Shown in pieces: positions 1 to 64,000 of a stretch of 64,000 nt of DNA. The translations under genes and the position numbers were made by a program. This DNA comes from Verrucomicrobiaceae bacterium (GTDB lineage Bacteria > Verrucomicrobiota > Verrucomicrobiia > Verrucomicrobiales > Verrucomicrobiaceae): positions 1 to 64,000 of the forward strand of contig JAEUHM010000046.1 of assembly GCA_016795485.1 (NCBI GenBank). Direction: 5' to 3'. How positions within the stretch are numbered: position 1 is the stretch's first letter; each line of letters starts with the position of its first letter. A model generated the notes under the pieces. The model was not told where the DNA came from. It did no database searches and was given only the letters and a program-made list of their open reading frames with translations.

Positions 1-264
1 AGCGGTCACGGTTCCAGCCACGGTAACGGACACAACTCCGGGCATGGCTCCAGCAGCCATTACACACCAAGTCATGGAGGCGGGCACAGTTCCGGTCATG
101 GCTCTAGCAGCCACTACACGCCAAGTCATGGCAGCTACGGCGGGCACAGCAGCAACCGGCATTACGTTCCGAATCCGGGCCATGGCTCCAGCCACGGCAG
201 CAGCGGCGGACACATCAGCCTGCCGGGATTCCATTTTGATTTTGGCAGCCGTGGCCGCCACTAA
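1..264 (+). CDS. His/Gly/Ser-rich repeat protein, C-terminal part
   Basis: The reading frame starting at base 1 is open from the window edge to a TAA stop and gives 87 residues made mostly of Ser, Gly and His. Two imperfect copies of a GHGSSSHYTPSHG unit can be read, followed by a short ending GFHFDFGSRGRH. The start lies outside the window. His-rich Gly/Ser tails of this sort can bind divalent metals, and the neighbours on the other strand are metal-efflux genes, so a metal-related role is possible. That is inference only; no named family was recognised. A perfect 10-bp terminator follows 35 bases after the stop, which supports this frame as the real gene end. Another frame is also open here but gives Ala/Thr-rich sequence typical of a shadow. 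Confidence 0.7.
   Translation, partial: SGHGSSHGNGHNSGHGSSSHYTPSHGGGHSSGHGSSSHYTPSHGSYGGHSSNRHYVPNPGHGSSHGSSGGHISLPGFHFDFGSRGRH
37..131 (+). repeat. Two 41-base direct repeats within the His-rich gene
   Basis: Bases 37-77 and 91-131 match at 37 of 41 positions and both encode the same SGHGSSSHYTPSHG-type unit. The differences mostly fall at synonymous positions, which suggests an older duplication kept by selection on the protein. Confidence 0.75.
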
Positions 265-298
265 CAGGGAGTGAACGGGATCGAAAGATTCCACCAAG

Positions 299-334
299 CC
301 CGCCGGAGAAAGAGAGGACTCCGGCGGGTTTTTT
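299..334 (+). terminator. Rho-independent terminator
   Basis: A perfect 10-bp stem (cccgccggag / ctccggcggg) with a 10-base loop is followed directly by six T on the plus strand. It ends the His-rich gene and separates it from the convergent minus-strand metal-efflux run. Confidence 0.9.
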
Positions 335-365
335 GTGCTTGGTGGAAAAAGCTGTTTCATGCAGT

Positions 366-914
366 TCAATCCGTGCCGCCCATGAGTTTTTGGATGCTGG
401 GTGAGCTGTAGGCTTCACCAGCGAGCTTACCGTCCACAAAAGCCCGCACGCCCCAGGCATGATAGCGGACGCCGGTGGCTTCGATGGTCTTTGAACGTGC
501 CCGTTTGCCGCTGCCGGTGCGGACGGTGTGGCGCGGCGTGTAGGTGAAGTTGACGGGCTTGGTCTTGGCGTCGGCTTTTTTGCTTTGGGCCAGCTCCACA
601 GTCTCGGTGCCGCTGCCATGTTTGACCACTTTGTCCGTGTCGAGATTGTCGCCAAAGAACGCCCATTCGAGCTTCACCGCAGCAGGCTTTTCGAGATGAA
701 AGCCGGTGGCGGAGATTTCGAGCCAGCGGCTCTGCACCTCCTGCGGATTGTTGCCCTTGGGGTCGTTGTGCTCGCTTTTGGCGGCCACCTGGAGCTTGAT
801 GACGTTGTCCGCGAGCGCCGCTCCCGTGGTGGTGAGCAGGATGCAGACGATATGGGCGGAAATCCGGCGGAGCGAACTTCGGCGGCTGTTTGTGGATGTG
901 GGTCGGGGGTTCAT
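366..914 (-). CDS. Secreted protein of unknown function, end of efflux run
   Basis: This 182-residue protein has a long basic N-terminal region and a hydrophobic stretch (VCILLTTTGAALA) that looks like a signal peptide with cleavage near ALA-DN. The mature part (about 145 residues) looks beta-rich and has no Cys and no motif recognised here. The ATG at base 914 was chosen because it overlaps the stop codon of the upstream gene by four bases (ATGA), the usual sign of translational coupling; the frame is open further upstream but only as a shadow of that gene. It is the last gene of the metal-efflux run, but nothing in the sequence ties it to metals. Confidence 0.75.
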   Translation of the reverse strand: MNPRPTSTNSRRSSLRRISAHIVCILLTTTGAALADNVIKLQVAAKSEHNDPKGNNPQEVQSRWLEISATGFHLEKPAAVKLEWAFFGDNLDTDKVVKHGSGTETVELAQSKKADAKTKPVNFTYTPRHTVRTGSGKRARSKTIEATGVRYHAWGVRAFVDGKLAGEAYSSPSIQKLMGGTD

Positions 915-1252
915 GGATGCTTCTTTGAGGTGCTGTCTTGAAGCAGCACGATCTGGGTGACGAAATCCGGGCCGATGAGCGGGTTGTGCAGCTTGATCTG
1001 AACCCTCATGCCGGGTTTCAAATGAGCGGGGAGAGCTTCCGACTCGTCGTGCCAGAATTTGGCCCACTCCGAATAAACAAAGCGGCGCACGGGGCCGCCA
1101 TCCTGAGCGAAGGTGATCCAGCGCGTGGCATGATCGACGCTTTGAACGATGCCGGTCATGGTGGTGCCTCGCGGGCGTCTGGCCTCGGCAGTCGAGGGAA
1201 GCCAGAAGCACACGAGAGAGGCGAGGGTGAGAAAAGTCAGTGAGTGCTTCAT
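911..1252 (-). CDS. Small secreted protein of unknown function
   Basis: A 113-residue protein with a typical signal peptide (MKHSLTFLTLASLVCFWLPSTAEA) and a mature part of about 90 residues. The segment GIVQSVDHATRWITFAQDGG followed by a basic, aromatic stretch resembles small OB- or SH3-like beta-barrels that begin with a G-x-V-x-x-V-D strand, but this is only an impression from the pattern. It overlaps the next gene by four bases and is separated from the upstream small CTC-tail gene by 75 bases containing a hairpin. The function is unknown; co-transcription with the RND cassette is likely. Confidence 0.75.
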   Translation of the reverse strand: MKHSLTFLTLASLVCFWLPSTAEARRPRGTTMTGIVQSVDHATRWITFAQDGGPVRRFVYSEWAKFWHDESEALPAHLKPGMRVQIKLHNPLIGPDFVTQIVLLQDSTSKKHP

Positions 1253-1275
1253 GATATGCGGCTGCCCGCAGCCAG

Positions 1276-1305
1276 CAGCGCCGCCCTCACGGTGGGACGG
1301 CGCTG
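1276..1305. other. Intergenic hairpin
   Basis: An 8-bp perfect inverted repeat (cagcgccg / cggcgctg), extended by three more pairs across one bulged base, lies between two genes of the efflux run. No T-run follows on the minus strand, so it is more likely an mRNA-stabilising or processing hairpin than a terminator. Confidence 0.45.
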
Positions 1306-1327
1306 TGGCATGACGCGGGCGTGAGGG

Positions 1328-1804
1328 TTATTTCTTCTCCTCCTCGCCGTGCGCACAGGTGCAGGCGTATTCCTTGTTCTTGCAGGTGGGGCACTGTTCG
1401 AGGTTCAGGTTGAACTTCTCGGTGACGGCCTTGGCACCTTCCTTCTCGCGGATTTGCACCACGGTGGGGAGGTCGTTGCCTTCGGGAACGGCTTTGTCAG
1501 AGATCAGCTTGTCGCCGTCTTTGGTGAAGCTCAGCTTGGTGGGAGCGGAGCGGTCGCCGAGGGTGACGCTGATGACCTGCGCTCCAGGGGCGACGACTTT
1601 CATGTCGTCGTCGATGAAGCGGATTTCGACCTTCTTGTCTTTGTTCACGAAGAACTCGACGTGGGGTTCCACTTCGGTGATGAGCTTGCCGCCGGTGGGG
1701 CCGGCTTTGGCTGCATGTTCGTGGTCGTGCTTGTCCTTGTCAGCGGCATTGACCGTGAAGGCCAGGGCGAGGGTGAGCAGGGTGGTGATGAGCTTGGATT
1801 TCAT
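1328..1804 (-). CDS. Small exported protein with CxxC...CxC tail, RND-associated
   Basis: This 158-residue protein has a signal peptide (MKSKLITTLLTLALAFTVNA), then a His/Asp/Lys-rich start (DKDKHDHEHAAK), a beta-rich middle of about 100 residues, and a tail with CPTCKNKEYACTCAHGEEEKK. The CxxC and CxC pairs and the clustered His are plausible soft-metal ligands. It lies 83 bases downstream of the RND pump gene. The second cassette has a paralogue in the same place, with the same tail pattern and a related middle (KAGP-x-x-G near the start, then strands ending before the Cys tail). It is probably a periplasmic metal-binding accessory of the pump. No named family is known to me. Confidence 0.75.
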   Translation of the reverse strand: MKSKLITTLLTLALAFTVNAADKDKHDHEHAAKAGPTGGKLITEVEPHVEFFVNKDKKVEIRFIDDDMKVVAPGAQVISVTLGDRSAPTKLSFTKDGDKLISDKAVPEGNDLPTVVQIREKEGAKAVTEKFNLNLEQCPTCKNKEYACTCAHGEEEKK

Positions 1805-1887
1805 GGGTTCGGTTTGTGTATCGTTTGGTTTGGTTTTGCCTGGGCGGCGGAGGCTCTGATGAGTTCGTCGCTTTGGAAATTCATGGG

Positions 1888-4800
1888 TTAGTGCGAAGCG
1901 GGCGCATCGTTTGCGATGGCTGTGGCCGCGGCTTTGCGACCGAAGGTGTAGAACACGGTGGGCGTGACACCGAGGCCGAGCAGGGTGCTGGTGACGAGTC
2001 CGCCGACGATGACGACGGCCACGGGATGCAGGATTTCTTTGCCCGGCTGATCGGCGGCGAGAACGAGCGGGATGAGGCCGATGCCTGCGGCCAACGCGGT
2101 CATGAGCACGGGCACGAGACGCTCCTTGGTGCCGCGAATGACCATCTTGCGCGTGAAGCTCTCGCCCTCGTGCTGCATGAGGTGCAGGTAATGGCTGATG
2201 AGCATGATGCTATTGCGAGCGGCGACTCCGGCGACGGCGATGAAGCCGACGAGCGTGGCGATGCTGATGTTGTTCAGCTTGAAGTAGGTGAAGACGAGGC
2301 CGCCGACGAGGGCGAGCGGGATGTCGCAGAGCACCTGGATGGCGAAGAATGGCGTGCGGAAGTAGCCGTAGAGGAGGAAGGCGATGACGGCGAGGATGAC
2401 GGCGGTGAAGATGGCGATGCGCTGCGTGGCCTCTTGCTGCGCTTGGAACTCGCCCTCAAAGGTGATGAAGTAGCCTTCGGGCATTTTCACTTTCTCGGTG
2501 ACTTCATCCCGCAACTTGACGACGAGGTTCGACACATCCTGAACAGTTGGTTTGATGGCGAGGGCAAAGCGGCGCTGGCTGTTCTCACGGAAGATGACGT
2601 TCGGCCCTTTGGCCTCGCGCACATCCGCGACGAGTGAAAGCGGGATGCGCTGCCCTTCACCAGCCTCGATGGGCAGCTCGGCGATTTTATCGGGTGAATC
2701 ACGCCACTCAATGGGCAGGCGGGTGACGAGATTGACGGCTCGCTGGCCTTCACGAAGTTCGGCGACTTCCTTGCCACCGATGAGGGCGGAAAGCTGGTCG
2801 TTCAGCTTGCCGGGGGCGATGCCGTAGGCTTTGGCGCGGTCACGGTCGGCCTCGATGCGAAGCTGCGGGATGCTGGAGGTCTGGTCGAGCTTGCAATCCT
2901 CGAAGCCGGGGATGGTCTTGGCGATGGTTTGGATCTCGATTCCGATCTGGCGGAGTTTTTCCAAATCAGGGCCGAAGACCTTGATGGCGACGGGCGCGGA
3001 CACGCCGCTCATCATGTGGCCGATGCGGTCGGCGAGCGGGCCGCTCACCACGGCAAAGACGCCGGGCACGGTTTTGAGCTTCTGGGTGATGTCTGCGATG
3101 ATCTCTTTGCGGCCACGGCCTCCGCTGGAGTGACCTTCGCCCTCACTCCCGTCTTTGCGGAAGTCCACGTCGAACTCGGCGGTGGAGACGGGGACGACGT
3201 GATCGCCGCGCTCGGCACGGCCCAGGCGGCGACCGACCTTTGACACGCCTTCGACCGAAAGAATCTGCTGCTCCAGCACATCGGAGATTTTGTTCATCTC
3301 CTCCAGCGAGGTGCCGGGAGCTGCCGTGGCCGCGACGAGCGCGGTTTCCTCCTGGAACTTGGGTAGGAAGTCCTTGTTCATCTTCGGATACAAAGAGAAC
3401 GCCGCGATGACGATCATCAGCACGATGCCGAGCATGACGAGCGGCTGGCTGAGACCGAAGCGCAGCAAGGTGTTCTCCAGCAGCCATTTCATGCCACGGG
3501 TGAGGAAGCCGTCCTTGTGCTCATGGCCGTGCTTTGGATTCAGCAGCATCGAGCACAGCACGGGGATGGCCGTGAGGGAGACGACGAAGGAAGCCATCAT
3601 CGAGATGATGGTGGCGACGGCGATGGGGGCAAAGAGCTTGCCCTCCACGCCGGTGAGTCCCAGCAACGGAAGGAACACGAGAATGATGAGCACGGTGGCG
3701 TAGAGGATGGAGTTTCGCACCTCGCCGGAGGCTCGTGCGATGACTTGCAGCTTCGGCTGCGGATGCGGCAGCGCCGCGTTCTCCCGTAGGCGGCGGAAGA
3801 CGTTCTCCACATCCACAATGGCATCGTCCACGACCATGCCGATGGCGACGGCGAGGCCGCCAAGGGTCATGCTGTTCACGCTGATGCCCATCCACAGGAA
3901 GACGAGCATGGTGATCCCGAAGGACAGCGGCATGGCCATCAGCGTGATGAAGGTGGTGCGGAAGTTCAGCAGGAACAGAAACAGCACAATCGTCACCATG
4001 ATCGCACCATCACGGATGGCCTCGGTGAGGTTTCCGATGGCGTTGTCGATGAAATCTTTTTGCTGGAAGAGCAGCGTGGTTTCGACGCCCTGCGGGAAGG
4101 TGGGCTTCAAATCTTCCAGCGCTCCTTTGATCTGCTCCGTGAGGGCGCGGGTGTCAAAGCCGGGTGCCTTGGTGATGGACATGATGACGCCGTAGGTGGC
4201 GGATTTCTCCGGGAACTGGCTCACGGTGGCATCCCCGCGCATCGGCTCCACACCCCAGACCACATTGGCGACATCACCGATGGAGATGGGGCGGTCATTG
4301 ACCTTCTTGATCACAGTGCGGGCGATGTCATCGAGTTCGACGGTCATGGCGAGATTGCGCACCATGATCTCGGTGGGGCCGGTGTTGATGAAGCCGCCCG
4401 TGGTGGTGTTGGCGGACTCGGTGGCGGCCTCTTCCAGCTCATCAAAGCTGACGCCGTTGGCCTGCATCTTAAAGGGATCAGGCTGGATTTCGATGCGCTT
4501 CACACCGCCACCCATGTTGAGGATTTCGGCGATGCCGGACACGCTTTGCAGACGGCGCTTGATCGTCCAGTCGGCCAGCGAGCGCACTTCACGCGGCGGC
4601 AGGTAGCCTGGCTCGCCTTCTTTGATGGTGGAGCGCACCCCGACGAGGAGGATCTCTCCCATCAAAGACGCCACGGGTGTCATGAACGGCTGCACGCCCT
4701 CCGGCAACTGTTCGCGCACGCCTTGCAGACGCTCCTGCACGAGCATTCGCGCCTTGTAGATGTCCATGTCCCAGCCGAACTCGGCATAGACGAGGGAGAG

Positions 4801-5067
4801 TGCCACGTCGGAGTTTGAGCGCAGACGCGTGAGGCCCGCGACACCCATGAGAGCGCTTTCAATGGGTTGCGTCACACGCATTTCGACTTCCTCAGGCGCG
4901 AGGCCGGGGGATTCCGTCAAGATGATGACGGTGGGCTTGGTGAGGTCTGGCAGCACCTCCACGGGCAGCTCGGTGGCCGTCTTCAAGCCCATCACCATGA
5001 GGATGAGCGCGGCCCCGATGATGAGCGCCCGGCTGGCGAGCGCCCAATGAATCATTTTGTTGAGCAT
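1888..5067 (-). CDS. Heavy-metal efflux RND transporter, CusA/CzcA family (cassette B)
   Basis: At 1059 residues this has the normal length of an HME-RND inner-membrane pump, which exports metal ions by proton antiport together with a periplasmic adaptor and an outer-membrane channel. It begins with the usual MLNKMIHWALASRALIIGAA helix and the ELPVEVLPDLTKP segment. Membrane helices fill the middle and the C-terminal quarter. The helix-4 signature near residues 400-415 reads AIGMVVDDAIVDVEN, which is not the DFGxxxDGAxxxVEN form of divalent-cation pumps, so the substrate may differ from that of the second pump in this window. The adaptor gene ends four bases upstream, so the two are certainly co-expressed. 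The metal specificity cannot be decided from sequence alone. Confidence 0.93.
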   Translation of the reverse strand: MLNKMIHWALASRALIIGAALILMVMGLKTATELPVEVLPDLTKPTVIILTESPGLAPEEVEMRVTQPIESALMGVAGLTRLRSNSDVALSLVYAEFGWDMDIYKARMLVQERLQGVREQLPEGVQPFMTPVASLMGEILLVGVRSTIKEGEPGYLPPREVRSLADWTIKRRLQSVSGIAEILNMGGGVKRIEIQPDPFKMQANGVSFDELEEAATESANTTTGGFINTGPTEIMVRNLAMTVELDDIARTVIKKVNDRPISIGDVANVVWGVEPMRGDATVSQFPEKSATYGVIMSITKAPGFDTRALTEQIKGALEDLKPTFPQGVETTLLFQQKDFIDNAIGNLTEAIRDGAIMVTIVLFLFLLNFRTTFITLMAMPLSFGITMLVFLWMGISVNSMTLGGLAVAIGMVVDDAIVDVENVFRRLRENAALPHPQPKLQVIARASGEVRNSILYATVLIILVFLPLLGLTGVEGKLFAPIAVATIISMMASFVVSLTAIPVLCSMLLNPKHGHEHKDGFLTRGMKWLLENTLLRFGLSQPLVMLGIVLMIVIAAFSLYPKMNKDFLPKFQEETALVAATAAPGTSLEEMNKISDVLEQQILSVEGVSKVGRRLGRAERGDHVVPVSTAEFDVDFRKDGSEGEGHSSGGRGRKEIIADITQKLKTVPGVFAVVSGPLADRIGHMMSGVSAPVAIKVFGPDLEKLRQIGIEIQTIAKTIPGFEDCKLDQTSSIPQLRIEADRDRAKAYGIAPGKLNDQLSALIGGKEVAELREGQRAVNLVTRLPIEWRDSPDKIAELPIEAGEGQRIPLSLVADVREAKGPNVIFRENSQRRFALAIKPTVQDVSNLVVKLRDEVTEKVKMPEGYFITFEGEFQAQQEATQRIAIFTAVILAVIAFLLYGYFRTPFFAIQVLCDIPLALVGGLVFTYFKLNNISIATLVGFIAVAGVAARNSIMLISHYLHLMQHEGESFTRKMVIRGTKERLVPVLMTALAAGIGLIPLVLAADQPGKEILHPVAVVIVGGLVTSTLLGLGVTPTVFYTFGRKAAATAIANDAPASH

Positions 5068-5070
5068 GGG

Positions 5071-6243
5071 TTACGCAGCCTCCTTTTCAGCGGGTTTCGG
5101 GGCGGGAGTCTCGGCTTCTTCACTGCGGCTTTTTTTGGTGAAGATGGAAAGCAGCAGCAGCACGGCCAAAGCGCCGGTGGCATACTTCCACAGCGGGCTG
5201 TCACCTTCTTCCTCGCCGTGCCCGTGCCCGTCTCCGCCGCCTTTTTTGGCATCCATCGCGGCTTTCTTCTCCGGCGTGAGTTCGGAGCCATCGGCGGCGT
5301 GTTCGTGACCGTGGGCGGCATCCAGCGCCTCTTTGAGCGAGACGCTGCTGGCTCCGGCAAAGGAGAGGGAATAGGCACCGCGAGTCACGACCTCATCCGC
5401 AGGCAGCAGGCCGCTGGTGATCTCGACAAAGCGGTCATTGATCTCGCCCACGATGACCGGTGTCTTCACGAAGGCGTTCGCGAGATCGAAGTCCTTCACA
5501 TAAACGAAGCGGCTGCCGCCCTCGCCCTGCAAGGCGGCACGCGGCACGCTGACCACGTTGCTGCGCTTGCTCATCACGATGCTGAACTCCGCCCGCATGT
5601 CGGCGCGGAGCTGGCCGCCGGTATTCGGCAGGCGGAAGATGGCATCAATCGTGCCGCTGGCCTTGTCCGCGCTGGTGCCGAAACGCAGCAGCTCGCCGTT
5701 GAATTTTTCATTGGGCAGCGCGGCCACTTTGATGTGCGCCACGGTGCCGGGCTTCATGCGTCCGGCCTGGTGCTCAGGCACACGCGCCACCGCATAGACC
5801 TCACTGAGGTCGGTGATCTCCAGCATGGCCTTTTCAGGATCAATGGGGTCGCCGAGGCGTGCATCCACATGGGTGACGAGTCCGCTGAGTGGTGCCTTGA
5901 GCACGATCACGGGTGGCGGATCACCCGGCTGGCGGCTCTCCACCTTTGCCACCTCGTCGCCTTCTTTCACCATGTCCCCAGGAGTGAGTTTCAGCTCCAC
6001 GATGCGGCCTGGAATGCGACTGCTGACTGCGGCGATCTTGCTGGGAATGGCCTCGATGCGTCCGAGCGAGAAGATGGTGGCCTCGAAATCGGTCTCCTCG
6101 ACTTCGACCGTCTCAATGCGGAGGTTTTTCACGCCGGTTTCATCCAGCACGACGGTGTTGGCCGCGCGTTTGTTGTCTTCGGCGGCAGTGGTGATGCCGG
6201 TCAAAGACAGGCAGAGGAATAAGTGAGCCAGGGGGCGTTTCAT
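5071..6243 (-). CDS. RND periplasmic adaptor with His-rich region and C-terminal membrane helix
   Basis: A 390-residue membrane-fusion protein of the CusB/CzcB type. A signal peptide (MKRPLAHLFLCLSLTGITTAA) is followed by the adaptor body: SSRIPGRIVELKLTPGDMV is the first lipoyl-type strand set, APLSGLVTHVDARLGDPI the second, then the beta-barrel and the membrane-proximal domain. The hairpin between the lipoyl halves is very short. After about residue 300 comes a His-rich segment (HGHEH, then GDGHGHGEEEGD) and a clear membrane helix (WKYATGALAVLLLLSIF) with a charged tail, which is unusual for an adaptor. The start was set at the ATG that opens the signal peptide, not at an upstream in-frame codon. 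It lies 19 bases after the TolC-type gene and 3 bases before the pump. Confidence 0.88.
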   Translation of the reverse strand: MKRPLAHLFLCLSLTGITTAAEDNKRAANTVVLDETGVKNLRIETVEVEETDFEATIFSLGRIEAIPSKIAAVSSRIPGRIVELKLTPGDMVKEGDEVAKVESRQPGDPPPVIVLKAPLSGLVTHVDARLGDPIDPEKAMLEITDLSEVYAVARVPEHQAGRMKPGTVAHIKVAALPNEKFNGELLRFGTSADKASGTIDAIFRLPNTGGQLRADMRAEFSIVMSKRSNVVSVPRAALQGEGGSRFVYVKDFDLANAFVKTPVIVGEINDRFVEITSGLLPADEVVTRGAYSLSFAGASSVSLKEALDAAHGHEHAADGSELTPEKKAAMDAKKGGGDGHGHGEEEGDSPLWKYATGALAVLLLLSIFTKKSRSEEAETPAPKPAEKEAA

Positions 6244-6262
6244 GATGAGAGTCAGGTGGAAA

Positions 6263-7513
6263 TTAGCGGGTAGGTTTCGGTGCGGGCGTGGCCGGGGCGT
6301 GCTTGCCGATGGCGGCCTCGTAGCGGATGCGGGCGAGATGAAAATCACGCACGGCATCCAGCGCGGCGGCTTCCAGTTGCAGGCGTTGCTCGCGGGCGCG
6401 GAGGATGGTGAGCAGGTCAGTCTGGCCGCTCTCGTAGGCTTTTTCGAGCTTGCCGGTCTGCTCGATCACGAGCGGCAGGAGCTTGTCGCGGGTCTCATGC
6501 GCGAGGTCATAGCTGGTCTGCATATCCCTCCGGGCATTCTCCGCATCACTGAGGATTTGCTTGGCGAGCGCCGCCTGCTCCAGGCGCACACGCTCTGCGG
6601 CGGCGGTCTTCTCGGCTATCTGGCCCTCGTTCTTGTTCCAAAACGGCAGCGGCAGCGAGACGCGGAAACCGATCACACCATTGGTGCGGCGATCATCGCC
6701 AGAGGCATTCTGATACTCAGGCCCGGCGAAGATGCCCGCGCTCACGTCCTGCCACTTGTTGGCTTTGGCGAGGTTGATGTCGGTCTGAGAAGCGATGACC
6801 TTGGCCTCCGCGAGCTGATAGTCGGCACGCAGCATCCAGTTCGCCCCTTTACCCGGCACACCCATTTCCGGGAGTGCGCCGGAGATCGACAGCGCAGCAT
6901 CAGGATCAAGGTCGAGCATGGGCTTGAGAGTGCCCAGCAGGCTGCGGCTTTCGCCCTCCAGCTTGCGGGCTTCTACGATGAGGCGCTGCGCGTCCACCTG
7001 GGCCTGGGCGGCATCCAGCGCGGAGAGTTCACCCGCCTTGGCACGTCCGGTGACGAACTCGGAGAGCTTTTTCGCCAGCTCCGTCTGCTGCTGGCGCAAA
7101 CCTCGCTGCTGCTCGATGGCGAGAATCTGCACCGCCAAAGTCTGCGCCTCGGAAATCAAACGGCGCTCGGCATCCCTCACCTCCAGCTCCGCTGCGGTGA
7201 CGAGCTGCGCGGTGAGCTGCTTCTCCAGCCGCAAGCGTCTGGTGATCGGGAACGATTGATCGAGCGACATCATGACCTCCCCCGGCGAAAGGTAGGTTTC
7301 ATTCCGGGTATCCACGCCCACCGTGGGATTGGAGAGACGCCCCGCCCCGAGCTGGCGGCCACGGGCCTCCTCCACGGCCATGCGGGCGGCTTTCAACGAG
7401 GGATGAGCGGCACGGACACGCGGCCCGATGTCGGAAAGAGAAAGAGTGAGTGCCGGAGCTGATGAAACAGCCGCCAGGAACAAGGAGAAAGTCAGTGAGA
7501 TGGAACGAAGCAT
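6263..7513 (-). CDS. TolC/CzcC-family outer-membrane efflux channel (cassette B)
   Basis: This 416-residue protein has a signal peptide (MLRSISLTFSLFLAAVSSAPA) and two outer-membrane efflux protein repeats: long amphipathic helices rich in Ala, Glu, Gln and Arg separated by beta segments (VGFRVSLPLPFWNKNEGQI is the typical second-repeat strand). Its length matches CzcC/CusC. It should form the trimeric outer-membrane duct for the adaptor and pump encoded just downstream. No lipobox is present, unlike E. coli CusC. The C-terminus is Pro/Lys-rich (APATPAPKPTR). Confidence 0.92.
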   Translation of the reverse strand: MLRSISLTFSLFLAAVSSAPALTLSLSDIGPRVRAAHPSLKAARMAVEEARGRQLGAGRLSNPTVGVDTRNETYLSPGEVMMSLDQSFPITRRLRLEKQLTAQLVTAAELEVRDAERRLISEAQTLAVQILAIEQQRGLRQQQTELAKKLSEFVTGRAKAGELSALDAAQAQVDAQRLIVEARKLEGESRSLLGTLKPMLDLDPDAALSISGALPEMGVPGKGANWMLRADYQLAEAKVIASQTDINLAKANKWQDVSAGIFAGPEYQNASGDDRRTNGVIGFRVSLPLPFWNKNEGQIAEKTAAAERVRLEQAALAKQILSDAENARRDMQTSYDLAHETRDKLLPLVIEQTGKLEKAYESGQTDLLTILRAREQRLQLEAAALDAVRDFHLARIRYEAAIGKHAPATPAPKPTR

Positions 7514-7628
7514 GGAAAGGGTGGTGGTTTGTGGTTTGCAGGCGTGGACAGGCCATGCCTAGAGCAGTGAAAAGATCGCCAATGCGCCTCAAGCCGTCAG
7601 TCGTGGACGGCGGCGCGGGCTTTCAGCC

Positions 7629-8078
7629 TCAAACCAAAATCACCATGCAACGAGCCACCTGCACAGCGGCAGATGGCGGACTATCTCCCCCGGTGTCCAG
7701 GGGCGTCTTCATCCATTCATTCTCGGCGCGTGCCTGAATCTGCACCCAATCGTGAATCCAAGTCTCGGCGACGAGCACCGCGACGAAGGCAGGAATCGAA
7801 ACAGTCGCCAAATTGGAGGGCGCGGCCTGCATATCCACGCTCAGAGGCGTGTGGTGCTCTTTCTCACCTTTGTCGTCACAGTCCTTGGTGGAGCTTTCCT
7901 CGCAGGGCACCTCACCCGCGTGGTCATCCACGATCACGCGATGGCAGTGCTCCGCTTTCGTCTCTACTGGCGCATCGCCATGAGCACAGGCATAGCCACA
8001 CTGCACGCCAAACACCTGCACACACGCGACGACCAGAACGGCCAGCGTGGGGAGGATGCGTTTGCGGAAAAGTGACAT
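7629..8078 (-). CDS. Small exported Cys/His-rich protein, first gene of cassette B
   Basis: A 149-residue protein with a signal-peptide-like N-terminus (MSLFRKRILPTLAVLVVACVQVFG) and a mature part holding seven Cys and many His and Asp (CGYACAHG, EHCHRVIVDDHAGEVPC, DCDDKGEKEHH). A second hydrophobic segment (ATVSIPAFVAVLVAETWI) follows. The ATG at 8078 was preferred to an upstream in-frame TTG at 8117, because it places the signal peptide at the N-terminus. It matches the small Cys/His-rich protein that begins the other cassette, and both resemble in position and size the CzcI-type proteins encoded ahead of czcCBA. That parallel is inference, not a recognised family match. Confidence 0.65.
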   Translation of the reverse strand: MSLFRKRILPTLAVLVVACVQVFGVQCGYACAHGDAPVETKAEHCHRVIVDDHAGEVPCEESSTKDCDDKGEKEHHTPLSVDMQAAPSNLATVSIPAFVAVLVAETWIHDWVQIQARAENEWMKTPLDTGGDSPPSAAVQVARCMVILV

Positions 8079-8132
8079 GAGCGGTGCTAAGATGCTCTCG
8101 GGGCTGAAACTATTCAACTTTAATTTTGAAGC

Positions 8133-8161
8133 CCCCTGATCTCAGAGCTTGGAATCAGGGG
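8133..8161 (-). terminator. Possible terminator or attenuator hairpin between cassettes
   Basis: An 8-bp inverted repeat (cccctgat / atcagggg) with a 13-base loop lies just after the last gene of cassette A. On the minus strand it is followed by an AT-rich stretch but not by a clean T-run, so termination may be partial. Confidence 0.4.
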
Positions 8162-8177
8162 ACTTTCGGCAGTTCGA

Positions 8178-8612
8178 TCACTCGTCGCAAGTGCAGGCGT
8201 ATTCCGGGTTGCCGCACTCTTTGCAGGTGTGGAGTTCCAGCTTGATGCGGAAGTTCTTGGTTTTCGCATCGGGGGTGGACTTGGCTTGGACGACGACTTG
8301 GTAGCCTTCGCCTTCGGGGAGCTTGGTTTTGGAGACGAGGAGGTCGCCTTTCTTCTCGAACTCGATCTTGGTTTTGCCGCTGGGGGCTTCGGCGGTGGCG
8401 GTGATGACCTCCGTGGTGGCGGGCTGGGCTTTCAGCGCGGCGTCATAGACGGCGATGCTGATGCTGCGGTCTTTCTCGACGAGGAACTCGGCTTGCTTGC
8501 CGCCAAGATCGAGGAGGAGACCTTTGCGGGGGCCGGCTTTGACTTTGGTATCGGCAAAGGCGGAGCCAGTGGCGAGGGCGGCGATGATGAGGATGTGGAG
8601 CAGTGTTTTCAT
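8178..8612 (-). CDS. Small exported protein with CxxC...CxC tail, RND-associated (cassette A)
   Basis: A 144-residue protein with a signal peptide (MKTLLHILIIAALATGSAFA), a beta-rich middle and the tail HTCKECGNPEYACTCDE. It is a paralogue of the protein encoded at 1328-1804, sharing the early K-x-GP...G segment, the VPEG/LPEG turn and the EYACTC tail, but it lacks the N-terminal His cluster. The inner ATG at 8612 was chosen because it starts the signal peptide. It lies 10 bases downstream of the pump gene, so it belongs to the same operon. A periplasmic metal-binding role is inferred from the four conserved Cys and the location. Confidence 0.75.
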   Translation of the reverse strand: MKTLLHILIIAALATGSAFADTKVKAGPRKGLLLDLGGKQAEFLVEKDRSISIAVYDAALKAQPATTEVITATAEAPSGKTKIEFEKKGDLLVSKTKLPEGEGYQVVVQAKSTPDAKTKNFRIKLELHTCKECGNPEYACTCDE

Positions 8613-8622
8613 GGTGTGTTTG

Positions 8623-11600
8623 TTAGTTTGGCGTTGGGTTCTTGGTTTTGCGCTCAATCCAGTCGTAGAGCACAGGCACGACGAGCAGGGTGAGGAAAGT
8701 GGAGGTGAGGATGCCGCCGATGACGACGGTGGCGATGGGGCGCTGGACTTCGGCCCCGGCTCCGGTGGCGAGGGCCATGGGGAGGAAGCCGAGGCTGGCG
8801 ACGAGGGCGGTCATGAGCTTGGGCCGCAGGCGGGTGAGGGTGCCTTCGAGCACGGCTTCCCGCACGCCTCGGCCTTCACTGCGGAGCTGGTTGATGAAGC
8901 TGATGAGCATGATGCCATTGAGCACGGCGATGCCGCTGAGGGCGATGAAGCCGACGGCGGCGCTGATAGTGAAGGGCATGCCGCGCAGGTGCAGGGCGAA
9001 GATGCCGCCGGTGACGGCAAGCGGCACACACATGAAGATGAGCGTGGCCTGCCGGAAGGAGCCGAAGCTGAGGAAGATGAGCACGAAGATCAAGGCGAGG
9101 GCGAGCGGCACGACGATCATGAGGCGGGCCTTTGCTTCTTGCAGGTTTCTGAACTGGCCGCCGAACTCGAAGTAGTAGCCATCTGGAAAGGCTACCTTTT
9201 CGCGGATGAGGCGGGTGGCTTCATCGACGAAGCTCTGGGTATCGCGTCCGCGCACGTTGATGAGGATGCTGACGCGGCGCTGGGTGTCCTCACGGGCGAT
9301 CTGCACGGGCTGCGGGGTGAGGGTGATTTTGGCGACTTGGCCGAGTGCCAACATGCCGCCATCATCGGTGCGGAGGGCGAGGCGTTTGATGCCTTCGAGA
9401 TCACTGCGGCGGTCTTCACTAAGGCGGACGACGATGGGGCTGCGGCGGTTGCCATCGATGAGCTGGCCGACTTCCGCTCCGGCGAGGGCGGTCTCGATGA
9501 GGTGGTTCAACTCGTCGGCGTGGACGTTGAACTTGCGCATGGCTTCGCGGTCGGGCTGGATTTCGATCATGGGGTTCTTGCCGATGTTGTCGAACTCGGT
9601 CTCGCTGCCGCCACGGATGCTGCTGATGACGGTGCGTGCCTCGCCAGCGAGGCGCTCGAGTTCGTCGTAGCTGTCGCCAAAGACTTTGCACACGAGGTCG
9701 GCGCGTGCTCCGGCCATGATCTCGTTGAAGCGCATCTGGATGGGCTGGGTGACGAGGATGTTTTGGCCGGGCACCTGATCCAGCAGGGCGGTGCGCATGA
9801 GTTCGCCAAGGCGATCTTTGCTGATGGTGTGTCCGTCTTCCTGCCTCCACTGCTCACGCGGGGCGAGCATGATGTAGGTGTCGGCCACGTTGGGGTTCAT
9901 GGGATCGGTGGCGATCTCGGCGGTGCCGATGCGGGAGAAGATTTCCTTCACTTCGGGGAAGTCGCGGCGGATGACGGCCTCGCTTTGCTTTTGCAATTCG
10001 AGCGAGGAAGAAAGCCCGGCGCTGCTGCTGCGGATGAGCTGGAAGGCGAAGTCGCCCTCATCGAGCTGCGGGATGAACTCGGAGCCAAGGCGTGAGAAGA
10101 CCCACAGCGAGGAGCCGAAGAGGATGAGCATGGGCAGGACGATGAGCGGCTTGAAACGCAGGCCGAACTGCAAGAGCGGTGTGTAGAGGCGCTTCGTGAG
10201 GGTGACGAGCCAGTTGTCCTTTTCCTGAATCTTCCCACCGAGAAGATAAGAGCACAGCACGGGCATGAGGGTGACGGCGAGCACGAGCGAGGCTCCGAGC
10301 GCGAGCATGACGACGAGGGCCATGGGCTTGAACATTTTCCCCTCGATGCCTTGCAGGGCGAGGATGGGCACATAGACGACGGTGATGATGAGCACGCCGA
10401 AGAACATGGGATTGGCGACTTCTTTGGCGGACTTGAGCACTTCCTCGCTGCGCTCCCGCAGGGTGAGGGTGCGACCGAGCGCGTGCTGACGCTCCCCGAG
10501 GTGGCGGACGATGTTTTCCACCATGACGACGGCGCCATCAATGATGAGGCCGAAGTCGATGGCTCCGAGGCTCATCAAGTTTCCGCTGATGTGGTAGCGC
10601 ACCATGCCGGTCATGGCGATGAGCATGGAAAGCGGGATGACGAGGGCGACGATGAAGGCGGCGCGAAAGTTCCCCAGCAGAGCAAAGAGCACGACGACGA
10701 CGAGCAATGCGCCCTCGGCGAGATTCTTCTCCACGGTGGCGATGGTGCGGCTGACGAGGGCGCTGCGATCATAGAGGGTGCGAATGGTGACTCCGTGGGG
10801 GAGCTTTTCCTGAATCTCCGCCAAACGGCTGCGGACGGCTTGGGCGACGAGGCGTGAGTTTTCCCCTGCAAGCATGATGGTGGCTCCGATGAGGGCTTCC
10901 TTTCCGTCATCGGTGGAGGCTCCGGTGCGGAAGGCGCTGCCGATGGTGACGCTGGCGACTTCGCTGATAAGAATGGGCCGCACGCCACCAGCGAACTTCA
11001 GCGGGATGGCGAGGATTTGCTCCATGTCGGTGACGCGGCTGGCAGCGCGGATGATGAGCTGCTCACCGCCGATCTCGACGTAGCCGCCACCTGCATTGCG
11101 GGTGTTTTGCTCCACGATCTCGGCCAGCATGTCGAGCGAGAGGCCGCGTGCGGCGAGGCGGGCGGGATCAGGCTGGATGACGATCTGCTTTTGATAACCG
11201 CCGCTGGTATTCACCTCCGCGACGCCCGTGGTGGCACGGAGGAGAGGCTTCACCTGATACTCCTGAATCTGCGCCAGCTCCATGAGCTGGGCCTCGCGGG
11301 TGGCGGGCTTGGTCTTCGCGTCGTCGGTGTAATCGAGGCCGTAGTAGAAGATCTCGCCAAGGCCGGTGGCGACAGGGGCGAGCTTGGGCGTGAGGCCGGG
11401 CGGCAGGTCATCAAGCACGGCTTGCAGTCTCTCGGTGACGAGCTGGCGGGTGCGGTAGAGGTCCACGCCATCCTCAAAGATCATGGTGACCTGGGAGAGG
11501 CCGAGCTTTGACAAGGAACGCAGCTCGACCATCTGCGGCAAGCCGGCCATCTCGCTCTCGATGGGAAAGGAGACGAGCTTTTCGATCTCCTCCGGGGCGA

Positions 11601-11766
11601 GGGCGGAGACGGCGGTATTGATCTGCACCTGCGGATTGGTGATGTCCGGCACGGCATCAATCGGCAGATGAATGGCGGACCAGGTGCCGATGCCAATGAG
11701 GATGAACGTGGCGAGCAGCACGGCGGCGCGCTGCCGCATGGCGAGGGTGATGAGATGAGCGAGCAT
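8623..11766 (-). CDS. czcA: Heavy-metal efflux RND transporter, CzcA family (cassette A)
   Basis: This is a 1047-residue HME-RND pump. It opens with MLAHLITLAMRQRAAVLLA and has the HLPIDAVPDITNPQVQI segment typical of CzcA/CusA proteins. Helix 4 near residues 404-418 carries DFGLIIDGAVVMVEN, which fits the DFGxxxDGAxxxVEN signature of pumps for divalent cations such as Zn, Co, Cd or Ni. The two acidic residues there are those needed for proton coupling in CzcA. The periplasmic strand NEIMAGARADLVCKVFGDS also matches the CzcA form. It follows a metallothionein-like gene by 56 bases. The gene symbol rests on family resemblance; the exact metal is not known. Confidence 0.93.
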   Translation of the reverse strand: MLAHLITLAMRQRAAVLLATFILIGIGTWSAIHLPIDAVPDITNPQVQINTAVSALAPEEIEKLVSFPIESEMAGLPQMVELRSLSKLGLSQVTMIFEDGVDLYRTRQLVTERLQAVLDDLPPGLTPKLAPVATGLGEIFYYGLDYTDDAKTKPATREAQLMELAQIQEYQVKPLLRATTGVAEVNTSGGYQKQIVIQPDPARLAARGLSLDMLAEIVEQNTRNAGGGYVEIGGEQLIIRAASRVTDMEQILAIPLKFAGGVRPILISEVASVTIGSAFRTGASTDDGKEALIGATIMLAGENSRLVAQAVRSRLAEIQEKLPHGVTIRTLYDRSALVSRTIATVEKNLAEGALLVVVVLFALLGNFRAAFIVALVIPLSMLIAMTGMVRYHISGNLMSLGAIDFGLIIDGAVVMVENIVRHLGERQHALGRTLTLRERSEEVLKSAKEVANPMFFGVLIITVVYVPILALQGIEGKMFKPMALVVMLALGASLVLAVTLMPVLCSYLLGGKIQEKDNWLVTLTKRLYTPLLQFGLRFKPLIVLPMLILFGSSLWVFSRLGSEFIPQLDEGDFAFQLIRSSSAGLSSSLELQKQSEAVIRRDFPEVKEIFSRIGTAEIATDPMNPNVADTYIMLAPREQWRQEDGHTISKDRLGELMRTALLDQVPGQNILVTQPIQMRFNEIMAGARADLVCKVFGDSYDELERLAGEARTVISSIRGGSETEFDNIGKNPMIEIQPDREAMRKFNVHADELNHLIETALAGAEVGQLIDGNRRSPIVVRLSEDRRSDLEGIKRLALRTDDGGMLALGQVAKITLTPQPVQIAREDTQRRVSILINVRGRDTQSFVDEATRLIREKVAFPDGYYFEFGGQFRNLQEAKARLMIVVPLALALIFVLIFLSFGSFRQATLIFMCVPLAVTGGIFALHLRGMPFTISAAVGFIALSGIAVLNGIMLISFINQLRSEGRGVREAVLEGTLTRLRPKLMTALVASLGFLPMALATGAGAEVQRPIATVVIGGILTSTFLTLLVVPVLYDWIERKTKNPTPN

Positions 11767-11822
11767 GAGGTGAAGAATGAGCGTCCGCCGACTGGAGTCG
11801 GCGGACGCCGTGGGTGTGCTAG

Positions 11823-12056
11823 TTAGTCAGCGCAGCACTCGCAGCCGGTGCAGCAGCCTGGGTCGCAGGAGCAGACACCAGCCTCACAGCAACTGCCGGT
11901 GAGGCAGCAGCAGTCACCCGTGGCGCAGCAAGCGCCACCCGTGCAGCAGGCAGCGGCAAGGCAGCAGTTGGACTTGGCGTCCGTGCTGGATTGAGTGGCT
12001 GCATAGAGACCGGTGAGGGTCAGGATGAGGGCAAGAGACAGGAACAATGTTTTCAT
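11823..12056 (-). CDS. Exported metallothionein-like Cys-rich small protein
   Basis: A 77-residue protein begins with a clear signal peptide (MKTLFLSLALILTLTGLYA) and has about 58 mature residues, 18 of them Cys. They occur mostly as CC pairs plus one CCC (NCC, ACC, ACC, DCCC, SCC, VCSC, GCC, GCECC). No His or aromatic residue is present in the mature part. Such density is typical of metallothioneins, which bind d10 metals through Cys thiolate clusters, but those are normally cytoplasmic; a signal peptide would place this one in the periplasm or outside. It sits between adaptor and pump genes of an RND metal-efflux operon, which supports metal binding. No known metallothionein family (Pfam or otherwise) was recognised. 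Confidence 0.75.
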   Translation of the reverse strand: MKTLFLSLALILTLTGLYAATQSSTDAKSNCCLAAACCTGGACCATGDCCCLTGSCCEAGVCSCDPGCCTGCECCAD

Positions 12057-12087
12057 AGATGAGTAAGTTTGAATGGTTTAAATGAAC

Positions 12088-12501
12088 TTAAGTCGGCGGA
12101 GTGCCGACGTGGTGGAAGTGGTGTGGCTGCTTTGGAGGCGGCAAAGGAGGCCGCTCGGTGCGTGAAGGCGCACGCTGCGACAAAGGACGAATGCCTTGGG
12201 CATTGAGCGGGCAGGTCTGTGGAGCACTCATCACCACAGGAGGCATGGTGGACGTGATGTGCAGACAGCAGGCACAGTCGCAGCCTTGGTTGGTGTCCTG
12301 GCAGGGGCAGTCGGAATGGTGCTCAGTGTTGTCTGACGGCATGTCTTTGCAGCAGATCATCTCGCACGCCGGCATCCGGGGTGAGCACTTCCCCTGATGC
12401 GCCTGACTCCACGGCACCGCAAACAACGGCAGCAGCACGACGAGCATGATCCAGGTGATCATGCGATGCTGTTTGCGGTGATGGAGGCTGGTGGAGAACA
12501 T
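12088..12501 (-). CDS. Small exported Cys/His-rich protein
   Basis: A 137-residue protein with a basic N-terminus, a hydrophobic segment (MITWIMLVVLLPLFAVPWSQA) and a Cys-rich part of about 45 residues holding ten Cys (AC, ICC, CPC, GCDCACC). A Pro/His-rich tail (PPLPPPKQPHHFHH) ends the protein. The ATG at 12501 lies 9 bases after the adaptor gene stop; another ATG at 12462 directly before the membrane segment is also possible. The context suggests periplasmic metal binding. It looks like small proteins of the CzcI/DUF2946 sort, but I could not confirm membership. Confidence 0.65.
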   Translation of the reverse strand: MFSTSLHHRKQHRMITWIMLVVLLPLFAVPWSQAHQGKCSPRMPACEMICCKDMPSDNTEHHSDCPCQDTNQGCDCACCLHITSTMPPVVMSAPQTCPLNAQGIRPLSQRAPSRTERPPLPPPKQPHHFHHVGTPPT

Positions 12502-12510
12502 GGCCAAGGT

Positions 12511-13206
12511 TTAGTGGCCGCAGGTGCAGGCTTTGCCGCCACGGAGGACTTGGAGTTCCGCCAGCCAGAGTGACATGACGGGCGTGGTGACGATCTCATC
12601 GCCTGAATAGAGGCCGTCGGTGATCTCGACGTGCTCTCCGCTCGCCGCGCCGACCTTGACGGGTGTGCGCAGATAGAACTCGTCGTTCTTCGCATAAACA
12701 AATGTGCCCTCGGCAGTGGTGAGCAGCGCGGCCTTCGGAATCGCGGTCACAGCATCGCCAGCGGCAAAGCGGAAGGTGGCGCTGAGGGCGCTGCCTGCCT
12801 CCAGCGTGGCCGCGCTCTGCACGGTGACTTCAAAATCACCCAGCGTGATGAAGGGGGCCTTCTCCACGCGGAGCACGCTACCCTTTTCCTCACCAAAAAC
12901 GACCTCCATGCCGGGCTGCACGCGTGCCGCCTGGGCCTCGGTGAGCCAGCCGCTAGCCTCGGTGCCGCGCTGCATGGCCTGCAAGGTGACGGTGAAGCTA
13001 GCCGCGATTTTTTCCTCCGCGACCTCGGCGGTTTGCAGGCCGATGGAACGGCGCATCTGCTCGGTGAGGGCCACGCCTTTTCCCTCCTTGAAGTGAGCGC
13101 CATTCTCCGGCGCGGGTGTGGCAGCGCCAGGGCTGGCCTGCGAGTCGAGGCAGCTCGTGAGGGTGAGTGAAAGTGCGGCGAGAAGGGTGCAAAGAATGAG
13201 TTTCAT
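12511..13206 (-). CDS. Short RND adaptor lipoprotein lacking the alpha-hairpin
   Basis: At 231 residues this is far shorter than CzcB/CusB adaptors (about 380-520). A lipobox (LTLTSC, Cys19) predicts an outer- or inner-membrane lipoprotein. The rest matches only the beta-barrel and membrane-proximal parts of the family: the segment IPKAALLTTAEGTFVYAKND, then a VEITDGLYSGDEIVTTP strand set that is the usual C-terminal signature. The lipoyl and alpha-hairpin parts that dock on TolC are missing. It ends in KACTCGH, recalling the CTC tails of the two small exported proteins of the same cluster. It lies 12 bases after the TolC-type gene. There is no sign of a frameshift; the reduction seems genuine. 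Confidence 0.8.
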   Translation of the reverse strand: MKLILCTLLAALSLTLTSCLDSQASPGAATPAPENGAHFKEGKGVALTEQMRRSIGLQTAEVAEEKIAASFTVTLQAMQRGTEASGWLTEAQAARVQPGMEVVFGEEKGSVLRVEKAPFITLGDFEVTVQSAATLEAGSALSATFRFAAGDAVTAIPKAALLTTAEGTFVYAKNDEFYLRTPVKVGAASGEHVEITDGLYSGDEIVTTPVMSLWLAELQVLRGGKACTCGH

Positions 13207-13218
13207 GGTGGTGAGAAG

Positions 13219-14481
13219 TTAGTTTTTGATGGTGACGAGGCTGGCGGGTGCGCCGGTGAGTTCTTCGAGTGCGAGGGCGGCCTCCAGCGCCTGGCTCTGC
13301 GCCTCGCTGATGGATTCGACGGCTTCGAGATACTTGTCTTGAAGCTCCACGAAGGTGCTCATCGGCACCGCACCGATTCGGTAGTGGCGGTCAGCCAGCG
13401 CGGCGGCTTCGCTGAACTTGGCGATGGCATCGCCCTTCCACACGGCGCTGCGAGATTGCTGCGTTTTGAACAATAGCGCGGACTCCGTGACCTGCCGCTC
13501 CACCTCACGCTGGGCGCTGCTCAGTGTGGCCTGCGCCTGCACCTGCCGTGCCTCGGCACTGGTCACCTCCGCCTTGCCAGATTTCCAAAACGGCAGCGGA
13601 AAGGAGATGCCGATCCCTGCCACGGTTTGGTCATCGAGCGAGCGGGTGTTTTGCACCTCGACGAATGGGCCGACGGTAAAGGTGGGGTAGCGTTCGTTCT
13701 TGGCGAGTTCGACCTTGAAGCCTTGCTGCTCCAGCTCCGCACGGCGGATGCGCAGGTCGTAGTGGTTCTTCATCGCCGTGCCGAGAAGTGAATCAAGTGA
13801 AGGCGCTGTTTTCAGCGTGAAGGCATCCCGCTTCACGATGAGCGGCGTGTCGGCCCGGCGGCCCATGAGCTGATTCAGCTCCAGCAACGCCTTTTGCACT
13901 GTCACGCCCGCCGTCGCAGCGCGTGACTCCGCCACCAATGTCGCCGCCTCAACAGTCACGCTTTCCAACTGCGGCGCAATGCCTGCTGCCTCGCGCTGCA
14001 CCATCACCTCTCGCAGAGCGGCATAGCGTGCGGCTACCTCGCCGGCTGCCGCTGCCACCTCCTGCTGAGCCGCCAGCGTGTAACCAAGCACGCGGACACG
14101 CGAGGCGAGGTGAAAACGGAAACGCTCCAGCCCCAGCTCCGCCAGAGCGATGTCGCGGTTCGCGATGGCCTTTCGCAAGCCCAGCCGCCCCGGCCATTCG
14201 ATGGGCTGTGCCAGCGATGCCGCAAAGGCAAGGCCGTTAGAGCGTGACTCGGTGCCTTTGAGTCGGTTTTGGCCGACCTCCAGGCTGAGTTCAGGGTTCG
14301 AGGGCCTGCCCGCCGCGCTGCCAGCAGCCTTGGCGGAGGCGATTTCCGCCTCGTAGAAGCGGATTTCAGGATTGGCAGCTAAAGTCCTCCCCACCAACTG
14401 CGTTAGGGTGAGAGGCTGCGGTTTATCCTCCGCCAGCACAGGCAGAGTGAGAAGGGTCAAAAGAGTAACGGTGAGTTTCAT
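13219..14481 (-). CDS. czcC: TolC/CzcC-family outer-membrane efflux channel (cassette A)
   Basis: A 420-residue protein with a signal peptide (MKLTVTLLTLLTLPVLA) and two outer-membrane efflux repeats. The characteristic segments are RPSNPELSLEVGQNRLKG in the first and ISFPLPFWKSGKAEVTSAEA in the second repeat, the latter matching the corresponding strand of the other channel protein in this window (PLPFWNKNEGQI). The ATG at 14481 was preferred because it opens the signal peptide; an ATG two codons upstream is equally open. It should be the outer-membrane part of the cassette A pump. How it would dock with the hairpin-less adaptor downstream is unclear. Confidence 0.9.
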   Translation of the reverse strand: MKLTVTLLTLLTLPVLAEDKPQPLTLTQLVGRTLAANPEIRFYEAEIASAKAAGSAAGRPSNPELSLEVGQNRLKGTESRSNGLAFAASLAQPIEWPGRLGLRKAIANRDIALAELGLERFRFHLASRVRVLGYTLAAQQEVAAAAGEVAARYAALREVMVQREAAGIAPQLESVTVEAATLVAESRAATAGVTVQKALLELNQLMGRRADTPLIVKRDAFTLKTAPSLDSLLGTAMKNHYDLRIRRAELEQQGFKVELAKNERYPTFTVGPFVEVQNTRSLDDQTVAGIGISFPLPFWKSGKAEVTSAEARQVQAQATLSSAQREVERQVTESALLFKTQQSRSAVWKGDAIAKFSEAAALADRHYRIGAVPMSTFVELQDKYLEAVESISEAQSQALEAALALEELTGAPASLVTIKN

Positions 14482-14590
14482 AAGCATGAGATTCCAGACA
14501 GCGGTGAATGGGCGCGAGAACACGCCACAAGTGCAAACAAGCGCCTGAAAGCTCAGCGGGCCGCATCGTGACGGCTCAAGCTCAGGACGC

Positions 14591-14983
14591 TCAAATCAGA
14601 GCACAATCAGGCCCGCGCACCGGACAAGCCGTGCGTGCCAGAAACTCACACAATCGCCGCACAGGCGGCCCGTGAACTGATAAGAGAACCTCCGCAGAGC
14701 TATCCGCATCCACGACCGGCAACACAAGCTGCATGACGACAGGAAGAGCAAACTCCGGCTGCGCCTCCAAGCCCAGCTTCACCGCCAATGTGGCCCCATT
14801 TTCCAGATAATCACACACCTGGCACTCATCGGAAACCGGCTCATGCTCCTCATCATGCTCGCCTTCATGACAAACATGCTCCGCACAACACGTCGCCCCA
14901 CCCAACACCCCAAAACGCTCCAAGGAGCAATGCACGAGGCACGACACCCAAAGGCATAAAATGATGGCGGAGAGAAACTTCAC
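14591..14983 (-). CDS. Small exported Cys/His-rich protein, first gene of cassette A
   Basis: A 130-residue protein starts with GTG and a hydrophobic signal-like segment (KFLSAIILCLWVSCLVHC), then a Cys/His/Glu-rich stretch (TCCAEHVCHEGEHDEEHEP, CQVC). The ending LARTACPVRGPDC resembles the Arg-Ala-Pro type ending of CzcI-like proteins. It is the first gene of the whole minus-strand metal run, 109 bases ahead of the TolC-type gene, so it may be a periplasmic sensor or buffer for the cluster; this is inferred from position only. No ribosome binding site is obvious at the GTG. Confidence 0.6.
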   Translation of the reverse strand: MKFLSAIILCLWVSCLVHCSLERFGVLGGATCCAEHVCHEGEHDEEHEPVSDECQVCDYLENGATLAVKLGLEAQPEFALPVVMQLVLPVVDADSSAEVLLSVHGPPVRRLCEFLARTACPVRGPDCALI

Positions 14984-15163
14984 TGGTGATAATGGTAAGT
15001 GAAAGAGGCCATGCGTGTCAATTTATTCCAAGCTGTGTCAATGATGTGTTGGAGAGGGATAGCTGCCCAAGTGGAGGCTCATGCGGAGGATGATCTGTCG
15101 GCGGTGGCATCGTGATGGGAAATCATGCCTCCCGGCTGGCTTTGTCACCCCCTTAACGGCAGC
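14984..15163. other. Intergenic region upstream of the metal-efflux run
   Basis: About 180 bases with no open frame or strong hairpin. It is the only sizeable gap upstream of the 14-gene minus-strand run, so the main promoter of cassette A should lie here, but no clear -35/-10 pair or operator palindrome could be assigned by eye. Confidence 0.4.
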
Positions 15164-16985
15164 TTAGCGCAGATAGCTCAGATACACCCACGGCAGCTTT
15201 GATGTCTCGCGAGTCTCGTTGCCCTGCGTCTCGCGCACCCAGAGGGTGACGGGCTGGCGGTTGTAGTTGCGTTCGTTGACGCCGCAAAGCGTCACGGTGC
15301 TGTTTTCGATGAGGAAGGCGGGCAGGCCTTCGCGCCAGCCGGCGTTGGAGTAGAGGAAGATGCCCGACGCGTCGGTGATGCCGCCGTTCACGGTTTCGAT
15401 GATGGTGCCGATCTTTTCGGTCTTCATGCCGAGGATCCACAGCCTGCCGCCGTTGTTGCGGCACATGGTGCCCTGATGCTCGACATTGAGCTGCCGACAC
15501 CACGCGCTCTGACCGGGCTGTTGCAGGTTCAACTGGCCACACAAATCATCTGCGAAGATGTCGCCGCTGCCGTGGCCCTCGACATCGAAACCGATGACGC
15601 TGCTGACGACGAGCGTGCGCTTCGATTCATGGCGGAGCTCGATGACGTGCCCGCCGCTGCGATTGCTCATGCGCTCAATGATGACGGCGGGAGCCGCGTT
15701 TTCGCCATCGACGAGTTTCCAAACAGCTTTTCCCTCGGTGTGAAAGCGACCTTCGAGGCCGATGATGCGTTTCACTTGGCCGCGAATTAGCACCTCGCTG
15801 TCGAAGAAGAACTCCTTGCCCGCCGCGAGGTAAATCGTGTCCGCTCCGGAGTCGATGGCGCGTTGCAAGGCGGCGCTGGAGTCTTGCTTGCCTTCACCAT
15901 CGGCTCCGAAGGCCTCAATGTTCACCCACTTGCCCTCCCACGGCACCTCGGGCGTTTCTTTGACAGGCAGATGCGTGATCTTACCGGCTTCCGCGAAGGT
16001 CTTTTCGCCCTCGAATCGAAACGGCGACACCACATTGGCATGCGAGGTGTCCTCGGCAATGCGGCCCGGCTCCATCACATCGCCCTTGTCGCGGCCTTTG
16101 TCGGCATGATCGACGGAAATGGTGTGTCCGTTGATCTCCACATCGCGCAGCACCATCTGGCGCTGATTGAGAATGCCGGGCTCGTCGCTGCTGCTGCCGG
16201 TGATTTTCGAGTCCACGAGCGTCACGGTGCCCATGGAGTCTTTTTCGTTGTAGAGCGTCGTGACGGCATTTTCACTCGTGAGGCCGCGCACGAAGATCAT
16301 CTGGTGGTAGTTGTGCCAGCCGAGCTTGCGCTGACCACGCAGCAGGACGTGCTCGAAGGTGTTCGAGTTCACCGGCCACTTCGTCACGATGCCGGTCTCA
16401 AAGCCCTCCACCGTGAGATTTCGCACGAGCAGTGGTCCAATCTCATCCGTGAAGCCCATGTCGAGGCCGATTAGCCCGCTGTCCTTCGCCGCGCGGAGGG
16501 TCACGTTGCGGATGCAGCCCTGGTTGCTCGCGTTGAACTGCATGCCGATGGCCTGCGTATTGCCAGCGCCGATCTCGAGAGTCAAATCCCGCACCGCATT
16601 GCGAAAGCGCTGCGCGGGCTTGTTTCCGGTCCAAATGAGCGCCTTCGGTTTTTCGGCAAAACCCGGCGTGGCGGCCGGAAGCGTGATTTTCGTCAGCGCC
16701 ATACCCGCGCCCTGCAAAATGGTGCGCTTCTCGCCATTCCCGCCCTCGCCCTTCGGCCAGCGCAAGGTGTCGGTGACGACGAAAGTGCCCGCAGGCAGAT
16801 ACACGATGCGATTCCCATTCGGAAACGCATCCAGCGCCTTCTGAATCGCGGCGGTGTCATCGCCGGTGTCATTCGCTTTGGCCCCAAACGCCGTCACATC
16901 AAGCACACCGCCGTCTTTGGGGGAAGGTGATGGGCTGCTGGGCGCAAACACCTGTGGTCAGAAGAATGAGGAGCAGGGTTTTCAC
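15164..16985 (-). pseudogene. Pectate-lyase-like beta-helix protein, frameshifted after the signal peptide
   Basis: The large frame encodes about 590 residues with two pectate-lyase-3/GH28-like repeats. Each starts with a (V/I)xAFGA(K/D)xxGxxD(S/D)xAA(I/L)Q(K/R)A(L/I)D motif (early in the frame and again near residue 345) and continues as right-handed beta-helix turns. In this frame the only start is a GTG at 16951, without a signal peptide. One base out of frame, a GTG at 16985 opens a perfect signal peptide (VKTLLLILLTTGVCAQQ) and overlaps the upstream stop by four bases (GTGA). That frame runs into a stop after PITFPQRRRCA. Removing one G from the five-G run at 16919-16923 joins both parts as PITFPKDGGVLDV. 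The gene is thus either frameshifted in the cell or affected by a sequencing error. Its role is probably polysaccharide cleavage outside the cell. Confidence 0.8.
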
Positions 16986-17608
16986 GGCTTCACGAGACCC
17001 TCAGGCAGCTTGGCGAGGCGTTCGACGGAGGTAACGTCGTGGTAGAACCACGGTTTGCTGTCCTTGAGCTTGAAGATGATTGTCTTGGCTGCGTAGCGCA
17101 GGCCGTCGTGCTCCTTCCAGTCGCTGAAGCAGTAGAAATCGCTGCGCCAGTCGAGGCGGTGGAGGAGGTGGGTTTCTTTGTCGAAGTAGAATTTCATTGC
17201 TGGCATCACGCTGCCGCTCACTTGCAGGCCTTCGCACACTTTGCCCTCGTCGGTGAGGTCGGGGATGGTCTCGAATTGCGACTTGGGATCGACGAGCAAG
17301 TCGAGCGACCACGCGCGGACATCGTCCTTGGCGGGTTCTTCACCGCGTTCCTTTTTGCCGAGCCACCAGAAGTTCGGCAGTTCGATGACGGAGATGCGGC
17401 TGGAGCGCTTTTTGCCTTCGGGAGGCTCGGGCTTGTCGCCAAAATGAAAGGTCTCGCCGATGCGGAAGATCTTGAGCAGCTTGTCCTTGCCACCGACGGC
17501 CGTGAGAGCCTTTTCCACCAAAGCGGGAGGTGACGCGGGGGCGCTCTGCGCATGCAGCGAAGAGTAAAGAAGTGCGAAGGCTAGGAAGGAGAAAACGAGC
17601 AGTTTCAT
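16982..17608 (-). CDS. Secreted protein of unknown function
   Basis: A 208-residue protein with a signal peptide (MKLLVFSFLAFALLYSSLHAQS). The mature start ALVEKALTAVGGKDKLLKI and the alternating strands that follow recall LolA-like or outer-membrane lipoprotein-sorting folds, which often begin with an A-x-G-G-x-x-x-L helix. That resemblance is weak. The ATG at 17608 opens the signal peptide and was preferred to an earlier in-frame start. It overlaps the start of the pectate-lyase-like gene by four bases, so the two are co-translated and may act on the same substrate. Confidence 0.7.
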   Translation of the reverse strand: MKLLVFSFLAFALLYSSLHAQSAPASPPALVEKALTAVGGKDKLLKIFRIGETFHFGDKPEPPEGKKRSSRISVIELPNFWWLGKKERGEEPAKDDVRAWSLDLLVDPKSQFETIPDLTDEGKVCEGLQVSGSVMPAMKFYFDKETHLLHRLDWRSDFYCFSDWKEHDGLRYAAKTIIFKLKDSKPWFYHDVTSVERLAKLPEGLVKP

Positions 17609-17690
17609 CGTCGGAAAGGTGAAGGAAGGATCGGCGCGACGCAATCAGCTCATAGTGAGGTGATGGATCGCTTGTCCAGACCTTGAGGCA

Positions 17691-18953
17691 TCACGCCATG
17701 TCCAGCCCGGTGAGCGTGCCGGTGCTGGTGCCAAACCTATCCTCCTCGATGCCGAGGCGCTGGAGCATGTTGACGAAGAGATTGCAGAGCGGCGGCGGAT
17801 TGTCGGGATCGAAGGCGAGATGCTGGCCGTGGCGGAAGCCGCCTCCGGCGAGCAGGACGGGCAGATTTTTCGTCGAGTGGCTGCTTCCATCGCCGAGATT
17901 GCTGCCGAGGAAGACGGTGGTGCGGTCGAGCAGGTTTGAATCGGCCTCTTGCGACTGCTTGAGCTTCGTGAGCAGGTCGCGCAGGGTTTTCATCGTCTCC
18001 TGTTCGACGATCTGGAGCTGGGCGAGCTTGCTCGGATCTTTGCCGTGATGCGAGAGATCGTGATGGCCGAGCGAGACGCCTTCAATCGGCGGCACCTGCG
18101 TGTTGCCCGCGAGCATGATGGTGATGAGCCGCGTGGAGTCGGTTTGCAGCGCGAGATGACTGAGATCAAACAGCAAGCGCGTGCGGCCGATGAGGTCGGC
18201 GGCGTTCTGGATGTCCTGCGGCGGCTTCGCGTTGATCTTGGGCTTCGGCTTCTTTGCCCAGCTCTCGTCATTGACCATGCGCTGCTCCAACTCGCGCACG
18301 CTGGTGAGGTATTCGTCGAGCTTGTCGCGGTCCTCGCTGCCGAGGCCGGAGATGAGCGATTTCGCCTGTGCACGCACATCATCAAGGATGCTGCGACCGT
18401 CTTCCAGCCGACGCATATGCTGCGCCACCTCGCTCGCCTCGCCATCGAGGAAAAGCCGGGCAAAGACCTTCGACGGCGAGTTGTCCGCCGGGATCAAAGC
18501 GCCTGTGCGCGTCCAAGAAAGGCCGCCGGAACCTTCGCCCGACAGCACGAGGCTGGGAAAACGTGTCTGCGTGCCGATGTGCTCGGCAGCGAACTGGTCG
18601 AGCGAGACCGCATTGCGAAAGCCCGGCCTCCCTGCGCCAGGTGCGCCGGTCAAAAAGCTGGCCGAGGCCTGATGCGCGAAGCTGGAGCCCATGCCCGCGT
18701 GTTGCAGGCCGGAGATCACCGTGAAGTCGTCGCGGTGATCTTTGAGGATGTCGAGGTAGGTCGAGAGCTCGTAGCCCTTGCCCGGCTGCTTCGGAAAGAA
18801 GTGCTCCGGATAAAAGCCCAGCGGCGCGCAGATGCAGATCATGCGGCGTGGCGTCTGCGCAGCACTCGCAGCATGGCCGACGGAGAACTTGTCCAGCCAT
18901 GGAAGGGCCAAAGAGATGCCGGTGGTGCGGAGGAAGTGGCGGCGGGTTTTCAT
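17691..18953 (-). CDS. DUF1552 family secreted protein
   Basis: This 420-residue protein carries a Tat-like signal (MKTRRHFLRTTGISLALPWLDKF) and the full DUF1552 body: RRMICICAPLGFYPEHFFP, the SGLQHAGMGSSFAHQASASFL region with a conserved His, the EQRM...W segment and the ending TVFLGSNLGDGSSHSTKNLP. DUF1552 proteins are common in planctomycetes and verrucomicrobia, nearly always beside DUF1592 haem-type proteins; their reaction is unknown, though the fold is related to alkaline-phosphatase-like DUF1501. Here the DUF1592 gene lies upstream, separated by the inverted-repeat element with the four-helix-bundle gene. Confidence 0.9.
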   Translation of the reverse strand: MKTRRHFLRTTGISLALPWLDKFSVGHAASAAQTPRRMICICAPLGFYPEHFFPKQPGKGYELSTYLDILKDHRDDFTVISGLQHAGMGSSFAHQASASFLTGAPGAGRPGFRNAVSLDQFAAEHIGTQTRFPSLVLSGEGSGGLSWTRTGALIPADNSPSKVFARLFLDGEASEVAQHMRRLEDGRSILDDVRAQAKSLISGLGSEDRDKLDEYLTSVRELEQRMVNDESWAKKPKPKINAKPPQDIQNAADLIGRTRLLFDLSHLALQTDSTRLITIMLAGNTQVPPIEGVSLGHHDLSHHGKDPSKLAQLQIVEQETMKTLRDLLTKLKQSQEADSNLLDRTTVFLGSNLGDGSSHSTKNLPVLLAGGGFRHGQHLAFDPDNPPPLCNLFVNMLQRLGIEEDRFGTSTGTLTGLDMA

Positions 18954-18963
18954 AAGGCAAGGG

Positions 18964-18996
18964 GACAATCAGACAATGAGACAGGGAGACAATGAG
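18964..18996. repeat. Left 33-base inverted repeat of the four-helix-bundle element
   Basis: The sequence consists of degenerate gacaatSaga units. It is the reverse complement of bases 19412-19444 at 31 of 33 positions. It ends one base from the stop codon of the enclosed gene. Confidence 0.85.
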
Positions 18997-18997
18997 G

Positions 18998-19411
18998 TTA
19001 GCGCTTGGTGAGACACCATTTTTCGGGGTGGTTTTGCATCGTTAGCAGCATGGCGATGATCTGGTCGTATTCGGCGTAAAGGGGACGAGCGACGTCTGCC
19101 TTGATGTAACCACATTCGACAGCGAACTGGAGCCACGTTTGAGTTTCAGCGGCTTCGCCTTCAGCATCGTTGAGCTTGCTCACAAAAGAAGCGGCATAGC
19201 GTCGCCTTCGCCATGCCTCGGTGATGTTTGCCGCCACGGAACGAGAGGAACGGCGGCACTGATCCGTCAGCGAATACATCTCTTCCACGGGGAACGATTT
19301 GCTCAGACCAAACAAGTTCATCGCCGTCGAAAAGGCCCGCTGATACACGTCCAAATCCGTGTGGCGCGTGATCTTTGTCTTCCGATTGGCAGATTGGCTC
19401 GTGTCTTTCAT
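18998..19411 (-). CDS. Four-helix-bundle protein (23S rRNA-intervening-sequence protein family)
   Basis: A 137-residue protein with the family pattern: DLDVYQRAFSTAMNLFGLSK, FPVEEMYSLTDQCRRSSRSV, AANITEAWRRRR and the final helices with CGYI and LLTMQNHPEKW. The family (PF05635/TIGR02436) was first seen inside 23S rRNA intervening sequences and is related in fold to Avd of diversity-generating retroelements; free-standing copies like this one have no known function. The start codon abuts one inverted-repeat arm, and the GGGAG within that arm at a suitable distance may act as its ribosome binding site. The composition and context suggest insertion into a DUF1592-DUF1552 operon. Confidence 0.88.
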   Translation of the reverse strand: MKDTSQSANRKTKITRHTDLDVYQRAFSTAMNLFGLSKSFPVEEMYSLTDQCRRSSRSVAANITEAWRRRRYAASFVSKLNDAEGEAAETQTWLQFAVECGYIKADVARPLYAEYDQIIAMLLTMQNHPEKWCLTKR

Positions 19412-19444
19412 CTCATGGTCTCCCTGTCTGATTGTCTGATTGTC
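19412..19444. repeat. Right 33-base inverted repeat of the four-helix-bundle element
   Basis: This arm is the reverse complement of bases 18964-18996 at 31 of 33 positions. Read on the minus strand it contains gacaatcagacagggaga, a stretch found identically in the palindrome inside DUF1592. Confidence 0.85.
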
Positions 19445-19450
19445 TGATCG

Positions 19451-21931
19451 TCACTTCGTCTGAAACAAGTCGCTCTGCACGACCTCGTGGATCAACGATT
19501 TGAATCCGTGGTTTTTGGCACGGACGCGGGAGACGATGGCTGCGATCTGCGCATCACCGGTGGTCGTGGGGGCCGCGCCGGTGCCGTAGGTGAGCAGTTT
19601 TTCGGCGAGGTTGCGGGCGAGCTGGTCTTTGTGTTCCAAGAGCAGTTGCTTGTAGTCGTCGATGTTTTCAAAGCGGCGGCCATCGGGCGTAATATCGCCG
19701 GGCTCCACAGCGGGACCGTCCCAGAAGCGGCGGCGGCGGCCATCAATGATGCGTGGCTCGCCGGTGGCGCGGTAGTGGGTGCGCCAGCCGCCGATGACAT
19801 CAAAGCTCTCCAGCGCGAAGCCGGGCGGATCAATCTTCTTGTGGCAGCTCGCGCAGCTTTCGACATTGCGATGTTTCGCAAGCTGCTCGCGGATGGTGGT
19901 GGCACCGCGGATGTCCGGTTCGATGGCCTCGACATCCGGCGGCGGTTTCGGCGGCGGCGTGCCGAGGATGCGCTCAAGAACCCAGGAGCCACGGATGATG
20001 GGCGAGGTGGTCGTGCCATTCGCCGTCACTTTGAGAATGCTGCCCATGGTGAGCAAGCCACCGCGATGGCTGCCGGGTGGCAGCAGGACTTTGATGAGAC
20101 GGTTCGACAATGAGACAATCAGAGGAGGAGACAATGAGAGGTCCGCATCGACGGCCTTCTCCCTGTCTGATTGTCTCATGGTCTCATTGTCTGATAGTCT
20201 TTGCAGCTCAGCCTGATAAGCCTTGGTCAGTCCATAATGCCTCGCGAGGCGCTCATTGAGGAAGGTGAAGTCAGAGTGGACGAAGTTCGTCAGCGGCAGG
20301 TCGTGATGCAGGACCTCATCAAAAAAGAGCGTGGTCTCCTTGAGCATCGCGGTCTTGAGGATGTCGTCATACTCGGGGTAGAGCGTGCGGTCCGGCAGCG
20401 TGGCGTCGATGGCGCGCAGGCTCAGCCACTGGCCGGTGAAGTCCTCGGTGAACGCACGAGCCTTCGGATCGCGCAGCAAGCGCTCGACCTGACTGCGCAG
20501 CACGGCGGGATCATGCAGTTGGTTCGCGGCGGCCAGCTTAAGAAGCTCCTCATCGGGCATCGAGCTCCAAAGGAAGTAGGAAAGCCGGCTCGCCAGCTCG
20601 AAGTCGTTCAGCTTGGGACCGCGTTCGCGCAGGAAGAGGAAGTCCGGTGAGACCAGGATGCCTTTGAAGCCCAGACGCATGGCCTGCTCAAAGCTGCGGC
20701 CACCTTCCAACGCACCACGAACGCGTGCGAGGAAAGGCTGGATCTCGGCTGTGGACACTGGACGACGAAACGCGCGACGAGCGAAATCCGTGAGCAGGCG
20801 CTCCGCATCGGCCACCGGTTGTGCGGACATGACTTCGTAGCGTTCGCGCTCGACGCGCTCCTGCTTGAGGTCGCCAAACAAGGCGCAGTGACTCGGCGGC
20901 GGCCAGGACTCGAGCAGCGGACCCTCGATGTCCACCCACTGCACCACGAGTCCCGGGCCTTTGTAGTTCTCCGCGCCGACCTGCTGCACCTGCGGCGGCG
21001 TGGCGGGCAGGCCTTCCGCGAGAATGCGGATGCGGTTCTCCGGCTCAAGCTGTTCGGTGAACTCGATCACCGTCGGCTTGTCCTGTGGCACGGCGAAGTA
21101 GCCCACGAGTCGCTCCTCGGTGACCTCTTTCAACGTGCCAGCGGTGACGCGGTAGGTGACGGGCTTGCCGTCGTTTTGAATGGCGTAGGCCGAAATGCGG
21201 AAGCGATATCTGCCGCGGACATGGCTGCGGAAGTTCCACATCGTGACGCGGATGTTCGCCGACTCCCAGGCAGCGAAGATGGCCACGCCGTCCGGCACGT
21301 AGCGATACACGCTGCCGTTTGGCTTCACGGTGCGCTCGTCTTTGATGTCGAAGCGTTTGTTCAAGATCCACGGCTTCGGTTTGCTGGCGATGGCCTCGTT
21401 CAGCGCGCGATCTGCGGCATCGAGGTAGTTGCGCAGCAGATGCGAGGAGGTGTGCAGCAGCTCCGCGTTGTTGTCGAAGCCGTTGGTCGAGGTGTCAGGC
21501 GGCAGCAGGTCGGCGAGGTCCACCTCCACGCCGAGCAGGTCGCGCATCGTATTCGCATACTCGGCGCGATTCAGCCGCCGCAGCACCACGCGGCCTTCCT
21601 TGGCGCGGCGAGCGAGCTCCACCGCATCCACCTGGCCGCGAATCCATTTTATGGCCGTGCTGGCATCCTGCTCAGACGGACGCGGCTTGTCCTCTGGCGG
21701 CATGTCTCCACTTTCGATCTGTTCCAGCACGCGCTGCCAGTGCTCGCGATTGCTGGCCACGCTGAAGTCCGTGCTCAGCTTGGTGAGGTCAAACTTGCCC
21801 TTCGGTTTCTCGCCGGAATGGCATTTCTCGCAGTGCTGCGCGAAAAACGGTGGCAGTTGCTGTGCACCGGCACGCGCGAGTCCAATCAGGAGCAAGGCAA
21901 ACGCAGGAAGGATGGCACGCCGGGAGAACAT
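19451..21931 (-). CDS. DUF1592/DUF1588 cytochrome-like secreted protein with in-frame repeat insertion
   Basis: This 826-residue protein has a signal peptide (MFSRRAILPAFALLLIGLARAGA) and then a PSCyt1-type haem motif (C34-EKC-H38), DUF1587 (RRLNRAEYANTMRDLLGV), DUF1595, DUF1592 (ELASRLSYFLWSSMPDEEL), DUF1588 (CASCHKKIDPPGFALESFD) and DUF1585 at the C-terminus. The second CxxCH lies in DUF1588. These PVC-specific proteins are predicted extracytoplasmic c-type cytochromes of unknown reaction. The segment SDNETMRQSDREKAV...PPLIVSLSN, just before KVLLPPGSHRGG, is encoded by an inverted repeat related to the element 660 bases downstream. The other DUF1592 protein in this window has nothing there. 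The start at 21931 lies 7 bases after the preceding stop. Confidence 0.92.
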   Translation of the reverse strand: MFSRRAILPAFALLLIGLARAGAQQLPPFFAQHCEKCHSGEKPKGKFDLTKLSTDFSVASNREHWQRVLEQIESGDMPPEDKPRPSEQDASTAIKWIRGQVDAVELARRAKEGRVVLRRLNRAEYANTMRDLLGVEVDLADLLPPDTSTNGFDNNAELLHTSSHLLRNYLDAADRALNEAIASKPKPWILNKRFDIKDERTVKPNGSVYRYVPDGVAIFAAWESANIRVTMWNFRSHVRGRYRFRISAYAIQNDGKPVTYRVTAGTLKEVTEERLVGYFAVPQDKPTVIEFTEQLEPENRIRILAEGLPATPPQVQQVGAENYKGPGLVVQWVDIEGPLLESWPPPSHCALFGDLKQERVERERYEVMSAQPVADAERLLTDFARRAFRRPVSTAEIQPFLARVRGALEGGRSFEQAMRLGFKGILVSPDFLFLRERGPKLNDFELASRLSYFLWSSMPDEELLKLAAANQLHDPAVLRSQVERLLRDPKARAFTEDFTGQWLSLRAIDATLPDRTLYPEYDDILKTAMLKETTLFFDEVLHHDLPLTNFVHSDFTFLNERLARHYGLTKAYQAELQRLSDNETMRQSDREKAVDADLSLSPPLIVSLSNRLIKVLLPPGSHRGGLLTMGSILKVTANGTTTSPIIRGSWVLERILGTPPPKPPPDVEAIEPDIRGATTIREQLAKHRNVESCASCHKKIDPPGFALESFDVIGGWRTHYRATGEPRIIDGRRRRFWDGPAVEPGDITPDGRRFENIDDYKQLLLEHKDQLARNLAEKLLTYGTGAAPTTTGDAQIAAIVSRVRAKNHGFKSLIHEVVQSDLFQTK
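20106..20199. repeat. MITE-like palindrome inside the DUF1592 coding region
   Basis: The left half (20106-20138) matches the left arm of the four-helix-bundle element at 28 of 33 positions. The right half (about 20158-20199) contains the reverse complement of the shared 18-base core gacaatcagacagggaga. Only about 19 bases lie between the halves. The reading frame is kept on the minus strand, adding roughly 31 residues to the host protein. Confidence 0.8.
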
Positions 21932-21938
21932 GACAGCA

Positions 21939-22907
21939 TCAACGCTTTGAAACCGGCCCGACATACTCCGTGGCGATCACAATGTCGTCGAACCACACGC
22001 GATTGGTCTTCGGCGGGTTCGCGACGTTGTTTTGGCGGTAGGCGTTTTCGGTGACGTAGTGGCTGAGCATGAAATAGCTCACGGCGAGCTCGGGGACGGT
22101 GCGCCAGCGGAAGCCTTCGAAGGTGCTTTCGCCGTCTTTCGCGACCTGGAAGCCTTCGCCGGTCCATTTGCCGGTCTTTGTGCCGGGGCCGATGTGTGTG
22201 GTGAGTTTGCCATTGAGCCACAGGGCCAGCTCGCCATCGCTTTTGCCGATGTCATTGCACTTCACCATGATCTCGACGCATTGCCACTGACCGCGTGGAG
22301 GGCCGGGGCGGCCTTCGGGCCACAGTCCGTTGCCCCAGAAGCCGCCATCGGCGCTTTGCTTCATGTCTTGCCAGTAGGTGTAAAACATCCAGCCGCCCGG
22401 CGCGGCGAGCGTGCCGTAGCTGCCATTCGGCTCGATGCGGGCGCTGAAGCGCGTGTCGCCCGCCGCGTGCTTGCCAGCGGAGCCCTGCGGCCAGTTCGTG
22501 GGTGGATTGTAGCCACCGAGGCCGCTGAAGTGATGCAAGTAAGGCGCGTCCTCCGCAAACTTCACATAGAAGCGCGAGAAGACGCGAGTCTGGATGGGAT
22601 CGATCCGCTTGAACAAATGCCCGCCGGTGTTCTCGCCGAGCGTAGCGGTGACCTGGAGGCATTTCGAGCCTGCGCTGGCCGCAGGATGCTCGTTTACGAT
22701 TTCGAGCACCTTGCCGTCCTTGTTCTCGATTTCATTCCAACGCGGCTTCAAGGCCTCCAGCGTTCCTTCTTCGAAATTTTCGGCGAGAAGCACCGCTGGA
22801 TGTTTTTCGATGCCTAAGTCATCAGGATGCTTTTGTGAGATGCCGTGGCCTTCAGGCAGTGGATCGAGCGCGAAGGCGGAACATGTGAGGAGGTAGAAGA
22901 GACGCAT
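21939..22907 (-). CDS. Secreted lectin-like / polysaccharide-lyase-like protein
   Basis: A 322-residue protein begins with a short signal (MRLFYLLTCSAFA) and has a beta-sandwich look: NFEEGTLEALKPRWNEIEN, KRIDPIQTRVFSRFYVKFAED, WQCVEIMVKCND and RVWFDDIVIATEYVGP are typical strands of concanavalin-A-like jelly rolls found in polysaccharide lyases and LamG-type proteins. No catalytic residues could be assigned. It lies between DUF1501 and DUF1592 genes with only 7-19 bases on either side, which suggests one operon. A role in binding or cutting a polysaccharide is plausible in view of the pectate-lyase-like protein in the same run. Confidence 0.7.
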   Translation of the reverse strand: MRLFYLLTCSAFALDPLPEGHGISQKHPDDLGIEKHPAVLLAENFEEGTLEALKPRWNEIENKDGKVLEIVNEHPAASAGSKCLQVTATLGENTGGHLFKRIDPIQTRVFSRFYVKFAEDAPYLHHFSGLGGYNPPTNWPQGSAGKHAAGDTRFSARIEPNGSYGTLAAPGGWMFYTYWQDMKQSADGGFWGNGLWPEGRPGPPRGQWQCVEIMVKCNDIGKSDGELALWLNGKLTTHIGPGTKTGKWTGEGFQVAKDGESTFEGFRWRTVPELAVSYFMLSHYVTENAYRQNNVANPPKTNRVWFDDIVIATEYVGPVSKR

Positions 22908-22926
22908 ATGAGTCGGATCAAATGGC

Positions 22927-24159
22927 TCACACGATGCCCAGCGCTTTTTTCATCTCGAAGCCGGGGAAGATGCTTTTCACGTCGTCGAGGCCGACGCGTT
23001 TGGCGAGCACCTCGCTGAGGAGGGTGCGGTAGTCGGTGGTGATGGCGAGGTCGGCGCCTTCGTCGAGCTGCTCGTTGGCGAGGCCTCGCCATTCGCCGTG
23101 GAGGCGGCCGCCTTTGATGCCCTGGCCGAGGACCATGTGGACGCCGCCGTAGCCGTGGTCGGTGCCTTCGCTTTGATTCGATTTGAGCCGGCGACCAAAC
23201 TCGGTGTGCACGACGATGGTCATGCGCGAATGGAAGCGGCTCATGTCGTTGTAAAACGTGTCCAGCGCGCGGCTGAGCTCGCTGACGAGTTCATTGAATC
23301 GATACTCCTGGCTCTCGTGCGTGTCCCAGCCGTCGTAATCGACGGTGGCGACGCGGAGGCCGGCATCCATTTTTGCGATCTGCGCGAGGTTGCGCAGGCT
23401 TTCGCCGAGGCTGCCGGTGTTTTCGTAGCTAATGCCTTTTTCGGGCGTGTAGTCCTGCACGTTGCCATCGCCATCTCGCGGGAGCTTGCTTTGCAGGGCG
23501 GTGATGGTGTCGAGCGTGAGCTTGCCGGTGCGGTGGATGCTTTCGCGGCCTTCGTAGAGCCGTTTGAGCAGCGCGACCTGCTTTTCATGGCCGTAGGTGA
23601 AGTTTCGCGCCTCATTCATCGACACGGCGACTTTGGAATGCAGCAGCGAGTCCGGCAATTCACCGCCGACAGCCACCGCAGGCAACAAACCACGCGGCGA
23701 GAGCGCCTCGATGGTGCGTGTGAGCCAGCCGCTGGCGATGCTGATGTCTTTTTGATCGGCCACGCCGCGCTCCATCATGTCCTGCGCCTCAAAATGGCTG
23801 CGGGAGCCGTTTTGCAGGCCGCAGGCATGGATCATGGCGAGGTGGCCGCTGTCGTAGAGTTCCTTCAAGGGCGCGGCCTCTTTGTGAAGACGCATGTCGA
23901 TGCCGTTGTAGCCGTTTTTGAGCGAGAGGCCTTCAAACTTGCCCGCATCGGTGACACGCAGCCATTCCGGACGTGCGGCGATGTAGTCTTTGTCATTCGC
24001 AGGACCGAGGAGGTTCAGCCCATCGCATCCGCCTCGCAGGAAAAGCACGACGAGCAAATGATCGCGACTCTGCGCGGCATCGGCCGCATAGCTGAGGCTG
24101 GTGATGCGGCTGGTGGCGAAGGCTGCCAGCGATGAGGTCAGAAAGTGACGGCGCTTCAT
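22927..24159 (-). CDS. DUF1501 family secreted protein
   Basis: This 410-residue protein starts with a Tat-like leader (MKRRHFLTSSLAAFATSRI) and has DUF1501 motifs: VVLFLRGGCDGLNLL, VDYDGWDTHESQEYRF, TIVVHTEFGRRLKSN and GTDHGYGGVHMVLGQG. The family belongs to the alkaline-phosphatase/sulfatase-like fold, and the Asp and His in DGWDTH, EFGR and DHGYG are the likely metal ligands. The upstream part of the frame is only Ser/Thr/Pro-rich shadow sequence, so the ATG at 24159 was chosen. DUF1501 genes nearly always follow a DUF1800 gene, as here at 25 bases distance. The biochemical role is not established. Confidence 0.92.
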   Translation of the reverse strand: MKRRHFLTSSLAAFATSRITSLSYAADAAQSRDHLLVVLFLRGGCDGLNLLGPANDKDYIAARPEWLRVTDAGKFEGLSLKNGYNGIDMRLHKEAAPLKELYDSGHLAMIHACGLQNGSRSHFEAQDMMERGVADQKDISIASGWLTRTIEALSPRGLLPAVAVGGELPDSLLHSKVAVSMNEARNFTYGHEKQVALLKRLYEGRESIHRTGKLTLDTITALQSKLPRDGDGNVQDYTPEKGISYENTGSLGESLRNLAQIAKMDAGLRVATVDYDGWDTHESQEYRFNELVSELSRALDTFYNDMSRFHSRMTIVVHTEFGRRLKSNQSEGTDHGYGGVHMVLGQGIKGGRLHGEWRGLANEQLDEGADLAITTDYRTLLSEVLAKRVGLDDVKSIFPGFEMKKALGIV

Positions 24160-24184
24160 AAGATCATGAGGTGAATTTATTGGG

Positions 24185-25873
24185 TTAGCGAAGCTGATAC
24201 TCCGGCGTGGCGGCGATGAGGGCGACGAGTTCGCCGAGGTGCTCGGCGAGGTCGGATTCATTGAGGTTGATCTCGGCATCGGGCTCGTGGTGGCGTGGCT
24301 GGCCGTCGTCATCGTATTCGCGGAACCATTTCGTGAGTTCTTCGCGGGTGTGAGGTTCAAGAAGGCCGGGTGCGAGGCGGTCGATCCAGTGCTCGGCGAC
24401 TTCCTGCCAGGTCTTTTTGTCGGCGGGTGTGTTGCGGAGGAGGTTCATGCGCACGACTTCGCCATCGAAACCATCGGTGGCGAGGTCACGGGCGAGTTTC
24501 CAACGTTTGAGCAGGCTGTTCGGGCTCTGCCAGTAGTCGGCGGTGTCGGGATGGCCGGTGGGCGGTCCCCACATGAAAAGACGCTGGCCGCACTCGCCGA
24601 GCCGCCAGAGGAAATCGCCCTCCGGTCGCAAATCAGCGCCGGTGGCACGGATGAAGCCGCAGATGAACTCCAGCGGGCGTTTCGTCTTCTGGCCGAAGCC
24701 GTTCGTCATCTCGGGGGAGAGCAAAATCTCGCGCATGACGTGCGCGATCTGGTCCGGCGACTTCGCGTTCTCGGTCCACACCTTGGCGACGCGTTTGACG
24801 AGGTCTTCGTTCGGCTCATCCGCGATGAAGCGACGGCAGAGTTTGCGGCTCAAATAGATCGCTGTGCCGGGATGACTGGCGGCGAGGTCGAGAACGGCCA
24901 GGCCATCGGCCATCGGCGGTTGATTTGCCTCCAACTCGACGCCGAGCACGCGCTTCTGATACGGATCATGCCAGGGCGCGTGGTAGTGGAAGCCGCCGGT
25001 CTCGGGGAAGCGCTTGCCATCGTCGTAATACTCGCCATCGGCGGCCGTCCAGCCGGTGAAGGCCCGCGCGGCCTCATACACGTCCTGGTCGATGAAGCCC
25101 TCCGCTTTGCCTTCGCGCGCGCCGGGCACGTCGCGCCATTTTTTGTGCAGGTGATTTAAATAATGCTCCGCGCCGAGCGTGTGCAGCTCGAAGAGCTCGC
25201 GGGCGTAGTTTTCATTCGCGGGGCTGGCCTTGCTGCTGCGGTTGTTGAGGTAATAGAGCATCGGCAGGCCCTGCGCGACGGCTTGCAGCATCTCGCGGAA
25301 ATTGCCGAGCGCATGCCGCCGGATGACCTCGCGATCATACGCGGGCCAGACGGCGCGGATGGTGTTGTCGGCGTCGATGTTGACGTTGAAGTGGTTGTGC
25401 CAGAAATCGACGAGCAACTCCCGCACCTGCCATTTGGAATAACAGGCGCGGATGATCGTCGCGACCTCGACCTCGAAGGAGCAGCGCTCGATTTCCTGAT
25501 AAGGATACTCTTCCTGCCGCTGGGCGCGGAAAAGCTGCTCCAGCGGCTTGTCGAGCGCGGTGAGGCCGCGTTTTTCCTTCACCTTGAACTTCTGTTTTTC
25601 GGGCTTTTTACCATCAGGAGCCTCCGCGGCCATCATGGCGGGCTTTTCGGCCTTCATCATCATCGCGGGTGCCATCATGCCCTCGTGCTCGTATTCGATT
25701 TCGAGCTTGTGGGAGGCGATGCGTTTCTCGGCGTCATCTTTGGCGGACACGTCCGGCTTGAGCTGCTCCTCCACCCAGGTGCTCCAGCCGATTTTTTCAA
25801 CGCGGGCGATTTCCTCGGCCGTGGGACCAAAGGTAGCGCGATTCAGGGCGATGTAGGTGGCGCTGGGATTCAT
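24185..25873 (-). CDS. DUF1800 family protein with Met-rich insert
   Basis: At 562 residues this has the usual DUF1800 layout: the N-terminal ALNRATFGPTAEEIARV helix, ELLVDFWHNHFNVNID, NYARELFELHTLG, EAARAFTGWT, LSRKLCRRFIADEP and the C-terminal LIAATPEYQLR. An unusual insert near residues 64-100 has seven Met in 16 residues (from MMAPAMMMKA to PAMM) and then Lys/Glu-rich sequence. No signal peptide is obvious, although its partner DUF1501 has one. The function of the pair is unknown. The gene opens the closely spaced run that continues through DUF1501 and DUF1592. Confidence 0.9.
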   Translation of the reverse strand: MNPSATYIALNRATFGPTAEEIARVEKIGWSTWVEEQLKPDVSAKDDAEKRIASHKLEIEYEHEGMMAPAMMMKAEKPAMMAAEAPDGKKPEKQKFKVKEKRGLTALDKPLEQLFRAQRQEEYPYQEIERCSFEVEVATIIRACYSKWQVRELLVDFWHNHFNVNIDADNTIRAVWPAYDREVIRRHALGNFREMLQAVAQGLPMLYYLNNRSSKASPANENYARELFELHTLGAEHYLNHLHKKWRDVPGAREGKAEGFIDQDVYEAARAFTGWTAADGEYYDDGKRFPETGGFHYHAPWHDPYQKRVLGVELEANQPPMADGLAVLDLAASHPGTAIYLSRKLCRRFIADEPNEDLVKRVAKVWTENAKSPDQIAHVMREILLSPEMTNGFGQKTKRPLEFICGFIRATGADLRPEGDFLWRLGECGQRLFMWGPPTGHPDTADYWQSPNSLLKRWKLARDLATDGFDGEVVRMNLLRNTPADKKTWQEVAEHWIDRLAPGLLEPHTREELTKWFREYDDDGQPRHHEPDAEINLNESDLAEHLGELVALIAATPEYQLR

Positions 25874-25885
25874 TGCGGTGAATGA

Positions 25886-26434
25886 TTAACGTGAAGCTAC
25901 ACTCGGCGGCGCTGTAATCTTTTTCCAAGCACGTTCTATTTCCGGAAAGGCCTCATCAGTATCTAAATACCCCTTCACAATCCTACGATGGATGTTGCGT
26001 ACTGAATCAATATCTATCTCCAGATACCAACGCTGGCCCTTGTCAGCCTGAGAATCCGTAAACGCGATGAAGTCGACAGGAGTTGAAGATGTTTCCAAAT
26101 ACTTCGCTGCAGCAACCACGCCAAGAATAACCCAGCGCTTGGCAGCCTCCGACAGTTCCCCCTGCACAGCAGACAAAAATGGTCGTTCAGACCATATAAA
26201 CATCCCCAAGTAACCTCGTTCATCCCGCACAGCATGTGGCCAGGCACGCGTCCGTGTCCCACCAAAAAGAGACATCATTTGTTGAATCCTCCGGGCCAAC
26301 GAGCCTAACACCTGAGTTTCCTCCCGAGAAAGAGGTGCCAAATGGCCGTGCTGGAAGGGAGGATTGGCAGTTGAACCAAAGCATGAGGGCGCGAGCAGAT
26401 AATACATGGCGAGCGAGATTAATGAGTATTTCAT
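25886..26434 (-). CDS. Secreted hypothetical protein
   Basis: A 182-residue protein with a signal peptide (MKYSLISLAMYYLLAPSCFGS). The mature part has short helices (SREETQVLGSLARRIQQMMSLFGG) and a pattern of mixed alpha/beta with WYLEIDIDSVRNIHRRIVKGYLDTDE near the end. No family was recognised. It lies 12 bases ahead of the DUF1800 gene, but its base composition is lower in GC than that of the genes on its left, so it may belong to a different segment of DNA. Confidence 0.65.
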   Translation of the reverse strand: MKYSLISLAMYYLLAPSCFGSTANPPFQHGHLAPLSREETQVLGSLARRIQQMMSLFGGTRTRAWPHAVRDERGYLGMFIWSERPFLSAVQGELSEAAKRWVILGVVAAAKYLETSSTPVDFIAFTDSQADKGQRWYLEIDIDSVRNIHRRIVKGYLDTDEAFPEIERAWKKITAPPSVASR

Positions 26435-26466
26435 TTGCGATGAGGTTTCTGATGATCCTCCGATGG

Positions 26467-26799
26467 TTAGCCACGGAACGAAGCCTTCACGCCCCGCGCG
26501 GCAGACGTGCTGCGTCGAACCTTTCGACCTCTGTCTGCGAGTGCCCGCTTCACCCTGCCTGATGCTTTCAAAAGCGCCTCGTCAAAGGTTTGACCCGAGC
26601 CGCTAATCTCAAGATCTGGGCCTGAAATGGCGAGGAAGATGGAGATGCAAAAAGGAGGACTTGCCTCACGTAAACATTTGACCCTAACACTCGCGTGAGA
26701 AACCCTCTTCATACGCTGGATAGCTTCGAGGATATTGTGAATGCTATTCTCCCATGTGGGGTGGGGATCACAGCCGAACCAATCAAGTTGGATGGTCAT
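26467..26799 (-). CDS. Possible HPF/RaiA-like ribosome-associated protein
   Basis: A 110-residue protein shows a pattern of the ribosome hibernation factor family: an N-terminal strand, a helix (ENSIHNILEAIQRMKRV), SHASVRVKCL, then FLAISGPDLEISGSGQTFDEAL and a helix LKASGRVKRALADRGRK. In HPF/RaiA the corresponding parts are the A-x-V-x-V strand, the G-x-x-(I/L)-x-(A/V) strand and the helix ending in R/K-rich turns. The tail VRRSTSAARGVKASFRG is basic, suiting RNA contact. The match is by eye only, and the protein lies beside unrelated hypothetical genes. Confidence 0.45.
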   Translation of the reverse strand: MTIQLDWFGCDPHPTWENSIHNILEAIQRMKRVSHASVRVKCLREASPPFCISIFLAISGPDLEISGSGQTFDEALLKASGRVKRALADRGRKVRRSTSAARGVKASFRG

Positions 26800-26888
26800 A
26801 AACGTATGTTCAGGTGGACCGATGACTGCTCATCACCCGAACTGGTGCCGATTGAAGTCTACCGGCACCGAGTGCGGGTGAGAAAGCA

Positions 26889-27023
26889 CTAGGAGTTCTC
26901 AGGGTATTCGTTCCAAGTGCTGTAGCAGGGCATGTCTTCTCCCCTAGTGGACTTCACTTCGAAGTTGCTGCACGAGGTTAAGAGCAGACAAGGCATTGCG
27001 ATAGCGATGATGAACGTTTTCAT
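26889..27023 (-). CDS. Small lipoprotein
   Basis: A 44-residue frame starting at the ATG at 27023 has a clear lipoprotein signal (MKTFIIAIAMPCLLLTSC) with the lipobox LLTSC, leaving only 26 mature residues (NFEVKSTRGEDMPCYSTWN). The upstream extension of this frame has no signal features. No good ribosome binding site is visible, so expression is uncertain. Confidence 0.45.
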   Translation of the reverse strand: MKTFIIAIAMPCLLLTSCSNFEVKSTRGEDMPCYSTWNEYPENS

Positions 27024-27241
27024 TTCAGGTTGTATGCGGGTTTGTTGGACCCTCAGCACACTCCCGCGATTGTCGTGAGGGGCAGGCACCCACTGGATGT
27101 GCGGTTTTATTGGAGCCACACATCGCAGCAACTGCTTGCGATGCGTCACAGCTATCCGCCCTGCCATCTGGGAACAATTGGCAAAGATGCGAGCAGACAT
27201 CTCAGCAAACGGCTGAGGCCACTCCATCACCCGGAGTAGAA
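27024..27241. other. Intergenic region, no gene assigned
   Basis: About 220 bases between the small lipoprotein and the end of the response-regulator gene. Open frames here are short and lack features; no strong hairpin was found. Confidence 0.4.
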
Positions 27242-27925
27242 CTAGGCCTGGCCAGCCGCCCAGCGGGTGGCGTGGTGAACAAGTTCTGTGGCATTCCGCA
27301 GGCCCAGTTTGCGCCGGATGTTGAGACGATGAGTATCGACGGTCTTGATGCTGAGATGGAGCTTACGAGCAATCTCATGCGGCTCAACACCGCTGCCTAG
27401 CAGTCGATAGACGTCCAACTCCCGATCCGACAATGCCGCAAGTGATGAGTGAATAGCATGGGTGCCAGCCATGACATCTAGCAGGTGGCTTGCGGTCTGC
27501 TCGCTAACTGCGATTCCACCTGACAAGACTTTGCGAATGGCTGCAATGACCTTCTCAGGCCCTTCCTGCTTCATGATGTAACCACGTCCCCCGCTCCGAA
27601 TGACGCGCTCAGCGTAGAGCCGTTCATCATGCATGGAGATGACCAGCACCTTCACAGAAGGATAGATTGCCCGCAGATCTTTGATTAGATCAAGTCCGCT
27701 CTTGCCGAGAAGGCTCATGTCCATAAGGACCACGTCCGGCATCCTCTTCTCTAGGAAGGCCAACGTAGCAGCACCGTCTTGAGCTTCCCCGCAGACCGAT
27801 AAATCAGGCTCGAGATTCACCAATCCACTGAGTCCCGCGCGGAAGACCGGGTGATCATCGACGATCAATACTGTCTTCTTTGGATCGGTTGAAGATGAAG
27901 ATGGTTGGCTTGATTTCCGTGGCAT
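27242..27925 (-). CDS. NarL/FixJ-family response regulator
   Basis: This 227-residue protein has a receiver domain (VDDHP at residues 23-27, phospho-acceptor Asp in VVLMDMSLLGKSG near residue 66, the Lys in YIMKQEG near 119) and a LuxR-type helix-turn-helix at the C-terminus (ALSDRELDVYRLLGSG, then IKTVDTHRLNIRRKLGL). It should act as a transcription regulator phosphorylated by the histidine kinase encoded 45 bases upstream. The N-terminal Ser-rich stretch is an extension without domain features. Its targets are unknown; the pseudopilin operon directly upstream on the same strand is one candidate. Confidence 0.93.
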   Translation of the reverse strand: MPRKSSQPSSSSTDPKKTVLIVDDHPVFRAGLSGLVNLEPDLSVCGEAQDGAATLAFLEKRMPDVVLMDMSLLGKSGLDLIKDLRAIYPSVKVLVISMHDERLYAERVIRSGGRGYIMKQEGPEKVIAAIRKVLSGGIAVSEQTASHLLDVMAGTHAIHSSLAALSDRELDVYRLLGSGVEPHEIARKLHLSIKTVDTHRLNIRRKLGLRNATELVHHATRWAAGQA

Positions 27926-27970
27926 AGACAGTGAGGTAAGAGGTAGCAGGATAGAGAGGTGGATTGGTTA

Positions 27971-29476
27971 TCAGGCTTTTGTTCGCCCGTGGGTGGGAAA
28001 CGCCTTGTGGTCCTGGCCGAAACGACAAACAACCTCGGCCCCACCGCAGCGGCGATTACCGACTTTAAGATCGGCACCGATCATTTCAGCTCTGTAGCGC
28101 ATGATCCGCATGCCGAGCCCTTCGGAGCCAAGTCCATCCTTCTTAAATCCACACCCATCATCACGCACTGCAAGTGAGCTGCTCGTTAAACTGATTAGCA
28201 CTCTCGTTGCCTTGCCATGCTTCACAGCGTTTGTGACCGCCTCTTGTGCGATGCGATATAAGGGAGTCATGGCGAAATCCTCAAGCTGAACCACTCTGTC
28301 CTTGCAGCTAAACACGCAGTGGATGCCAAACAGTGCCCGCGACTGTTCAGCCAGAAGTTCGAGCGCTTTGGTAAAACCTCCTTGCTCGGGAGCAACTGGA
28401 TGGAGCCCCCTTGCCAAAGTGCGCGTGTGGGCCATAGCTCTCTCTAGCAGGGACTCCAATCGCGCTGCCTCGCTAAGATGAGGTGACTTGTCCGCGCCTA
28501 ACTTCCTCTTCAGCACATCCGCCATCATCCAAGCTCCTGCCAACTGTTGTCCGAGGTCATCATGCAAATCTTGTCCGATGCGGCGTTGCTCCCGCTCACT
28601 GATGTGAAGTATTTCCTCTTCGAGTTGCCTCCGCGCCTCGATTTGGCTCATGAGTTCAGTTGTTCTGAGTCGAACACGTTCCTCCAGCTCGGTGTTAAGT
28701 CTCTTGATCGTCAGCTCTGCTTGTTTACTTGCCGTGATGTCTCTGGAGATCTTGGAGAAGCCCGTGATGCGCCCGCTGGAGTCCAAGAGTGGAGAAATGG
28801 ACAACGAAATGTCGATTACGCTGCCATCCTTCCGTTGCCGCACGGTCTCGTAGTGTTTGATGCGCTTGCCTTGACGAATCAGCCTCCGAAATACAGCCTC
28901 GTCATCAGCGGCTTGCGGTGGCCTAAGAAAGCTTACGGGACGGCCGATAGCCTCTGCTGCTGAGTATTGAAAGATGCGCTGAGCACCGGCATTCCATGTC
29001 TGGATGACGCCATGCAGATCAAGTGTGATGATAGCATCGTCCGAGTTTTCAACGACAGCTCCGAGGTGCTTACGCAATGCCTCCCGAGCCTCTATTTCCG
29101 TAACATCACGCGCGATACCGCCCACCGCATAGGGTCTACCGTTTTTGCGACCGAGAATGATACCACGGTCCGCCAACCAGCGCACTTCACCTGTGGGAGA
29201 TAACACTCGGTAATGCGCCTCGTAAGTCGTCTTATCACCGGTTAGCCACTGACGGAGCGCTCGTTTTACGCCTTTTCGATCATCCGGATGGATGGCATCC
29301 TCCCAGACTCGTGGATTTTTTGTGACCTCAGCCAACTTTCTGCCCCATATCGTTTCAAACGCCGGGCTGACATACGAATAGCGTTTGGGGCCAAGCTCCA
29401 TGAACCAAAGAACGTCACCGATGTTCTCCACCAAAAGACGGAAACGAGCTTCATCGGGTTCGACGACATGCTTCAT
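27971..29476 (-). CDS. PAS-domain sensor histidine kinase (HisKA_3/NarX type)
   Basis: A 501-residue cytoplasmic kinase with no membrane helix. Two PAS domains cover about residues 10-130 (including WFMELGPKRYSYVSPAFETIWG and a PAC part GRPYAVGGIARDVTEIE) and 135-255 (VIQTWNAGAQRIFQYSAAEAIG, GFSKISRDITASKQAE). A coiled coil follows, then the HisKA_3 dimerisation domain with the H-box EREQRRIGQDLHDDLGQQL (His near 304) and an HATPase domain with RIAQEAVTNAVKHGKA and DDGCGF. It forms a pair with the NarL-type regulator downstream. The input signal is probably sensed inside the cell, via the PAS domains. Confidence 0.93.
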   Translation of the reverse strand: MKHVVEPDEARFRLLVENIGDVLWFMELGPKRYSYVSPAFETIWGRKLAEVTKNPRVWEDAIHPDDRKGVKRALRQWLTGDKTTYEAHYRVLSPTGEVRWLADRGIILGRKNGRPYAVGGIARDVTEIEAREALRKHLGAVVENSDDAIITLDLHGVIQTWNAGAQRIFQYSAAEAIGRPVSFLRPPQAADDEAVFRRLIRQGKRIKHYETVRQRKDGSVIDISLSISPLLDSSGRITGFSKISRDITASKQAELTIKRLNTELEERVRLRTTELMSQIEARRQLEEEILHISEREQRRIGQDLHDDLGQQLAGAWMMADVLKRKLGADKSPHLSEAARLESLLERAMAHTRTLARGLHPVAPEQGGFTKALELLAEQSRALFGIHCVFSCKDRVVQLEDFAMTPLYRIAQEAVTNAVKHGKATRVLISLTSSSLAVRDDGCGFKKDGLGSEGLGMRIMRYRAEMIGADLKVGNRRCGGAEVVCRFGQDHKAFPTHGRTKA

Positions 29477-29562
29477 ATGAGAGTGTGGCTAACGTTTGCC
29501 GTATTACGCCGCGAGACAGCAAAACGGGACACAAACTTGCGCGGATGCCCGCACGCAAGCGC

Positions 29563-29982
29563 CTATTGTGGCAGGAACATCCCGGCATAACGGACCGTTT
29601 CTGCCGAGGACTCCATCTTTTTCCCGTCGAGCTTCCAACGAGCAGTAACTTTGACACCGAACATGCCCGAGAGCACTTGGTTATCCTGGTTCTTGAGATT
29701 ATCCAGGCTCTTCACTACCACCGAGTAGGCGATGCCGTTGTCATCTTCTTTGATGTCCTGCTCCATCTCCTGCAACTGCGGCATCTTGCTATATTCATCC
29801 AGCACCGACTCTAATCCCTGCTCGACCGTCCGAAGGACCCTTGCCTGAACGGTGATGTTTCCAACCTCATTGATGGTCTCAACCAATGCGACAGCCGCCG
29901 CTGCAAACAAGGCAAGCGCCATCATCACCTCCAGCAAGCTGAAGCCTTGCACTCGTAGAGAGTTTCGGCACTGAACGTTCAT
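29563..29982 (-). CDS. GspI-like pseudopilin
   Basis: A 139-residue protein with the prepilin motif GFSLLEVMMALALFAAAAVAL; cleavage by the prepilin peptidase should fall after the Gly, leaving Phe as first mature residue and Glu at position +5. The rest is a short globular domain ending in ETVRYAGMFLPQ. Size and position after GspG and GspH suggest GspI. Its start overlaps the GspH-like stop by four bases (ATGA). Confidence 0.8.
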   Translation of the reverse strand: MNVQCRNSLRVQGFSLLEVMMALALFAAAAVALVETINEVGNITVQARVLRTVEQGLESVLDEYSKMPQLQEMEQDIKEDDNGIAYSVVVKSLDNLKNQDNQVLSGMFGVKVTARWKLDGKKMESSAETVRYAGMFLPQ

Positions 29983-30455
29983 CGAGAAAGGATGTTCTGG
30001 CTGGTGATGCTGCCAGTGAGCGGGTGAAACTCCAGTTCAACGATCTGCTGAGGGGACTCGAACCGAAAACGGAGCGGATCACAAAGGCCTGTAGCAAAAA
30101 ATGGCCAGTTCAAACCCTCAGCATCAGTCCAACGACGCCCTTCATTGAACCTTTGATACTTCACTTTCATTCCGTCAGGCAACGAAGAAGAGGAACCGCC
30201 TTCCCCAATCACACCAAAGCCTTTCTTGTCGAAAGCAATCACCACGGTCCGTCCCAGAACTACCGCACCGCGCGATGCCTTTTTGACCATTCCCGCAAGC
30301 TCTTCTGGCGGGCCCTTTAAGCCACCGTCTTCGTCGGAAGTGACGAAAATCGCAACGGCGATACCAACTACCATTGCGATCACGGCGAGCACCATGACGA
30401 TCTCAAGCAGGGTAAAGCCGCTCCTGCGGTTCCGTTTGCCTGCGAGAGAGGTCAT
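29979..30455 (-). CDS. GspH-like pseudopilin
   Basis: A 158-residue protein with the prepilin signal SGFTLLEIVMVLAVIAMVVGIAV and a soluble domain beginning PPEELAGMVKKASRGAVVLGRTVVIAFD, which matches the early part of the GspH/FimT domain. It belongs to the minor pseudopilins that cap or assemble the type II secretion pseudopilus. It lies 12 bases after GspG and overlaps the next gene by four bases. Confidence 0.8.
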   Translation of the reverse strand: MTSLAGKRNRRSGFTLLEIVMVLAVIAMVVGIAVAIFVTSDEDGGLKGPPEELAGMVKKASRGAVVLGRTVVIAFDKKGFGVIGEGGSSSSLPDGMKVKYQRFNEGRRWTDAEGLNWPFFATGLCDPLRFRFESPQQIVELEFHPLTGSITSQNILSR

Positions 30456-30467
30456 AGTCGATCAATG

Positions 30468-30914
30468 CTACTCCCAGTTGCCCACATCATCGGAAGTGCC
30501 TTCCTGCCGATCTGGACCCTTGGAGAATATGTCGTATTGCTTGCCAGAGCGCTTACCAGGATTGCGATACTGGTAAGTTTCACCCCATGGGTCCATGAGG
30601 TTCTCAGCCGTTGTGCCTTGAACCCACGGTTTATTCAGTCCTGAAGGTTTTTTGACCAAAGCTTCAAGGCCTTCACCCTGAGTTGGGAAGCGTGTGGCAA
30701 AAGTTTTGAAGGCAACGACCTTCGTATCGAGGCTCATGCATGTTGTCTTTGCTTTCATCATGTCAGCAGTCTCTCCCGCACCCATGATGCCATTCACGGC
30801 GATACCCACGATGACGGCGATGATAGCAAGGACGAGCATCATCTCCATGAGGGTAAAGCCGTGTCGGCGAGAGGAGCGGATGACCTGTTTGAGGGCGAGC
30901 GTTGTATTTTTCAT
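30468..30914 (-). CDS. gspG: GspG major pseudopilin
   Basis: The 148-residue protein has the prepilin cleavage region HGFTLMEMMLVLAIIAVIVGIAV and the GspG domain with its hallmark segments: FPTQGEGLEALVKKPSG, the NLMDPWGETYQYRNPG turn and the acidic Ca-binding loop DIFSKGPDRQEGTSDDVGNW. This is the major subunit of the type II secretion pseudopilus. The gene follows GspF by 11 bases. Confidence 0.93.
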   Translation of the reverse strand: MKNTTLALKQVIRSSRRHGFTLMEMMLVLAIIAVIVGIAVNGIMGAGETADMMKAKTTCMSLDTKVVAFKTFATRFPTQGEGLEALVKKPSGLNKPWVQGTTAENLMDPWGETYQYRNPGKRSGKQYDIFSKGPDRQEGTSDDVGNWE

Positions 30915-30925
30915 GTTGGTGGTGA

Positions 30926-32194
30926 TTAGCGTTTCAGGTTGGTGACGGTATCAAAGATAATCGAGATCATGAGCCAAGCGATCAGGCCGACAACTGCGGC
31001 CAGCACAAAGATGATAACCGGCTGAATGAGCGCTGCCAACGCCTCAAGCGCGCGCGACAACTGCTTTGCACAACGATCCGCCGCACGGCGTAAGGCTCCT
31101 GGCAAATCCCCAATCTGCTCACCCAGGCGCACCATCTCGATGAGATTGTCTGGAAACAAAGTGGTACGCTCCAAAGATCGCGATAAAGCACCACCGTCAC
31201 GAACCACGTCGATTGCTTTCGTGAGCTGAGCCTGTGCATAGACATTGGAGGTGACACGAAGAGCCAGCTCCATGCCCTTGAGGAGCGGCAATCCCCCTGC
31301 CCCGAGACTAGCGAGCGTTTCCAGGAACTGAGAGTGAAAGCTTGAGGACAGGACGTTGCCAACAAATGGAATCTTGAGCTTCAACTCGTCCCACTGCATC
31401 CGTCCCTCTTTTGTCCGCACCCAAATGGTAAACGCAATGACGACTACGAGCACGATCAGCAACATCACGATCCAGTTATTCTTGAGGAAAGCATTCAATC
31501 CCATCAAAAACTCCGCAGCCTTGGGCATGGTGCCACGTGTGCTCTTCACCAATTGCATGAGTTTGGGGATGAGAAACGTGACGAAAAGGATCATCACCGC
31601 CGCCCCGGCCAAAGCCAGGAAGGCAGGGTAAATCATGGCGATGGCCACCTTGCCCTTCATCTCACGAGACGCAGTGAGATAGGCGGATTGGCGCTTCAGT
31701 GCTGAAGCAAGTGTGCCGCTGGCCTCACCTGCGGCGGCCACACTTGAAAAGAGATCGCCGAAGGATGGCGAGGCAAGCCGTAAGGCATCATGAAATGCCC
31801 TGCCCTCGCGCACGAGGTCGCCAATGCGATGCGCCACTCGGCGGAATGGCACTTTCCGAGACTCACCTTTGCCCTCCAAAATCTTCAGGGCTGGCTCAAG
31901 GCGCATTCCGGCCTCCAGCAACTCGGATAACTCCTCAGTGAACATCTGGACCTGAGCGCCGCTAAGTTTCATCGGCCCAACGGGAGGTTGCATCGCGTTG
32001 GACTTGGCAGAGGCCTTGGCAGTCTTCGCTTCAGCACCCTTGCCCGCAGCCTTTACGGCAACCTCACTCACTTTGAACGGCTGTAGCCCTTTCGTCGTGA
32101 GGTTACGCATGGCGGCCCCACGGTCAGCAGCTTCCATCGTCCCGGAAGTTTCCTTTCCGGACGGGTCGACAGCTTGATAAGCGAACTGAGGCAT
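30926..32194 (-). CDS. gspF: GspF type II secretion inner-membrane protein
   Basis: A 422-residue platform protein with two GspF repeats. It begins MPQFAYQAVDPSGKETSGTMEA, typical of GspF/PilC; each repeat contains an LxxLLEAG/LGAGGLPLLKG turn and a membrane helix set (IYPAFLALAGAAVMILFVTFLIPKL; IQPVIIFVLAAVVGLIAWLMIS). An Ala/Lys-rich linker near residues 50-75 is longer than in E. coli GspF. The start at 32194 was chosen because it matches the family N-terminus. The operon goes on with GspG, H and I, but no GspE ATPase or GspD secretin is in the window. Confidence 0.92.
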   Translation of the reverse strand: MPQFAYQAVDPSGKETSGTMEAADRGAAMRNLTTKGLQPFKVSEVAVKAAGKGAEAKTAKASAKSNAMQPPVGPMKLSGAQVQMFTEELSELLEAGMRLEPALKILEGKGESRKVPFRRVAHRIGDLVREGRAFHDALRLASPSFGDLFSSVAAAGEASGTLASALKRQSAYLTASREMKGKVAIAMIYPAFLALAGAAVMILFVTFLIPKLMQLVKSTRGTMPKAAEFLMGLNAFLKNNWIVMLLIVLVVVIAFTIWVRTKEGRMQWDELKLKIPFVGNVLSSSFHSQFLETLASLGAGGLPLLKGMELALRVTSNVYAQAQLTKAIDVVRDGGALSRSLERTTLFPDNLIEMVRLGEQIGDLPGALRRAADRCAKQLSRALEALAALIQPVIIFVLAAVVGLIAWLMISIIFDTVTNLKR

Positions 32195-32364
32195 GATGTA
32201 GAGGTGAAGGGCGGATAGTGGCGGCAATCCTGCCGCCTGCAACTGTCAGCAAGTGTTGGATGTCAAAAGCACGCCTCATATTCCGGCCAAATCCGCGTCA
32301 TCCGCCACAATATTGGCTGCATCACTTGCCTTTGGTCGCCCGTTGAGTTTATGCCCCCAAAACC
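32195..32364. other. Divergent intergenic region between gspF and the DUF1592 gene
   Basis: About 170 bases that should hold the promoters of both divergent genes. A near-duplicate atgcccccaaaacc/atgcccccaaag lies just at the DUF1592 start; only the second ATG is in frame. No clear operator was found. Confidence 0.4.
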
Positions 32365-35268
32365 ATGCCCCCAAAGACCCTCTGCACGCTGCTTGCCAGC
32401 GCCTCGTTCGCCGTTGCTGCACCCGATTGGAAATCGGTGGAACCCATGCTTGCTGCCAAGTGCTACTCCTGCCATGGCGGCGAGAAAACCAAGGGCGAAG
32501 TGGATTTGAAGGTCCTGGCGGGTAGTCCAAACGTAGCGGCGGAGTTTGAACTGTGGACCAAGGTGAAGGATACGATCGAGAATGGCGACATGCCTCCACC
32601 CAAAGCAAAACCGCTAAGTGACCAGGAGGCTGAAGCGATCACAGGATGGGTGGATCATGAGTTCCAAGTGCTAGCAGATGCACAAGCTGGCGATCCTGGG
32701 CCAGTGACGATCCGTAGGCTCACGAATGCCGAGTATGACAACACCATCCGTGACCTTACCGGCCATGATTACGGATATGCGAGCGAGTTCCAAGCGGATG
32801 GAGGTGGGGGTGAAGGGTTCTCCAACACTGGAGATGTCCTTTTCGTCAGCCCATCATCTTTGGACAAGTATCTGGTAGCGGCCAGAAAGCTCTCGGAGCA
32901 TACCACGATCATGCCGGGCACAGGAGTTGCCTTTCATCCGCAACGGATAGGGCTCCGTGGACCGGAACAAGTCAAAGCTCAGGCTCAACAAGGTCTCTAT
33001 GTGTGGTATCAGCAGAAAGCCGCACCGCATCTGCCAAAAGACTTCGATGACATGCGCGAGGGCGACTACATGGCAGCCTGCTGGCAGCATCAGCACCAAA
33101 AGACGCCGCTCGAAGAACTCGCCAAAAGGGCCGGACTCAACATCCACTTCCTCAACAACTGGTGGAAACTTTTGACCAATCCCGAACCCAAATCACGCTA
33201 TCTGGATCTTGTTCGCGTGAGTTGGCGTGAACTTCCCGCAGATGAAAAACAAGCGAGGGAGAAGATCGCATTGATCGAATCTGACCTACTTTCTTGGAAC
33301 AACGCCAAGAAGCCCGGCAGCGGCGTTCAGCGTCAACAACAAGACTCCGATGGCATTCGACCTTACACGATCCAGCGAGACATTAAGGGTCAGAAGAGTA
33401 TCCATTTATGTGTAGGTGACACTGGAGATGGCAATAAAGGGGACATTGCGTTGGTGACTTACATCGAAGTGCACATCAAAGGCAAAAAGCAGAACTACTT
33501 TCAATGGCTGAGCACCCAGCAGTCACCGGAGTATGCAGAAATGAAGTCACGTTATGGCAAGCATCCACAACAGGGCCGCACGATAGAGCCTCATGTGTTG
33601 GCCCTAGCAGCTCCCACCGTTGTCACCTTGCCGCTGCCGCCAGATGCGCACTGGATTACTGTCACCTTAAAGCTCGACATGCAGAACCCTGAAGTGGATC
33701 ACGCCACTATCCAGTGGACTCTGGCCACAGGGCAACCTCGGGATGTGACCAAGATCATGCCAGGTGTTTTGACGGTGTGGAAGCGCAATACCGAGGCATC
33801 AGGCCGCACCATGGCGGACTTCAATGTCATGAAGCAGGCATTTCCAGATATGTTTGAGCGCCGACTGGAGGAAGTGGCCAATAACCTCTATCGCTGGAAG
33901 CAAGGCATCGGCGTCTACTACTACAGTGATGAGCAGTTGGGCCAATTGCTTGGAGCTCAGGACAAAAAGCGGCTCGACGACATGAAGAAGGACTGGGGTT
34001 ACACCGCCAATCCGAAACTCAATCCGCAACAGATTCAAGAATACAACTCTCTCATGGTGAACCATCTCCGCTCGTTCACTGGACGCGCCTGGCGTAGACC
34101 GCTGTTGCCCGAAGAGAATGCGCGGATCGAGAAACTTTATCACGAAGGACTCGCCAAGGAACTGGATCGCGAATCAGCAGCGCGAGAAGTCGTGGTGCAG
34201 GCACTCGTGTCGCCGCACTTCCTTTTCAAAGCAGAAACGCTCCCCGCTGGAGATGCAAAGCCTGGGATCGTGGCGCTTAACCCACACGAACTCGCCTCTC
34301 GCCTGAGCTATTTCCTCTGGGCTTCGTTGCCCGACTGGGAACTGCGGACAACCGCCGACGACGGTAGCTTGCTCAAACCCGAAGTTCTATCGGCACAGAC
34401 CAAGCGGATGCTCAGCAACCCCAAGTCGCGAGCCTTGGCAGAGGAGTTTGCCGGGCAATGGTTCCGTTTTCAGGGTTTCGATGCCACCAGCACTGCCGAT
34501 GCGATGAAGTTCCCGGAGTTCACGCCAGAGATTCGTGCGGATATGCAGCGGGAGGTCACGGAGTTCTTCACGAAAATGATTCACGAGGATGCACCGGCCA
34601 ATCAGATCATCACCGGCGACTACACTTACCTCAATGAACGTCTAGCTCGGTTCTACGGTGTTCCCAATGTGGTAGGAGCTGACTTCCGCAAAGTGAATGT
34701 GGGCGAGCATGGCCGTGGAGGGCTGATGGGCATGGGAGCCATCCTCACCAAGACATCACGGCCTCTCCGCACCAGTCCGGTCGTGCGCGGAGACTACATT
34801 TACCAAGTGGTGCTCGGATTCTCATCCCCACCACCACCGCCTAACGTTCCCGAACTAAAAGCAGACACCACAAAACCCGCATCCCTCCGAGAAGCGCTGC
34901 TCCGCCACCGCGAAGACCCCGCGTGCTCAGTCTGCCACGACCGTATTGATCCGCTGGGCTTTGCTCTTGAGGGCTTTGACCCCATAGGCCGCAAGCGAGA
35001 GGCAGATACCACCGCCGAACTCAAAGACGGGACCAAGTTCCAAGGGATGGCCGGGCTCAGGGACTACTTCAAAAAACATGAGTCGAACTTCATGAACCAG
35101 TTCTGCCGCAAGCTTCTAGGCTACAGCCTCGGCAGACAGACCATGCTCAGCGACAAAGCGCTGATTCAATCCATGCAGAAAGCTCTCCTGGCGAACCAGA
35201 ATAGGTTTTCCTCAGCCGTCATGGAGATTGTGAACAGCAAGCAGTTCCGCAACCGCAGGGCCGAATAG
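32365..35268 (+). CDS. DUF1592/DUF1588 cytochrome-like secreted protein
   Basis: A 967-residue protein with signal peptide (MPPKTLCTLLASASFAVAA), a PSCyt1-type motif (C33-YSC-H37), DUF1587 (RRLTNAEYDNTIRDLTGHD), a long middle domain including WYQQKAAPHLPKDFDDM and NWWKLLTNPEPKSRYLD, then DUF1595, DUF1592 (ELASRLSYFLWASLPDWEL), DUF1588 (CSVCHDRIDPLGFALEGFDP) and DUF1585. It is about 140 residues longer than the other DUF1592 protein, mainly through the middle insert. It has no DUF1552 partner beside it. Predicted to be an exported c-type cytochrome; the reaction is unknown. The stop is one base from the convergent bioD stop, leaving no room for a terminator. Confidence 0.92.
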   Translation: MPPKTLCTLLASASFAVAAPDWKSVEPMLAAKCYSCHGGEKTKGEVDLKVLAGSPNVAAEFELWTKVKDTIENGDMPPPKAKPLSDQEAEAITGWVDHEFQVLADAQAGDPGPVTIRRLTNAEYDNTIRDLTGHDYGYASEFQADGGGGEGFSNTGDVLFVSPSSLDKYLVAARKLSEHTTIMPGTGVAFHPQRIGLRGPEQVKAQAQQGLYVWYQQKAAPHLPKDFDDMREGDYMAACWQHQHQKTPLEELAKRAGLNIHFLNNWWKLLTNPEPKSRYLDLVRVSWRELPADEKQAREKIALIESDLLSWNNAKKPGSGVQRQQQDSDGIRPYTIQRDIKGQKSIHLCVGDTGDGNKGDIALVTYIEVHIKGKKQNYFQWLSTQQSPEYAEMKSRYGKHPQQGRTIEPHVLALAAPTVVTLPLPPDAHWITVTLKLDMQNPEVDHATIQWTLATGQPRDVTKIMPGVLTVWKRNTEASGRTMADFNVMKQAFPDMFERRLEEVANNLYRWKQGIGVYYYSDEQLGQLLGAQDKKRLDDMKKDWGYTANPKLNPQQIQEYNSLMVNHLRSFTGRAWRRPLLPEENARIEKLYHEGLAKELDRESAAREVVVQALVSPHFLFKAETLPAGDAKPGIVALNPHELASRLSYFLWASLPDWELRTTADDGSLLKPEVLSAQTKRMLSNPKSRALAEEFAGQWFRFQGFDATSTADAMKFPEFTPEIRADMQREVTEFFTKMIHEDAPANQIITGDYTYLNERLARFYGVPNVVGADFRKVNVGEHGRGGLMGMGAILTKTSRPLRTSPVVRGDYIYQVVLGFSSPPPPPNVPELKADTTKPASLREALLRHREDPACSVCHDRIDPLGFALEGFDPIGRKREADTTAELKDGTKFQGMAGLRDYFKKHESNFMNQFCRKLLGYSLGRQTMLSDKALIQSMQKALLANQNRFSSAVMEIVNSKQFRNRRAE

Positions 35269-35269
35269 A

Positions 35270-35899
35270 TCAGTCTAAGGGCCAATCGACCGTGGTCTCG
35301 CCATGCATCACTTCCAACAGGATTGGCACTTGGCCGAACCGTTCGATCACAGCGCGGTTTGAAATACTCGCAGGGTCACGCTCATCAGCCACGTGATTGA
35401 GAATGATGCCCGCACACGTCAAGCCACTCGCCTCAATGGCCCGCAAGGAGAGCAACGTGTGATTGATGGCGCCTAGCTTATTGTTTACCACCAAGATAAC
35501 CGGCAAGCCCAACTTCTGCGCCAAGTCGGCCATCGTCAGACGATCCGTCAGCGGCACCTCCCAGCCGCCAGCCCCCTCTACCAGCACTGAATCATGACAC
35601 GCCGCCAGCACGTGGAAGCCGCCTAACAATGAATCAACATCCACCTGCTTATTCTCCAGCAAACCAGCAACGTAAGGAGCCGCAGGTGCCTTGAACCAGG
35701 AGGGATTAACCAACTCCAGATTCACATTCTCTGGGCTGGATGACGACAGGAGAGCCAACGCATCCCCTCGATCTCCACAGGCAACCGGCTTGTATCCTGC
35801 CACCTGCTTTCCCTGTCTCCTCAGCGAATCAAGCAACAGACACGTGACGTAGGTCTTGCCCGCGTCCGTGTCTGTCCCAGTGATGAAGTAGTGAGGCAT
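35270..35899 (-). CDS. bioD: Dethiobiotin synthetase
   Basis: BioD makes dethiobiotin from 7,8-diaminopelargonate, CO2 and ATP, the penultimate step of biotin synthesis. This 209-residue protein has the P-loop GTDTDAGKT (residues 8-16), YKPVACG for substrate binding, VEGAGGWEVPL for Mg/carbamate and VVNNKLGAINHTLLSL. Length and motifs are normal for the family. No other bio gene is in the window. The gene follows an aldo/keto-reductase-like gene by 8 bases, so they form a two-gene operon. Confidence 0.93.
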   Translation of the reverse strand: MPHYFITGTDTDAGKTYVTCLLLDSLRRQGKQVAGYKPVACGDRGDALALLSSSSPENVNLELVNPSWFKAPAAPYVAGLLENKQVDVDSLLGGFHVLAACHDSVLVEGAGGWEVPLTDRLTMADLAQKLGLPVILVVNNKLGAINHTLLSLRAIEASGLTCAGIILNHVADERDPASISNRAVIERFGQVPILLEVMHGETTVDWPLD

Positions 35900-35907
35900 C
35901 TGCCAGC

Positions 35908-37029
35908 CTACCAGGAGGTATGCAATCCCCAGCGGACAGCGAGATCCAGTAACTCAGGGCGCATTGGCCACTCATCAGGTCGAGGATCTTGGCCTTCATG
36001 GCGATGACTGGCACCCTTCAGCAACATGCAGCCCTCGTTGTTGCCGATGGCGCGAATCGTTTCTACATCCTCAGCACTCAGGCGATTCTCTGCTGGCAAC
36101 GCGACAAGGTCATCCAGCTTGCTCTCAATGGTGCGCGCACCTTCTCCGTGTTCTTGGATCAACGTTGGCACCACACTTTTCACTGCCGTGTTAGCTAAAG
36201 TCCACTGGCACGCGAGTTGCAGCATGCTCAAGCCGTGCTTCTCCGCAATTGGCCTAATCTTCTCCAAACGCTCCACACCGTGCTCGATCCATCCGCCTGG
36301 GCGATGCGTCCGGTGATCTCCATCGCGGAACAGGTGTCCGGGCTTCACGTCATCATGGAAGAGCCCACCGTAGTCCACCACACGAGCCAGGATATCCACA
36401 TTGTTCTTTGCCGCAGCCGCCAGGACATGCTGCCCCGGCCAAGGCTCGAACGGATTGAGAATGATCATCGCCCAGTCCATGCGATCTCCGAAGCGCTCAA
36501 AGCACTCAATCATATCCAGCGTGAATCCATTGGCAGGGCCAGGTGCAATACCCAGGCGATCCGTGAGACCGGAAGTCTTCAAGTTCACCAATGCATCCCA
36601 AACCGCGTCTGAAGTGTAACCGATGCTATCTGGGTTGTGCAGCATGAGCAGGTCAAACTTACTCACACGGCACCGCTCAAGCGACTTCTCAGTCGCCATA
36701 CGCAAATACGGCAGGTAGCCCTCTGGCCCACGTAGCGCCGGATCAGAGAAACGTGGGTACCCCCGGGAGCCATTGCGCAAGCCCTCATAGAAGTCATGGC
36801 CGACGATCCCGACAAGACAGTAGTCAGCGCGATTCACACCCGATAGAGCCTCACCCAGAAGCGCGTCCGCCCGTCCCACCCCATAGACATCCGCCGTCAC
36901 AAACGTACGGACACCCTTATCAAAAGCCTCCCGGATCAACTTCATGTAATGCTCCTCGGAAAGTTGTTCTCCATAGTGCATGAAGCGGCCTCCGCTCCAG
37001 GTTCCATAGGCAGTACGTGTCAGATTCAT
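35908..37029 (-). CDS. Aldo/keto reductase family protein with degenerate active site
   Basis: A 373-residue TIM-barrel protein of the aldo/keto reductase superfamily, with AYGTWSGGRF at the first strand, FVTADVYGVGRADALLGEAL, FDLLMLHNPDS and the ending with SAEDVETIRAIG. Aligned by eye, the catalytic Tyr (Y49) and His (H131) are present, but the Asp that should precede TAxxYG is Val (V44). No Lys occurs in the strand after the YG motif (RADYCLVGIVGHD), where the third residue of the tetrad belongs. The ATG at 37029 matches the family N-terminus. It is encoded just ahead of bioD; a link with biotin is possible but unproven. Confidence 0.8.
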   Translation of the reverse strand: MNLTRTAYGTWSGGRFMHYGEQLSEEHYMKLIREAFDKGVRTFVTADVYGVGRADALLGEALSGVNRADYCLVGIVGHDFYEGLRNGSRGYPRFSDPALRGPEGYLPYLRMATEKSLERCRVSKFDLLMLHNPDSIGYTSDAVWDALVNLKTSGLTDRLGIAPGPANGFTLDMIECFERFGDRMDWAMIILNPFEPWPGQHVLAAAAKNNVDILARVVDYGGLFHDDVKPGHLFRDGDHRTHRPGGWIEHGVERLEKIRPIAEKHGLSMLQLACQWTLANTAVKSVVPTLIQEHGEGARTIESKLDDLVALPAENRLSAEDVETIRAIGNNEGCMLLKGASHRHEGQDPRPDEWPMRPELLDLAVRWGLHTSW

Positions 37030-37263
37030 AGGGTCGTGGTAGGTCTTTTGAGAAATAAATGTGGAGCGCCATTCATACCGGTTCAACCCCAGGTTGCAAC
37101 GCCGACTGCACCCCTCACGACACGAAACGCTCCCCCAAAGCCAATCGGCGGTCAGTATCCACAGCGCTCGCAGTCCATCTACTCCACAAATCCAGCTTAT
37201 GACCAGAGCAACCACTGCCGAAGGCATCTAATCAGATCCCACCGATGAACTCAAAATACGAAA
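37030..37263. other. Intergenic region, likely promoter of the AKR-bioD pair
   Basis: About 235 bases between the sulfotransferase stop and the aldo/keto reductase start. No terminator hairpin, biotin-repressor-type operator or open frame with features was found here. Confidence 0.4.
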
Positions 37264-38217
37264 CTAGGGATACCCATACTTCCGCGCTAAAGTGGCGGTG
37301 ATTTGGTGGATGGTGGCACGGTCTTTGGGGCTCAGTTTACTCTCCCAGTCTTCGTTGAGTTTCACTCGAATCACATTCTGAGAGAGTCGCATAGGGTTAC
37401 CTGAGATCGCGTGCTGCTGCTTGAGGGCGATCTCCTCTGGGATGCTGATTTCAAGACCAACGAAGTCGCTCAATTTTCGAGCGGTCTCCTCGGGCTTAAG
37501 GCAGAGGTCCTCGTACTTTAGCAGGAGGCGCTGATGCTTTGGTACGGTGTAATACGACAACTCAATCTTGCGGTTGCGATTCACCCAAAAACGCGCCGTT
37601 TCTTCAATGGTAGGTGCACGCCCGGTTTTCTCCGAGGGGTAAGTGACGCCATCACGAGCAAAGTTTTTGAAGAATGAATAGCAGGTGGCGATTGGGTCAC
37701 GAACAAGGTGAATCACCTTGAATCGTGAGGGGTCCTCTGCGTAAAAGTGCTTGAGCAGAACTGGGTCTTTCGACGAATCCACGATAACGCTCGCCTTGCT
37801 ACCTTCAGCTATCACTTCAAAGAGTTCCAGGGCTCTCTTGCACCCAGCGTTGAAGTCCGCGATCTCTTTGGACAAAAGTCTTGCCAAAGGGAGCGTGCCT
37901 GGTCCTCCTGCGGTGATGAATAGATCGTGAAGATTGAAAGGAAGGACGGCTTTTGCGGCTCTGCCACGCTGAATATGCCACTCTTTGAGTTGTGTCTGCG
38001 GATTCCCACTGCGTTTTTTTAAACGCTCGAGCACATCAATCCAGAATGGACATTCATAAGTGTGTTGATCGCAGGTGCAAAGGGTCCAGGAGGCGAGTTT
38101 ACAAATCTCCCCGATGTTCACGCACTGGTCATTCGTTCCCAGGATGCTTTCGAGAAGAGTAGATCCTGAGTAGCCTGTGCTACCAATGTAAAGAAGTCGT
38201 TGAAAGGCTGATGGCAT
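37264..38217 (-). CDS. Sulfotransferase family protein
   Basis: This 317-residue protein carries the 5'-phosphosulfate loop YIGSTGYSGSTLLESILG at the N-terminus and the 3'-phosphate segment VDSSKDP...FKVIHLVRDPIATCYSFFKN, both typical of PAPS-dependent sulfotransferases (Sulfotransfer_3 type). A Cys-rich stretch LCTCDQHTYECPFW follows the first domain. It would transfer sulfate to a hydroxyl of a sugar or lipid. It is the last gene of a closely spaced glycosyltransferase operon, 7 bases after the acyltransferase, so a sulfated surface polysaccharide is a likely product. Confidence 0.85.
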   Translation of the reverse strand: MPSAFQRLLYIGSTGYSGSTLLESILGTNDQCVNIGEICKLASWTLCTCDQHTYECPFWIDVLERLKKRSGNPQTQLKEWHIQRGRAAKAVLPFNLHDLFITAGGPGTLPLARLLSKEIADFNAGCKRALELFEVIAEGSKASVIVDSSKDPVLLKHFYAEDPSRFKVIHLVRDPIATCYSFFKNFARDGVTYPSEKTGRAPTIEETARFWVNRNRKIELSYYTVPKHQRLLLKYEDLCLKPEETARKLSDFVGLEISIPEEIALKQQHAISGNPMRLSQNVIRVKLNEDWESKLSPKDRATIHQITATLARKYGYP

Positions 38218-38224
38218 GTGAAGT

Positions 38225-39355
38225 TCAAGAGCGCGCCCACCGAGGTCGCCATTTCATGAAGGGGCGTTCCGTTGTGGCAAACAATGCGAAACTCAAGACA
38301 AGAATCACTGGAGTGGCAATAATGAAGAAGATACCGTAGGCTGTAAATTGATCGTTGGCCGTGATCCATCGCGAAACGACACGGCCAATGAGCGCAAGGA
38401 CTACCACATGGTAGAGATAGAAGGTGTAACACATGCCGCCAATCGCTCCGGTGACCCAGAACCGGAGGAATGCCATCATCCACTTACCTTTCAGTGAGCA
38501 ATACGCACCACTGAGGATAAGAAGCGGGAACCAAACACCGGACAATGGAATCTGCCGGTTGAAATAAAGCACGGCTAGCAAGGCCGCTGCACTCATGAGC
38601 GCAAAGAAGTCGTGAGTTATTGTCAATTTCCGCTCCTGCTTCCACTCATTCAACCACAGATCGACAAGGAAGAAGCCAGCGAGGAAGTGACTAAGCTGAG
38701 CCGGAAGAAAGACATATGGCACATGCCTTCCCACAATCCCGAAGAGCACCATTCCACCAATAATCACTGAACGCCGCGCCATCTTGGATGGAATCTTAAA
38801 GACGGAAGCCAACAAAGGCATCATGATGTAGAACTGAGCCTCCACTTCGAGCGACCAAGTAACACCGTTAATGGGGCTAACAGCTCCATAAGTGAGGTAA
38901 TGAGTGTAAGTGCAGGTGGCGAAGTAATGGGGAAGCAGCTCGCCAAAAGCCCTGCCCAAGATCAAAGTCTTCAAGAGTAGTGCTAGCGTGACATTGATGA
39001 TCAGAGGCGGCTCAAGCCGTGTCAGTCGACGCAAAAAGTATGCCCTCAAGGAGATCGGCTTGGCCCCCTCCATCTGCGCACGTGCAAACGGCAGCGCCAG
39101 AATGAATCCGCTGATGGCGAAGAACAACTGAACACCGGATGAGCCGCACTCCAAGATGCGTGTCATCGTGGAGTGCTCAACTCCGGTGAGTTGCTTGCCA
39201 TGGTTCATGACGGCATGATTGAGATGCAGCAGATAGACCCCGAGAAGCGCAAAGAACCGTAGGCCATCTATCTCTGGCACATAGTCACCCCGAGAGGTGA
39301 TGCGCGTGAATGGCGTCATCCACGACGGCGCTCTGCTAGCAGTGTGATCACTCAT
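38225..39355 (-). CDS. Acyltransferase 3 family membrane protein
   Basis: This is a 376-residue integral membrane protein with about ten hydrophobic helices. The family signature YVPEIDGLRFFALLGVYLLHL is near the start, with the catalytic His in the following helix (LHLNHA). It should O-acylate a sugar, using acyl-CoA at the cytoplasmic side. The start codon overlaps the preceding glycosyltransferase stop by four bases (ATGA). Confidence 0.9.
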   Translation of the reverse strand: MSDHTASRAPSWMTPFTRITSRGDYVPEIDGLRFFALLGVYLLHLNHAVMNHGKQLTGVEHSTMTRILECGSSGVQLFFAISGFILALPFARAQMEGAKPISLRAYFLRRLTRLEPPLIINVTLALLLKTLILGRAFGELLPHYFATCTYTHYLTYGAVSPINGVTWSLEVEAQFYIMMPLLASVFKIPSKMARRSVIIGGMVLFGIVGRHVPYVFLPAQLSHFLAGFFLVDLWLNEWKQERKLTITHDFFALMSAAALLAVLYFNRQIPLSGVWFPLLILSGAYCSLKGKWMMAFLRFWVTGAIGGMCYTFYLYHVVVLALIGRVVSRWITANDQFTAYGIFFIIATPVILVLSFALFATTERPFMKWRPRWARS

Positions 39356-40611
39356 GCAAGCACCAGTCCCAGCTCCTTCCTCAACAACTCAGCCTCTGAC
39401 AGGGCTTCCGCACGAGCAGACTCAGTAAGCAACTGAGGGTCCGGGCGCCAATGATGAGCAGCAATGTCTTTGGACCAGCGGGTAGACATCCCACGAAGGT
39501 GGTCATTTAGCGTTCGAGTGCTGGTTGCGCACTCAATGCCGTGATCAAGCAACCACTGCCGTGGACTGCATGAGTCTGACTCCTGAATGAACTGCACAAT
39601 CTCCTCGCCAAGCCGATCACCGTCCAACCATCGACCCGTATGCTCATTCAAAAACGCAGACGAGCCGATGTGAGCCCCTTTGAGAAGTCCCAATGGCGTG
39701 TCGGCCATCATGGCTTCCACGACTGCTACGCACGATCCTTCGCGCAAAGACGTGATGACGGCAGCCCGGCTTCGGCACAAGATGTCTACCACTTCCTGGT
39801 CACTAATGCGGGACTTCAACGCTATGTTGTCCTTCACGCCAAAATACTCCATCTCCCGCACGAGAACCTCTGCCGTCCTGTCTCCGTGCGGTTGCCCCAC
39901 AAGCGTCACTCGTGGACGATTGTTCTTCGGTATTTGAGACAGTGCACGAAAGAGAGCGTGGTGACGCTTGTAGCGGCCGAAGTTGGCGATCATTAACAGA
40001 TCAATATCACGCTCGGCCCTCGGCTTTGGGCGATACAGCTCAGGGTTGACCCAACTTGAAGCAAATAGCTGCACAGGCTTGTAGGACGGGTGTAACCGTG
40101 GGAATACTTCCAGATCGAGCAGGTTACTGATCGTACATGGAAGCAACCCAGGGAATAAGCGTGGAAACACAACGTTAGTTACCGAGTGCGGTGGAGACCA
40201 CGTCGGTGCCACCACAAGTTGATACCTGCGCACAAACTCAGCCAGACGTTCACTACCTAATTGGAGAAGCTTCTCCCACTGAGATTCAAAGGAAATGAAG
40301 ACGACGCCCTGCTCTGAGTTCGTTGCGGGTTTTAGAATAGCGGTCTTCTTGACCTCGACTATGGAGGATTGCGTTGGATACCAGCTCCATAGTTCATCTG
40401 CGGAAGACAGGTCAAGACGCGCAAGCATCCACTTCTCTATTCTCTGCATGAGCGAGTCAGTGGGGGCACACCGAGCCGCAGCGCATGCCAAACTTACCCA
40501 AGCTGGGTTGCGTGGCGATTTTGCAGCAGCTGCAGCCCACTGGGCGAGACTCAATGCACCCTGAGGAACCGGATTGTAGCGCAGAAGATCGTCCAACCGT
40601 GCACGGATCAT
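39352..40611 (-). CDS. Glycosyltransferase, GT4-like
   Basis: A 419-residue protein. The C-terminal half has a GT-B fold pattern: DLLMIANFGRYKRHHALFRAL, RVTLVGQPHGDR, then SRAAVITSLREGSCVAVVEAMMAD with the E-x7-E motif of GT4 enzymes. The N-terminal half is less conserved and probably binds the acceptor. The ATG at 40611 was chosen since it overlaps the methyltransferase stop (ATGA); the frame is open further upstream, but only within that gene. It belongs to the polysaccharide operon; sugar donor and acceptor are unknown. Confidence 0.82.
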   Translation of the reverse strand: MIRARLDDLLRYNPVPQGALSLAQWAAAAAKSPRNPAWVSLACAAARCAPTDSLMQRIEKWMLARLDLSSADELWSWYPTQSSIVEVKKTAILKPATNSEQGVVFISFESQWEKLLQLGSERLAEFVRRYQLVVAPTWSPPHSVTNVVFPRLFPGLLPCTISNLLDLEVFPRLHPSYKPVQLFASSWVNPELYRPKPRAERDIDLLMIANFGRYKRHHALFRALSQIPKNNRPRVTLVGQPHGDRTAEVLVREMEYFGVKDNIALKSRISDQEVVDILCRSRAAVITSLREGSCVAVVEAMMADTPLGLLKGAHIGSSAFLNEHTGRWLDGDRLGEEIVQFIQESDSCSPRQWLLDHGIECATSTRTLNDHLRGMSTRWSKDIAAHHWRPDPQLLTESARAEALSEAELLRKELGLVLA

Positions 40612-41165
40612 TTCACCAAAGTCACCTGAAGGTTCTGTGCGGGGAGAAGATACGCCAGACCCGTGGCCTCGTAGTAACACTGCAAGGCATATCGGCTGTT
40701 GATGAGAGGTGAAACAATCCAGTTCCAAAAATACGGGATCCCATGGACGAATCGCAGGGTCGTCGACTCCACCGAGTTGAAGGCAAAATCAAAGTAGTAA
40801 CTCCCACGCCGCTTGCCCTCAAAAGTGTCTCGGGCGAAGAACCGAAAGGTCTTTACCGAGAAGCGATTCCGATGAGTTGGATCGACGAAGTTGTTGTTCG
40901 ACGTGAAGTGAGGCACTTCGATGCGCATTCTTCCACCAGGAGCTAAGATGCGATGGCACTCTTTGAGCACAGGAACGAGATCGACATGTTCCAGGATGTC
41001 ATTGCACAAGATCATTTCAAACTCTCCATCTTTGAAGGGTAGAGGCAGCACATTGATATCGTGAACCACATCGACACCGGGGAGAGGTGCAATGTCGAGG
41101 TTCACCCAGCCATCGCGCACATCAGTGCCACAGCCGAGATTGAGCTTTTTGAGAGAGGAACTCAT
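40608..41165 (-). CDS. Class I SAM-dependent methyltransferase
   Basis: A 185-residue protein with the SAM-binding loop LNLGCGTDVRDGWVNLDI, the acidic end of strand 2 and MILCNDILEHVDL (motif with LEHV) as in the Methyltransf_11 family, followed by HRILAPGGRMRIEVPHF. Such small enzymes are common in exopolysaccharide loci and may methylate sugars. It overlaps the next gene by four bases. Confidence 0.88.
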   Translation of the reverse strand: MSSSLKKLNLGCGTDVRDGWVNLDIAPLPGVDVVHDINVLPLPFKDGEFEMILCNDILEHVDLVPVLKECHRILAPGGRMRIEVPHFTSNNNFVDPTHRNRFSVKTFRFFARDTFEGKRRGSYYFDFAFNSVESTTLRFVHGIPYFWNWIVSPLINSRYALQCYYEATGLAYLLPAQNLQVTLVK

Positions 41166-41189
41166 GGAGAGGCTGACGGCATAACCGTT

Positions 41190-42083
41190 TCAGGCCAGAC
41201 GGTCAAGCTGGACGATGGTCGCCTCCTCCCAGCTTTTCAGGGCCAATCGCTCGTGCTTTTTGGCAATAAGTCGCGCTTTGATCGTGCTTCGGAGTGTTTT
41301 GGGAAGTAATCCAAATGCCAGATGCTTCAGGCTCCCAATTGCACTTCGTTTTGCCATTTCGCTCGTCTCGCTACTACCCTGCCACATCGCTGTGTAATTG
41401 CTTTGTCCAGGCCAAACTGGCGGAACGGCGACCTCCGTTGTCTTTTCCGCACAGACGAGGATGGTCAGCGGGCGCCTCCCTGGCACAAGATTGCGGCATC
41501 CACATTCGGCGGGATCTTTTAGCTTAAACAAATGTGAGCTTTCCGGCTCTCGGCCAAACTCAGCCAGCCATACCCCCTTGATTACAAATCCCCGCTCTGA
41601 AGTGAAGAACCGAAAGAAAAGCTCCGGCTGCAACTGATGAAATCCGTGTCCCAACCAGCCATCCCCTGGGCTGGCACCGAGGTAATGCCCGCCCACACGA
41701 ACCAGACTCATCGCGTTCAAGAGGCCCTGTGAAAGATTGAATACATGCTCAAGGGTTCCACCGTCGAAAACAACATCAAATTGCCCTGGCGGCGTGCCAT
41801 TTGGCCAGGGTTGATTCATGTCATGAGTGTATTGAGCACCCTCGTAGTCTGAATAGTCCAGTGAGCTAACCTCCCCTGCCCCAAGCTGCTGAAAAAAGGG
41901 CTCCGCCCACTTCTCTGTGGCTAGTCCCGACTGTAGGCGAGTGCCATAAGCCCGATTCACGTGGTCAACCACGTCGACTGACAACAGCGATGTCTGTCGA
42001 CCGAGCATTAGTACCCGCTGAAACGGTATGCCTGCCACACGTGCGGCTGCTGCCAACGATGCTTCCCAATAACTCAGTGCCAT
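41190..42083 (-). CDS. Class I methyltransferase-like protein
   Basis: A 297-residue protein with VLMLGRQTSLLSVD as a divergent first SAM loop, SLDYSDYEGAQYTHDMN, and VVFDGGTLEHVFNLSQGLLNAMSLVRVGGHYLG as the LEHV-type motif and following helix. The C-terminal 90 residues are basic and lack a known domain. The ATG at 42083 lies 5 bases after the AsnB stop; earlier in-frame codons lie within that gene. Its substrate is unknown. Confidence 0.75.
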   Translation of the reverse strand: MALSYWEASLAAAARVAGIPFQRVLMLGRQTSLLSVDVVDHVNRAYGTRLQSGLATEKWAEPFFQQLGAGEVSSLDYSDYEGAQYTHDMNQPWPNGTPPGQFDVVFDGGTLEHVFNLSQGLLNAMSLVRVGGHYLGASPGDGWLGHGFHQLQPELFFRFFTSERGFVIKGVWLAEFGREPESSHLFKLKDPAECGCRNLVPGRRPLTILVCAEKTTEVAVPPVWPGQSNYTAMWQGSSETSEMAKRSAIGSLKHLAFGLLPKTLRSTIKARLIAKKHERLALKSWEEATIVQLDRLA

Positions 42084-42088
42084 GAAGA

Positions 42089-43867
42089 TCAGTCCATAAA
42101 GCGCCGGAACCACAGTTCCAGCAAAACAAGGCTCCACACCATTCGCGCCTGGCTGCCATCCTTTTCATACGCCGCCAGAATCGCGGCAGCATCCTCTGCG
42201 CTCACTACACCACGTTTTTTGATGGTAGCAGGTGCTAACAGGCCCCGGACATACGACACAAAATCCCCGCTAAACCAGCCGCTGAGAGGAACAATGAATC
42301 CGTGCTGCCGCCGCTGCACGATTGTGTCCGGGAGCAACTTCTTGGCGACAGCTCGCAGCACCGCCTTGGTTCTTTTCCCTTCAAATAGAACACTGGGATG
42401 AATGCGGGCCGTGACCTCGGCTAAGGAATGATCGAGGAACGGCACTCTCGCTTCCAAACCATGTGCCATCGTCATTCGGTCAACTTTCATGAGCAGATCC
42501 TCCTGCATAAAAGTGCACCGCGCGTATTCCAACATCCTCATCGTTGGGTCTTGACTATCGCAGTTGTCCAAGACGCGCTTCAGTTTGTTCGTTGGAACTC
42601 GTCCTCTGACATCATCAAGCGCCAGAAGTCGCTCCAACTCGTCATTCGCATCACAAAGAGGCCGATACTGCGAGAAGCGCTTCAATCCAAGCCATTGGGC
42701 CGCTTTCATCGCCATCGGGTAACGCTGATACAAGTGGTAACGGAGAAACTTACTGTAGCCTGCGTTCGTCTCGTCTGAACCTTCCCCCGTAAGCACCACC
42801 CGCACTTCTTTTGCTGCTTCACGCGACAGCAAAAAGGTAGGAAGGCAGGCTGGATCAGCAATCGGCTCATCCAGATGCCAAACTAGCTCTTCCAGCAGTT
42901 CTGGAGGAGGTTGCTCGATAGGCAGAAGTCGATGTTCCGCCCCGAGATGGCGCGCAACCGCTGCTGCGTGAGGACTTTCATCCTGTTCTCCCTTAAAACT
43001 AGCGGTAAAGCAGACAACTGGACGTGAAGAACGCTGTTGAACAAGCGCTGCGATGACACTCGAATCAAGTCCACCGCTCAAAAACATCCCGAGCGGCACG
43101 TCAGCAAGGAGATGGCACTCCACGGCATCAACCAGAGCCCGCTCTACGGCATCAACCGCTTCGGCCATATTGCGGATCGGTGGTGCTGAGTGCCGCATCT
43201 GCCAGTAGGTTCGCGTTTGCACTTTTCCGTCAGTGCCAACTTCCAGCACACTCGCTGGTGGGAGCTTTTGAATGCCTGCAAACATCGTGTCTGGCGTGAC
43301 GCTATGCCGAAGCACCAGAAACTCATTCACTCCGGGCAAATGTGGGACTGAAGAGACAGATGGATGCGCCAATAATGCTTTGATCTCTGAGCCATACACG
43401 ATCCGCTCCGAGTCTTGCCACACGTAGATCGGCTTGATGCCAAGACGGTCTCTGACGAGAAGAAACTTATTATGCTTGAGATCGTAAAGGGCGATCCCAA
43501 ACATCCCACGCAATCGCTTGGGGAAGTCGACGCCATGTTCCTCGTAAAGGTGGACGATGACCTCGGTGTCGGAATGAGTTTGGAACTGATGCCCAAGCTC
43601 TTCGAGCTCCTTTCGTAGTTCTGGGTAGTTGTAAATCTCGCCATTCAGCGTCACCCAAACAGTGGCATCTTCATTTGAGATGGGTTGATGCCCGCCTTCG
43701 AGATCAATGATGCTCAAGCGGCGAAATCCTAGGCCACAAGGACCATGAACAAGCTGTCCATCATCGTTTGGTCCCCGGTGCACAATGGTCTGCTGCATCG
43801 CTCGTAGACGCGCAGCATCCGCCTGTTTCCCAGGACCAAGGAGGAACTCGCCGCAAATACCGCACAT
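42089..43867 (-). CDS. asnB: Asparagine synthase, glutamine-hydrolysing
   Basis: This 592-residue protein starts with MCGICGEF, so Cys2 becomes the N-terminal nucleophile of the class II glutaminase domain. RGPNDDG and LNGEIYNYPELR also match. The synthetase domain has the pyrophosphate loop FLSGGLDSSVIAALV (near residue 262) and LTGEGSDETNAGY. AsnB paralogues in polysaccharide loci are thought to amidate uronic acids or sugars rather than make asparagine; the setting between glycosyltransferases suggests that here. The ATG at 43867 was chosen to expose Cys2. Confidence 0.92.
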   Translation of the reverse strand: MCGICGEFLLGPGKQADAARLRAMQQTIVHRGPNDDGQLVHGPCGLGFRRLSIIDLEGGHQPISNEDATVWVTLNGEIYNYPELRKELEELGHQFQTHSDTEVIVHLYEEHGVDFPKRLRGMFGIALYDLKHNKFLLVRDRLGIKPIYVWQDSERIVYGSEIKALLAHPSVSSVPHLPGVNEFLVLRHSVTPDTMFAGIQKLPPASVLEVGTDGKVQTRTYWQMRHSAPPIRNMAEAVDAVERALVDAVECHLLADVPLGMFLSGGLDSSVIAALVQQRSSRPVVCFTASFKGEQDESPHAAAVARHLGAEHRLLPIEQPPPELLEELVWHLDEPIADPACLPTFLLSREAAKEVRVVLTGEGSDETNAGYSKFLRYHLYQRYPMAMKAAQWLGLKRFSQYRPLCDANDELERLLALDDVRGRVPTNKLKRVLDNCDSQDPTMRMLEYARCTFMQEDLLMKVDRMTMAHGLEARVPFLDHSLAEVTARIHPSVLFEGKRTKAVLRAVAKKLLPDTIVQRRQHGFIVPLSGWFSGDFVSYVRGLLAPATIKKRGVVSAEDAAAILAAYEKDGSQARMVWSLVLLELWFRRFMD

Positions 43868-43874
43868 TGATGAA

Positions 43875-45119
43875 TCAAGAGGACGGACTAGCCACAGAAC
43901 GATAAAGTTGGGCCCAGTCGTCCAGCACGGTGGACAGGTTGTTCGTTTGTTCAATCCAAACCCTGGCCGCATCACCTATTTTCTGCCGAGTCTGAGGCCC
44001 TGCACCAAGCCACTCAATCAATGCGGCAGCCCACTCATCCGGCTCGTGGCTCATAGAGCGAAAATGCACTCCAGAGTGCCCGAAAGCTTCACCATCAGCA
44101 GGCATTCCCTCAAATCGTGCCACCAGACAAGGCAAGCCGCTTGCCATTGCCTCTAGCACCACATTGGGGAGCCCCTCTCTCCGTGAGGGAAACACAAAAA
44201 CGTCGGCGCACCTATAAGCTTGAGCAGGATCTTCCATCTCACCAAGAAACCGTATGCTATCCGGTCTCGTGAGACGCGATTGCAACTCCGCCACTTCATC
44301 CAAGTGACTCTGCAGTGCATCTGTGATGCCCAAGTGAGACGATGCGTGAGAAGCACGAATGCCACGGCTTCCCACCACAGCCAAAACGGCGTCTGGATGC
44401 CACTGTAGCACGCGTTCCCAAGACCTGAGAACGACATCAAGTCCTTTTCTCGGCATCACACCACTCACAAACAGCGCAACTGGTACGTTTTGAGGTAACC
44501 CCATAGCGTCTCGAAGCCTCAACTTCTCTTCAGAATCAGCAACAGGCCTGAATCGGTCCAAATCCACGCCATTTGGAATCACTTGCACCTGTTTCGATCT
44601 CATTGGCCACCGCTGTTGGTAGACTCTCTTCAGTTCATGGCCGAGAAAAACGATCCGATCCAAGGGTGAGCACATCCAAGCCATTCGGAGCTTCTGACGT
44701 GATCTGGCAAGCAGGGCTGTTGGCATTGGACTCTCTGGCGCAATAGAAACGTTAAAGACGGTACCGATACCTCGTGTGCGAGCGCTCCAGAGTGTGGGGG
44801 CCAAAGTGTGAACTAACATGTTCGGCTGTAGAACGGAACCAGACTGGTCGCGTGCTAAAGCATACGCCTGCTTCAAAAGCCAGATCCGACGATAATCGGC
44901 ACCTGCTCCCTCAGGCAAATCAAAACGGTGAACATCAAACCCCTCTATTTGTTCTCGCAGCGCCAGTTCTGGCTTATGGCGGACAGTAACGATATGCATC
45001 TGAATACCACGAGCCTGGAGACCCGGCCCATAACGCCACAAGCGCATCAAGCCACCCGGAAGATCCGGAAGAAATAGCTCAGTGGTGAAATAAACGTGTA
45101 TCGGACTCAGGCTGGACAT
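43875..45119 (-). CDS. Glycosyltransferase family 4 protein
   Basis: A 414-residue GT-B glycosyltransferase. The N-terminal part contains ELFLPDLPGGLMRLWRYGPGLQARG, typical of GT4 acceptor domains; the C-terminal part has VIPNGVDLDRFRPV, VALFVSGVMPRKGLDVVLRSW and the E-x7-E motif in SRREGLPNVVLEAMASGLP. It is the first gene of the polysaccharide operon on the minus strand, so the operon promoter should lie just upstream. Confidence 0.92.
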   Translation of the reverse strand: MSSLSPIHVYFTTELFLPDLPGGLMRLWRYGPGLQARGIQMHIVTVRHKPELALREQIEGFDVHRFDLPEGAGADYRRIWLLKQAYALARDQSGSVLQPNMLVHTLAPTLWSARTRGIGTVFNVSIAPESPMPTALLARSRQKLRMAWMCSPLDRIVFLGHELKRVYQQRWPMRSKQVQVIPNGVDLDRFRPVADSEEKLRLRDAMGLPQNVPVALFVSGVMPRKGLDVVLRSWERVLQWHPDAVLAVVGSRGIRASHASSHLGITDALQSHLDEVAELQSRLTRPDSIRFLGEMEDPAQAYRCADVFVFPSRREGLPNVVLEAMASGLPCLVARFEGMPADGEAFGHSGVHFRSMSHEPDEWAAALIEWLGAGPQTRQKIGDAARVWIEQTNNLSTVLDDWAQLYRSVASPSS

Positions 45120-45144
45120 CTAGCGCCCAATGGAAGCACCAAAT

Positions 45145-45172
45145 CCTTCATATTGAAAAGCCCATATGAAGG
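45145..45172 (-). terminator. Possible terminator hairpin after the M1 peptidase gene
   Basis: A 9-bp perfect stem (ccttcatat / atatgaagg) with a 10-base loop lies between the peptidase gene and the glycosyltransferase operon. On the minus strand it is followed by only a few T, so termination is likely weak. Confidence 0.4.
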
Positions 45173-45220
45173 GGATTCATGAGGCAGGTGTTTCAGACGC
45201 AAGGTGAATGGCAATCCATG

Positions 45221-47545
45221 TCACTTCTTCGTGGAAGCGGGCTTGCTCTTCTGAAGCTCCCTCATCGGGTTGGGTGCCTTATCGTCTTTGCTCATTTGAA
45301 ACTCCCGCTCTACCAACCGACGAGGCCAGAAATTGTTCTCTACATCGGTGTCCACAAGTTCCTGGCGAGGATCGAAGGTAACCGACTTGAGTTCCTTGCG
45401 GGTGAAGAGAACTTTCTCTGCCGTTCGGGTGTCAAATCGCCAGATTTCCGCCGGAAGCTGCATTTCCTCGGAGCTACCATCTTTATACTCCAGTTTCAGG
45501 ATCACAGGGGTCACCATGCCACCCACGTTACTGAGCTTAATGAGGTAAAATTGATGCGGGGTCTTGAGAATAGCAGGGTCAATCTCAGCCTCCCGCAGTT
45601 CCTTGATGAGTGATTCATACTTCTTCTTGTCACTCGGAAGCACGGTAGCTTCATCGTAGGTGTCATAGAAATCCTTCAACTCCGGAAACCGATCAATGCG
45701 TTTGGGAAGCGGGTAGTTGCGCTCGCGGGTGATGGTTATCGGCAGGTCATCTTTTTTCTTCTTGTCCTTTGGCTTCTCGACCGAAGGATCTCGCGTGTCC
45801 ATCTGAAGCCATACGACCTCGTCCACCGAAACGTCAACATGACCCGTGCCGTAGAACCAGCCACGCCAGAACCAGTCCAAATCTACGCCACTGACGTCTT
45901 CTATGGTCCGAAAGAAGTCGGCTGGGGTTGGGCGCTTAAACATCCACCGTTTGGCATAAGTGCGAAACGCTTGATCAAACGATTCACGGCCTAACACGTG
46001 TTCCCGGAGGATGTTGAGCGCTACCGTTGGTTGCCCATAAGCATTGGGCCCAAGATCTGCAATCGACTCGGAGTTAGTCATGACCGGGACGCGTTCAATC
46101 TCACGCATGTAGCTTACCATGCTGCGGGCATCGCGGCGGTGCTTCCAGTCATTCTCCCATTCCTCTTCGGTGAGGAACTCAACAAACGAGTTTAAGCCCT
46201 CGTCCATCCACGTCCACTGTCGCTCGTCCGAGTTGACGATCATTGGGAAATAATTGTGCCCCACTTCATGAATGACCACGCCAATCAATGAGTATTTGGT
46301 TCGTTCCGAATAGGTGCCGTCTTTCTCTGGCCGGGGACCATTGAAACAAATCATGGGATACTCCATACCGCCCACAGGGCCATTCACGGACCATGCGACT
46401 GGGTAGGGGTAATCGAAGGTGTATTTGCTGTAAGTCTGAATCGTGTGAGCGATCGCGTGAGTGGAGTATTTATCCCAGAGCGGCATGCCTTCTTTTGGAT
46501 AAAGCGACATGGCAAGCACCTTGGTGCCTTCAACGTTCATGGCGTCCCAGATAAACTTCCGGGAACTGGCAAAGGCAAAGTCCCTGACGTTCTTTGCCGC
46601 AAAAACCCACGTCTTTTCGTCTTTTGCTTTGGTCTTCTCTTTTGCCTTAGCCTCGTCCGGCGTCACAATGAACACCGGTTTTCGCACCTCCCTGCGAGCC
46701 TGATCGAGGCGCTTCCGTTGGGCATCGGTCAGAACTTGATCTTGGTTTTTAAGCTCACCAGTGGCGGCTACAATATGATCGGACGGCACGGTAAGACGTA
46801 CGAGATAGTCGCCAAACTCTAGCGTAAACTCACCTGTGCCGAGGAACTGCTTATTGATCCAGCCACCATAGTCGGTGTAGGCAGCCATTCGCGGAAACCA
46901 CTGTGCGATGGTGTAAATGGCGTTCTGCTCTTCCTCAAAGAGCTCATAACCCGTGCGCGCATTGATGCGCTTGCAATCATTGATCGGGAAACTCCAGGCA
47001 ATCTTGAAAACAAAATCAGCTCCTGGTTTAATAGGTGCCGGTGGATCGAGCCTGAGCATGGTCTTGACCACAGCATGAGGTAGCGGCTTGCCACCCGCAT
47101 CTGTGATTCCACTTAACTTCATTTCGCCATCGTACTTCTCGTAGGCCAGTAAGCGATCCACAGCGAAGTAGGTAATCTTGTCGGGACTAATCCCGCGCTT
47201 TGTGTTTGGCACTGCACGAGAGTCAGCCTGGTGAGAAAGGTAGTTTTGATCCAACTGAACCCATAGGTATTCGAGAGTATCTGGGGAAGCGTTGTGATAG
47301 GTAATGGTCGCCGATGCGGAGATTGTACGCGCAACGTCGTCCAACTTCACATCAATCTCGTAGTCCGCTCTGTTTTGCCAATACCCTGCTCCCGGAGCAC
47401 CTGACGCGAGGCGCTGAGGAGAAGGATCTGGCAAGTCCTGGCCTAGTTGCTGGAAATCTGCCACGGGAACACCATGGCCGTGATCGTGAGCCACGACTGC
47501 CAATGGCAAGAACATCGCTACAGCGGCAAAAATACAAGCTTTCAT
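45221..47545 (-). CDS. M1-family (gluzincin) metallopeptidase
   Basis: A 774-residue exported peptidase with signal peptide (MKACIFAAVAMFLPLAVVA) followed by a short His-rich start (HDHGHG). The aminopeptidase-type substrate motif is GGMEYP and the zinc site is HEVGHNYFP...WMDEG, which fits HExxH followed by 18 residues and Glu (near residues 424-447). A Lys-rich linker (KPKDKKKKDD) lies near residue 610, and the C-terminus is beta-rich with FDPRQELVDTDVENNFWPRR. It probably degrades peptides in the periplasm. The gene is preceded at 13 bases by an SMP-30-like gene. Confidence 0.92.
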   Translation of the reverse strand: MKACIFAAVAMFLPLAVVAHDHGHGVPVADFQQLGQDLPDPSPQRLASGAPGAGYWQNRADYEIDVKLDDVARTISASATITYHNASPDTLEYLWVQLDQNYLSHQADSRAVPNTKRGISPDKITYFAVDRLLAYEKYDGEMKLSGITDAGGKPLPHAVVKTMLRLDPPAPIKPGADFVFKIAWSFPINDCKRINARTGYELFEEEQNAIYTIAQWFPRMAAYTDYGGWINKQFLGTGEFTLEFGDYLVRLTVPSDHIVAATGELKNQDQVLTDAQRKRLDQARREVRKPVFIVTPDEAKAKEKTKAKDEKTWVFAAKNVRDFAFASSRKFIWDAMNVEGTKVLAMSLYPKEGMPLWDKYSTHAIAHTIQTYSKYTFDYPYPVAWSVNGPVGGMEYPMICFNGPRPEKDGTYSERTKYSLIGVVIHEVGHNYFPMIVNSDERQWTWMDEGLNSFVEFLTEEEWENDWKHRRDARSMVSYMREIERVPVMTNSESIADLGPNAYGQPTVALNILREHVLGRESFDQAFRTYAKRWMFKRPTPADFFRTIEDVSGVDLDWFWRGWFYGTGHVDVSVDEVVWLQMDTRDPSVEKPKDKKKKDDLPITITRERNYPLPKRIDRFPELKDFYDTYDEATVLPSDKKKYESLIKELREAEIDPAILKTPHQFYLIKLSNVGGMVTPVILKLEYKDGSSEEMQLPAEIWRFDTRTAEKVLFTRKELKSVTFDPRQELVDTDVENNFWPRRLVEREFQMSKDDKAPNPMRELQKSKPASTKK

Positions 47546-47558
47546 GAGAGGCCGAAAC

Positions 47559-48560
47559 TTAGTTGCTCCTGCCAATACGATACAAGCCATTTCCAGCCGT
47601 GACGTACAGATTCCGTGAATCGTCACCTTTTCCAAAGCTTACATTCGTCGGCGCATGCTCCATCACCAAGCGATCCACTTCCTTGCCACTGGAGGCCTCA
47701 TAGACTCTCAAGCCAGGAGCATCTTCCGCGCGCGCTGTTACAACAAGATTTCCGCTGGCATCACAGACCATTCCGTCTGGGCCATTCTGTTGCCCGTAGT
47801 CCACCAACACACGCGCCGCACTTCTGACCTCACCGTCCATGAGTTCATACGCAAGGATGCCCATGAAACCACGACGAAGCGCAGGTGGTTTGCCCTGCGC
47901 GTCGAGCAGCGAATCCACGCCTTCTGATCCATTGTCATTCACTCCCACGTAAAGCTGCGATCCATCGGGGCTTAGAGCGATCCCGTTAGGCTTTCCCGCA
48001 TCTGTAATGATTCGTTGGGTGCTGCCGTCTTTGGGATCGTGTCGATACACGCCCATTACTGGCTGCTCCACACTTTCTGGGCCAACGTATTTCGGGTCGG
48101 TGAAGAACACGCGCCCCGCGCTATCCACCGCAAGGTCATTGGGGGCGTTGTATGGCTTGCCCTCATAAGTTGCGGTGAGGATGTAGCAAAGACCTGTTTT
48201 CATGTCGGTGCGAGACAGACGCCGACCACCGAAGTCGGCTCCCTCGCAAGCAATGAGGCTGCCATCCGGCGCGAACTCCAGACCATTAGATTTGTTGCTT
48301 GGAGAGCGAAACAATGTCGTTCTGCCTGTTTTGGGATCGAATCGCCAAATATGACCGCCTTGAGTGACTCCCCGTTCGTCACGGACTGCTTTAGACAAAG
48401 TGATGTCACTGAAGTAGATAGTACCATCGGGCGCGGCGGTGACGCCCTCTGTTTCGCCATATGCGGTGAATACCTTTTCGGGTTTGCTGCTTGCACCAAA
48501 GTATTCGCCCGCAGCAGATACACTGCTTAACATCACCAATAGCCCTAGGATATGATTCAT
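47559..48560 (-). CDS. SMP-30/gluconolactonase-like beta-propeller protein
   Basis: A 333-residue exported protein (signal MNHILGLLVMLSSVSAAG) with the SMP-30/gluconolactonase pattern: EGVTAAPDGTIYFSD, SNGLEFAPDGSLIACEG, YNAPNDLAVDSAGRVFFTDP, KPNGIALSPDGSQLYVG and GPDGMVCDASGNLVVTA. The Glu, Asn and Asp of these strands would bind a divalent metal in a six-bladed propeller. It may hydrolyse sugar lactones outside the cytoplasm. The inner ATG at 48560 was preferred because it starts the signal peptide. Confidence 0.88.
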   Translation of the reverse strand: MNHILGLLVMLSSVSAAGEYFGASSKPEKVFTAYGETEGVTAAPDGTIYFSDITLSKAVRDERGVTQGGHIWRFDPKTGRTTLFRSPSNKSNGLEFAPDGSLIACEGADFGGRRLSRTDMKTGLCYILTATYEGKPYNAPNDLAVDSAGRVFFTDPKYVGPESVEQPVMGVYRHDPKDGSTQRIITDAGKPNGIALSPDGSQLYVGVNDNGSEGVDSLLDAQGKPPALRRGFMGILAYELMDGEVRSAARVLVDYGQQNGPDGMVCDASGNLVVTARAEDAPGLRVYEASSGKEVDRLVMEHAPTNVSFGKGDDSRNLYVTAGNGLYRIGRSN

Positions 48561-48622
48561 CGTGACGGAACTAACGTCATGAAATGCCATCGGCTATCCC
48601 ACGTGCACTAATGCTACAACAA

Positions 48623-49672
48623 TCAGCCCAAATGCCGAGCAAGGCTACAAGTGAGGTGCATCTCAAGGACCTCGCCCATGGTTTCACATGATAAAAAGGC
48701 CTCCGCATGATGATAATCGCTCAGTTCCTCCCTCAACTGGTGCACTTTTTCAGGAGGTTCAGTGGCGTTCTCCCGCATGACATGGCAGAGAGCTGTGATT
48801 CTGGCTTTCTCCGAAACGTAACGCCTAGCGATCAAGCTTCGCTCCTCATCTTGATACTGCTTCATCGTAGGCTGATTGAGGCACGTTGAGCACAGTTGAA
48901 CGACGGCCAGATTTTCTTTGAAGAACTGCGGCAAGTAAATGTTCTTCCTGCCCTCGTAGCTTTGTTGGTCAAAATCAATCGCCCTTACACGATACTGCAT
49001 CTCCTCAAAGTCAGGAGTCATGTCGACCACGTAGTTGTAGCTTCTCATATCACCCAACAACCGCACAAAGCAACGCTCACTGAACTTCACAAACTCCTTG
49101 GCGATGCGAACCTCATTCAAGTCTCCGCGCGGAAAGTAGTCTCGGATAAACACATCCCCAGGTACACCGGCCACGTGCTCCTCCACGAGCGTGTCACCAT
49201 GGATAAGATAGCTCATCCGATTGGGCGAGAGCAAATGCTCCAACTCCAGACCATAGATGCGGGAAGCATCCCCTACCTTGATGTAGAAATGGTCGTAGTT
49301 GTCATTGTACTGGTTAACTACCCGTATGCGGAACGGCTTCGAGTTACCAAACTCGCAGTAATCAACTCTTTCCACCTGGAGGTGAGAGACCGCGTGAGGA
49401 TCGCCCGTCTTGATCAGCGAGTAGATGCTGGTCAGGCTCTCCCACAAAGAAGCCTGTGTGCTAGAGTCGTAAACCACGGTCGACCAAAACGTTGGTTGCC
49501 CTTGTTTGTCAAAAAGTGGGTAAGTCTCCTGAAAATCCTGTAAGTCTTCGTATGAGACCGGCAGTGGGGATGCACGACCAACGGTGCCCAAATACTCTTT
49601 TAGCTCCTGCGTGATCGGCAGGAAATCCTTCCGCCGGGTGATGGTATTGACCTCAGCTTCTCTGCCCTGCAT
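48623..49672 (-). CDS. Unknown protein, possible kinase-like fold
   Basis: A 349-residue protein without signal peptide or recognised family. Some patterns recall protein-kinase or aminoglycoside-phosphotransferase folds: FYIKVGD near residue 130 as a possible Lys strand, LLGDMRSYNYVVDM near 203-217 in place of the H-G-D-x4-N catalytic loop, and RVRAIDFDQQSYEG near 228-241 as the metal-binding DFD. The C-terminal part is helical and charged. This reading is inference. It lies 20 bases after a coiled-coil lipoprotein gene, so the two may act together. The ATG at 49672 avoids overlap with that gene. Confidence 0.6.
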   Translation of the reverse strand: MQGREAEVNTITRRKDFLPITQELKEYLGTVGRASPLPVSYEDLQDFQETYPLFDKQGQPTFWSTVVYDSSTQASLWESLTSIYSLIKTGDPHAVSHLQVERVDYCEFGNSKPFRIRVVNQYNDNYDHFYIKVGDASRIYGLELEHLLSPNRMSYLIHGDTLVEEHVAGVPGDVFIRDYFPRGDLNEVRIAKEFVKFSERCFVRLLGDMRSYNYVVDMTPDFEEMQYRVRAIDFDQQSYEGRKNIYLPQFFKENLAVVQLCSTCLNQPTMKQYQDEERSLIARRYVSEKARITALCHVMRENATEPPEKVHQLREELSDYHHAEAFLSCETMGEVLEMHLTCSLARHLG

Positions 49673-49692
49673 AATCCATCTCTGCTTGCGGA

Positions 49693-50526
49693 CTACTGGA
49701 CATTGCGCCGACGTTGCTCGATGTCCCATCGGCGAACTTCTAGTGCGGTCGCTTGCGCCTTCAACTCTGCGCCTTCGCGCTGCAGCTTCTGAAGTTGATC
49801 ATTCAAAGTCACAGGTGGGCCTCCTTCCTTGTTCGCGTATCTAAATCGCTCAATCTGCGTCAATACCTCTCGCAACGCGTTTGCATTCTGTATCGTAACC
49901 TTGCGGAGTTGCTCACGTTCGAGGTCAAGTTGTCGACCCTCAGCCAGAAGCGTATCGATTTTTGACTTTCGCTCTGCCTTGGCAGATACCTTTCGCCCGA
50001 CATCACCGCCTGACGCTTCAGAAACTAGGGGCAAATGATTCTGGGTAAGTGCCAAGACATCCCTTATGAGTTCGGGCAACTCACCAAGCCCAAGCTTTCC
50101 CAAGCCTGCTGCATGACGAAATCCAATCATCTCCGCGTTCATTTCAACCACAGTAACCTGAGCATAAGAGGTGCCACGATGCTGAAAATCCGGCAAAGGT
50201 AACCCAGGCACTCGCTCCTGAAGGCTAACCTTGTAACGGGCCTTGTAGTTGTCGAAATCCTTCTTCAACTGCTCAAGTTCCGCTTTGGCCGCATCAAGCT
50301 CTTGCTGCGCCTTCTTAACCGTGTCCTCCAATTTGGCACGCTCTGCTTTTGTCGCCTCCAATTGACTCTCCAATCGCCTGGAGGTCTGCTGGGCTTCGAA
50401 CACGCTCTTCCCCAACTGATCAATCTCTGAACGCATCGACTTAACTCGGCTGGCAGAGCCGTCATCGCACGCACTCAACAGTAGCAGAGCTGCTGTGCCC
50501 AACATTACGGGAGAGATAGCATGCAT
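49693..50526 (-). CDS. Coiled-coil lipoprotein of unknown function
   Basis: This 277-residue protein has a lipobox (LLLLSAC, Cys20), followed by a long charged heptad-like coiled coil from about residue 28 to 105 (AKLEDTVKKAQQELDAAKAELEQLKKD) and a second helical region near the C-terminus (LQKLQREGAELKAQATALEVRR). The middle part (RYKVSLQERVPGLPLPDF) may be a small domain. The start at 50526 places the signal first. It was not matched to a named family. It may tether a complex to the membrane; its neighbour is the kinase-like gene. Confidence 0.7.
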   Translation of the reverse strand: MHAISPVMLGTAALLLLSACDDGSASRVKSMRSEIDQLGKSVFEAQQTSRRLESQLEATKAERAKLEDTVKKAQQELDAAKAELEQLKKDFDNYKARYKVSLQERVPGLPLPDFQHRGTSYAQVTVVEMNAEMIGFRHAAGLGKLGLGELPELIRDVLALTQNHLPLVSEASGGDVGRKVSAKAERKSKIDTLLAEGRQLDLEREQLRKVTIQNANALREVLTQIERFRYANKEGGPPVTLNDQLQKLQREGAELKAQATALEVRRWDIEQRRRNVQ

Positions 50527-50659
50527 GAGGTAGTTAATCGTGGGTTGATATATCAGAGGAATCGTAGTCAGTGAGCGTAGAGCAGGCAAACAAATAAGTA
50601 AGTCTCTCCCACTATTTTTATGATCTCCCCCACTGGGTGAACTCACTGTGATACAATGC

Positions 50660-52432
50660 TCAAGTGGCAGATGCCACAGACGCTGGTGGCTCCACCCAAC
50701 GTCCGTGTTCCTTGATGAGGTCCACCAGACGCTCTACGGCTTCGGCCTCAGGGATATTGAACTTAACAGCCTGCTTGCCGATGTAGAGATTGATCTTGTT
50801 AGGAGCGCCGCCGACATACCCAAAGTCCGCGTCAGCCATTTCCCCTGGTCCGTTCACAATGCATCCCATGATCGCGATCTTCACCCCTTTCAGGTGGCTA
50901 GTAGCAGCTTTGATGCGTGCCGTTGTCGTTTGAAGATCAAACAAAGTCCGGCCGCAACTTGGGCACGCTACATAGTCAGTTTTGAAGATCCGTGAGCCCG
51001 CAGCCTGAAGAAGGTTGAATGCCAATCGCATGGATTGTCCTGGTGCCTCTTCTCCTTGAATCAAAATCGCATCTCCGATGCCGTCACAAAGCAGGCTCCC
51101 AACATTTGATGCAGCAGTGATCAGGGTGGGCAGGAAATCGTGGCTTTCGACAGCGGGTAATAGCGTGTCTTTGAGAATGATGGGATGGCGTTGGTCCAAC
51201 TTACACGCCAAGAGCCTGTAACTTGCGATAACTGGCAGTGGAAGCTCATCTTTGACCGCAACAAGTTGGCTCCGCTCCGATTGGTTGATCGCTGCCACGG
51301 CTGCATCATCTCGAGGATCGACTTCAATCACCCCGCTCTCTTCGTAAACAAAATCAGGCTTAAAATCGCCCATTTTGTCGAGTTTATGGGCGATCTTCTC
51401 GTATCCAGCTTTCCGAATGGCAACTTGAACCAAGTTCTCGCCTCCAATCTGGCCAATGCTTGATGTGGAGCGTCGTGAGTAGCTGAATGGATCCCAAGAC
51501 GGCGCTGCAGGCGGCACAGCAGCCACAGATTGAGTGCAATGTTCCGCGAGTTCCCTTGCGACAGGAATCTCATGGACACTATCTTCGGTGAGCGATACCC
51601 GAATCGTGTCTCCTACGCCATCCTTGAGGAGCGATCCGATTCCAATAGCACTTTTGATGCGGCCATCCTCACCATCACCAGCCTCCGTGACCCCAAGGTG
51701 AATCGGATAGTTCCAATCAGCACCCTCTTGCGCTAAACGCGCCACCAACAGGCGGTAGGCTTCGATCATGACCTTAGGATTGCTGGACTTCATGCTGAAC
51801 ACGAAATCGTGGTAGCCGTTGTCACGAGCAATCCTGGCAAACTCCAGAGCACTTTCCACCATGCCCAGAGGCGTATCGCCGTAGCGATTCATAATCCGAT
51901 CACTCAAACTGCCGTGGTTGGTGCCTATTCGCATCGCGATGCCGCGTTCCTTAGAAAGAAGGACCAACGGAGTGAATCGCTCACGAATCCGCTCAAGTTC
52001 TGCCGCATACTGTTCGTCAGTGTACTCAATCACCTTGAACTTTTTGCTATCTGCATAGTTCCCTGGATTGATGCGCACCTTATCCACCCACTTGGCCGCC
52101 TCCATTGCAGCCTCGGGCTTGAAGTGAATGTCAGCCACGATAGGGACGAGGCAACCTCTCTGCCGAAGCCCTGCAACGATGTGCTGAAGGTTAGCAGCAT
52201 CCTTGACGGTCGGGGCCGTGATCCGAACAATCTCACAGCCCACTTTCACGAGTTCCAACGTTTGCTCGATGCACTTCTCCGTATCCATGGTGTCGCACGT
52301 GAGCATGGACTGCACACGGATAGGATTGTCTCCACCTACACCGACCCCACCCACATTCACGGCGCGAGAAACACGGCGTTGGTAGCGGAACAAGTCAGGG
52401 GTGTAGGACAAATTGGCAGCACTGGGGGTCAT
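50660..52432 (-). CDS. ispG: IspG, HMBPP synthase (long form)
   Basis: IspG converts the cyclic diphosphate MEcPP into HMBPP in the MEP isoprenoid pathway, using a 4Fe-4S cluster. At 590 residues this is the long form, with an extra domain between the TIM barrel and the cluster domain, as in chlamydiae, Bacteroidota and plants. Visible motifs are VADIHF, VRINPGNYAD, and at the C-terminus CPSCGRT (about 490) and MGCIVNGPGE (about 521), which provide the cluster Cys. The gene lies between the lipoprotein and a DUF1501 gene. Confidence 0.95.
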   Translation of the reverse strand: MTPSAANLSYTPDLFRYQRRVSRAVNVGGVGVGGDNPIRVQSMLTCDTMDTEKCIEQTLELVKVGCEIVRITAPTVKDAANLQHIVAGLRQRGCLVPIVADIHFKPEAAMEAAKWVDKVRINPGNYADSKKFKVIEYTDEQYAAELERIRERFTPLVLLSKERGIAMRIGTNHGSLSDRIMNRYGDTPLGMVESALEFARIARDNGYHDFVFSMKSSNPKVMIEAYRLLVARLAQEGADWNYPIHLGVTEAGDGEDGRIKSAIGIGSLLKDGVGDTIRVSLTEDSVHEIPVARELAEHCTQSVAAVPPAAPSWDPFSYSRRSTSSIGQIGGENLVQVAIRKAGYEKIAHKLDKMGDFKPDFVYEESGVIEVDPRDDAAVAAINQSERSQLVAVKDELPLPVIASYRLLACKLDQRHPIILKDTLLPAVESHDFLPTLITAASNVGSLLCDGIGDAILIQGEEAPGQSMRLAFNLLQAAGSRIFKTDYVACPSCGRTLFDLQTTTARIKAATSHLKGVKIAIMGCIVNGPGEMADADFGYVGGAPNKINLYIGKQAVKFNIPEAEAVERLVDLIKEHGRWVEPPASVASAT

Positions 52433-52466
52433 GAGGACCCCCAGAATAACGAAAAATCCACGCTCG

Positions 52467-53765
52467 TCAGGCGAACAAATGCGTCAGAGGCTGTCCTTTG
52501 TCGGCCAAGGTGAAAGGGCGACGAGTCGGCGAGAAAATCACCTGGTCCAGTGGTAGCCCCAGTGCGTAGCCAATGGTGGCATTGATGTCCACTGGTGAGA
52601 CTTTGCCATCTACAGGTGCCGCACCATCCTTATCAGTGGCACCATACTTCTGCCCACCTCGGATTCCGCCACCGGCCAGCACACACGAAAACACAGGATA
52701 GTGATCACGACCCTGATTCTGGTTGATCTTGGGTGTGCGGCCAAACTCACTAGCAACCACGACCATCGTGCTTTCGAGTAGGCCCCGGCGCTCCAAATCA
52801 CTCAACAACGATGACATTGCCATATCTAGAGTGTCGCAAAGTCGGGGCGTATTGATGAAATTGGCGACGTGGGTGTCCCAACTACCAAGGGAGACCTCGA
52901 CAAAGCGAACCCCGTGCTCAACCAATCTGCGAGCAAGGAGACAGCCTTGGCCAAAGCTATCCTTTCCGTAGGCTTTCCGAAGGTCCTCGGGCTCTTTGGT
53001 CAGATCAAAAGCCACCAAATCTTCACTTCGCATGAGTCGAATCGCATCGTCGTACATATCGGCATAGGCCTTGACGTTGCGATTTGGGGTGTGGCTCACA
53101 AACTCTGCATCAAGGGCAGACGCTATGTCTCGCCGCAAGGCGAACCGATGCTCAGTCACCCCAGTTTGCGGGCGCACATTTTGCAAACCGGCTTCCGGGT
53201 TATTCACCATGAGAGGGCCGTGCTTTTTTGCCATGAACCCTGAGCCTGGATGGCGACTATCATTTCCAATGTAAACGTAAGGCGGCAACGCTGGGTTACC
53301 TGGGCCCTGAAAGAAGCTCAGCCACGCACCAAGACCTGGATGCTTGATCGTAGAGCGTAAGCCAAAGCTCGTGTGCATGAAGTAGTTAGCCTGCTCATGT
53401 GCCGCGGTGTTTGTGGCAACGGCGTTGAGCAAGCATAGATGATTAGCCTGTTTGGCCAGCCTCGGTAAATACTCACTCAGCATGATTCCATCGGCATTCG
53501 TCTTGATTGCCTTGGTCGGCCCCATTACGTCCTTGTTATCTGGCTTCACATCCCATGTGTCCAAATGGCTTTGGCCGCCATTCATGTAGAGAAAGATGAC
53601 ATTTCGGGCAGTCGCCACTTGCTTGGCGGTAGAAGTTCCCTCTCCAGCGGCTAATGCACGACTGGAAAACATGTGTTCCACGCTGGGCAGTAGACTCACG
53701 CCCAGCATTCCCTTGGCAGTTCCCGCCATGAATCGGCGGCGGTCGAGTTCATTGGAAGTTTTCAT
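52467..53765 (-). CDS. DUF1501 family secreted protein
   Basis: A 432-residue protein with a Tat-like leader (RRRFMAGTAKGMLGVSLLP) and DUF1501 motifs: VIFLYMNGGQSHLDTWDVKPD, SLGSWDTHVANF, VVVASEFGRTPKINQN, GRDHYPVFSCVLAGGGIRGG and FTLADKGQPLTHLF at the end. This is the PVC form that usually follows a DUF1549/DUF1553 gene, as here at 31 bases distance. The Asp and His in SWDTH and GRDHYP are likely metal ligands. Its function is unknown. The start at 53765 was chosen to match the leader. Confidence 0.92.
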   Translation of the reverse strand: MKTSNELDRRRFMAGTAKGMLGVSLLPSVEHMFSSRALAAGEGTSTAKQVATARNVIFLYMNGGQSHLDTWDVKPDNKDVMGPTKAIKTNADGIMLSEYLPRLAKQANHLCLLNAVATNTAAHEQANYFMHTSFGLRSTIKHPGLGAWLSFFQGPGNPALPPYVYIGNDSRHPGSGFMAKKHGPLMVNNPEAGLQNVRPQTGVTEHRFALRRDIASALDAEFVSHTPNRNVKAYADMYDDAIRLMRSEDLVAFDLTKEPEDLRKAYGKDSFGQGCLLARRLVEHGVRFVEVSLGSWDTHVANFINTPRLCDTLDMAMSSLLSDLERRGLLESTMVVVASEFGRTPKINQNQGRDHYPVFSCVLAGGGIRGGQKYGATDKDGAAPVDGKVSPVDINATIGYALGLPLDQVIFSPTRRPFTLADKGQPLTHLFA

Positions 53766-53796
53766 GATATTGAAAAGGTGAGGGCTTCGGGTTGAG

Positions 53797-55962
53797 TTAC
53801 TCAATGAAAAGGAACCGTTGAGTGCTGACGGCACCCAGGATGATGTCATCCCAAATGTTTTTGGCTCCACCTGCGTCATCAATGGTGTTCAGCAGCAAGG
53901 CCTTCTCTTTCACGGTCGGCTTCCGACTAAAGAGGCTCAGGAAAAGTGTATCGATTTTCATATCCGCCTTCTCTGCCTGCCGCAGATTCATCGCAAGTGC
54001 CGACCACCCGCTGGCAATCTGCGTGATGATTGAACCATTCAGCATCGTTAGAGCCTGCGGAACAGATGCTTCCGTGCTGGCATTCTCGATGATGTCCCGG
54101 TCACTTTGCCCGTACTCCCGGAGAAAGTGCCCACGAGGCGCAGGTGACGGCATCTCCGCAGCACGACTCCAGGACTGATGAAGCGTCTTGCGATAGCGCT
54201 CGTAACTGGCCATCTCTTTGGGCTTGCTGATGTTGAGCAACTTTGCTTCCTGGCTCATTTCTGATTTCATTGAATCGCTGATCGGCATTTCCTTCATCGC
54301 ATCCACCCTTGCGTCGTTCATGATGTTCATCATGGCCATGTCCATGGGACTTCCGTTGCTGATCTTCTCAAGTCGAGCCAGCAAAGCCGCGTTCTTGGAC
54401 TGCTTTGCAGCTTCGTAGAAGCTTCTGGAGATAGTTTCGCGCATCACCCGCTGGCTCTCGCTGAGTTTGCTCTGAATCTCCTTCACCCGGACCTTATCAT
54501 CCTTTGCTCTGGCGACCTCCAGATCCTTTCTCAACTGATTGAAGCCTTTGTTCTGCTCTTTCATCGCCGCAGCAACACGCTTAGCCGCGTCAAAGAGAAG
54601 GCTGGGTTCCGTGCCATCCAGAATCATCGCCAGTTGACGGCGATTTTCTAACTCGCGGTGCTCTCTTTCTCTCAATGACCAGTTGGGACTGTCTGGCTGA
54701 GGATTAACCAAGGTAACCACACTGTCCCAGATCTGCTCAGCACTCATCCGTCGAAAAACTGGACCTTGAAAATAGTAGGGTGTGCCAGGCTGAAGATCCT
54801 CTTTGGTGCTCTCAGCTTGGTAGGTCTTTGAGTTCAGGACCAAACGGAGAAAGGCCTTCATGTCATACTTCATGGCTACCATCTGGCGCTCCAGAAACTT
54901 CATGAGATCAGGATTCGATGCCACGCTGTTGTCCATGATCTCATCGAATGGCTCAATGAGTGCAACGCCCATCACTTTCCGCCACAACCGATTCGTAATG
55001 ACCGTCGTAAAGCGCGGATTCTCCGGAGACGTCATCCACTTTGCATATTCCTGAATCGGATTGCTTGCCTTGGTCAGTTTGATCTTAGCTCCAAACATAG
55101 CCGCTGGCTCAACAACATCTTTGGGCTTGGCGTCCGAGTATTTGTAGTCGTGAGGCAATCTCAACTTCCCCGTTCCCTGCACCACCTCGGTCGATTGCAG
55201 TGGCCGAAAGGCGTCCGTCAGAGCTCGGCGCATCATGTCTTGCGTCTCCTTATCCAGACTCTTGTCTTCCCGTATACGCTTTTGGGTCTCGTCGAGGTTC
55301 TTTGACCGGTAGTTGGTCGTGTTCATATTGTTGCTGAACGCGGCCATTTTATAAAAGTCCATTTGCGTCCAACGATCAAACGGGTGGTCGTGACACTGAG
55401 CGCATTCCATCCTTGTACCGAGGAAGATGCGCGTGGTATTGGAAACATTATCGAGGTTCATTCCTCGGTCTCTCACGTAGTAACCTATGGCTCCTGATTT
55501 GAACACCGTGCCTTCAGCAGCGATCATTTCGCGCGCCATCTGGTCATAAGGTTTATTCACCCGCAGTGACTGGCGGATATACTCCATGAACTGCTGTGAG
55601 CTTGCGCTGTCACCCACGCCTTGACTCTGTGCGCGAAACACGTCTGCCCAGTAGTTGAAGAAGTGATGCACATACCCGTCAGACGCCAGCAATCTGTCGA
55701 TCAACTCTGCTCTGCGACTGTTGCCTCCTTGACTGTAGAACGCCTCCGCCTCTTTCGCCGTGGGGATTCTGCCAATGACATCAAGGTAGACACGCCGAAG
55801 AAAAACTTCATCACTTGCGGGCTTGTTTGGAGTCAGCTTTTGCTTGGCTAGCCCTTGTTGGACCAACCGATCTATTTCCCTTGCTCCAGACGTTATGTCC
55901 GCAGCCTGCGAGACTGCAAAAGCCAGTCCAGACACCACACCTATGACCAAAAGAGGTTTCAT
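53797..55962 (-). CDS. DUF1549/DUF1553 secreted protein with Met-rich segment
   Basis: This 721-residue protein has a signal peptide (MKPLLVIGVVSGLAFAVSQAA), DUF1549 (FLRRVYLDVIGRIPTAKEAEAF, then CAQCHDHPFDRWTQ near residue 187) and DUF1553 (MTSPENPRFTTVITNRLWRKVMGVAL, PQALTMLNG). It lacks the N-terminal PSCyt1 haem domain. Between them lies a helical, charged segment and, near residues 539-582, ten Met within about 44 residues. The CAQCH motif may bind haem or a metal. Function unknown; partner of the DUF1501 gene downstream. Confidence 0.9.
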   Translation of the reverse strand: MKPLLVIGVVSGLAFAVSQAADITSGAREIDRLVQQGLAKQKLTPNKPASDEVFLRRVYLDVIGRIPTAKEAEAFYSQGGNSRRAELIDRLLASDGYVHHFFNYWADVFRAQSQGVGDSASSQQFMEYIRQSLRVNKPYDQMAREMIAAEGTVFKSGAIGYYVRDRGMNLDNVSNTTRIFLGTRMECAQCHDHPFDRWTQMDFYKMAAFSNNMNTTNYRSKNLDETQKRIREDKSLDKETQDMMRRALTDAFRPLQSTEVVQGTGKLRLPHDYKYSDAKPKDVVEPAAMFGAKIKLTKASNPIQEYAKWMTSPENPRFTTVITNRLWRKVMGVALIEPFDEIMDNSVASNPDLMKFLERQMVAMKYDMKAFLRLVLNSKTYQAESTKEDLQPGTPYYFQGPVFRRMSAEQIWDSVVTLVNPQPDSPNWSLREREHRELENRRQLAMILDGTEPSLLFDAAKRVAAAMKEQNKGFNQLRKDLEVARAKDDKVRVKEIQSKLSESQRVMRETISRSFYEAAKQSKNAALLARLEKISNGSPMDMAMMNIMNDARVDAMKEMPISDSMKSEMSQEAKLLNISKPKEMASYERYRKTLHQSWSRAAEMPSPAPRGHFLREYGQSDRDIIENASTEASVPQALTMLNGSIITQIASGWSALAMNLRQAEKADMKIDTLFLSLFSRKPTVKEKALLLNTIDDAGGAKNIWDDIILGAVSTQRFLFIE

Positions 55963-56119
55963 GTGGAAGATAACGAGGCCAGAAAAAATGGACTTCCCAA
56001 ACTCCAGCACGAAGAATGCGCATGGGTTGAGGTGCGGTATGCGCAAGTTGTCTCAACCATTCGTGGTGGATCGTCGCAAGAATACCCCCAACGAATGGCG
56101 TTTAGCCCGTTCTCCAATC
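55963..56119. other. Divergent intergenic region between DUF1549/1553 and DUF1080 genes
   Basis: About 157 bases that must hold two divergent promoters. No operator palindrome or strong -10/-35 pair could be assigned by eye. Confidence 0.4.
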
Positions 56120-57553
56120 ATGAAACGCAACTTGATATTATCCACTCTGCTCGCTGCGAGCTTGGCCCATGCCGAGACAAACAAAGCGCCTGAAGGCTTT
56201 ACTCCTCTTTTCAACGGCACTGATTTGTCAGGCTGGTATGGCTGGAGCACTCGGGATCCGAGCGAGCTTTGGGCGATGACTCCAGAGCAGCAAGCTGACT
56301 ACAAAAAGAAGTCGATCGAGGGAGGACTCACCGATGCAAAAGGCAACGACAAGGGAGAACATCTCAACGCTCACTGGCGTGTCGAGAATGGAGAACTTGT
56401 GAATGATGGCAAAGGCCTCTACGCCACGACAGACAAGGATTACGGTGACTTTGAGTTGTGGGTTGAATACAAGGCACTGCCTAAGGGCGATAGTGGTGTC
56501 TATCTCCGTGGCATTCCTCAGGTTCAGATATGGGATCCAGATGAAGAAGACCCGCAAGGCCTCGGCCGAGCCAAGGGATCTGGCGGACTATGGAATAACA
56601 GCAAAGGCGCTGCGGGCAAAGACCCTTCCAAGCGAATGGACAAGCCCCTTGGCGAGTGGAACCAATTCAAAATCAAGATGATCGGTGAGCGCGTCACCAT
56701 CGTCTTCAATGGTGAAACCGTCGTTGATAATGCCGTTTTGGAGAACTTTTTTGCCAACAAAAAGGCCGGTTACCTTGCCTACGGCAAGCCTAAGGCGGGT
56801 GAGACCAAAGCGGAGGAGAAGAGGCCAAATGGTTGGATGAAAGACCCTGCATTCGCGAAAGGCCCCATCCAACTTCAGACCCACGGCAGTGAGATCCGCT
56901 GGCGGAATGTTTATGTCCGTGAGATCAGCGCTGAAGAGGCAAACCGCACTCTAGCTGCCCAGGCCTCGGAAGGGTTCACGGAGCTCAACAATGGCAAAGA
57001 CTTGTCCAACTGGCAGGGAGCAACCGACAGCTATGAAGTGAAAGGTGGCAATATTACCTGTAAGCCAGGCAAGGGTGGTGATCTGCTCACCAAAGATGAA
57101 TATGAGAACTTCAAACTCCGTGTGGAGTTCAAGCTGCCTCCCGCTGGCAACAATGGTATTGCCCTCCGCACCCCGCTTGGTGGTCACAGCGCATCGGACG
57201 GCCTCGAGTTGCAGGTGATCGATAGCGATGGCTACAACGCTAAGCAGGCAGCAGCTGGCAAGAAGGGTCTTGAGCCGTATCAGTATCATGGGAGCATTTA
57301 CCACTGCGTGGGAGCTAAACATGGCTACTTGCGCCCTGCTGGAGAGTGGAACTTTCAAGAGGTAGAAGTTCAGGGCCAGAGGATTCAAGTCACGCTGAAT
57401 GGCACCAAGATTCTAGACGCAGACATCGACTCATTTGATCGTAGTCAGATCAAGAATCCTCCAAAGGGACTTGATCGCCGTTCTGGTCTAATAGGCTTTG
57501 CTGGCCACAGCGACCCAGTTGAGTTCCGCAGCTTCAAGGTAAAGCGCCTCTAA
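56120..57553 (+). CDS. Doubled DUF1080 (3-keto-disaccharide hydrolase-like) secreted protein
   Basis: A 477-residue protein with a signal peptide (MKRNLILSTLLAASLAHA) and two DUF1080 domains: the first begins GFTPLFNGTDLSGWYGW and ends with IRWRNVYVREI, the second begins GFTELNNGKDLSNWQGA and ends with PVEFRSFKVKRL. Each has the DYGDFELWVEYKALP/YENFKLRVEFKLPP strand and the following G-x-(Y/I)-x-LR pattern. The family is a beta jelly roll; some members hydrolyse 3-keto-glycosides. It is divergent from a DUF1549/DUF1501 pair, a common association in PVC bacteria. The ATG at 56120 opens the signal peptide. Confidence 0.92.
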   Translation: MKRNLILSTLLAASLAHAETNKAPEGFTPLFNGTDLSGWYGWSTRDPSELWAMTPEQQADYKKKSIEGGLTDAKGNDKGEHLNAHWRVENGELVNDGKGLYATTDKDYGDFELWVEYKALPKGDSGVYLRGIPQVQIWDPDEEDPQGLGRAKGSGGLWNNSKGAAGKDPSKRMDKPLGEWNQFKIKMIGERVTIVFNGETVVDNAVLENFFANKKAGYLAYGKPKAGETKAEEKRPNGWMKDPAFAKGPIQLQTHGSEIRWRNVYVREISAEEANRTLAAQASEGFTELNNGKDLSNWQGATDSYEVKGGNITCKPGKGGDLLTKDEYENFKLRVEFKLPPAGNNGIALRTPLGGHSASDGLELQVIDSDGYNAKQAAAGKKGLEPYQYHGSIYHCVGAKHGYLRPAGEWNFQEVEVQGQRIQVTLNGTKILDADIDSFDRSQIKNPPKGLDRRSGLIGFAGHSDPVEFRSFKVKRL

Positions 57554-57593
57554 GGCTTAACTTCTAAAGCTCAACTCAGAGCTGTATCAATGG

Positions 57594-57626
57594 GCGGAAC
57601 AAGCACTCCAGCTTGTTCCGCTTTTT
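57594..57626 (+). terminator. Rho-independent terminator after the DUF1080 gene
   Basis: A perfect 11-bp stem (gcggaacaagc / gcttgttccgc) with a 6-base loop is followed by five T on the plus strand. It lies between two convergent genes. Confidence 0.9.
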
Positions 57627-57644
57627 GTTGGTAGCCATTTTCCA

Positions 57645-58532
57645 CTAATGGGTCAGCGCATACATGAGGATGTTAATGCCCAACGGGTATGCGTACTTCT
57701 CTGAAAACTCCCTGAAATACCAAGGATCAGTGCCTTCTTCCTCCCACCCATCGCCCAGATCGGTGTTAAAGCAGATGATCATGCACATTCGCTTCTTATC
57801 ATCGAAGATGGCGCGGAAGTGAGGTGTCTCCGAGCCTGGCTTGCCCCACTCATGGGTCATTCCGCGGAATCTTCCGCCCATGGCGATGCCAACGGAAGGA
57901 ATCTGCGGCTTCACTGGCAGATCGAACACCATGTGAAATATCTCATGATCTAGTTCGAGTTCGACGAAGTCACGATCTGGCCAAATCTGCTTGAGTGCCA
58001 GATGGAAAGTCTCCCATTCGTCAGTCCCCCAGAAATCATCCACCATGATGAACCCACCGTTCAACATGTAGTCCCGGAGCACCCTAGCTTGTTCATCGGT
58101 GATATCGATGTCACCAGGCTCGATCATGTAAATGAACGGGTAATGACGTAGCTGGTCAGCTTCGATGTCCACCACAGCGCCATTGGGATTGGTCTGCATG
58201 GAGGTGAGCTGTTGTAGCCGATAGGACAGATTCAACTCTGCATCGGGGTAGTCGGTGGTCCACTTCCCAAAGTTCCCGCGCCGACCATAGTGATCGTTGT
58301 ATGACGGGTAACGAAGGCGGGCAAAAGTGAATACGTCGTTTGGAACTTCCTTACTCACCTGCCAGGTCGGGAAATCCGAGAACTGTCCCCTTCCCCACTC
58401 GCGGGGGTCTTCCGAGATCATTTCGTCCTCACGCACACCAAAATGAGTAGGCTTCACAACCTCAGCACTGTCCTGAGCCGGAAGAACCAACGTGGCAAGC
58501 ACGAGGGCACTAAGGGCGGGGCGAGTTCTCAT
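57645..58532 (-). CDS. DUF4159 family secreted protein
   Basis: A 295-residue protein with a signal peptide (MRTRPALSALVLATLVLPAQ) and the DUF4159 pattern: FARLRYPSYNDHYGRRGNFGKWTTDYPDAELNL, YPFIYMIEPGDIDITDEQARVLRDYMLNGGFIMVDDFWG, and the ending PLGINILMYALTH. The family resembles the glutamine-amidotransferase/ThuA-like fold and is found in PVC and other bacteria; its role is unknown. It is divergent from the PSCyt1-type gene, the two starts being only 41 bases apart. Confidence 0.9.
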   Translation of the reverse strand: MRTRPALSALVLATLVLPAQDSAEVVKPTHFGVREDEMISEDPREWGRGQFSDFPTWQVSKEVPNDVFTFARLRYPSYNDHYGRRGNFGKWTTDYPDAELNLSYRLQQLTSMQTNPNGAVVDIEADQLRHYPFIYMIEPGDIDITDEQARVLRDYMLNGGFIMVDDFWGTDEWETFHLALKQIWPDRDFVELELDHEIFHMVFDLPVKPQIPSVGIAMGGRFRGMTHEWGKPGSETPHFRAIFDDKKRMCMIICFNTDLGDGWEEEGTDPWYFREFSEKYAYPLGINILMYALTH

Positions 58533-58573
58533 GGCAAGATAACTGACATGGGAGCCGTATTTTTACAATCCCC

Positions 58574-61198
58574 ATGCGCGCAAAGTCATTTCTTAGCCTT
58601 TTCCTGGCGAGCAGCCCCCTTCTCGGAGCTGACTCAGGTGAGGGCATTGAGTTCTTTGAGAAACATGTGCGCCCCATCCTCGTAGAACGTTGCTATGAGT
58701 GCCACAGCGCCTCAAAAAAGATCAAGGGTGGCCTAGCTTTGGACACAAAAGCTGGAACTCTGCAGGGTGGTGACACAGGTCCGTCCATAGTTGCAGGAGA
58801 CCCTGAAAAGAGCCGGTTCATCGAGGCAGTCCGCTACACCAATCAGGACCTACAGATGCCGCCGAAAAGTCCTATCCCCGCCAAGGAGGTCGCTATTCTT
58901 GAGCAGTGGGTAAAAATGGGCCTCCCTGATCCGCGCTCTGAGGGCTCCACCACAAGCGGGCCGCGTCCAGTCAATATTGAGGAAGGCCGCAAGCACTGGG
59001 CCTTCCAACCCTTGGCACAACTAGACGCACCACTTGCAGAAACGGGTGCCGCCCACCCCATTGACGCATTCCTTCTCGCAGACATGAAGGCCGCCGGGGT
59101 GCAGCCTGCATTTTCCCCGCGAGCCGATCCGCGAACACTGGCGCGGCGAACCGCATACTCCCTTACCGGTCTGCCACCAGCCCCAAATGCACATCAGATC
59201 AGCCACGCCCAGCACCTCACAGAACTCCTCGCATCCCCTCACTACGGTGAGCATTGGGGGCGTCACTGGTTAGATGTCGCGCGTTATGCAGACTCAAATG
59301 GGCTCGATGAGAACGTCGCCATGGGCCATGCATGGCGATATCGTGACTATGTTGTTAAGGCTTTCAATACCGACAAGCCCTATGACCAGTTCGTGATCGA
59401 GCAACTCGCGGGCGATCTTGTTACATCGACAAATGATCCCAATAGGCTTGATGCATTGGCTGCTACCGGGTTCCTGGCGCTCGGAGCGAAAGTCCTTGCC
59501 GAACCTGACATGCAGAAGCTCGAGATGGACATCATTGATGAGCAGATCGACACCCTCGGAAAGGCGTTTCTTGGAATGACTTTTGGCTGTGTTCGCTGCC
59601 ACGACCACAAGTTTGACCCAATCAGAATGGATGACTACTACGCGATGGCTGCGATCTTCCGGAGCACTCGCAGCCTAGCGGATAAGAAGACTGGGGCCAT
59701 CAAGTATTGGTATGAGCACGATCTAGCGACCCCAAATCAAATCGCCGCGCAAGCCGAACACGAAAAAGCAGCTAAAGCAAAAGCAGCTGAACTGAAAAAG
59801 ATCACGGACAACGCTCGGAAGGCGATCAAGTCAGAGCTATTGAGCCGGGCAGCAGACTATTTGGCTGCAGCCAAAGAACTGGGTGAAGATGATAGCTTCA
59901 GCAACGTGACAAAAATCGCTCAGAAGCACCAACTGAGGCCCCGATATCTGAGTGCCGCTAGGCTATATGTCGATAAGTATCCCCATCAGGCGGTGCTCTC
60001 TAAATGGCACGCTCTGAAGTCGCCAGATGAAGTGAAATCTCACTTTGAGCCATTGTTTCGGGACCCTACCAACACCGCCGCCCAAGCAGCGATCAATGAC
60101 CCAGCCGGCTTTCTGGCCATCCCTGACAAGGACGCCGATGCATTCGATTCCGAAACCGTGGCACGCATTGAGGCCATGAAGACCGAAGTGATGAAGCATG
60201 AGGATGCCACACCAGAACCTCCCGCAATCATGGGGGTTACCGAAGGAAACTTGGTGAAGACGATTCCTCTCCACCTCCGAGGAAGTTACCTGACGCTCGG
60301 CAAAGAAGTAGAGCGGGGTTTCCCGGAAGTGATGCGGACCTCATTCACCAAACCGATTCTCCCCGTTCGTCAGTCGGGTAGACTTCAATTGGCGCGTTGG
60401 ATTGCCTCTCCAGAGCATCCATTGACTGCACGAGTCATCGTCAATCGCGTATGGCGCTGGCATTTTGGACGGGGTCTAGCTCCCACAACAGACAATTTTG
60501 GAACGCTTGGCGAAAAACCCGATCACCCACAGTTACTCGACTGGCTTGCGCGCTGGTTCATCGAAAATGAATGGTCGGTGAAGGCTCTCCACCGCCTGAT
60601 TCTTACCAGTCAAGTCTGGCAGCAATCGAGCGGACAGAGTCCTCAATCCGATCCCGAAAACAAACTTTTGTCTCATTTTCCAATCAGGCGGCTAACTGCC
60701 GAGGAGATTCGCGACTCCATGCTCGAAGCTGCAGGAATCTTGGATCGGACGATTGGAGGAAAGACCATTCCGCAGCGCAATAGGGAGTTCGTTTTCAATC
60801 ACACCTCCAAGGATCACACCACCTATGAGAGCATGAGGCGAGCCCTCTATTTGCCGATCATTCGCAATCACCTCTACGATATCCTTGAACAGTTCGACTA
60901 TCCTGATCCAACCACGCCAACAGGCTCACGCAATAGTACTACCGTTGCTCCCCAAGCGCTCATCTTGCTCAACTCACCGCTATCTCTGCAAGTAGCTTCG
61001 AGCATGACTGCCGGCCTCCCCAAAGAAGACGACCAGCGCATCACGGAAGCCTATTTGCGACTCTATTATCGCTATCCCACTGCTACAGAAGCTGAGCGAT
61101 GCCTGAAGTTTGTTCATTCGCAGCCTGACTCGGCTTCTGCTTGGCCTTTGCTATTGCAGACGCTCATTGCCGCCAACGAGTTTGCATTTATTCGCTAA
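58574..61198 (+). CDS. PSCyt1-DUF1549-DUF1553 cytochrome-like protein
   Basis: An 874-residue exported protein with the full three-part PVC layout: signal peptide (MRAKSFLSLFLASSPLLGA), PSCyt1 with VERCYECHSA (Cys40, His44), DUF1549 with RRTAYSLTGLPPAP, RHWLDVARYADSNG and CVRCHDHKFDPI (near residue 340), and DUF1553 with RLQLARWIASPEHPLTARVIVNRVWRWHFG and APQALILLNSPL. A charged helical insert separates the last two domains. The two CxxCH motifs suggest c-type haem or metal binding. The convergent AraC-type gene ends 10 bases away. Confidence 0.92.
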   Translation: MRAKSFLSLFLASSPLLGADSGEGIEFFEKHVRPILVERCYECHSASKKIKGGLALDTKAGTLQGGDTGPSIVAGDPEKSRFIEAVRYTNQDLQMPPKSPIPAKEVAILEQWVKMGLPDPRSEGSTTSGPRPVNIEEGRKHWAFQPLAQLDAPLAETGAAHPIDAFLLADMKAAGVQPAFSPRADPRTLARRTAYSLTGLPPAPNAHQISHAQHLTELLASPHYGEHWGRHWLDVARYADSNGLDENVAMGHAWRYRDYVVKAFNTDKPYDQFVIEQLAGDLVTSTNDPNRLDALAATGFLALGAKVLAEPDMQKLEMDIIDEQIDTLGKAFLGMTFGCVRCHDHKFDPIRMDDYYAMAAIFRSTRSLADKKTGAIKYWYEHDLATPNQIAAQAEHEKAAKAKAAELKKITDNARKAIKSELLSRAADYLAAAKELGEDDSFSNVTKIAQKHQLRPRYLSAARLYVDKYPHQAVLSKWHALKSPDEVKSHFEPLFRDPTNTAAQAAINDPAGFLAIPDKDADAFDSETVARIEAMKTEVMKHEDATPEPPAIMGVTEGNLVKTIPLHLRGSYLTLGKEVERGFPEVMRTSFTKPILPVRQSGRLQLARWIASPEHPLTARVIVNRVWRWHFGRGLAPTTDNFGTLGEKPDHPQLLDWLARWFIENEWSVKALHRLILTSQVWQQSSGQSPQSDPENKLLSHFPIRRLTAEEIRDSMLEAAGILDRTIGGKTIPQRNREFVFNHTSKDHTTYESMRRALYLPIIRNHLYDILEQFDYPDPTTPTGSRNSTTVAPQALILLNSPLSLQVASSMTAGLPKEDDQRITEAYLRLYYRYPTATEAERCLKFVHSQPDSASAWPLLLQTLIAANEFAFIR

Positions 61199-61208
61199 AG
61201 TCGGGCAT

Positions 61209-61997
61209 TTACCCTCTCACAAGTCGGTACCGGCGCAGATACTTGAGTGGTGTTAATCCCATGTGTTTATGAAAGTGCTGTGTGAAGGCACTTTGATCGC
61301 GGAAGCCCACTGCCCTTGCGACCTCGCTGATCTGCGCTCCTTCGATCTGCAGGGCTTCACAAGCAGCCTGGATTTTGAGTTTCATGACAAACGCTTGTGG
61401 GCTAGAGCCAAAAGTCTCTACAAACTTTCGATGCAACTGACGTGGAGACAAGTGCACTATCTCTGCGAGTTCCGTGACACTCACACCACGCCTGAAGTTC
61501 TGCCTTATGTAGGCTACCGCGCGATCAAGCTGAAGATAGGGCTTCAAAACTTCCTTCCGGCCCTCATAACTGTGCACCAGCCCCATGATGCCGATCACCA
61601 TGCCTTTGCGATCCTTTACCGGCAGCTTGTTCGTCACAAACCAATCAGGCACTCCCTGATCCGTGAAGAACAGTTCAACAATGTTTAGCTTGGCCTGCCC
61701 CGTACGCAGCACTTCTTCATCATCGTGCCGGAAACTCTCTGCTAAACGCGCTGGGAAAAGATCGAAGTCACTCAACCCCACCAGTTCATCTTCGCTTTTG
61801 AGGCCAAACCTCTCAACAAATCGCCGATTGCCGCACATCAGACGAAATTGCGAATCTTTGGCAAAAAATGCCACATCGGGCATGAAGTCCAAAAGTCGTA
61901 GAAAGCTCTCTCCAGGTGCCATTCTGCTGAGAAAACGGTTTCTCAGCTTGCCCGCTGTCCTCAGCTCTTGTTCGGTCTTTCGTGTCTGATTCAGCAT
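61209..61997 (-). CDS. AraC-family regulator with N-terminal PAS domain
   Basis: A 262-residue protein with a PAS domain from about residue 28 to 145 (FMPDVAFFAKDSQFRLMCGN, GLSDFDLFPARLAESFRHDDEE, VIGIMGLVHSYEGR) and an AraC-type double helix-turn-helix at the C-terminus (ELAEIVHLSPRQLHRKFVETFG, EVARAVGFRDQSAFTQHFHKHMGLTPLKYLRRYR). It probably senses a small ligand or redox state in the cytoplasm. It is divergent from the PVC dehydrogenase gene, with 47 bases between the starts, and may control it. Confidence 0.92.
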   Translation of the reverse strand: MLNQTRKTEQELRTAGKLRNRFLSRMAPGESFLRLLDFMPDVAFFAKDSQFRLMCGNRRFVERFGLKSEDELVGLSDFDLFPARLAESFRHDDEEVLRTGQAKLNIVELFFTDQGVPDWFVTNKLPVKDRKGMVIGIMGLVHSYEGRKEVLKPYLQLDRAVAYIRQNFRRGVSVTELAEIVHLSPRQLHRKFVETFGSSPQAFVMKLKIQAACEALQIEGAQISEVARAVGFRDQSAFTQHFHKHMGLTPLKYLRRYRLVRG

Positions 61998-62044
61998 AAA
62001 AATCGTCTACCAGAGAACGCGCTGAGCCCGTAGTATCCTGCATC

Positions 62045-64000
62045 ATGAATCTTTTCTGTGTCCCCACCGTACTGCTAGTCACAACAGCAGCCTTTGCAGA
62101 GCCCATTCGCGTGCTCTATCGCGACGAATCCGGTTCTGAGACAATGGCTCCGGGCAAGCTTCATGCTCTGATGAGAGACCTCGGCAGAGATGCAATCTAC
62201 TTCGATTACGCAGCGGGAGCAGCCAAGCCTGACGCCAAATACGATCTCATACTTCGCCCCGATGAGGTTCACGACGATACTTCTAAAGCTAAGGCCCATA
62301 TCCTAGAGAGCTTGCGGCCTGAGAGACGTGCCAAGTGGGAAAAGTTCCTGGCGGGCCGAGAAGAAGAGAAGCGAGAGAAGCGCTCCACGGTCGCGAACTA
62401 TGAGAAGCGCCCTGAACCGCTTACCTTTCAGCTTCCGTTCTCAGTAAAGGGAAGTATGGAGCGCACTCAGGTTCCCGCTGACTGCCACCTCCAACTGTTT
62501 GCAAGCGAACCCGAGATAGGAAAGCCAATAGCCATGGCTTGGGATGAACGTGGACGTTGTTGGGTAGCGGAGACGGCCGATTACCCACACGGCGTGCAAG
62601 AGTCCGGTGAGGGACAGGACAGCATCAAGATATGCGAAGACACAAATGGCGACGGAAAGGCCGACAAGTTCACCGTTTTTGCCGACAAGCTCAACATTCC
62701 AACGGGATTAGTGTTTGTGAACGGTGGAATTATCGTCAGTCAGCCCCCGCGCTTTCTCTTTTTGAAGGATACCAATGGTGATGACAAAGCCGACATCCGC
62801 CAGGAAATCCTAACAGGATGGGGCATCCGCGATACTCACGCTCAGGCGAGCAACCTGCACTACGGATTCGACAACTGGATCTATGGTTGCGTAGGATACA
62901 GCGGATTCGATGGCCAGGTAGGAGGTCGGACACTCCAGTTCGGTATGGGCACCTATCGGTTCAAACCAGATGGCAGCGCTTTGGAGTTTCTGCACCAATT
63001 TACCAATAATGCGTGGGGCCACGGAACGAACTTGGCTGGCGACCAGTTTGGCGGAACGGCAAACGGCGCTCCCCTTTTCTACGGCGGCATCCCCGCCAGT
63101 GTGTTCCCACCTTCGATTCGCGGAATGAGCGCCAAGAAGATCAATGTGGTAGATCTCTGCCACACCATCACGCCCAACTTCCGTCAAGTCGATGTGTTTG
63201 GTGGCTATACCGCCGCCGCAGGAGCCAATATTCTTAACTCACCTGCCCTCCCCTCCCGCTTTCAAGACTGTGCGATGATCTGCGAGCCAACGATGAAGGT
63301 GGTCGCTCTAATGAAGCTTGTCCCTGATGGAGCCGGTTACAAGGCCTTGGACTATTTCAATCTCTTCGCAAGCTCCGATGAGTGGAACTCCCCTGTTCAT
63401 GCGGAGGTCGGTCCAGATGGAGCTGTTTGGATTGCCGACTTCCAAAACTTCATCATTCAACATAACCCGACACCAAGCTCTGACCGTGGTGGATACGTTG
63501 CGAAAACCGGGATTGGTGGTGCTCACGAAAATGAACTTCGGGATCACACCAGAGGTAGGATCTACCGAGTATGGGGCAAAGATCTGCCTCTACTCGAAAA
63601 GAAGCCCTCCCTCACGGGTCCAACATTGTGGGCCAGACTCACAGCCCAACGTCTAATCGCCGAGACCAAGGGGCCCTTACCTCAACTGCCAGATAGTCCT
63701 CATACGCTATGGGCAGCAAAAGCCTGCAACTTGCTTACAAAGGACTTACATAAAGCTGCCCTATTGAGCAAAGATGCGATCATTCGCCGTAACGCAGTTC
63801 GTGCATTGGGTTCTGATAAGGACTCCCAGGAACTCTATTTTGGGACGGGTGTTTTTGCTGACCCAGACCTGCATACACGTCTTGCGGCTCTAGTGAAGTT
63901 GGGAGAGTTTGAAAGTACACCCGAGATCAAGACTCTCATCACGAAACTTCAAAGCGACAACGTGATCGCAAAAGACGAGTGGTTGACGGAGGCCCTCCGC
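62045..64000 (+). CDS. PVC-type membrane-bound dehydrogenase, N-terminal part
   Basis: The frame is open from ATG 62045 to the right edge (652 residues). A signal peptide (MNLFCVPTVLLVTTAAFA) is followed by a short alpha/beta segment (PIRVLYRDESGSETMAPGKLHALMRDLGRD) that may be a relic of a ThuA-like domain. The main part is a beta-propeller with GKPIAMAWDERGRCWVAETADYPHG, EDTNGDGKADKFTVFADKL, NIPTGLVFVNGGIIVSQPP and WGHGTNLAGDQFG, as in the putative membrane-bound dehydrogenase family (TIGR02604). HEAT-like helices begin near residue 590. The full protein usually ends in a c-type haem domain, here outside the window. It may oxidise a sugar. Confidence 0.9.
   Translation, partial: MNLFCVPTVLLVTTAAFAEPIRVLYRDESGSETMAPGKLHALMRDLGRDAIYFDYAAGAAKPDAKYDLILRPDEVHDDTSKAKAHILESLRPERRAKWEKFLAGREEEKREKRSTVANYEKRPEPLTFQLPFSVKGSMERTQVPADCHLQLFASEPEIGKPIAMAWDERGRCWVAETADYPHGVQESGEGQDSIKICEDTNGDGKADKFTVFADKLNIPTGLVFVNGGIIVSQPPRFLFLKDTNGDDKADIRQEILTGWGIRDTHAQASNLHYGFDNWIYGCVGYSGFDGQVGGRTLQFGMGTYRFKPDGSALEFLHQFTNNAWGHGTNLAGDQFGGTANGAPLFYGGIPASVFPPSIRGMSAKKINVVDLCHTITPNFRQVDVFGGYTAAAGANILNSPALPSRFQDCAMICEPTMKVVALMKLVPDGAGYKALDYFNLFASSDEWNSPVHAEVGPDGAVWIADFQNFIIQHNPTPSSDRGGYVAKTGIGGAHENELRDHTRGRIYRVWGKDLPLLEKKPSLTGPTLWARLTAQRLIAETKGPLPQLPDSPHTLWAAKACNLLTKDLHKAALLSKDAIIRRNAVRALGSDKDSQELYFGTGVFADPDLHTRLAALVKLGEFESTPEIKTLITKLQSDNVIAKDEWLTEALR

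Follow-up and report, generated by a model that had tools for sequence, protein, structure and literature searches.

A family of small, predicted exported, metallothionein-like proteins in metal-resistance clusters of the Verrucomicrobiales that probably soaks up copper-like metals outside the cytoplasm

A 64,000-nucleotide stretch of a Verrucomicrobiaceae genome, here called the window, encodes a small cysteine-rich protein, MT1, which lies in an operon for a heavy-metal RND pump (Table 1) and represents a rare family found only in the order Verrucomicrobiales. MT1 is a real coding gene whose product is under strong purifying selection, MT genes are accessory in both czc and copper clusters, and the family is, as judged from sequence, metallothionein-like in composition and outside the known metallothionein, Csp and bufferin families. 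The probable role of the MT1 family is to mop up toxic, copper-like metals beyond the cytoplasm; in our judgement MT1 is rather likely to be an accessory, exported, metallothionein-like thiolate sponge for soft metals, leaning towards Cu(I).

Table 1 Features of the MT1 operon and its surroundings in the window
Feature	Position	Strand	Basis
MT1, predicted exported Cys-rich metallothionein-like protein	11823..12056	-	77 aa, 18 Cys; ORF, Cys layout, purifying selection, profile homologues
Predicted Sec signal peptide of MT1, MKTLFLSLALILTLTGLYA	12000..12056	-	Read from sequence; passes hydrophobicity filter; without lipobox Cys
Perfect 13-bp stem hairpin between MT1 and czcA	11781..11808	-	14 nt past MT1 stop; no strong U-tract
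Small exported Cys/His protein, CopL/CutF-like, with a Pro-rich end; MT1 partner	12088..12507	-	139 aa; NF033807 CopL_fam E=1e-4
Short hairpin GUCGGC/GCCGAC, last codons of the CopL-like gene	12092..12108	-	About 35 nt ahead of MT1 start
CzcB1-type short adaptor	12511..13206	-	231 aa; TIGR01730 E=4.8e-12, profile positions 231-313 of 322 only
TolC1, TolC-type outer-membrane factor	13219..14523	-	PF02321 E=5.5e-30
Small exported Cys/His-rich protein, operon head	14591..14983	-	ORF; CutF/CzcI-like by appearance only
CzcA1, heavy-metal RND pump	8623..11766	-	TIGR00914 1229 bits; PDB ZneA 636 bits, CusA 532 bits
hyp159, exported protein ending in a Cys cluster, after czcA1	8178..8657	-	ORF; position after CzcA1 shared by most related operons
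Second efflux set hyp162, TolC2, CzcB2, CzcA2 (CusA-like)	1888..8117	-	ORFs, Pfam/NCBIfam and PDB

The MT1 reading frame starts with ATG, and its N-terminus, as judged by eye and by a hydrophobicity filter of our own making, carries a lysine and a hydrophobic core followed by LYA and AT, between which the predicted cut leaves a mature chain of 58 residues. The earlier note had described a signal peptide and 18 cysteines in a mature peptide of about 58 residues, almost all in CC or CCC groups, and both points hold, the former as a prediction: 15 of the 18 cysteines lie in CC or CCC, the successive runs being 2, 2, 2, 3, 2, 1, 1, 2, 1 and 2 and the gaps between them mostly four residues (4, 4, 4, 4, 4, 1, 3, 2 and 1). 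MT1 has no histidine and only two aromatic residues, both inside the signal, leaving the mature part without either, and its 18 cysteines in 58 mature residues agree with the general composition of metallothioneins, which are small and very rich in cysteine with no or few aromatics. The cysteine fraction of 0.234 is the highest among the 392 ORFs of at least 50 aa in the window (runner-up 0.154), and 20 random windows from a first-order Markov model reached no more than 0.164. Compared with the copy in UBA2429 (contig DDQZ01000024.1, the same stretch as that of genome G049), 11 of 234 bases differ, with pS 0.18 and pN 0.006 (P = 4.8e-6 if neutral), and a comparable synonymous excess is missing from the two remaining frames of that strand. 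Since ten of the 11 differences are synonymous and one is non-synonymous, we conclude that it is the product that has been selected.

Searches of Pfam and NCBIfam gave no family match for MT1, its paralogue MT2 or the homologue in G085, the only Pfam row for MT1 being PF08592 at E 0.21, far below the cut-off. A PDB search with MT1 returned nothing significant (best metallothionein E 4.9), and tblastn of plasmids with three family members gave no match; the possibility of a new family, raised in the earlier note, thus appears to be realised. Single-sequence AlphaFold predicted no fold for MT1 (pLDDT 57, pTM 0.30), which would fit, as weak evidence, the expectation for an apo-metallothionein.

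A profile built from MT1, MT2 and the G085 homologue (A1), which recovers them by construction, had matches at E<=0.01 in 15 of 386 genomes of the order. Full-length exported Cys-rich homologues number seven copies in six of the 386 genomes, namely MT1 and MT2 in the window genome (G000) and single copies in G049, G085, G477, G071 and G466. MT2 is a protein of 71 aa with 18 Cys (G000:C41:2027-2242). Spacing across the family is loose, with x3 to x5 between CC pairs, and the number of cysteines varies, one member having 13, an odd number; the family alignment has no conserved non-Cys core. The weak A1 matches in nine of the 15 genomes were read individually and left out of the family count: G007 encodes an exported peptide of 50 aa made of three CC-x4 units, a probable short relative; G539 a 41-aa lipoprotein with two CC; G006 a Cys-containing exported ORF of bufferin-like look beside an MNIO gene (PF05114) in the same bacterial family (L094 / G006:C11 about 112700-113820); G624 and G708 exported proteins whose longer domain bears a Cys cluster at the N-terminus; and G430, G600, G603 and G658 no exported Cys-rich ORF. 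A seven-member profile run against 387 genomes of the phylum gave no convincing added member, the matches in G160 and G264 being weak, with few Cys, and not counted. A broad DNA pattern of four CC units matched in 55 of these 387 genomes, and among the matches listed almost all were TGC/TGT simple repeats, so the pattern was set aside as evidence. A single-sequence search gave matches at E<=1 in 43 of 96 relatives, and of the loci L001-L031 those outside G000, G049 and G085 were dropped, since the filter picked out no exported Cys-rich ORF in them. G160 and G038 contain a different small exported family with the pattern CC..C.H.CC..C..C (L096 1501-1740 (+), L171 2069-2392 (-)).

On the minus strand the MT1 operon runs in the order small Cys/His-rich protein, TolC1, short CzcB-type adaptor, CopL/CutF-like gene, MT1, CzcA1 and hyp159, and the second set (hyp162-TolC2-CzcB2-CzcA2) comes after hyp159. 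The earlier reading of a metallothionein-like composition within an RND metal-efflux operon is supported by the ORF and the family matches. Its placement of MT1 between adaptor and pump is right on the downstream side, where czcA follows, and needs correction upstream, where the neighbour is the CopL/CutF-like gene. CzcA1 has the zinc pump ZneA as its closest PDB match, followed by CusA, and bears DFGLIIDGAVVMVEN, which we take to be of the divalent-cation type; CzcA2 bears AIGMVVDDAIVDVEN and best matches CusA (449 bits), with ZneA at 441 bits. The match of CzcB1 to the adaptor profile is confined to the C-terminal part, its own last residues being CTCGH, and hyp159, which matched no Pfam or NCBIfam family over the cut-off, has the C-terminal Cys cluster CKECGNPEYACTCDE. 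Because CzcB1 is short and hyp159 is Cys-ended, and both are present in most of the CzcA1 operons compared, the two may together make up a split adaptor. Both efflux operons start with a small exported Cys/His-rich ORF of CutF/CzcI-like appearance (14591-14983 and 7629-8117); neither gave a family over the cut-off, and the former had no Pfam or NCBIfam match.

The partner gene, which sits directly upstream of MT1 and after the adaptor, encodes a protein with an export-like N-terminus, a CxxxC motif in the form CEMIC and a C terminus with RAPSRTERPPLPPP..VGTPPT, and its UBA2429 copy, 87% identical, is likewise upstream of the MT gene. CutF-like proteins are described in part of PMC9973294 as often lying directly upstream of metal-detoxification genes, CzcI upstream of czcCBA being one of them, and CruR, as presented in part of PMC9426467, is the case for comparison: exported, with CxxxC and a Pro-rich end, and upstream of a metal-defence gene. 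The partner has the features of CutF, CruR and CopL (export signal, CxxxC, Pro-rich end and a metal-defence gene next), and this likeness to CutF/CruR/CopL/CzcI leaders is a feature of the partner, not of the MT gene. Because its CopL_fam score of 22.9 bits (20.2 bits for the UBA2429 copy) is below the cut-off of 40 and a Pfam search gave no match to DUF2946, we suggest by analogy that it may work like CutF-type proteins and do not assign it as a member. A possible counterpart lies ahead of the three-unit peptide of G007, where a similar-looking exported Cys ORF (22% identity) gave no family match; the peptide is downstream of this ORF (L095 929-1123 and 1300-1674 (-)), the next gene is a CPA2-type antiporter, and the two genes represent a possible minimal form of the partner and MT pair.

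The short hairpin in the last codons of the partner gene is identical in UBA2429, with a weak fold z-score of only -1.74; it leaves the MT1 start uncovered, and in this the cutO stem-loop differs. The hairpin between MT1 and czcA is kept in UBA2429 as 12 bp, and a mobile or dispersed-repeat boundary at this point was rejected, since the palindrome occurs a single time in the genome at up to two mismatches. Synonymous divergence (dS) from UBA2429 is 0.21 and 0.23 in MT1 and the partner, and 0.43 in CzcA1, 0.60 in CzcB1 and 0.77 in TolC1; a separate transfer of the pair is not claimed on this low dS, because hyp162 (0.17) and TolC2 (0.24) of the second set are equally low.

Every one of the six family copies whose neighbours are visible belongs to a metal-resistance cluster, the opposite of what the earlier note had said would refute its reading, namely homologues mainly without metal genes. 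Two of the seven copies (MT1 and that of UBA2429) stand beside czc genes and the remaining ones with visible neighbours in copper clusters, so the special tie to czcA that had been proposed was not supported. Three kinds of site can be distinguished. At the first, the gene lies between czcB and czcA, as in the window and in UBA2429, where a CDF gene (PF01545) intervenes between the MT gene and czcA. At the second, MT2 is flanked on one side by a multicopper oxidase (PF07732/PF07731) and on the other by a YHS lipoprotein (PF04945, slightly below the cut-off); an HMA-MauE protein comes after them, and a divergent set of anti-sigma, CnrX-like and ECF sigma genes is also present. At the third, in G085, G477 and G071, the MT gene immediately precedes anti-sigma/CnrX-like/ECF genes of the same orientation; G085 and G071 have a Cu-type P-type ATPase after these, G085 has a multicopper oxidase as well, and the G477 contig ends soon past the sigma gene. 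The label anti-sigma rests on gene position, and CnrX-like on Metal_resist, the only family given by Pfam and just under its cut-off. The G466 copy is at a contig end with no metal gene visible and is outside the six.

Several other small proteins were seen in such clusters. The copper cluster of G085 encodes a second CC-rich protein (L034 1564-1755 (-)), a lipoprotein of 63 aa that has 12 Cys and lies past the multicopper oxidase-YHS pair; a small lipoprotein of G009 with three CC pairs (KDCC, KSCC, ASCC) adjoins ECF/CnrX-like genes (L161 6041-6295 (-)); and many copper clusters share, next after the gene for the ECF sigma factor, a conserved lipoprotein of ~100-110 aa with paired CxxC and an HHCSxH end (L166, L167, L168, L170, L172, L033 5916-6350). 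In G044 (L163) the czc operon adjoins the multicopper oxidase/CnrX/ECF copper cluster.

The accessory nature of the MT gene is apparent from operons that are otherwise closely related. CzcA1 relatives of at least 78% identity occur 24 times, one of them partial, in 22 of 68 genomes of the bacterial family; 21 upstream regions were read (G047, G036:C51 and the partial G023:C2 being outside the count), of which 20 are complete and one, in G537, is cut by the contig end. The CopL-like and MT pair is present in two of these 20 complete czc operons, those of the window and UBA2429, and absent from 18, three of which have a CDF gene at that spot instead. Among adjacent multicopper oxidase-YHS pairs (29 loci), 11 of 12 have no MT gene and only the window genome has MT2 between the two genes. 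CnrX-like genes, present in 82 of the 386 genomes, are far commoner than MT.

Comparison with known systems indicates that the MT1 family is set apart, because it is like each of them in one respect and has the defining features of none. SmtA-type proteins, with a zinc-finger fold, and the 4.9-kDa MymT type are the bacterial metallothioneins given in section 16 of PMC7558416, a section in which export is unmentioned. MT1 is like SmtA/BmtA/PmtA and MymT in being small and Cys-rich, with predicted thiolate clusters and metal-resistance role, and unlike them in its signal peptide, its CC-x3/4 repeats and a mature part without His or aromatics; neither Pfam/NCBIfam nor similarity to solved metallothioneins places it among them, and its N-terminus is predicted, by hydrophobicity and cleavage pattern, to be of the Sec type and not that of a cytoplasmic protein. 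Predicted Tat signals are reported for Csp1 and Csp2 in part of PMC5171941, and Csps appear in part of PMC7558416 as rigid four-helix bundles that are already folded before Cu binding. MT1 resembles the copper-holding Csp1 and Csp2 in being exported, by prediction, and Cys-rich, and is unlike them in its Sec-type signal, its CC repeats and the lack of a predicted fold. No Pfam match connects it to the Csp four-helix bundle family, presumably PF03860, and its low-confidence model has no helical fold past the signal region. Part of PMC12452194 describes bufferins as Cys peptides that leave by the Sec route, carry modifications made by an MNIO enzyme and bind periplasmic copper. Buf1 and Buf2 are comparable to MT1 as Sec-exported Cys peptides, in MT1 by prediction, and they sequester periplasmic copper. 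A search of open-licence PMC articles turned up neither an exported bacterial metallothionein nor the MT1 family as a subject, which in that scope is a weak absence.

Other explanations of MT1 have been weighed against the sponge. A disulfide-rich secreted peptide with a structural or protective role and no metal binding would suit export to an oxidising compartment and the even number of cysteines in MT1 and MT2, and weak look-alikes in the PDB include the disulfide peptides haemadin and an atracotoxin (E 0.76-1.1, not significant), beside the one metallothionein mentioned above. The number and spacing of cysteines differ among members, however, the alignment has no core outside the cysteines, and every visible context is one of metal resistance; because of the loose spacing and the 13-Cys member, a fully disulfide-bonded fold is ill-suited to the family, and we consider this explanation unlikely. 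The earlier note had suggested a periplasmic metal buffer or donor to the pump, and a dedicated metal chaperone to CzcA1, as CusF is for CusCBA, would agree with the position of MT1 directly upstream of czcA1 and with the copy within the UBA2429 czc operon. Yet the CDF gene separates MT from czcA in UBA2429, homologues occur in copper clusters that lack a CzcA1-type pump, and no CusF-like globular fold is predicted for MT1; because 18 of the 20 close czc operons do without the gene, the donor role was not upheld and is in our view distinctly improbable.

Small exported Cys ORFs within metal operons may also be regulatory leaders of the CutF/CruR type, in which translation, and not the product, controls the next gene, and the strong hairpin past the MT1 stop codon could be read in this way. 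MT1, however, has no Pro-rich, arrest-like C terminus, its product is highly constrained, copies stand at three kinds of site ahead of unrelated genes, and it is the adjoining 139-aa ORF that is CutF-like, so that there is only a slim chance that MT1 is itself the leader. A bufferin-type RiPP precursor, with cysteines modified by an MNIO enzyme (PF05114) before binding copper, would find parallels in the signal-bearing peptides with up to 18 Cys that precede some MNIO genes according to part of PMC12452194, and in the weak A1 match beside the MNIO gene of G006. MNIO genes were found in three of the eight genomes tested (G466, G006 and G007) and not in G049, G085, G477, G071 or the window genome, which is 99.87% complete, and the Cys layout of MT1 is unlike that of Buf1 and Buf2 as described in the same source. 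A modified peptide of this kind is disfavoured because no MNIO gene was found in the window genome, and we give it hardly any credence.

We therefore prefer the exported thiolate sponge, because of the composition of MT1, the constraint on it, the exclusively metal-related contexts, the loose spacing, the 13-Cys member and the lack of a predicted fold. Against this preference stands the oxidising nature of the periplasm, in which free thiols may become disulfide-bonded. We propose that MT1 would be exported by Sec and, after cleavage of the signal, yield a chain of about 58 residues with CC-x3/4 units, which would fold round soft metal ions as thiolate clusters in the periplasm. The metal would most likely be Cu(I), possibly Cd or Zn, and its identity is uncertain because the pump encoded next to MT1 has the zinc pump ZneA, and not a Cu pump, as its best PDB match. 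MT1 may thereby buffer metal not yet cleared by the RND pump and the copper enzymes, with the two copies of the window genome serving two clusters, MT1 the czc operon and MT2 the copper operon, and the CutF/CopL-like gene upstream may tie MT1 translation to extracytoplasmic metal. More tentatively, and with considerable doubt on our part, the pair could be a drop-in module of sensor and sponge, in which a CutF-like nascent-chain metal sensor is combined with an exported, unmodified CC-x3/4 metallothionein and closed by a hairpin, acting outside the cytoplasm with a capacity that varies by repeat number; this number ranges from three CC units in G007 to 7-8 CC/CCC runs in the window genome.

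Because the genes occur in copper as well as zinc-type clusters, at three kinds of site, their function can be tested directly. If the sponge reading is true, it raises the question of how the thiols of a periplasmic metallothionein stay reduced. The exported thiol copper stores described in the parts of the literature cited here are either folded (Csp) or modified by an enzyme (bufferins), and an unmodified periplasmic CC-repeat metallothionein would be a third solution, with MT1 as a compact, exportable metal sponge.

Follow-up and report, generated by a model that had tools for sequence, protein, structure and literature searches.

Four-helix IVP genes are bounded by inverted arms of short tandem units that vary with the protein lineage

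Inverted arms built of 7-11-nt tandem units are the general rule for IVP genes (PF05635) in at least 15 phyla, and the type of unit is inherited within IVP lineages. Based on these data, we suggest that an IVP unit is probably one half of a protein-repeat pair that is organized like REP/RAYT, with a partner protein that is not a transposase. The window, i.e. the whole stretch of 64,000 nt that was analyzed, carries one such unit between two genes of an operon with the following features:

17691 to 18953, minus strand: DUF1552 gene, downstream neighbour of the IVP gene, taken to start at the conserved ATG at 18953
18954 to 19450, no strand: whole inserted unit, from the DUF1592 stop codon to the DUF1552 ATG
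18964 to 18996, plus strand: downstream arm, an inverted copy (31/33) of the upstream arm, 1 nt past the IVP stop codon
18998 to 19411, minus strand: IVP gene (PF05635) for a four-helix protein of 137 aa, by Pfam match and fold prediction
19412 to 19444, minus strand: upstream arm with units of AGAC followed by AATC, AGGG or CATG on the gene strand; abuts the ATG and holds GGGAG
19420 to 19424, minus strand: GGGAG, Shine-Dalgarno-like, within an arm unit and 8 nt 5' of the IVP ATG
19451 to 21964, minus strand: DUF1592 (PSD4), cytochrome-type gene, upstream operon neighbour of the IVP gene
20105 to 20200, no strand: gene-less hairpin of AGACAATS units, in frame inside DUF1592 (LSDNETMRQSDREKAV...SLSPPLIVSLS)

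The two arms of the window unit are 33 nt each, 94% complementary (31/33) and 415 nt apart. They consist of 4-5 tandem copies of the degenerate 8-mer AGACAATS (AGAC+AATS), in which the variable half after AGAC is AATC, AATG, AGGG or CATG, and the tandem units of the upstream arm extend to ~19450, reaching the DUF1592 stop codon. This arm pair has an inverted-repeat score of 28, whereas 300 shuffles average 8.4 and reach no more than 14, and none of 32 other ORFs in the window exceeds 11. The initial annotation of this DNA had described the arms with their 31/33 inverted identity, their fit to the start codon on one side and to within one base of the stop codon on the other, and a GGGAG at the position of a ribosome binding site in the start-side arm; the shuffles and the coordinates confirm all three, whereas the gene-less hairpin at 20105-20200 within DUF1592 had been overlooked. 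As tandem runs of a short unit with no unique sequence, the window arms differ from ordinary transposon ends. The longest ORF for DUF1552 starts at 18968; the ATG at 18953 is conserved in relatives and is more likely to be the true start and, if so, the inserted unit occupies the entire spacer between the DUF1592 stop and the DUF1552 start.

The window IVP matches PF05635 with 106.6 bits (cut-off 33.8), and its predicted fold (pLDDT 93.5) superimposes on 2GSC, 2RLD and Avd (4DWL) with TM-scores by target length of 0.93, 0.85 and 0.90, respectively, in agreement with the earlier assignment of a 137-residue four-helix-bundle gene related in fold to Avd of diversity-generating retroelements (DGRs). 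Five chains are present in the crystal structure of each of two homologues (2GSC and 2RLD), and the window IVP is probably a pentamer as well. Its net charge is +4 (family median +2), and this modest value is a warning, as it is weak for a nucleic-acid binder. Between the window IVP and its counterpart in the related genome G028, dN/dS is about 0.16, i.e. the gene is under purifying selection. As noted in the initial annotation, no transposase is present among the ORFs and Pfam matches of the unit, in which only PF05635 was found. More generally, neither the IVP protein nor the unit has a transposase or nuclease signature or a match to a catalytic family, and the 99.87% complete genome has no match to the reverse transcriptase family PF00078 (RVT_1). 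While the predicted fold is the same as that of Avd, identity to Avd is 13%, and given that the genome lacks a reverse transcriptase, the IVP unit is not a DGR; DGR- or reverse transcriptase-driven copying in this genome was rejected on the same ground.

PF05635 genes are present in 51 of the 57 genomes of the order. Among the relatives, 88% of 86 IVP genes have inverted arms (score at least 12), whereas a control set of 86 other genes from these loci has them in 3.5% (p=1e-25), and the three exceptions among these controls bear units of the same repeat families. In a wider set, which spans at least 15 phyla and includes CPR as well as a Methanophagales archaeon, inverted arms (score at least 14) were found for 69% of 80 IVP genes and for 5% of controls (p=3e-20). 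The loci in both sets are the best-scoring matches and not a random sample, those from other phyla having been found in a profile search using a closer sequence set, so the percentages may fail for the PF05635 family as a whole. Of eight plasmid-borne IVPs (seven cyanobacterial loci and one from Gemmatirosa), seven lie between such arms; those of the cyanobacterial plasmids are bounded by GGGAACA-type heptamers, AGGGAACAGGGAACA being an example of this STRR kind, and the neighbours of the plasmid IVPs include cas6/cas4, cmr2/cmr3 and nrdB/nrdA. In the window genome, five of the seven IVP members above the cut-off and a weak sixth (L025) are between inverted arms, and each armed member has its own unit. 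The expectation that copies of the gene lie between such arms was, therefore, mostly borne out for the presence of arms but not for their sequence, and a single arm sequence for all IVP members of a genome was rejected. Likewise, the view of the window unit as a lone minimal transposon that is difficult to place gives way to an arrangement that is a rule of the family and has a close organizational parallel in REP/RAYT.

Among 125 arm pairs, 106 show a clear period, mostly of 7 or 14 nt and also of 8 and 10 nt, compared to 3/125 after shuffling. About 4-5 basic-period units were counted per arm; as counting was confined to the portion that aligns, "about five" is a loose figure. In 119/125 pairs the upstream arm is rich in AG/GG on the gene strand, and the median distance from arm to codon is 24 nt at the start and 7 nt at the stop. 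Arms are alike if the proteins are more than 60% identical and unrelated below 60% (Mantel, 0/999 permutations), and paralogs within one genome have unrelated arms (0.04). Across twelve members of one IVP lineage, the unit is GTTKGC, GTTKAC or GTTGAGC depending on the species, and both arms have switched together. Plain joint inheritance would likewise make gene and arms diverge together and explains part of the pairing pattern; the matched change of two separated arms goes beyond it.

Gene order at the DUF1592-DUF1552 junction was compared in three relatives, G003, G013 and G028, with three different outcomes: (i) in G003, the junction is empty with 11 nt between the stop and start codons of the two genes, (ii) in G028, it is occupied by an IVP gene that is 90% identical to the window IVP and has the same arms, and (iii) in G013, it holds a different arm-bounded gene, which is of the GxxExxY family (PF13366; L094:1638-2045) and has arms built of TTTTCGGC-type units. 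The window unit is, therefore, an insertion. The comparison of occupied and empty junctions, an approach already proposed in the initial annotation, in this way supports its statement that the unit splits DUF1592 and DUF1552, the identity of which is confirmed by the Pfam matches of the flanking genes (DUF1592/PSD4 and DUF1552). Many IVP copies of the same lineage are found at one locus in relatives, as would be the case if the gene were simply fixed and its flanking repeats were due to chance or had no function; the shuffles, the control genes and the empty and replaced junctions in G003 and G013 refute this explanation, to which we give hardly any credence.

Between the window genome (G000) and G028, dS is 0.32 for the IVP gene, an approximate value from only 137 codons, compared to 0.89 and 1.02 for the neighbouring genes and 1.23 for the leucyl-tRNA synthetase gene (LeuRS). 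The lower value for the IVP gene suggests that its unit was exchanged later than the surroundings. For G013 and G028 (L094, L095), dS of DUF1592 and DUF1552 is about 0.26 while LeuRS is saturated, which indicates that the operon itself was exchanged between genera and calls for care in inferring mobility of the unit from this operon. Among 124 pairs of same-lineage IVPs from different genomes, both flanks are shared in 82, one flank in 33 and none in 9. Given that both flanks are shared in 82 of the 124 pairs, gene-bearing units are mostly stationary: most IVP gene copies are inherited vertically, and moves are rare. Hence, of the proposal of a mobile repeat-bounded unit, insertion is supported by the states of the junction, but most gene copies stay at one locus. 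A single-copy transposon was rejected in view of arms that vary by lineage and gene copies that are mostly vertical. As a side observation, a group II intron (RF02005) with a maturase ORF interrupts the right arm of the IVP unit in G028 (L095:3150-5200) and perhaps targets the hairpin.

Inverted arms of short units are found around a second gene family. GxxExxY genes (PF13366, PD-(D/E)XK-type) have such arms in 77% of 30 loci (L153-L182) and use their own repeat class (AACCACGGAATACACGGAA / CACAGAGGCACAGAG); arms of this type are, therefore, not exclusive to IVP genes.

A search for the arm sequence with and without the gene, also suggested in the initial annotation, identified AGACAATS arms without a gene. 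The hairpin within DUF1592 is also present in G013 and G028 and is absent in G003, and many other gene-less hairpins are in frame within coding genes. An in-frame AGACAATS hairpin is present in LeuRS in 2 of 14 genomes and is absent in the other 12; it is 111 nt long and adds 37 residues in G028 (L323) and is 87 nt long and adds 29 residues in G029 (L327), the difference of 24 nt corresponding to three whole units. In the in-gene hairpins (window 20105-20200; L303-L310), the reverse arm mostly consists of CATTGTCT and not of GATTGTCT units, a choice by which TGA stop codons are avoided; the variable base of the AGACAATS unit, C or G, may reflect this avoidance. 

Inverted ends, gene-less derivatives and turnover at the junction are all features of an ordinary MITE or IS, the arms of which would be terminal inverted repeats that are moved by a transposase acting in trans. 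However, the arms are runs of short period that are different for every IVP lineage and their length varies by whole units, as in the two LeuRS inserts; moreover, no target duplication is recognizable at the DUF1592-DUF1552 junction or at the LeuRS sites, but the flanks have diverged at both. We consider this alternative very improbable.

Gene-less repeats are also scattered in the genomes. GTTKRC repeats, with up to 205 matches per genome, were found in 14/14 genomes with the cognate IVP lineage compared to 4/43 without it, with a p-value of 4e-10 that overstates the independence of these genomes because they are related; presence and absence of GTTKRC repeats and of the IVP lineage also vary within genus g9. 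Among the matches listed, 18 scattered gene-less GTTKRC pairs are convergent and 1 is divergent. The link is weaker for AGACAATS repeats, which were found in 3/3 genomes with a close cognate IVP and in 10/54 without one. Strict dependence of the repeat on the gene was, thus, rejected for AGACAATS, and the occurrence of AGACAATS in 10 and of GTTKRC in 4 genomes without the cognate gene suggests that the gene is not needed for keeping old copies. In G001, a reversed control pattern has 8 matches and the true AGACAATS pattern none; the former probably represent another repeat family. At L317 (G035:C94:7800-8800), AGACAATS units adjoin long GTTKRC arrays, i.e. repeat families pile up in shared spacers.

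It could be argued that the hairpins are primary and spread by themselves, e.g. by replication slippage or template switching, and that IVP genes merely settle there. Gene-less hairpins are far more common than gene-bearing ones and exist in genomes without the cognate gene, and genes of the GxxExxY family likewise lie between short-unit arms, all of which fits this explanation; the lineage-specific pairing of protein and unit, the co-occurrence in 14/14 compared to 4/43 genomes, the purifying selection on the IVP gene, and an architecture and polarity that are the same across phyla do not, and we regard it as improbable.

In the protein-repeat pair that we favor, the IVP pentamer would recognize its own units, perhaps in single-stranded DNA or in RNA and with each subunit contacting one unit. 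By analogy with TRAP, which reads NAG repeats as a ring, a five-fold ring reading tandem units would be an attractive model. By holding both arms, the IVP protein would help or allow its own hairpins to spread and be maintained while host replication and repair enzymes would do the cutting or copying; given that there is neither a transposase or nuclease signature nor a reverse transcriptase, this step would have to fall to host enzymes. Because the upstream arm carries the ribosome binding site, binding to the units would also allow autoregulation, the IVP protein bound to this arm limiting its own translation. 

The chief rival is an element acting at the RNA level: the arms pair in the transcript, RNase III cuts the unit out of the polycistronic mRNA as in the case of rRNA intervening sequences (IVSs), the IVP protein autoregulates at the start-codon arm, and the hairpins elsewhere in the genome form a regulon or are RNA insertions that do no harm. 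The arms do pair in the predicted transcript, they are close to the start and stop codons (medians 24 and 7 nt) with the ribosome binding site inside an arm unit, IVP genes are often between operon genes, LeuRS and DUF1592 can accommodate hairpins in frame, and rRNA IVSs are excised by RNase III (PMC4990558). On its own, however, such an element leaves the scattered copies, the turnover at the junction and the exchange of units unexplained, and orientation relative to the operon varies, being opposite in nrdB-IVP-nrdA. We, therefore, find it unlikely as the sole explanation, while a role at the RNA level fits with the protein-repeat pair, in that the arm with the ribosome binding site could serve autoregulation and RNase III could cut where the arms pair.

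REP/RAYT is the best match in organization. Every RAYT gene has an inverted pair of REPs around it, and the trees of repeat and protein agree (PMC2817692). Similarly, an IVP gene lies between two arms in inverted orientation whose repeat also occurs throughout the genome, and the repeat type co-diverges with the protein. In contrast to RAYTs, IVPs are four-helix proteins without a tyrosine (IS200/IS605-type) transposase domain, and IVP units are, therefore, not members of REP/RAYT; moreover, their repeats are runs of 7-11-nt units whereas REPs are single GC-rich palindromes, and IVP-type hairpins are also found in frame inside genes. The IVSs of 23S rRNA contain an S23p/IVP ORF that is enclosed by terminal inverted repeats, which are 28 bp long in Coxiella, are sporadic, and have been called selfish (PMC4990558). 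They share the protein family and the placement of the ORF between terminal inverted repeats with the window unit, which, however, is in an operon spacer outside 16S/23S rRNA and so does not qualify by location, and which has arms of tandem units and cognate gene-less copies elsewhere. A location in rRNA was rejected for the IVP genes sampled, as no Rfam match was found beside any of the 60 sampled IVP loci, and neither L001 nor L095 has an rRNA match.

Tandem heptamer repeats have been described in Xanthomonas (GGGAATC; PMC4692102), in Beggiatoaceae (TAACTGA; PMC4679880) and, as the STRR type, in cyanobacteria. These repeats resemble the IVP arms in being degenerate tandem units that are often near start codons, the comparison with Xanthomonas and Beggiatoaceae being by description, and the Xanthomonas heptamers form convergent pairs as do IVP-type hairpins. 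STRR-type units are 7 nt and the window unit is 8 nt; in the IVP family, 7 and 14 nt are the most common. The two papers on heptamer repeats (PMC4692102, PMC4679880) name no partner protein and mention no S23 or four-helix protein. In the open-licence literature, which excludes subscription papers and preprints, no link between IVP proteins and tandem heptamers is reported, and papers there on IVP proteins do not mention these repeats. Rickettsia palindromic elements, going by their description, are similar in that hairpins are inserted in frame within coding genes; we know of no partner protein for them.

PF05635 is widespread and yet annotated just as "four helix bundle" or "S23" protein. 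Our data suggest that IVP proteins are the partners so far lacking for repeats that are strewn over many genomes. The pairing would tie orphan repeats of short tandem units, for which the descriptions from cyanobacteria, Xanthomonas and Beggiatoaceae give no partner, to a protein family, and the predicted ligand of any IVP could be read from the DNA adjoining its gene. If IVP proteins act on their units, the system would be a new class. A wider proposal, which we put forward tentatively, is that IVPs constitute a large unrecognized class of repeat-maintenance proteins with one tandem word per pentamer, which would explain many orphan heptamer-type repeats of bacteria and archaea as part of a selfish system with two components, by which hairpins spread although no transposase, nuclease or reverse transcriptase is encoded.

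IVP genes have previously been counted as CRISPR-associated (PMC3936711). On two cyanobacterial plasmids (L355, L358), arm-bounded IVP units are located between cas6 and cas4 and between cmr2 and cmr3, and units placed in this way between cas genes may explain that count.
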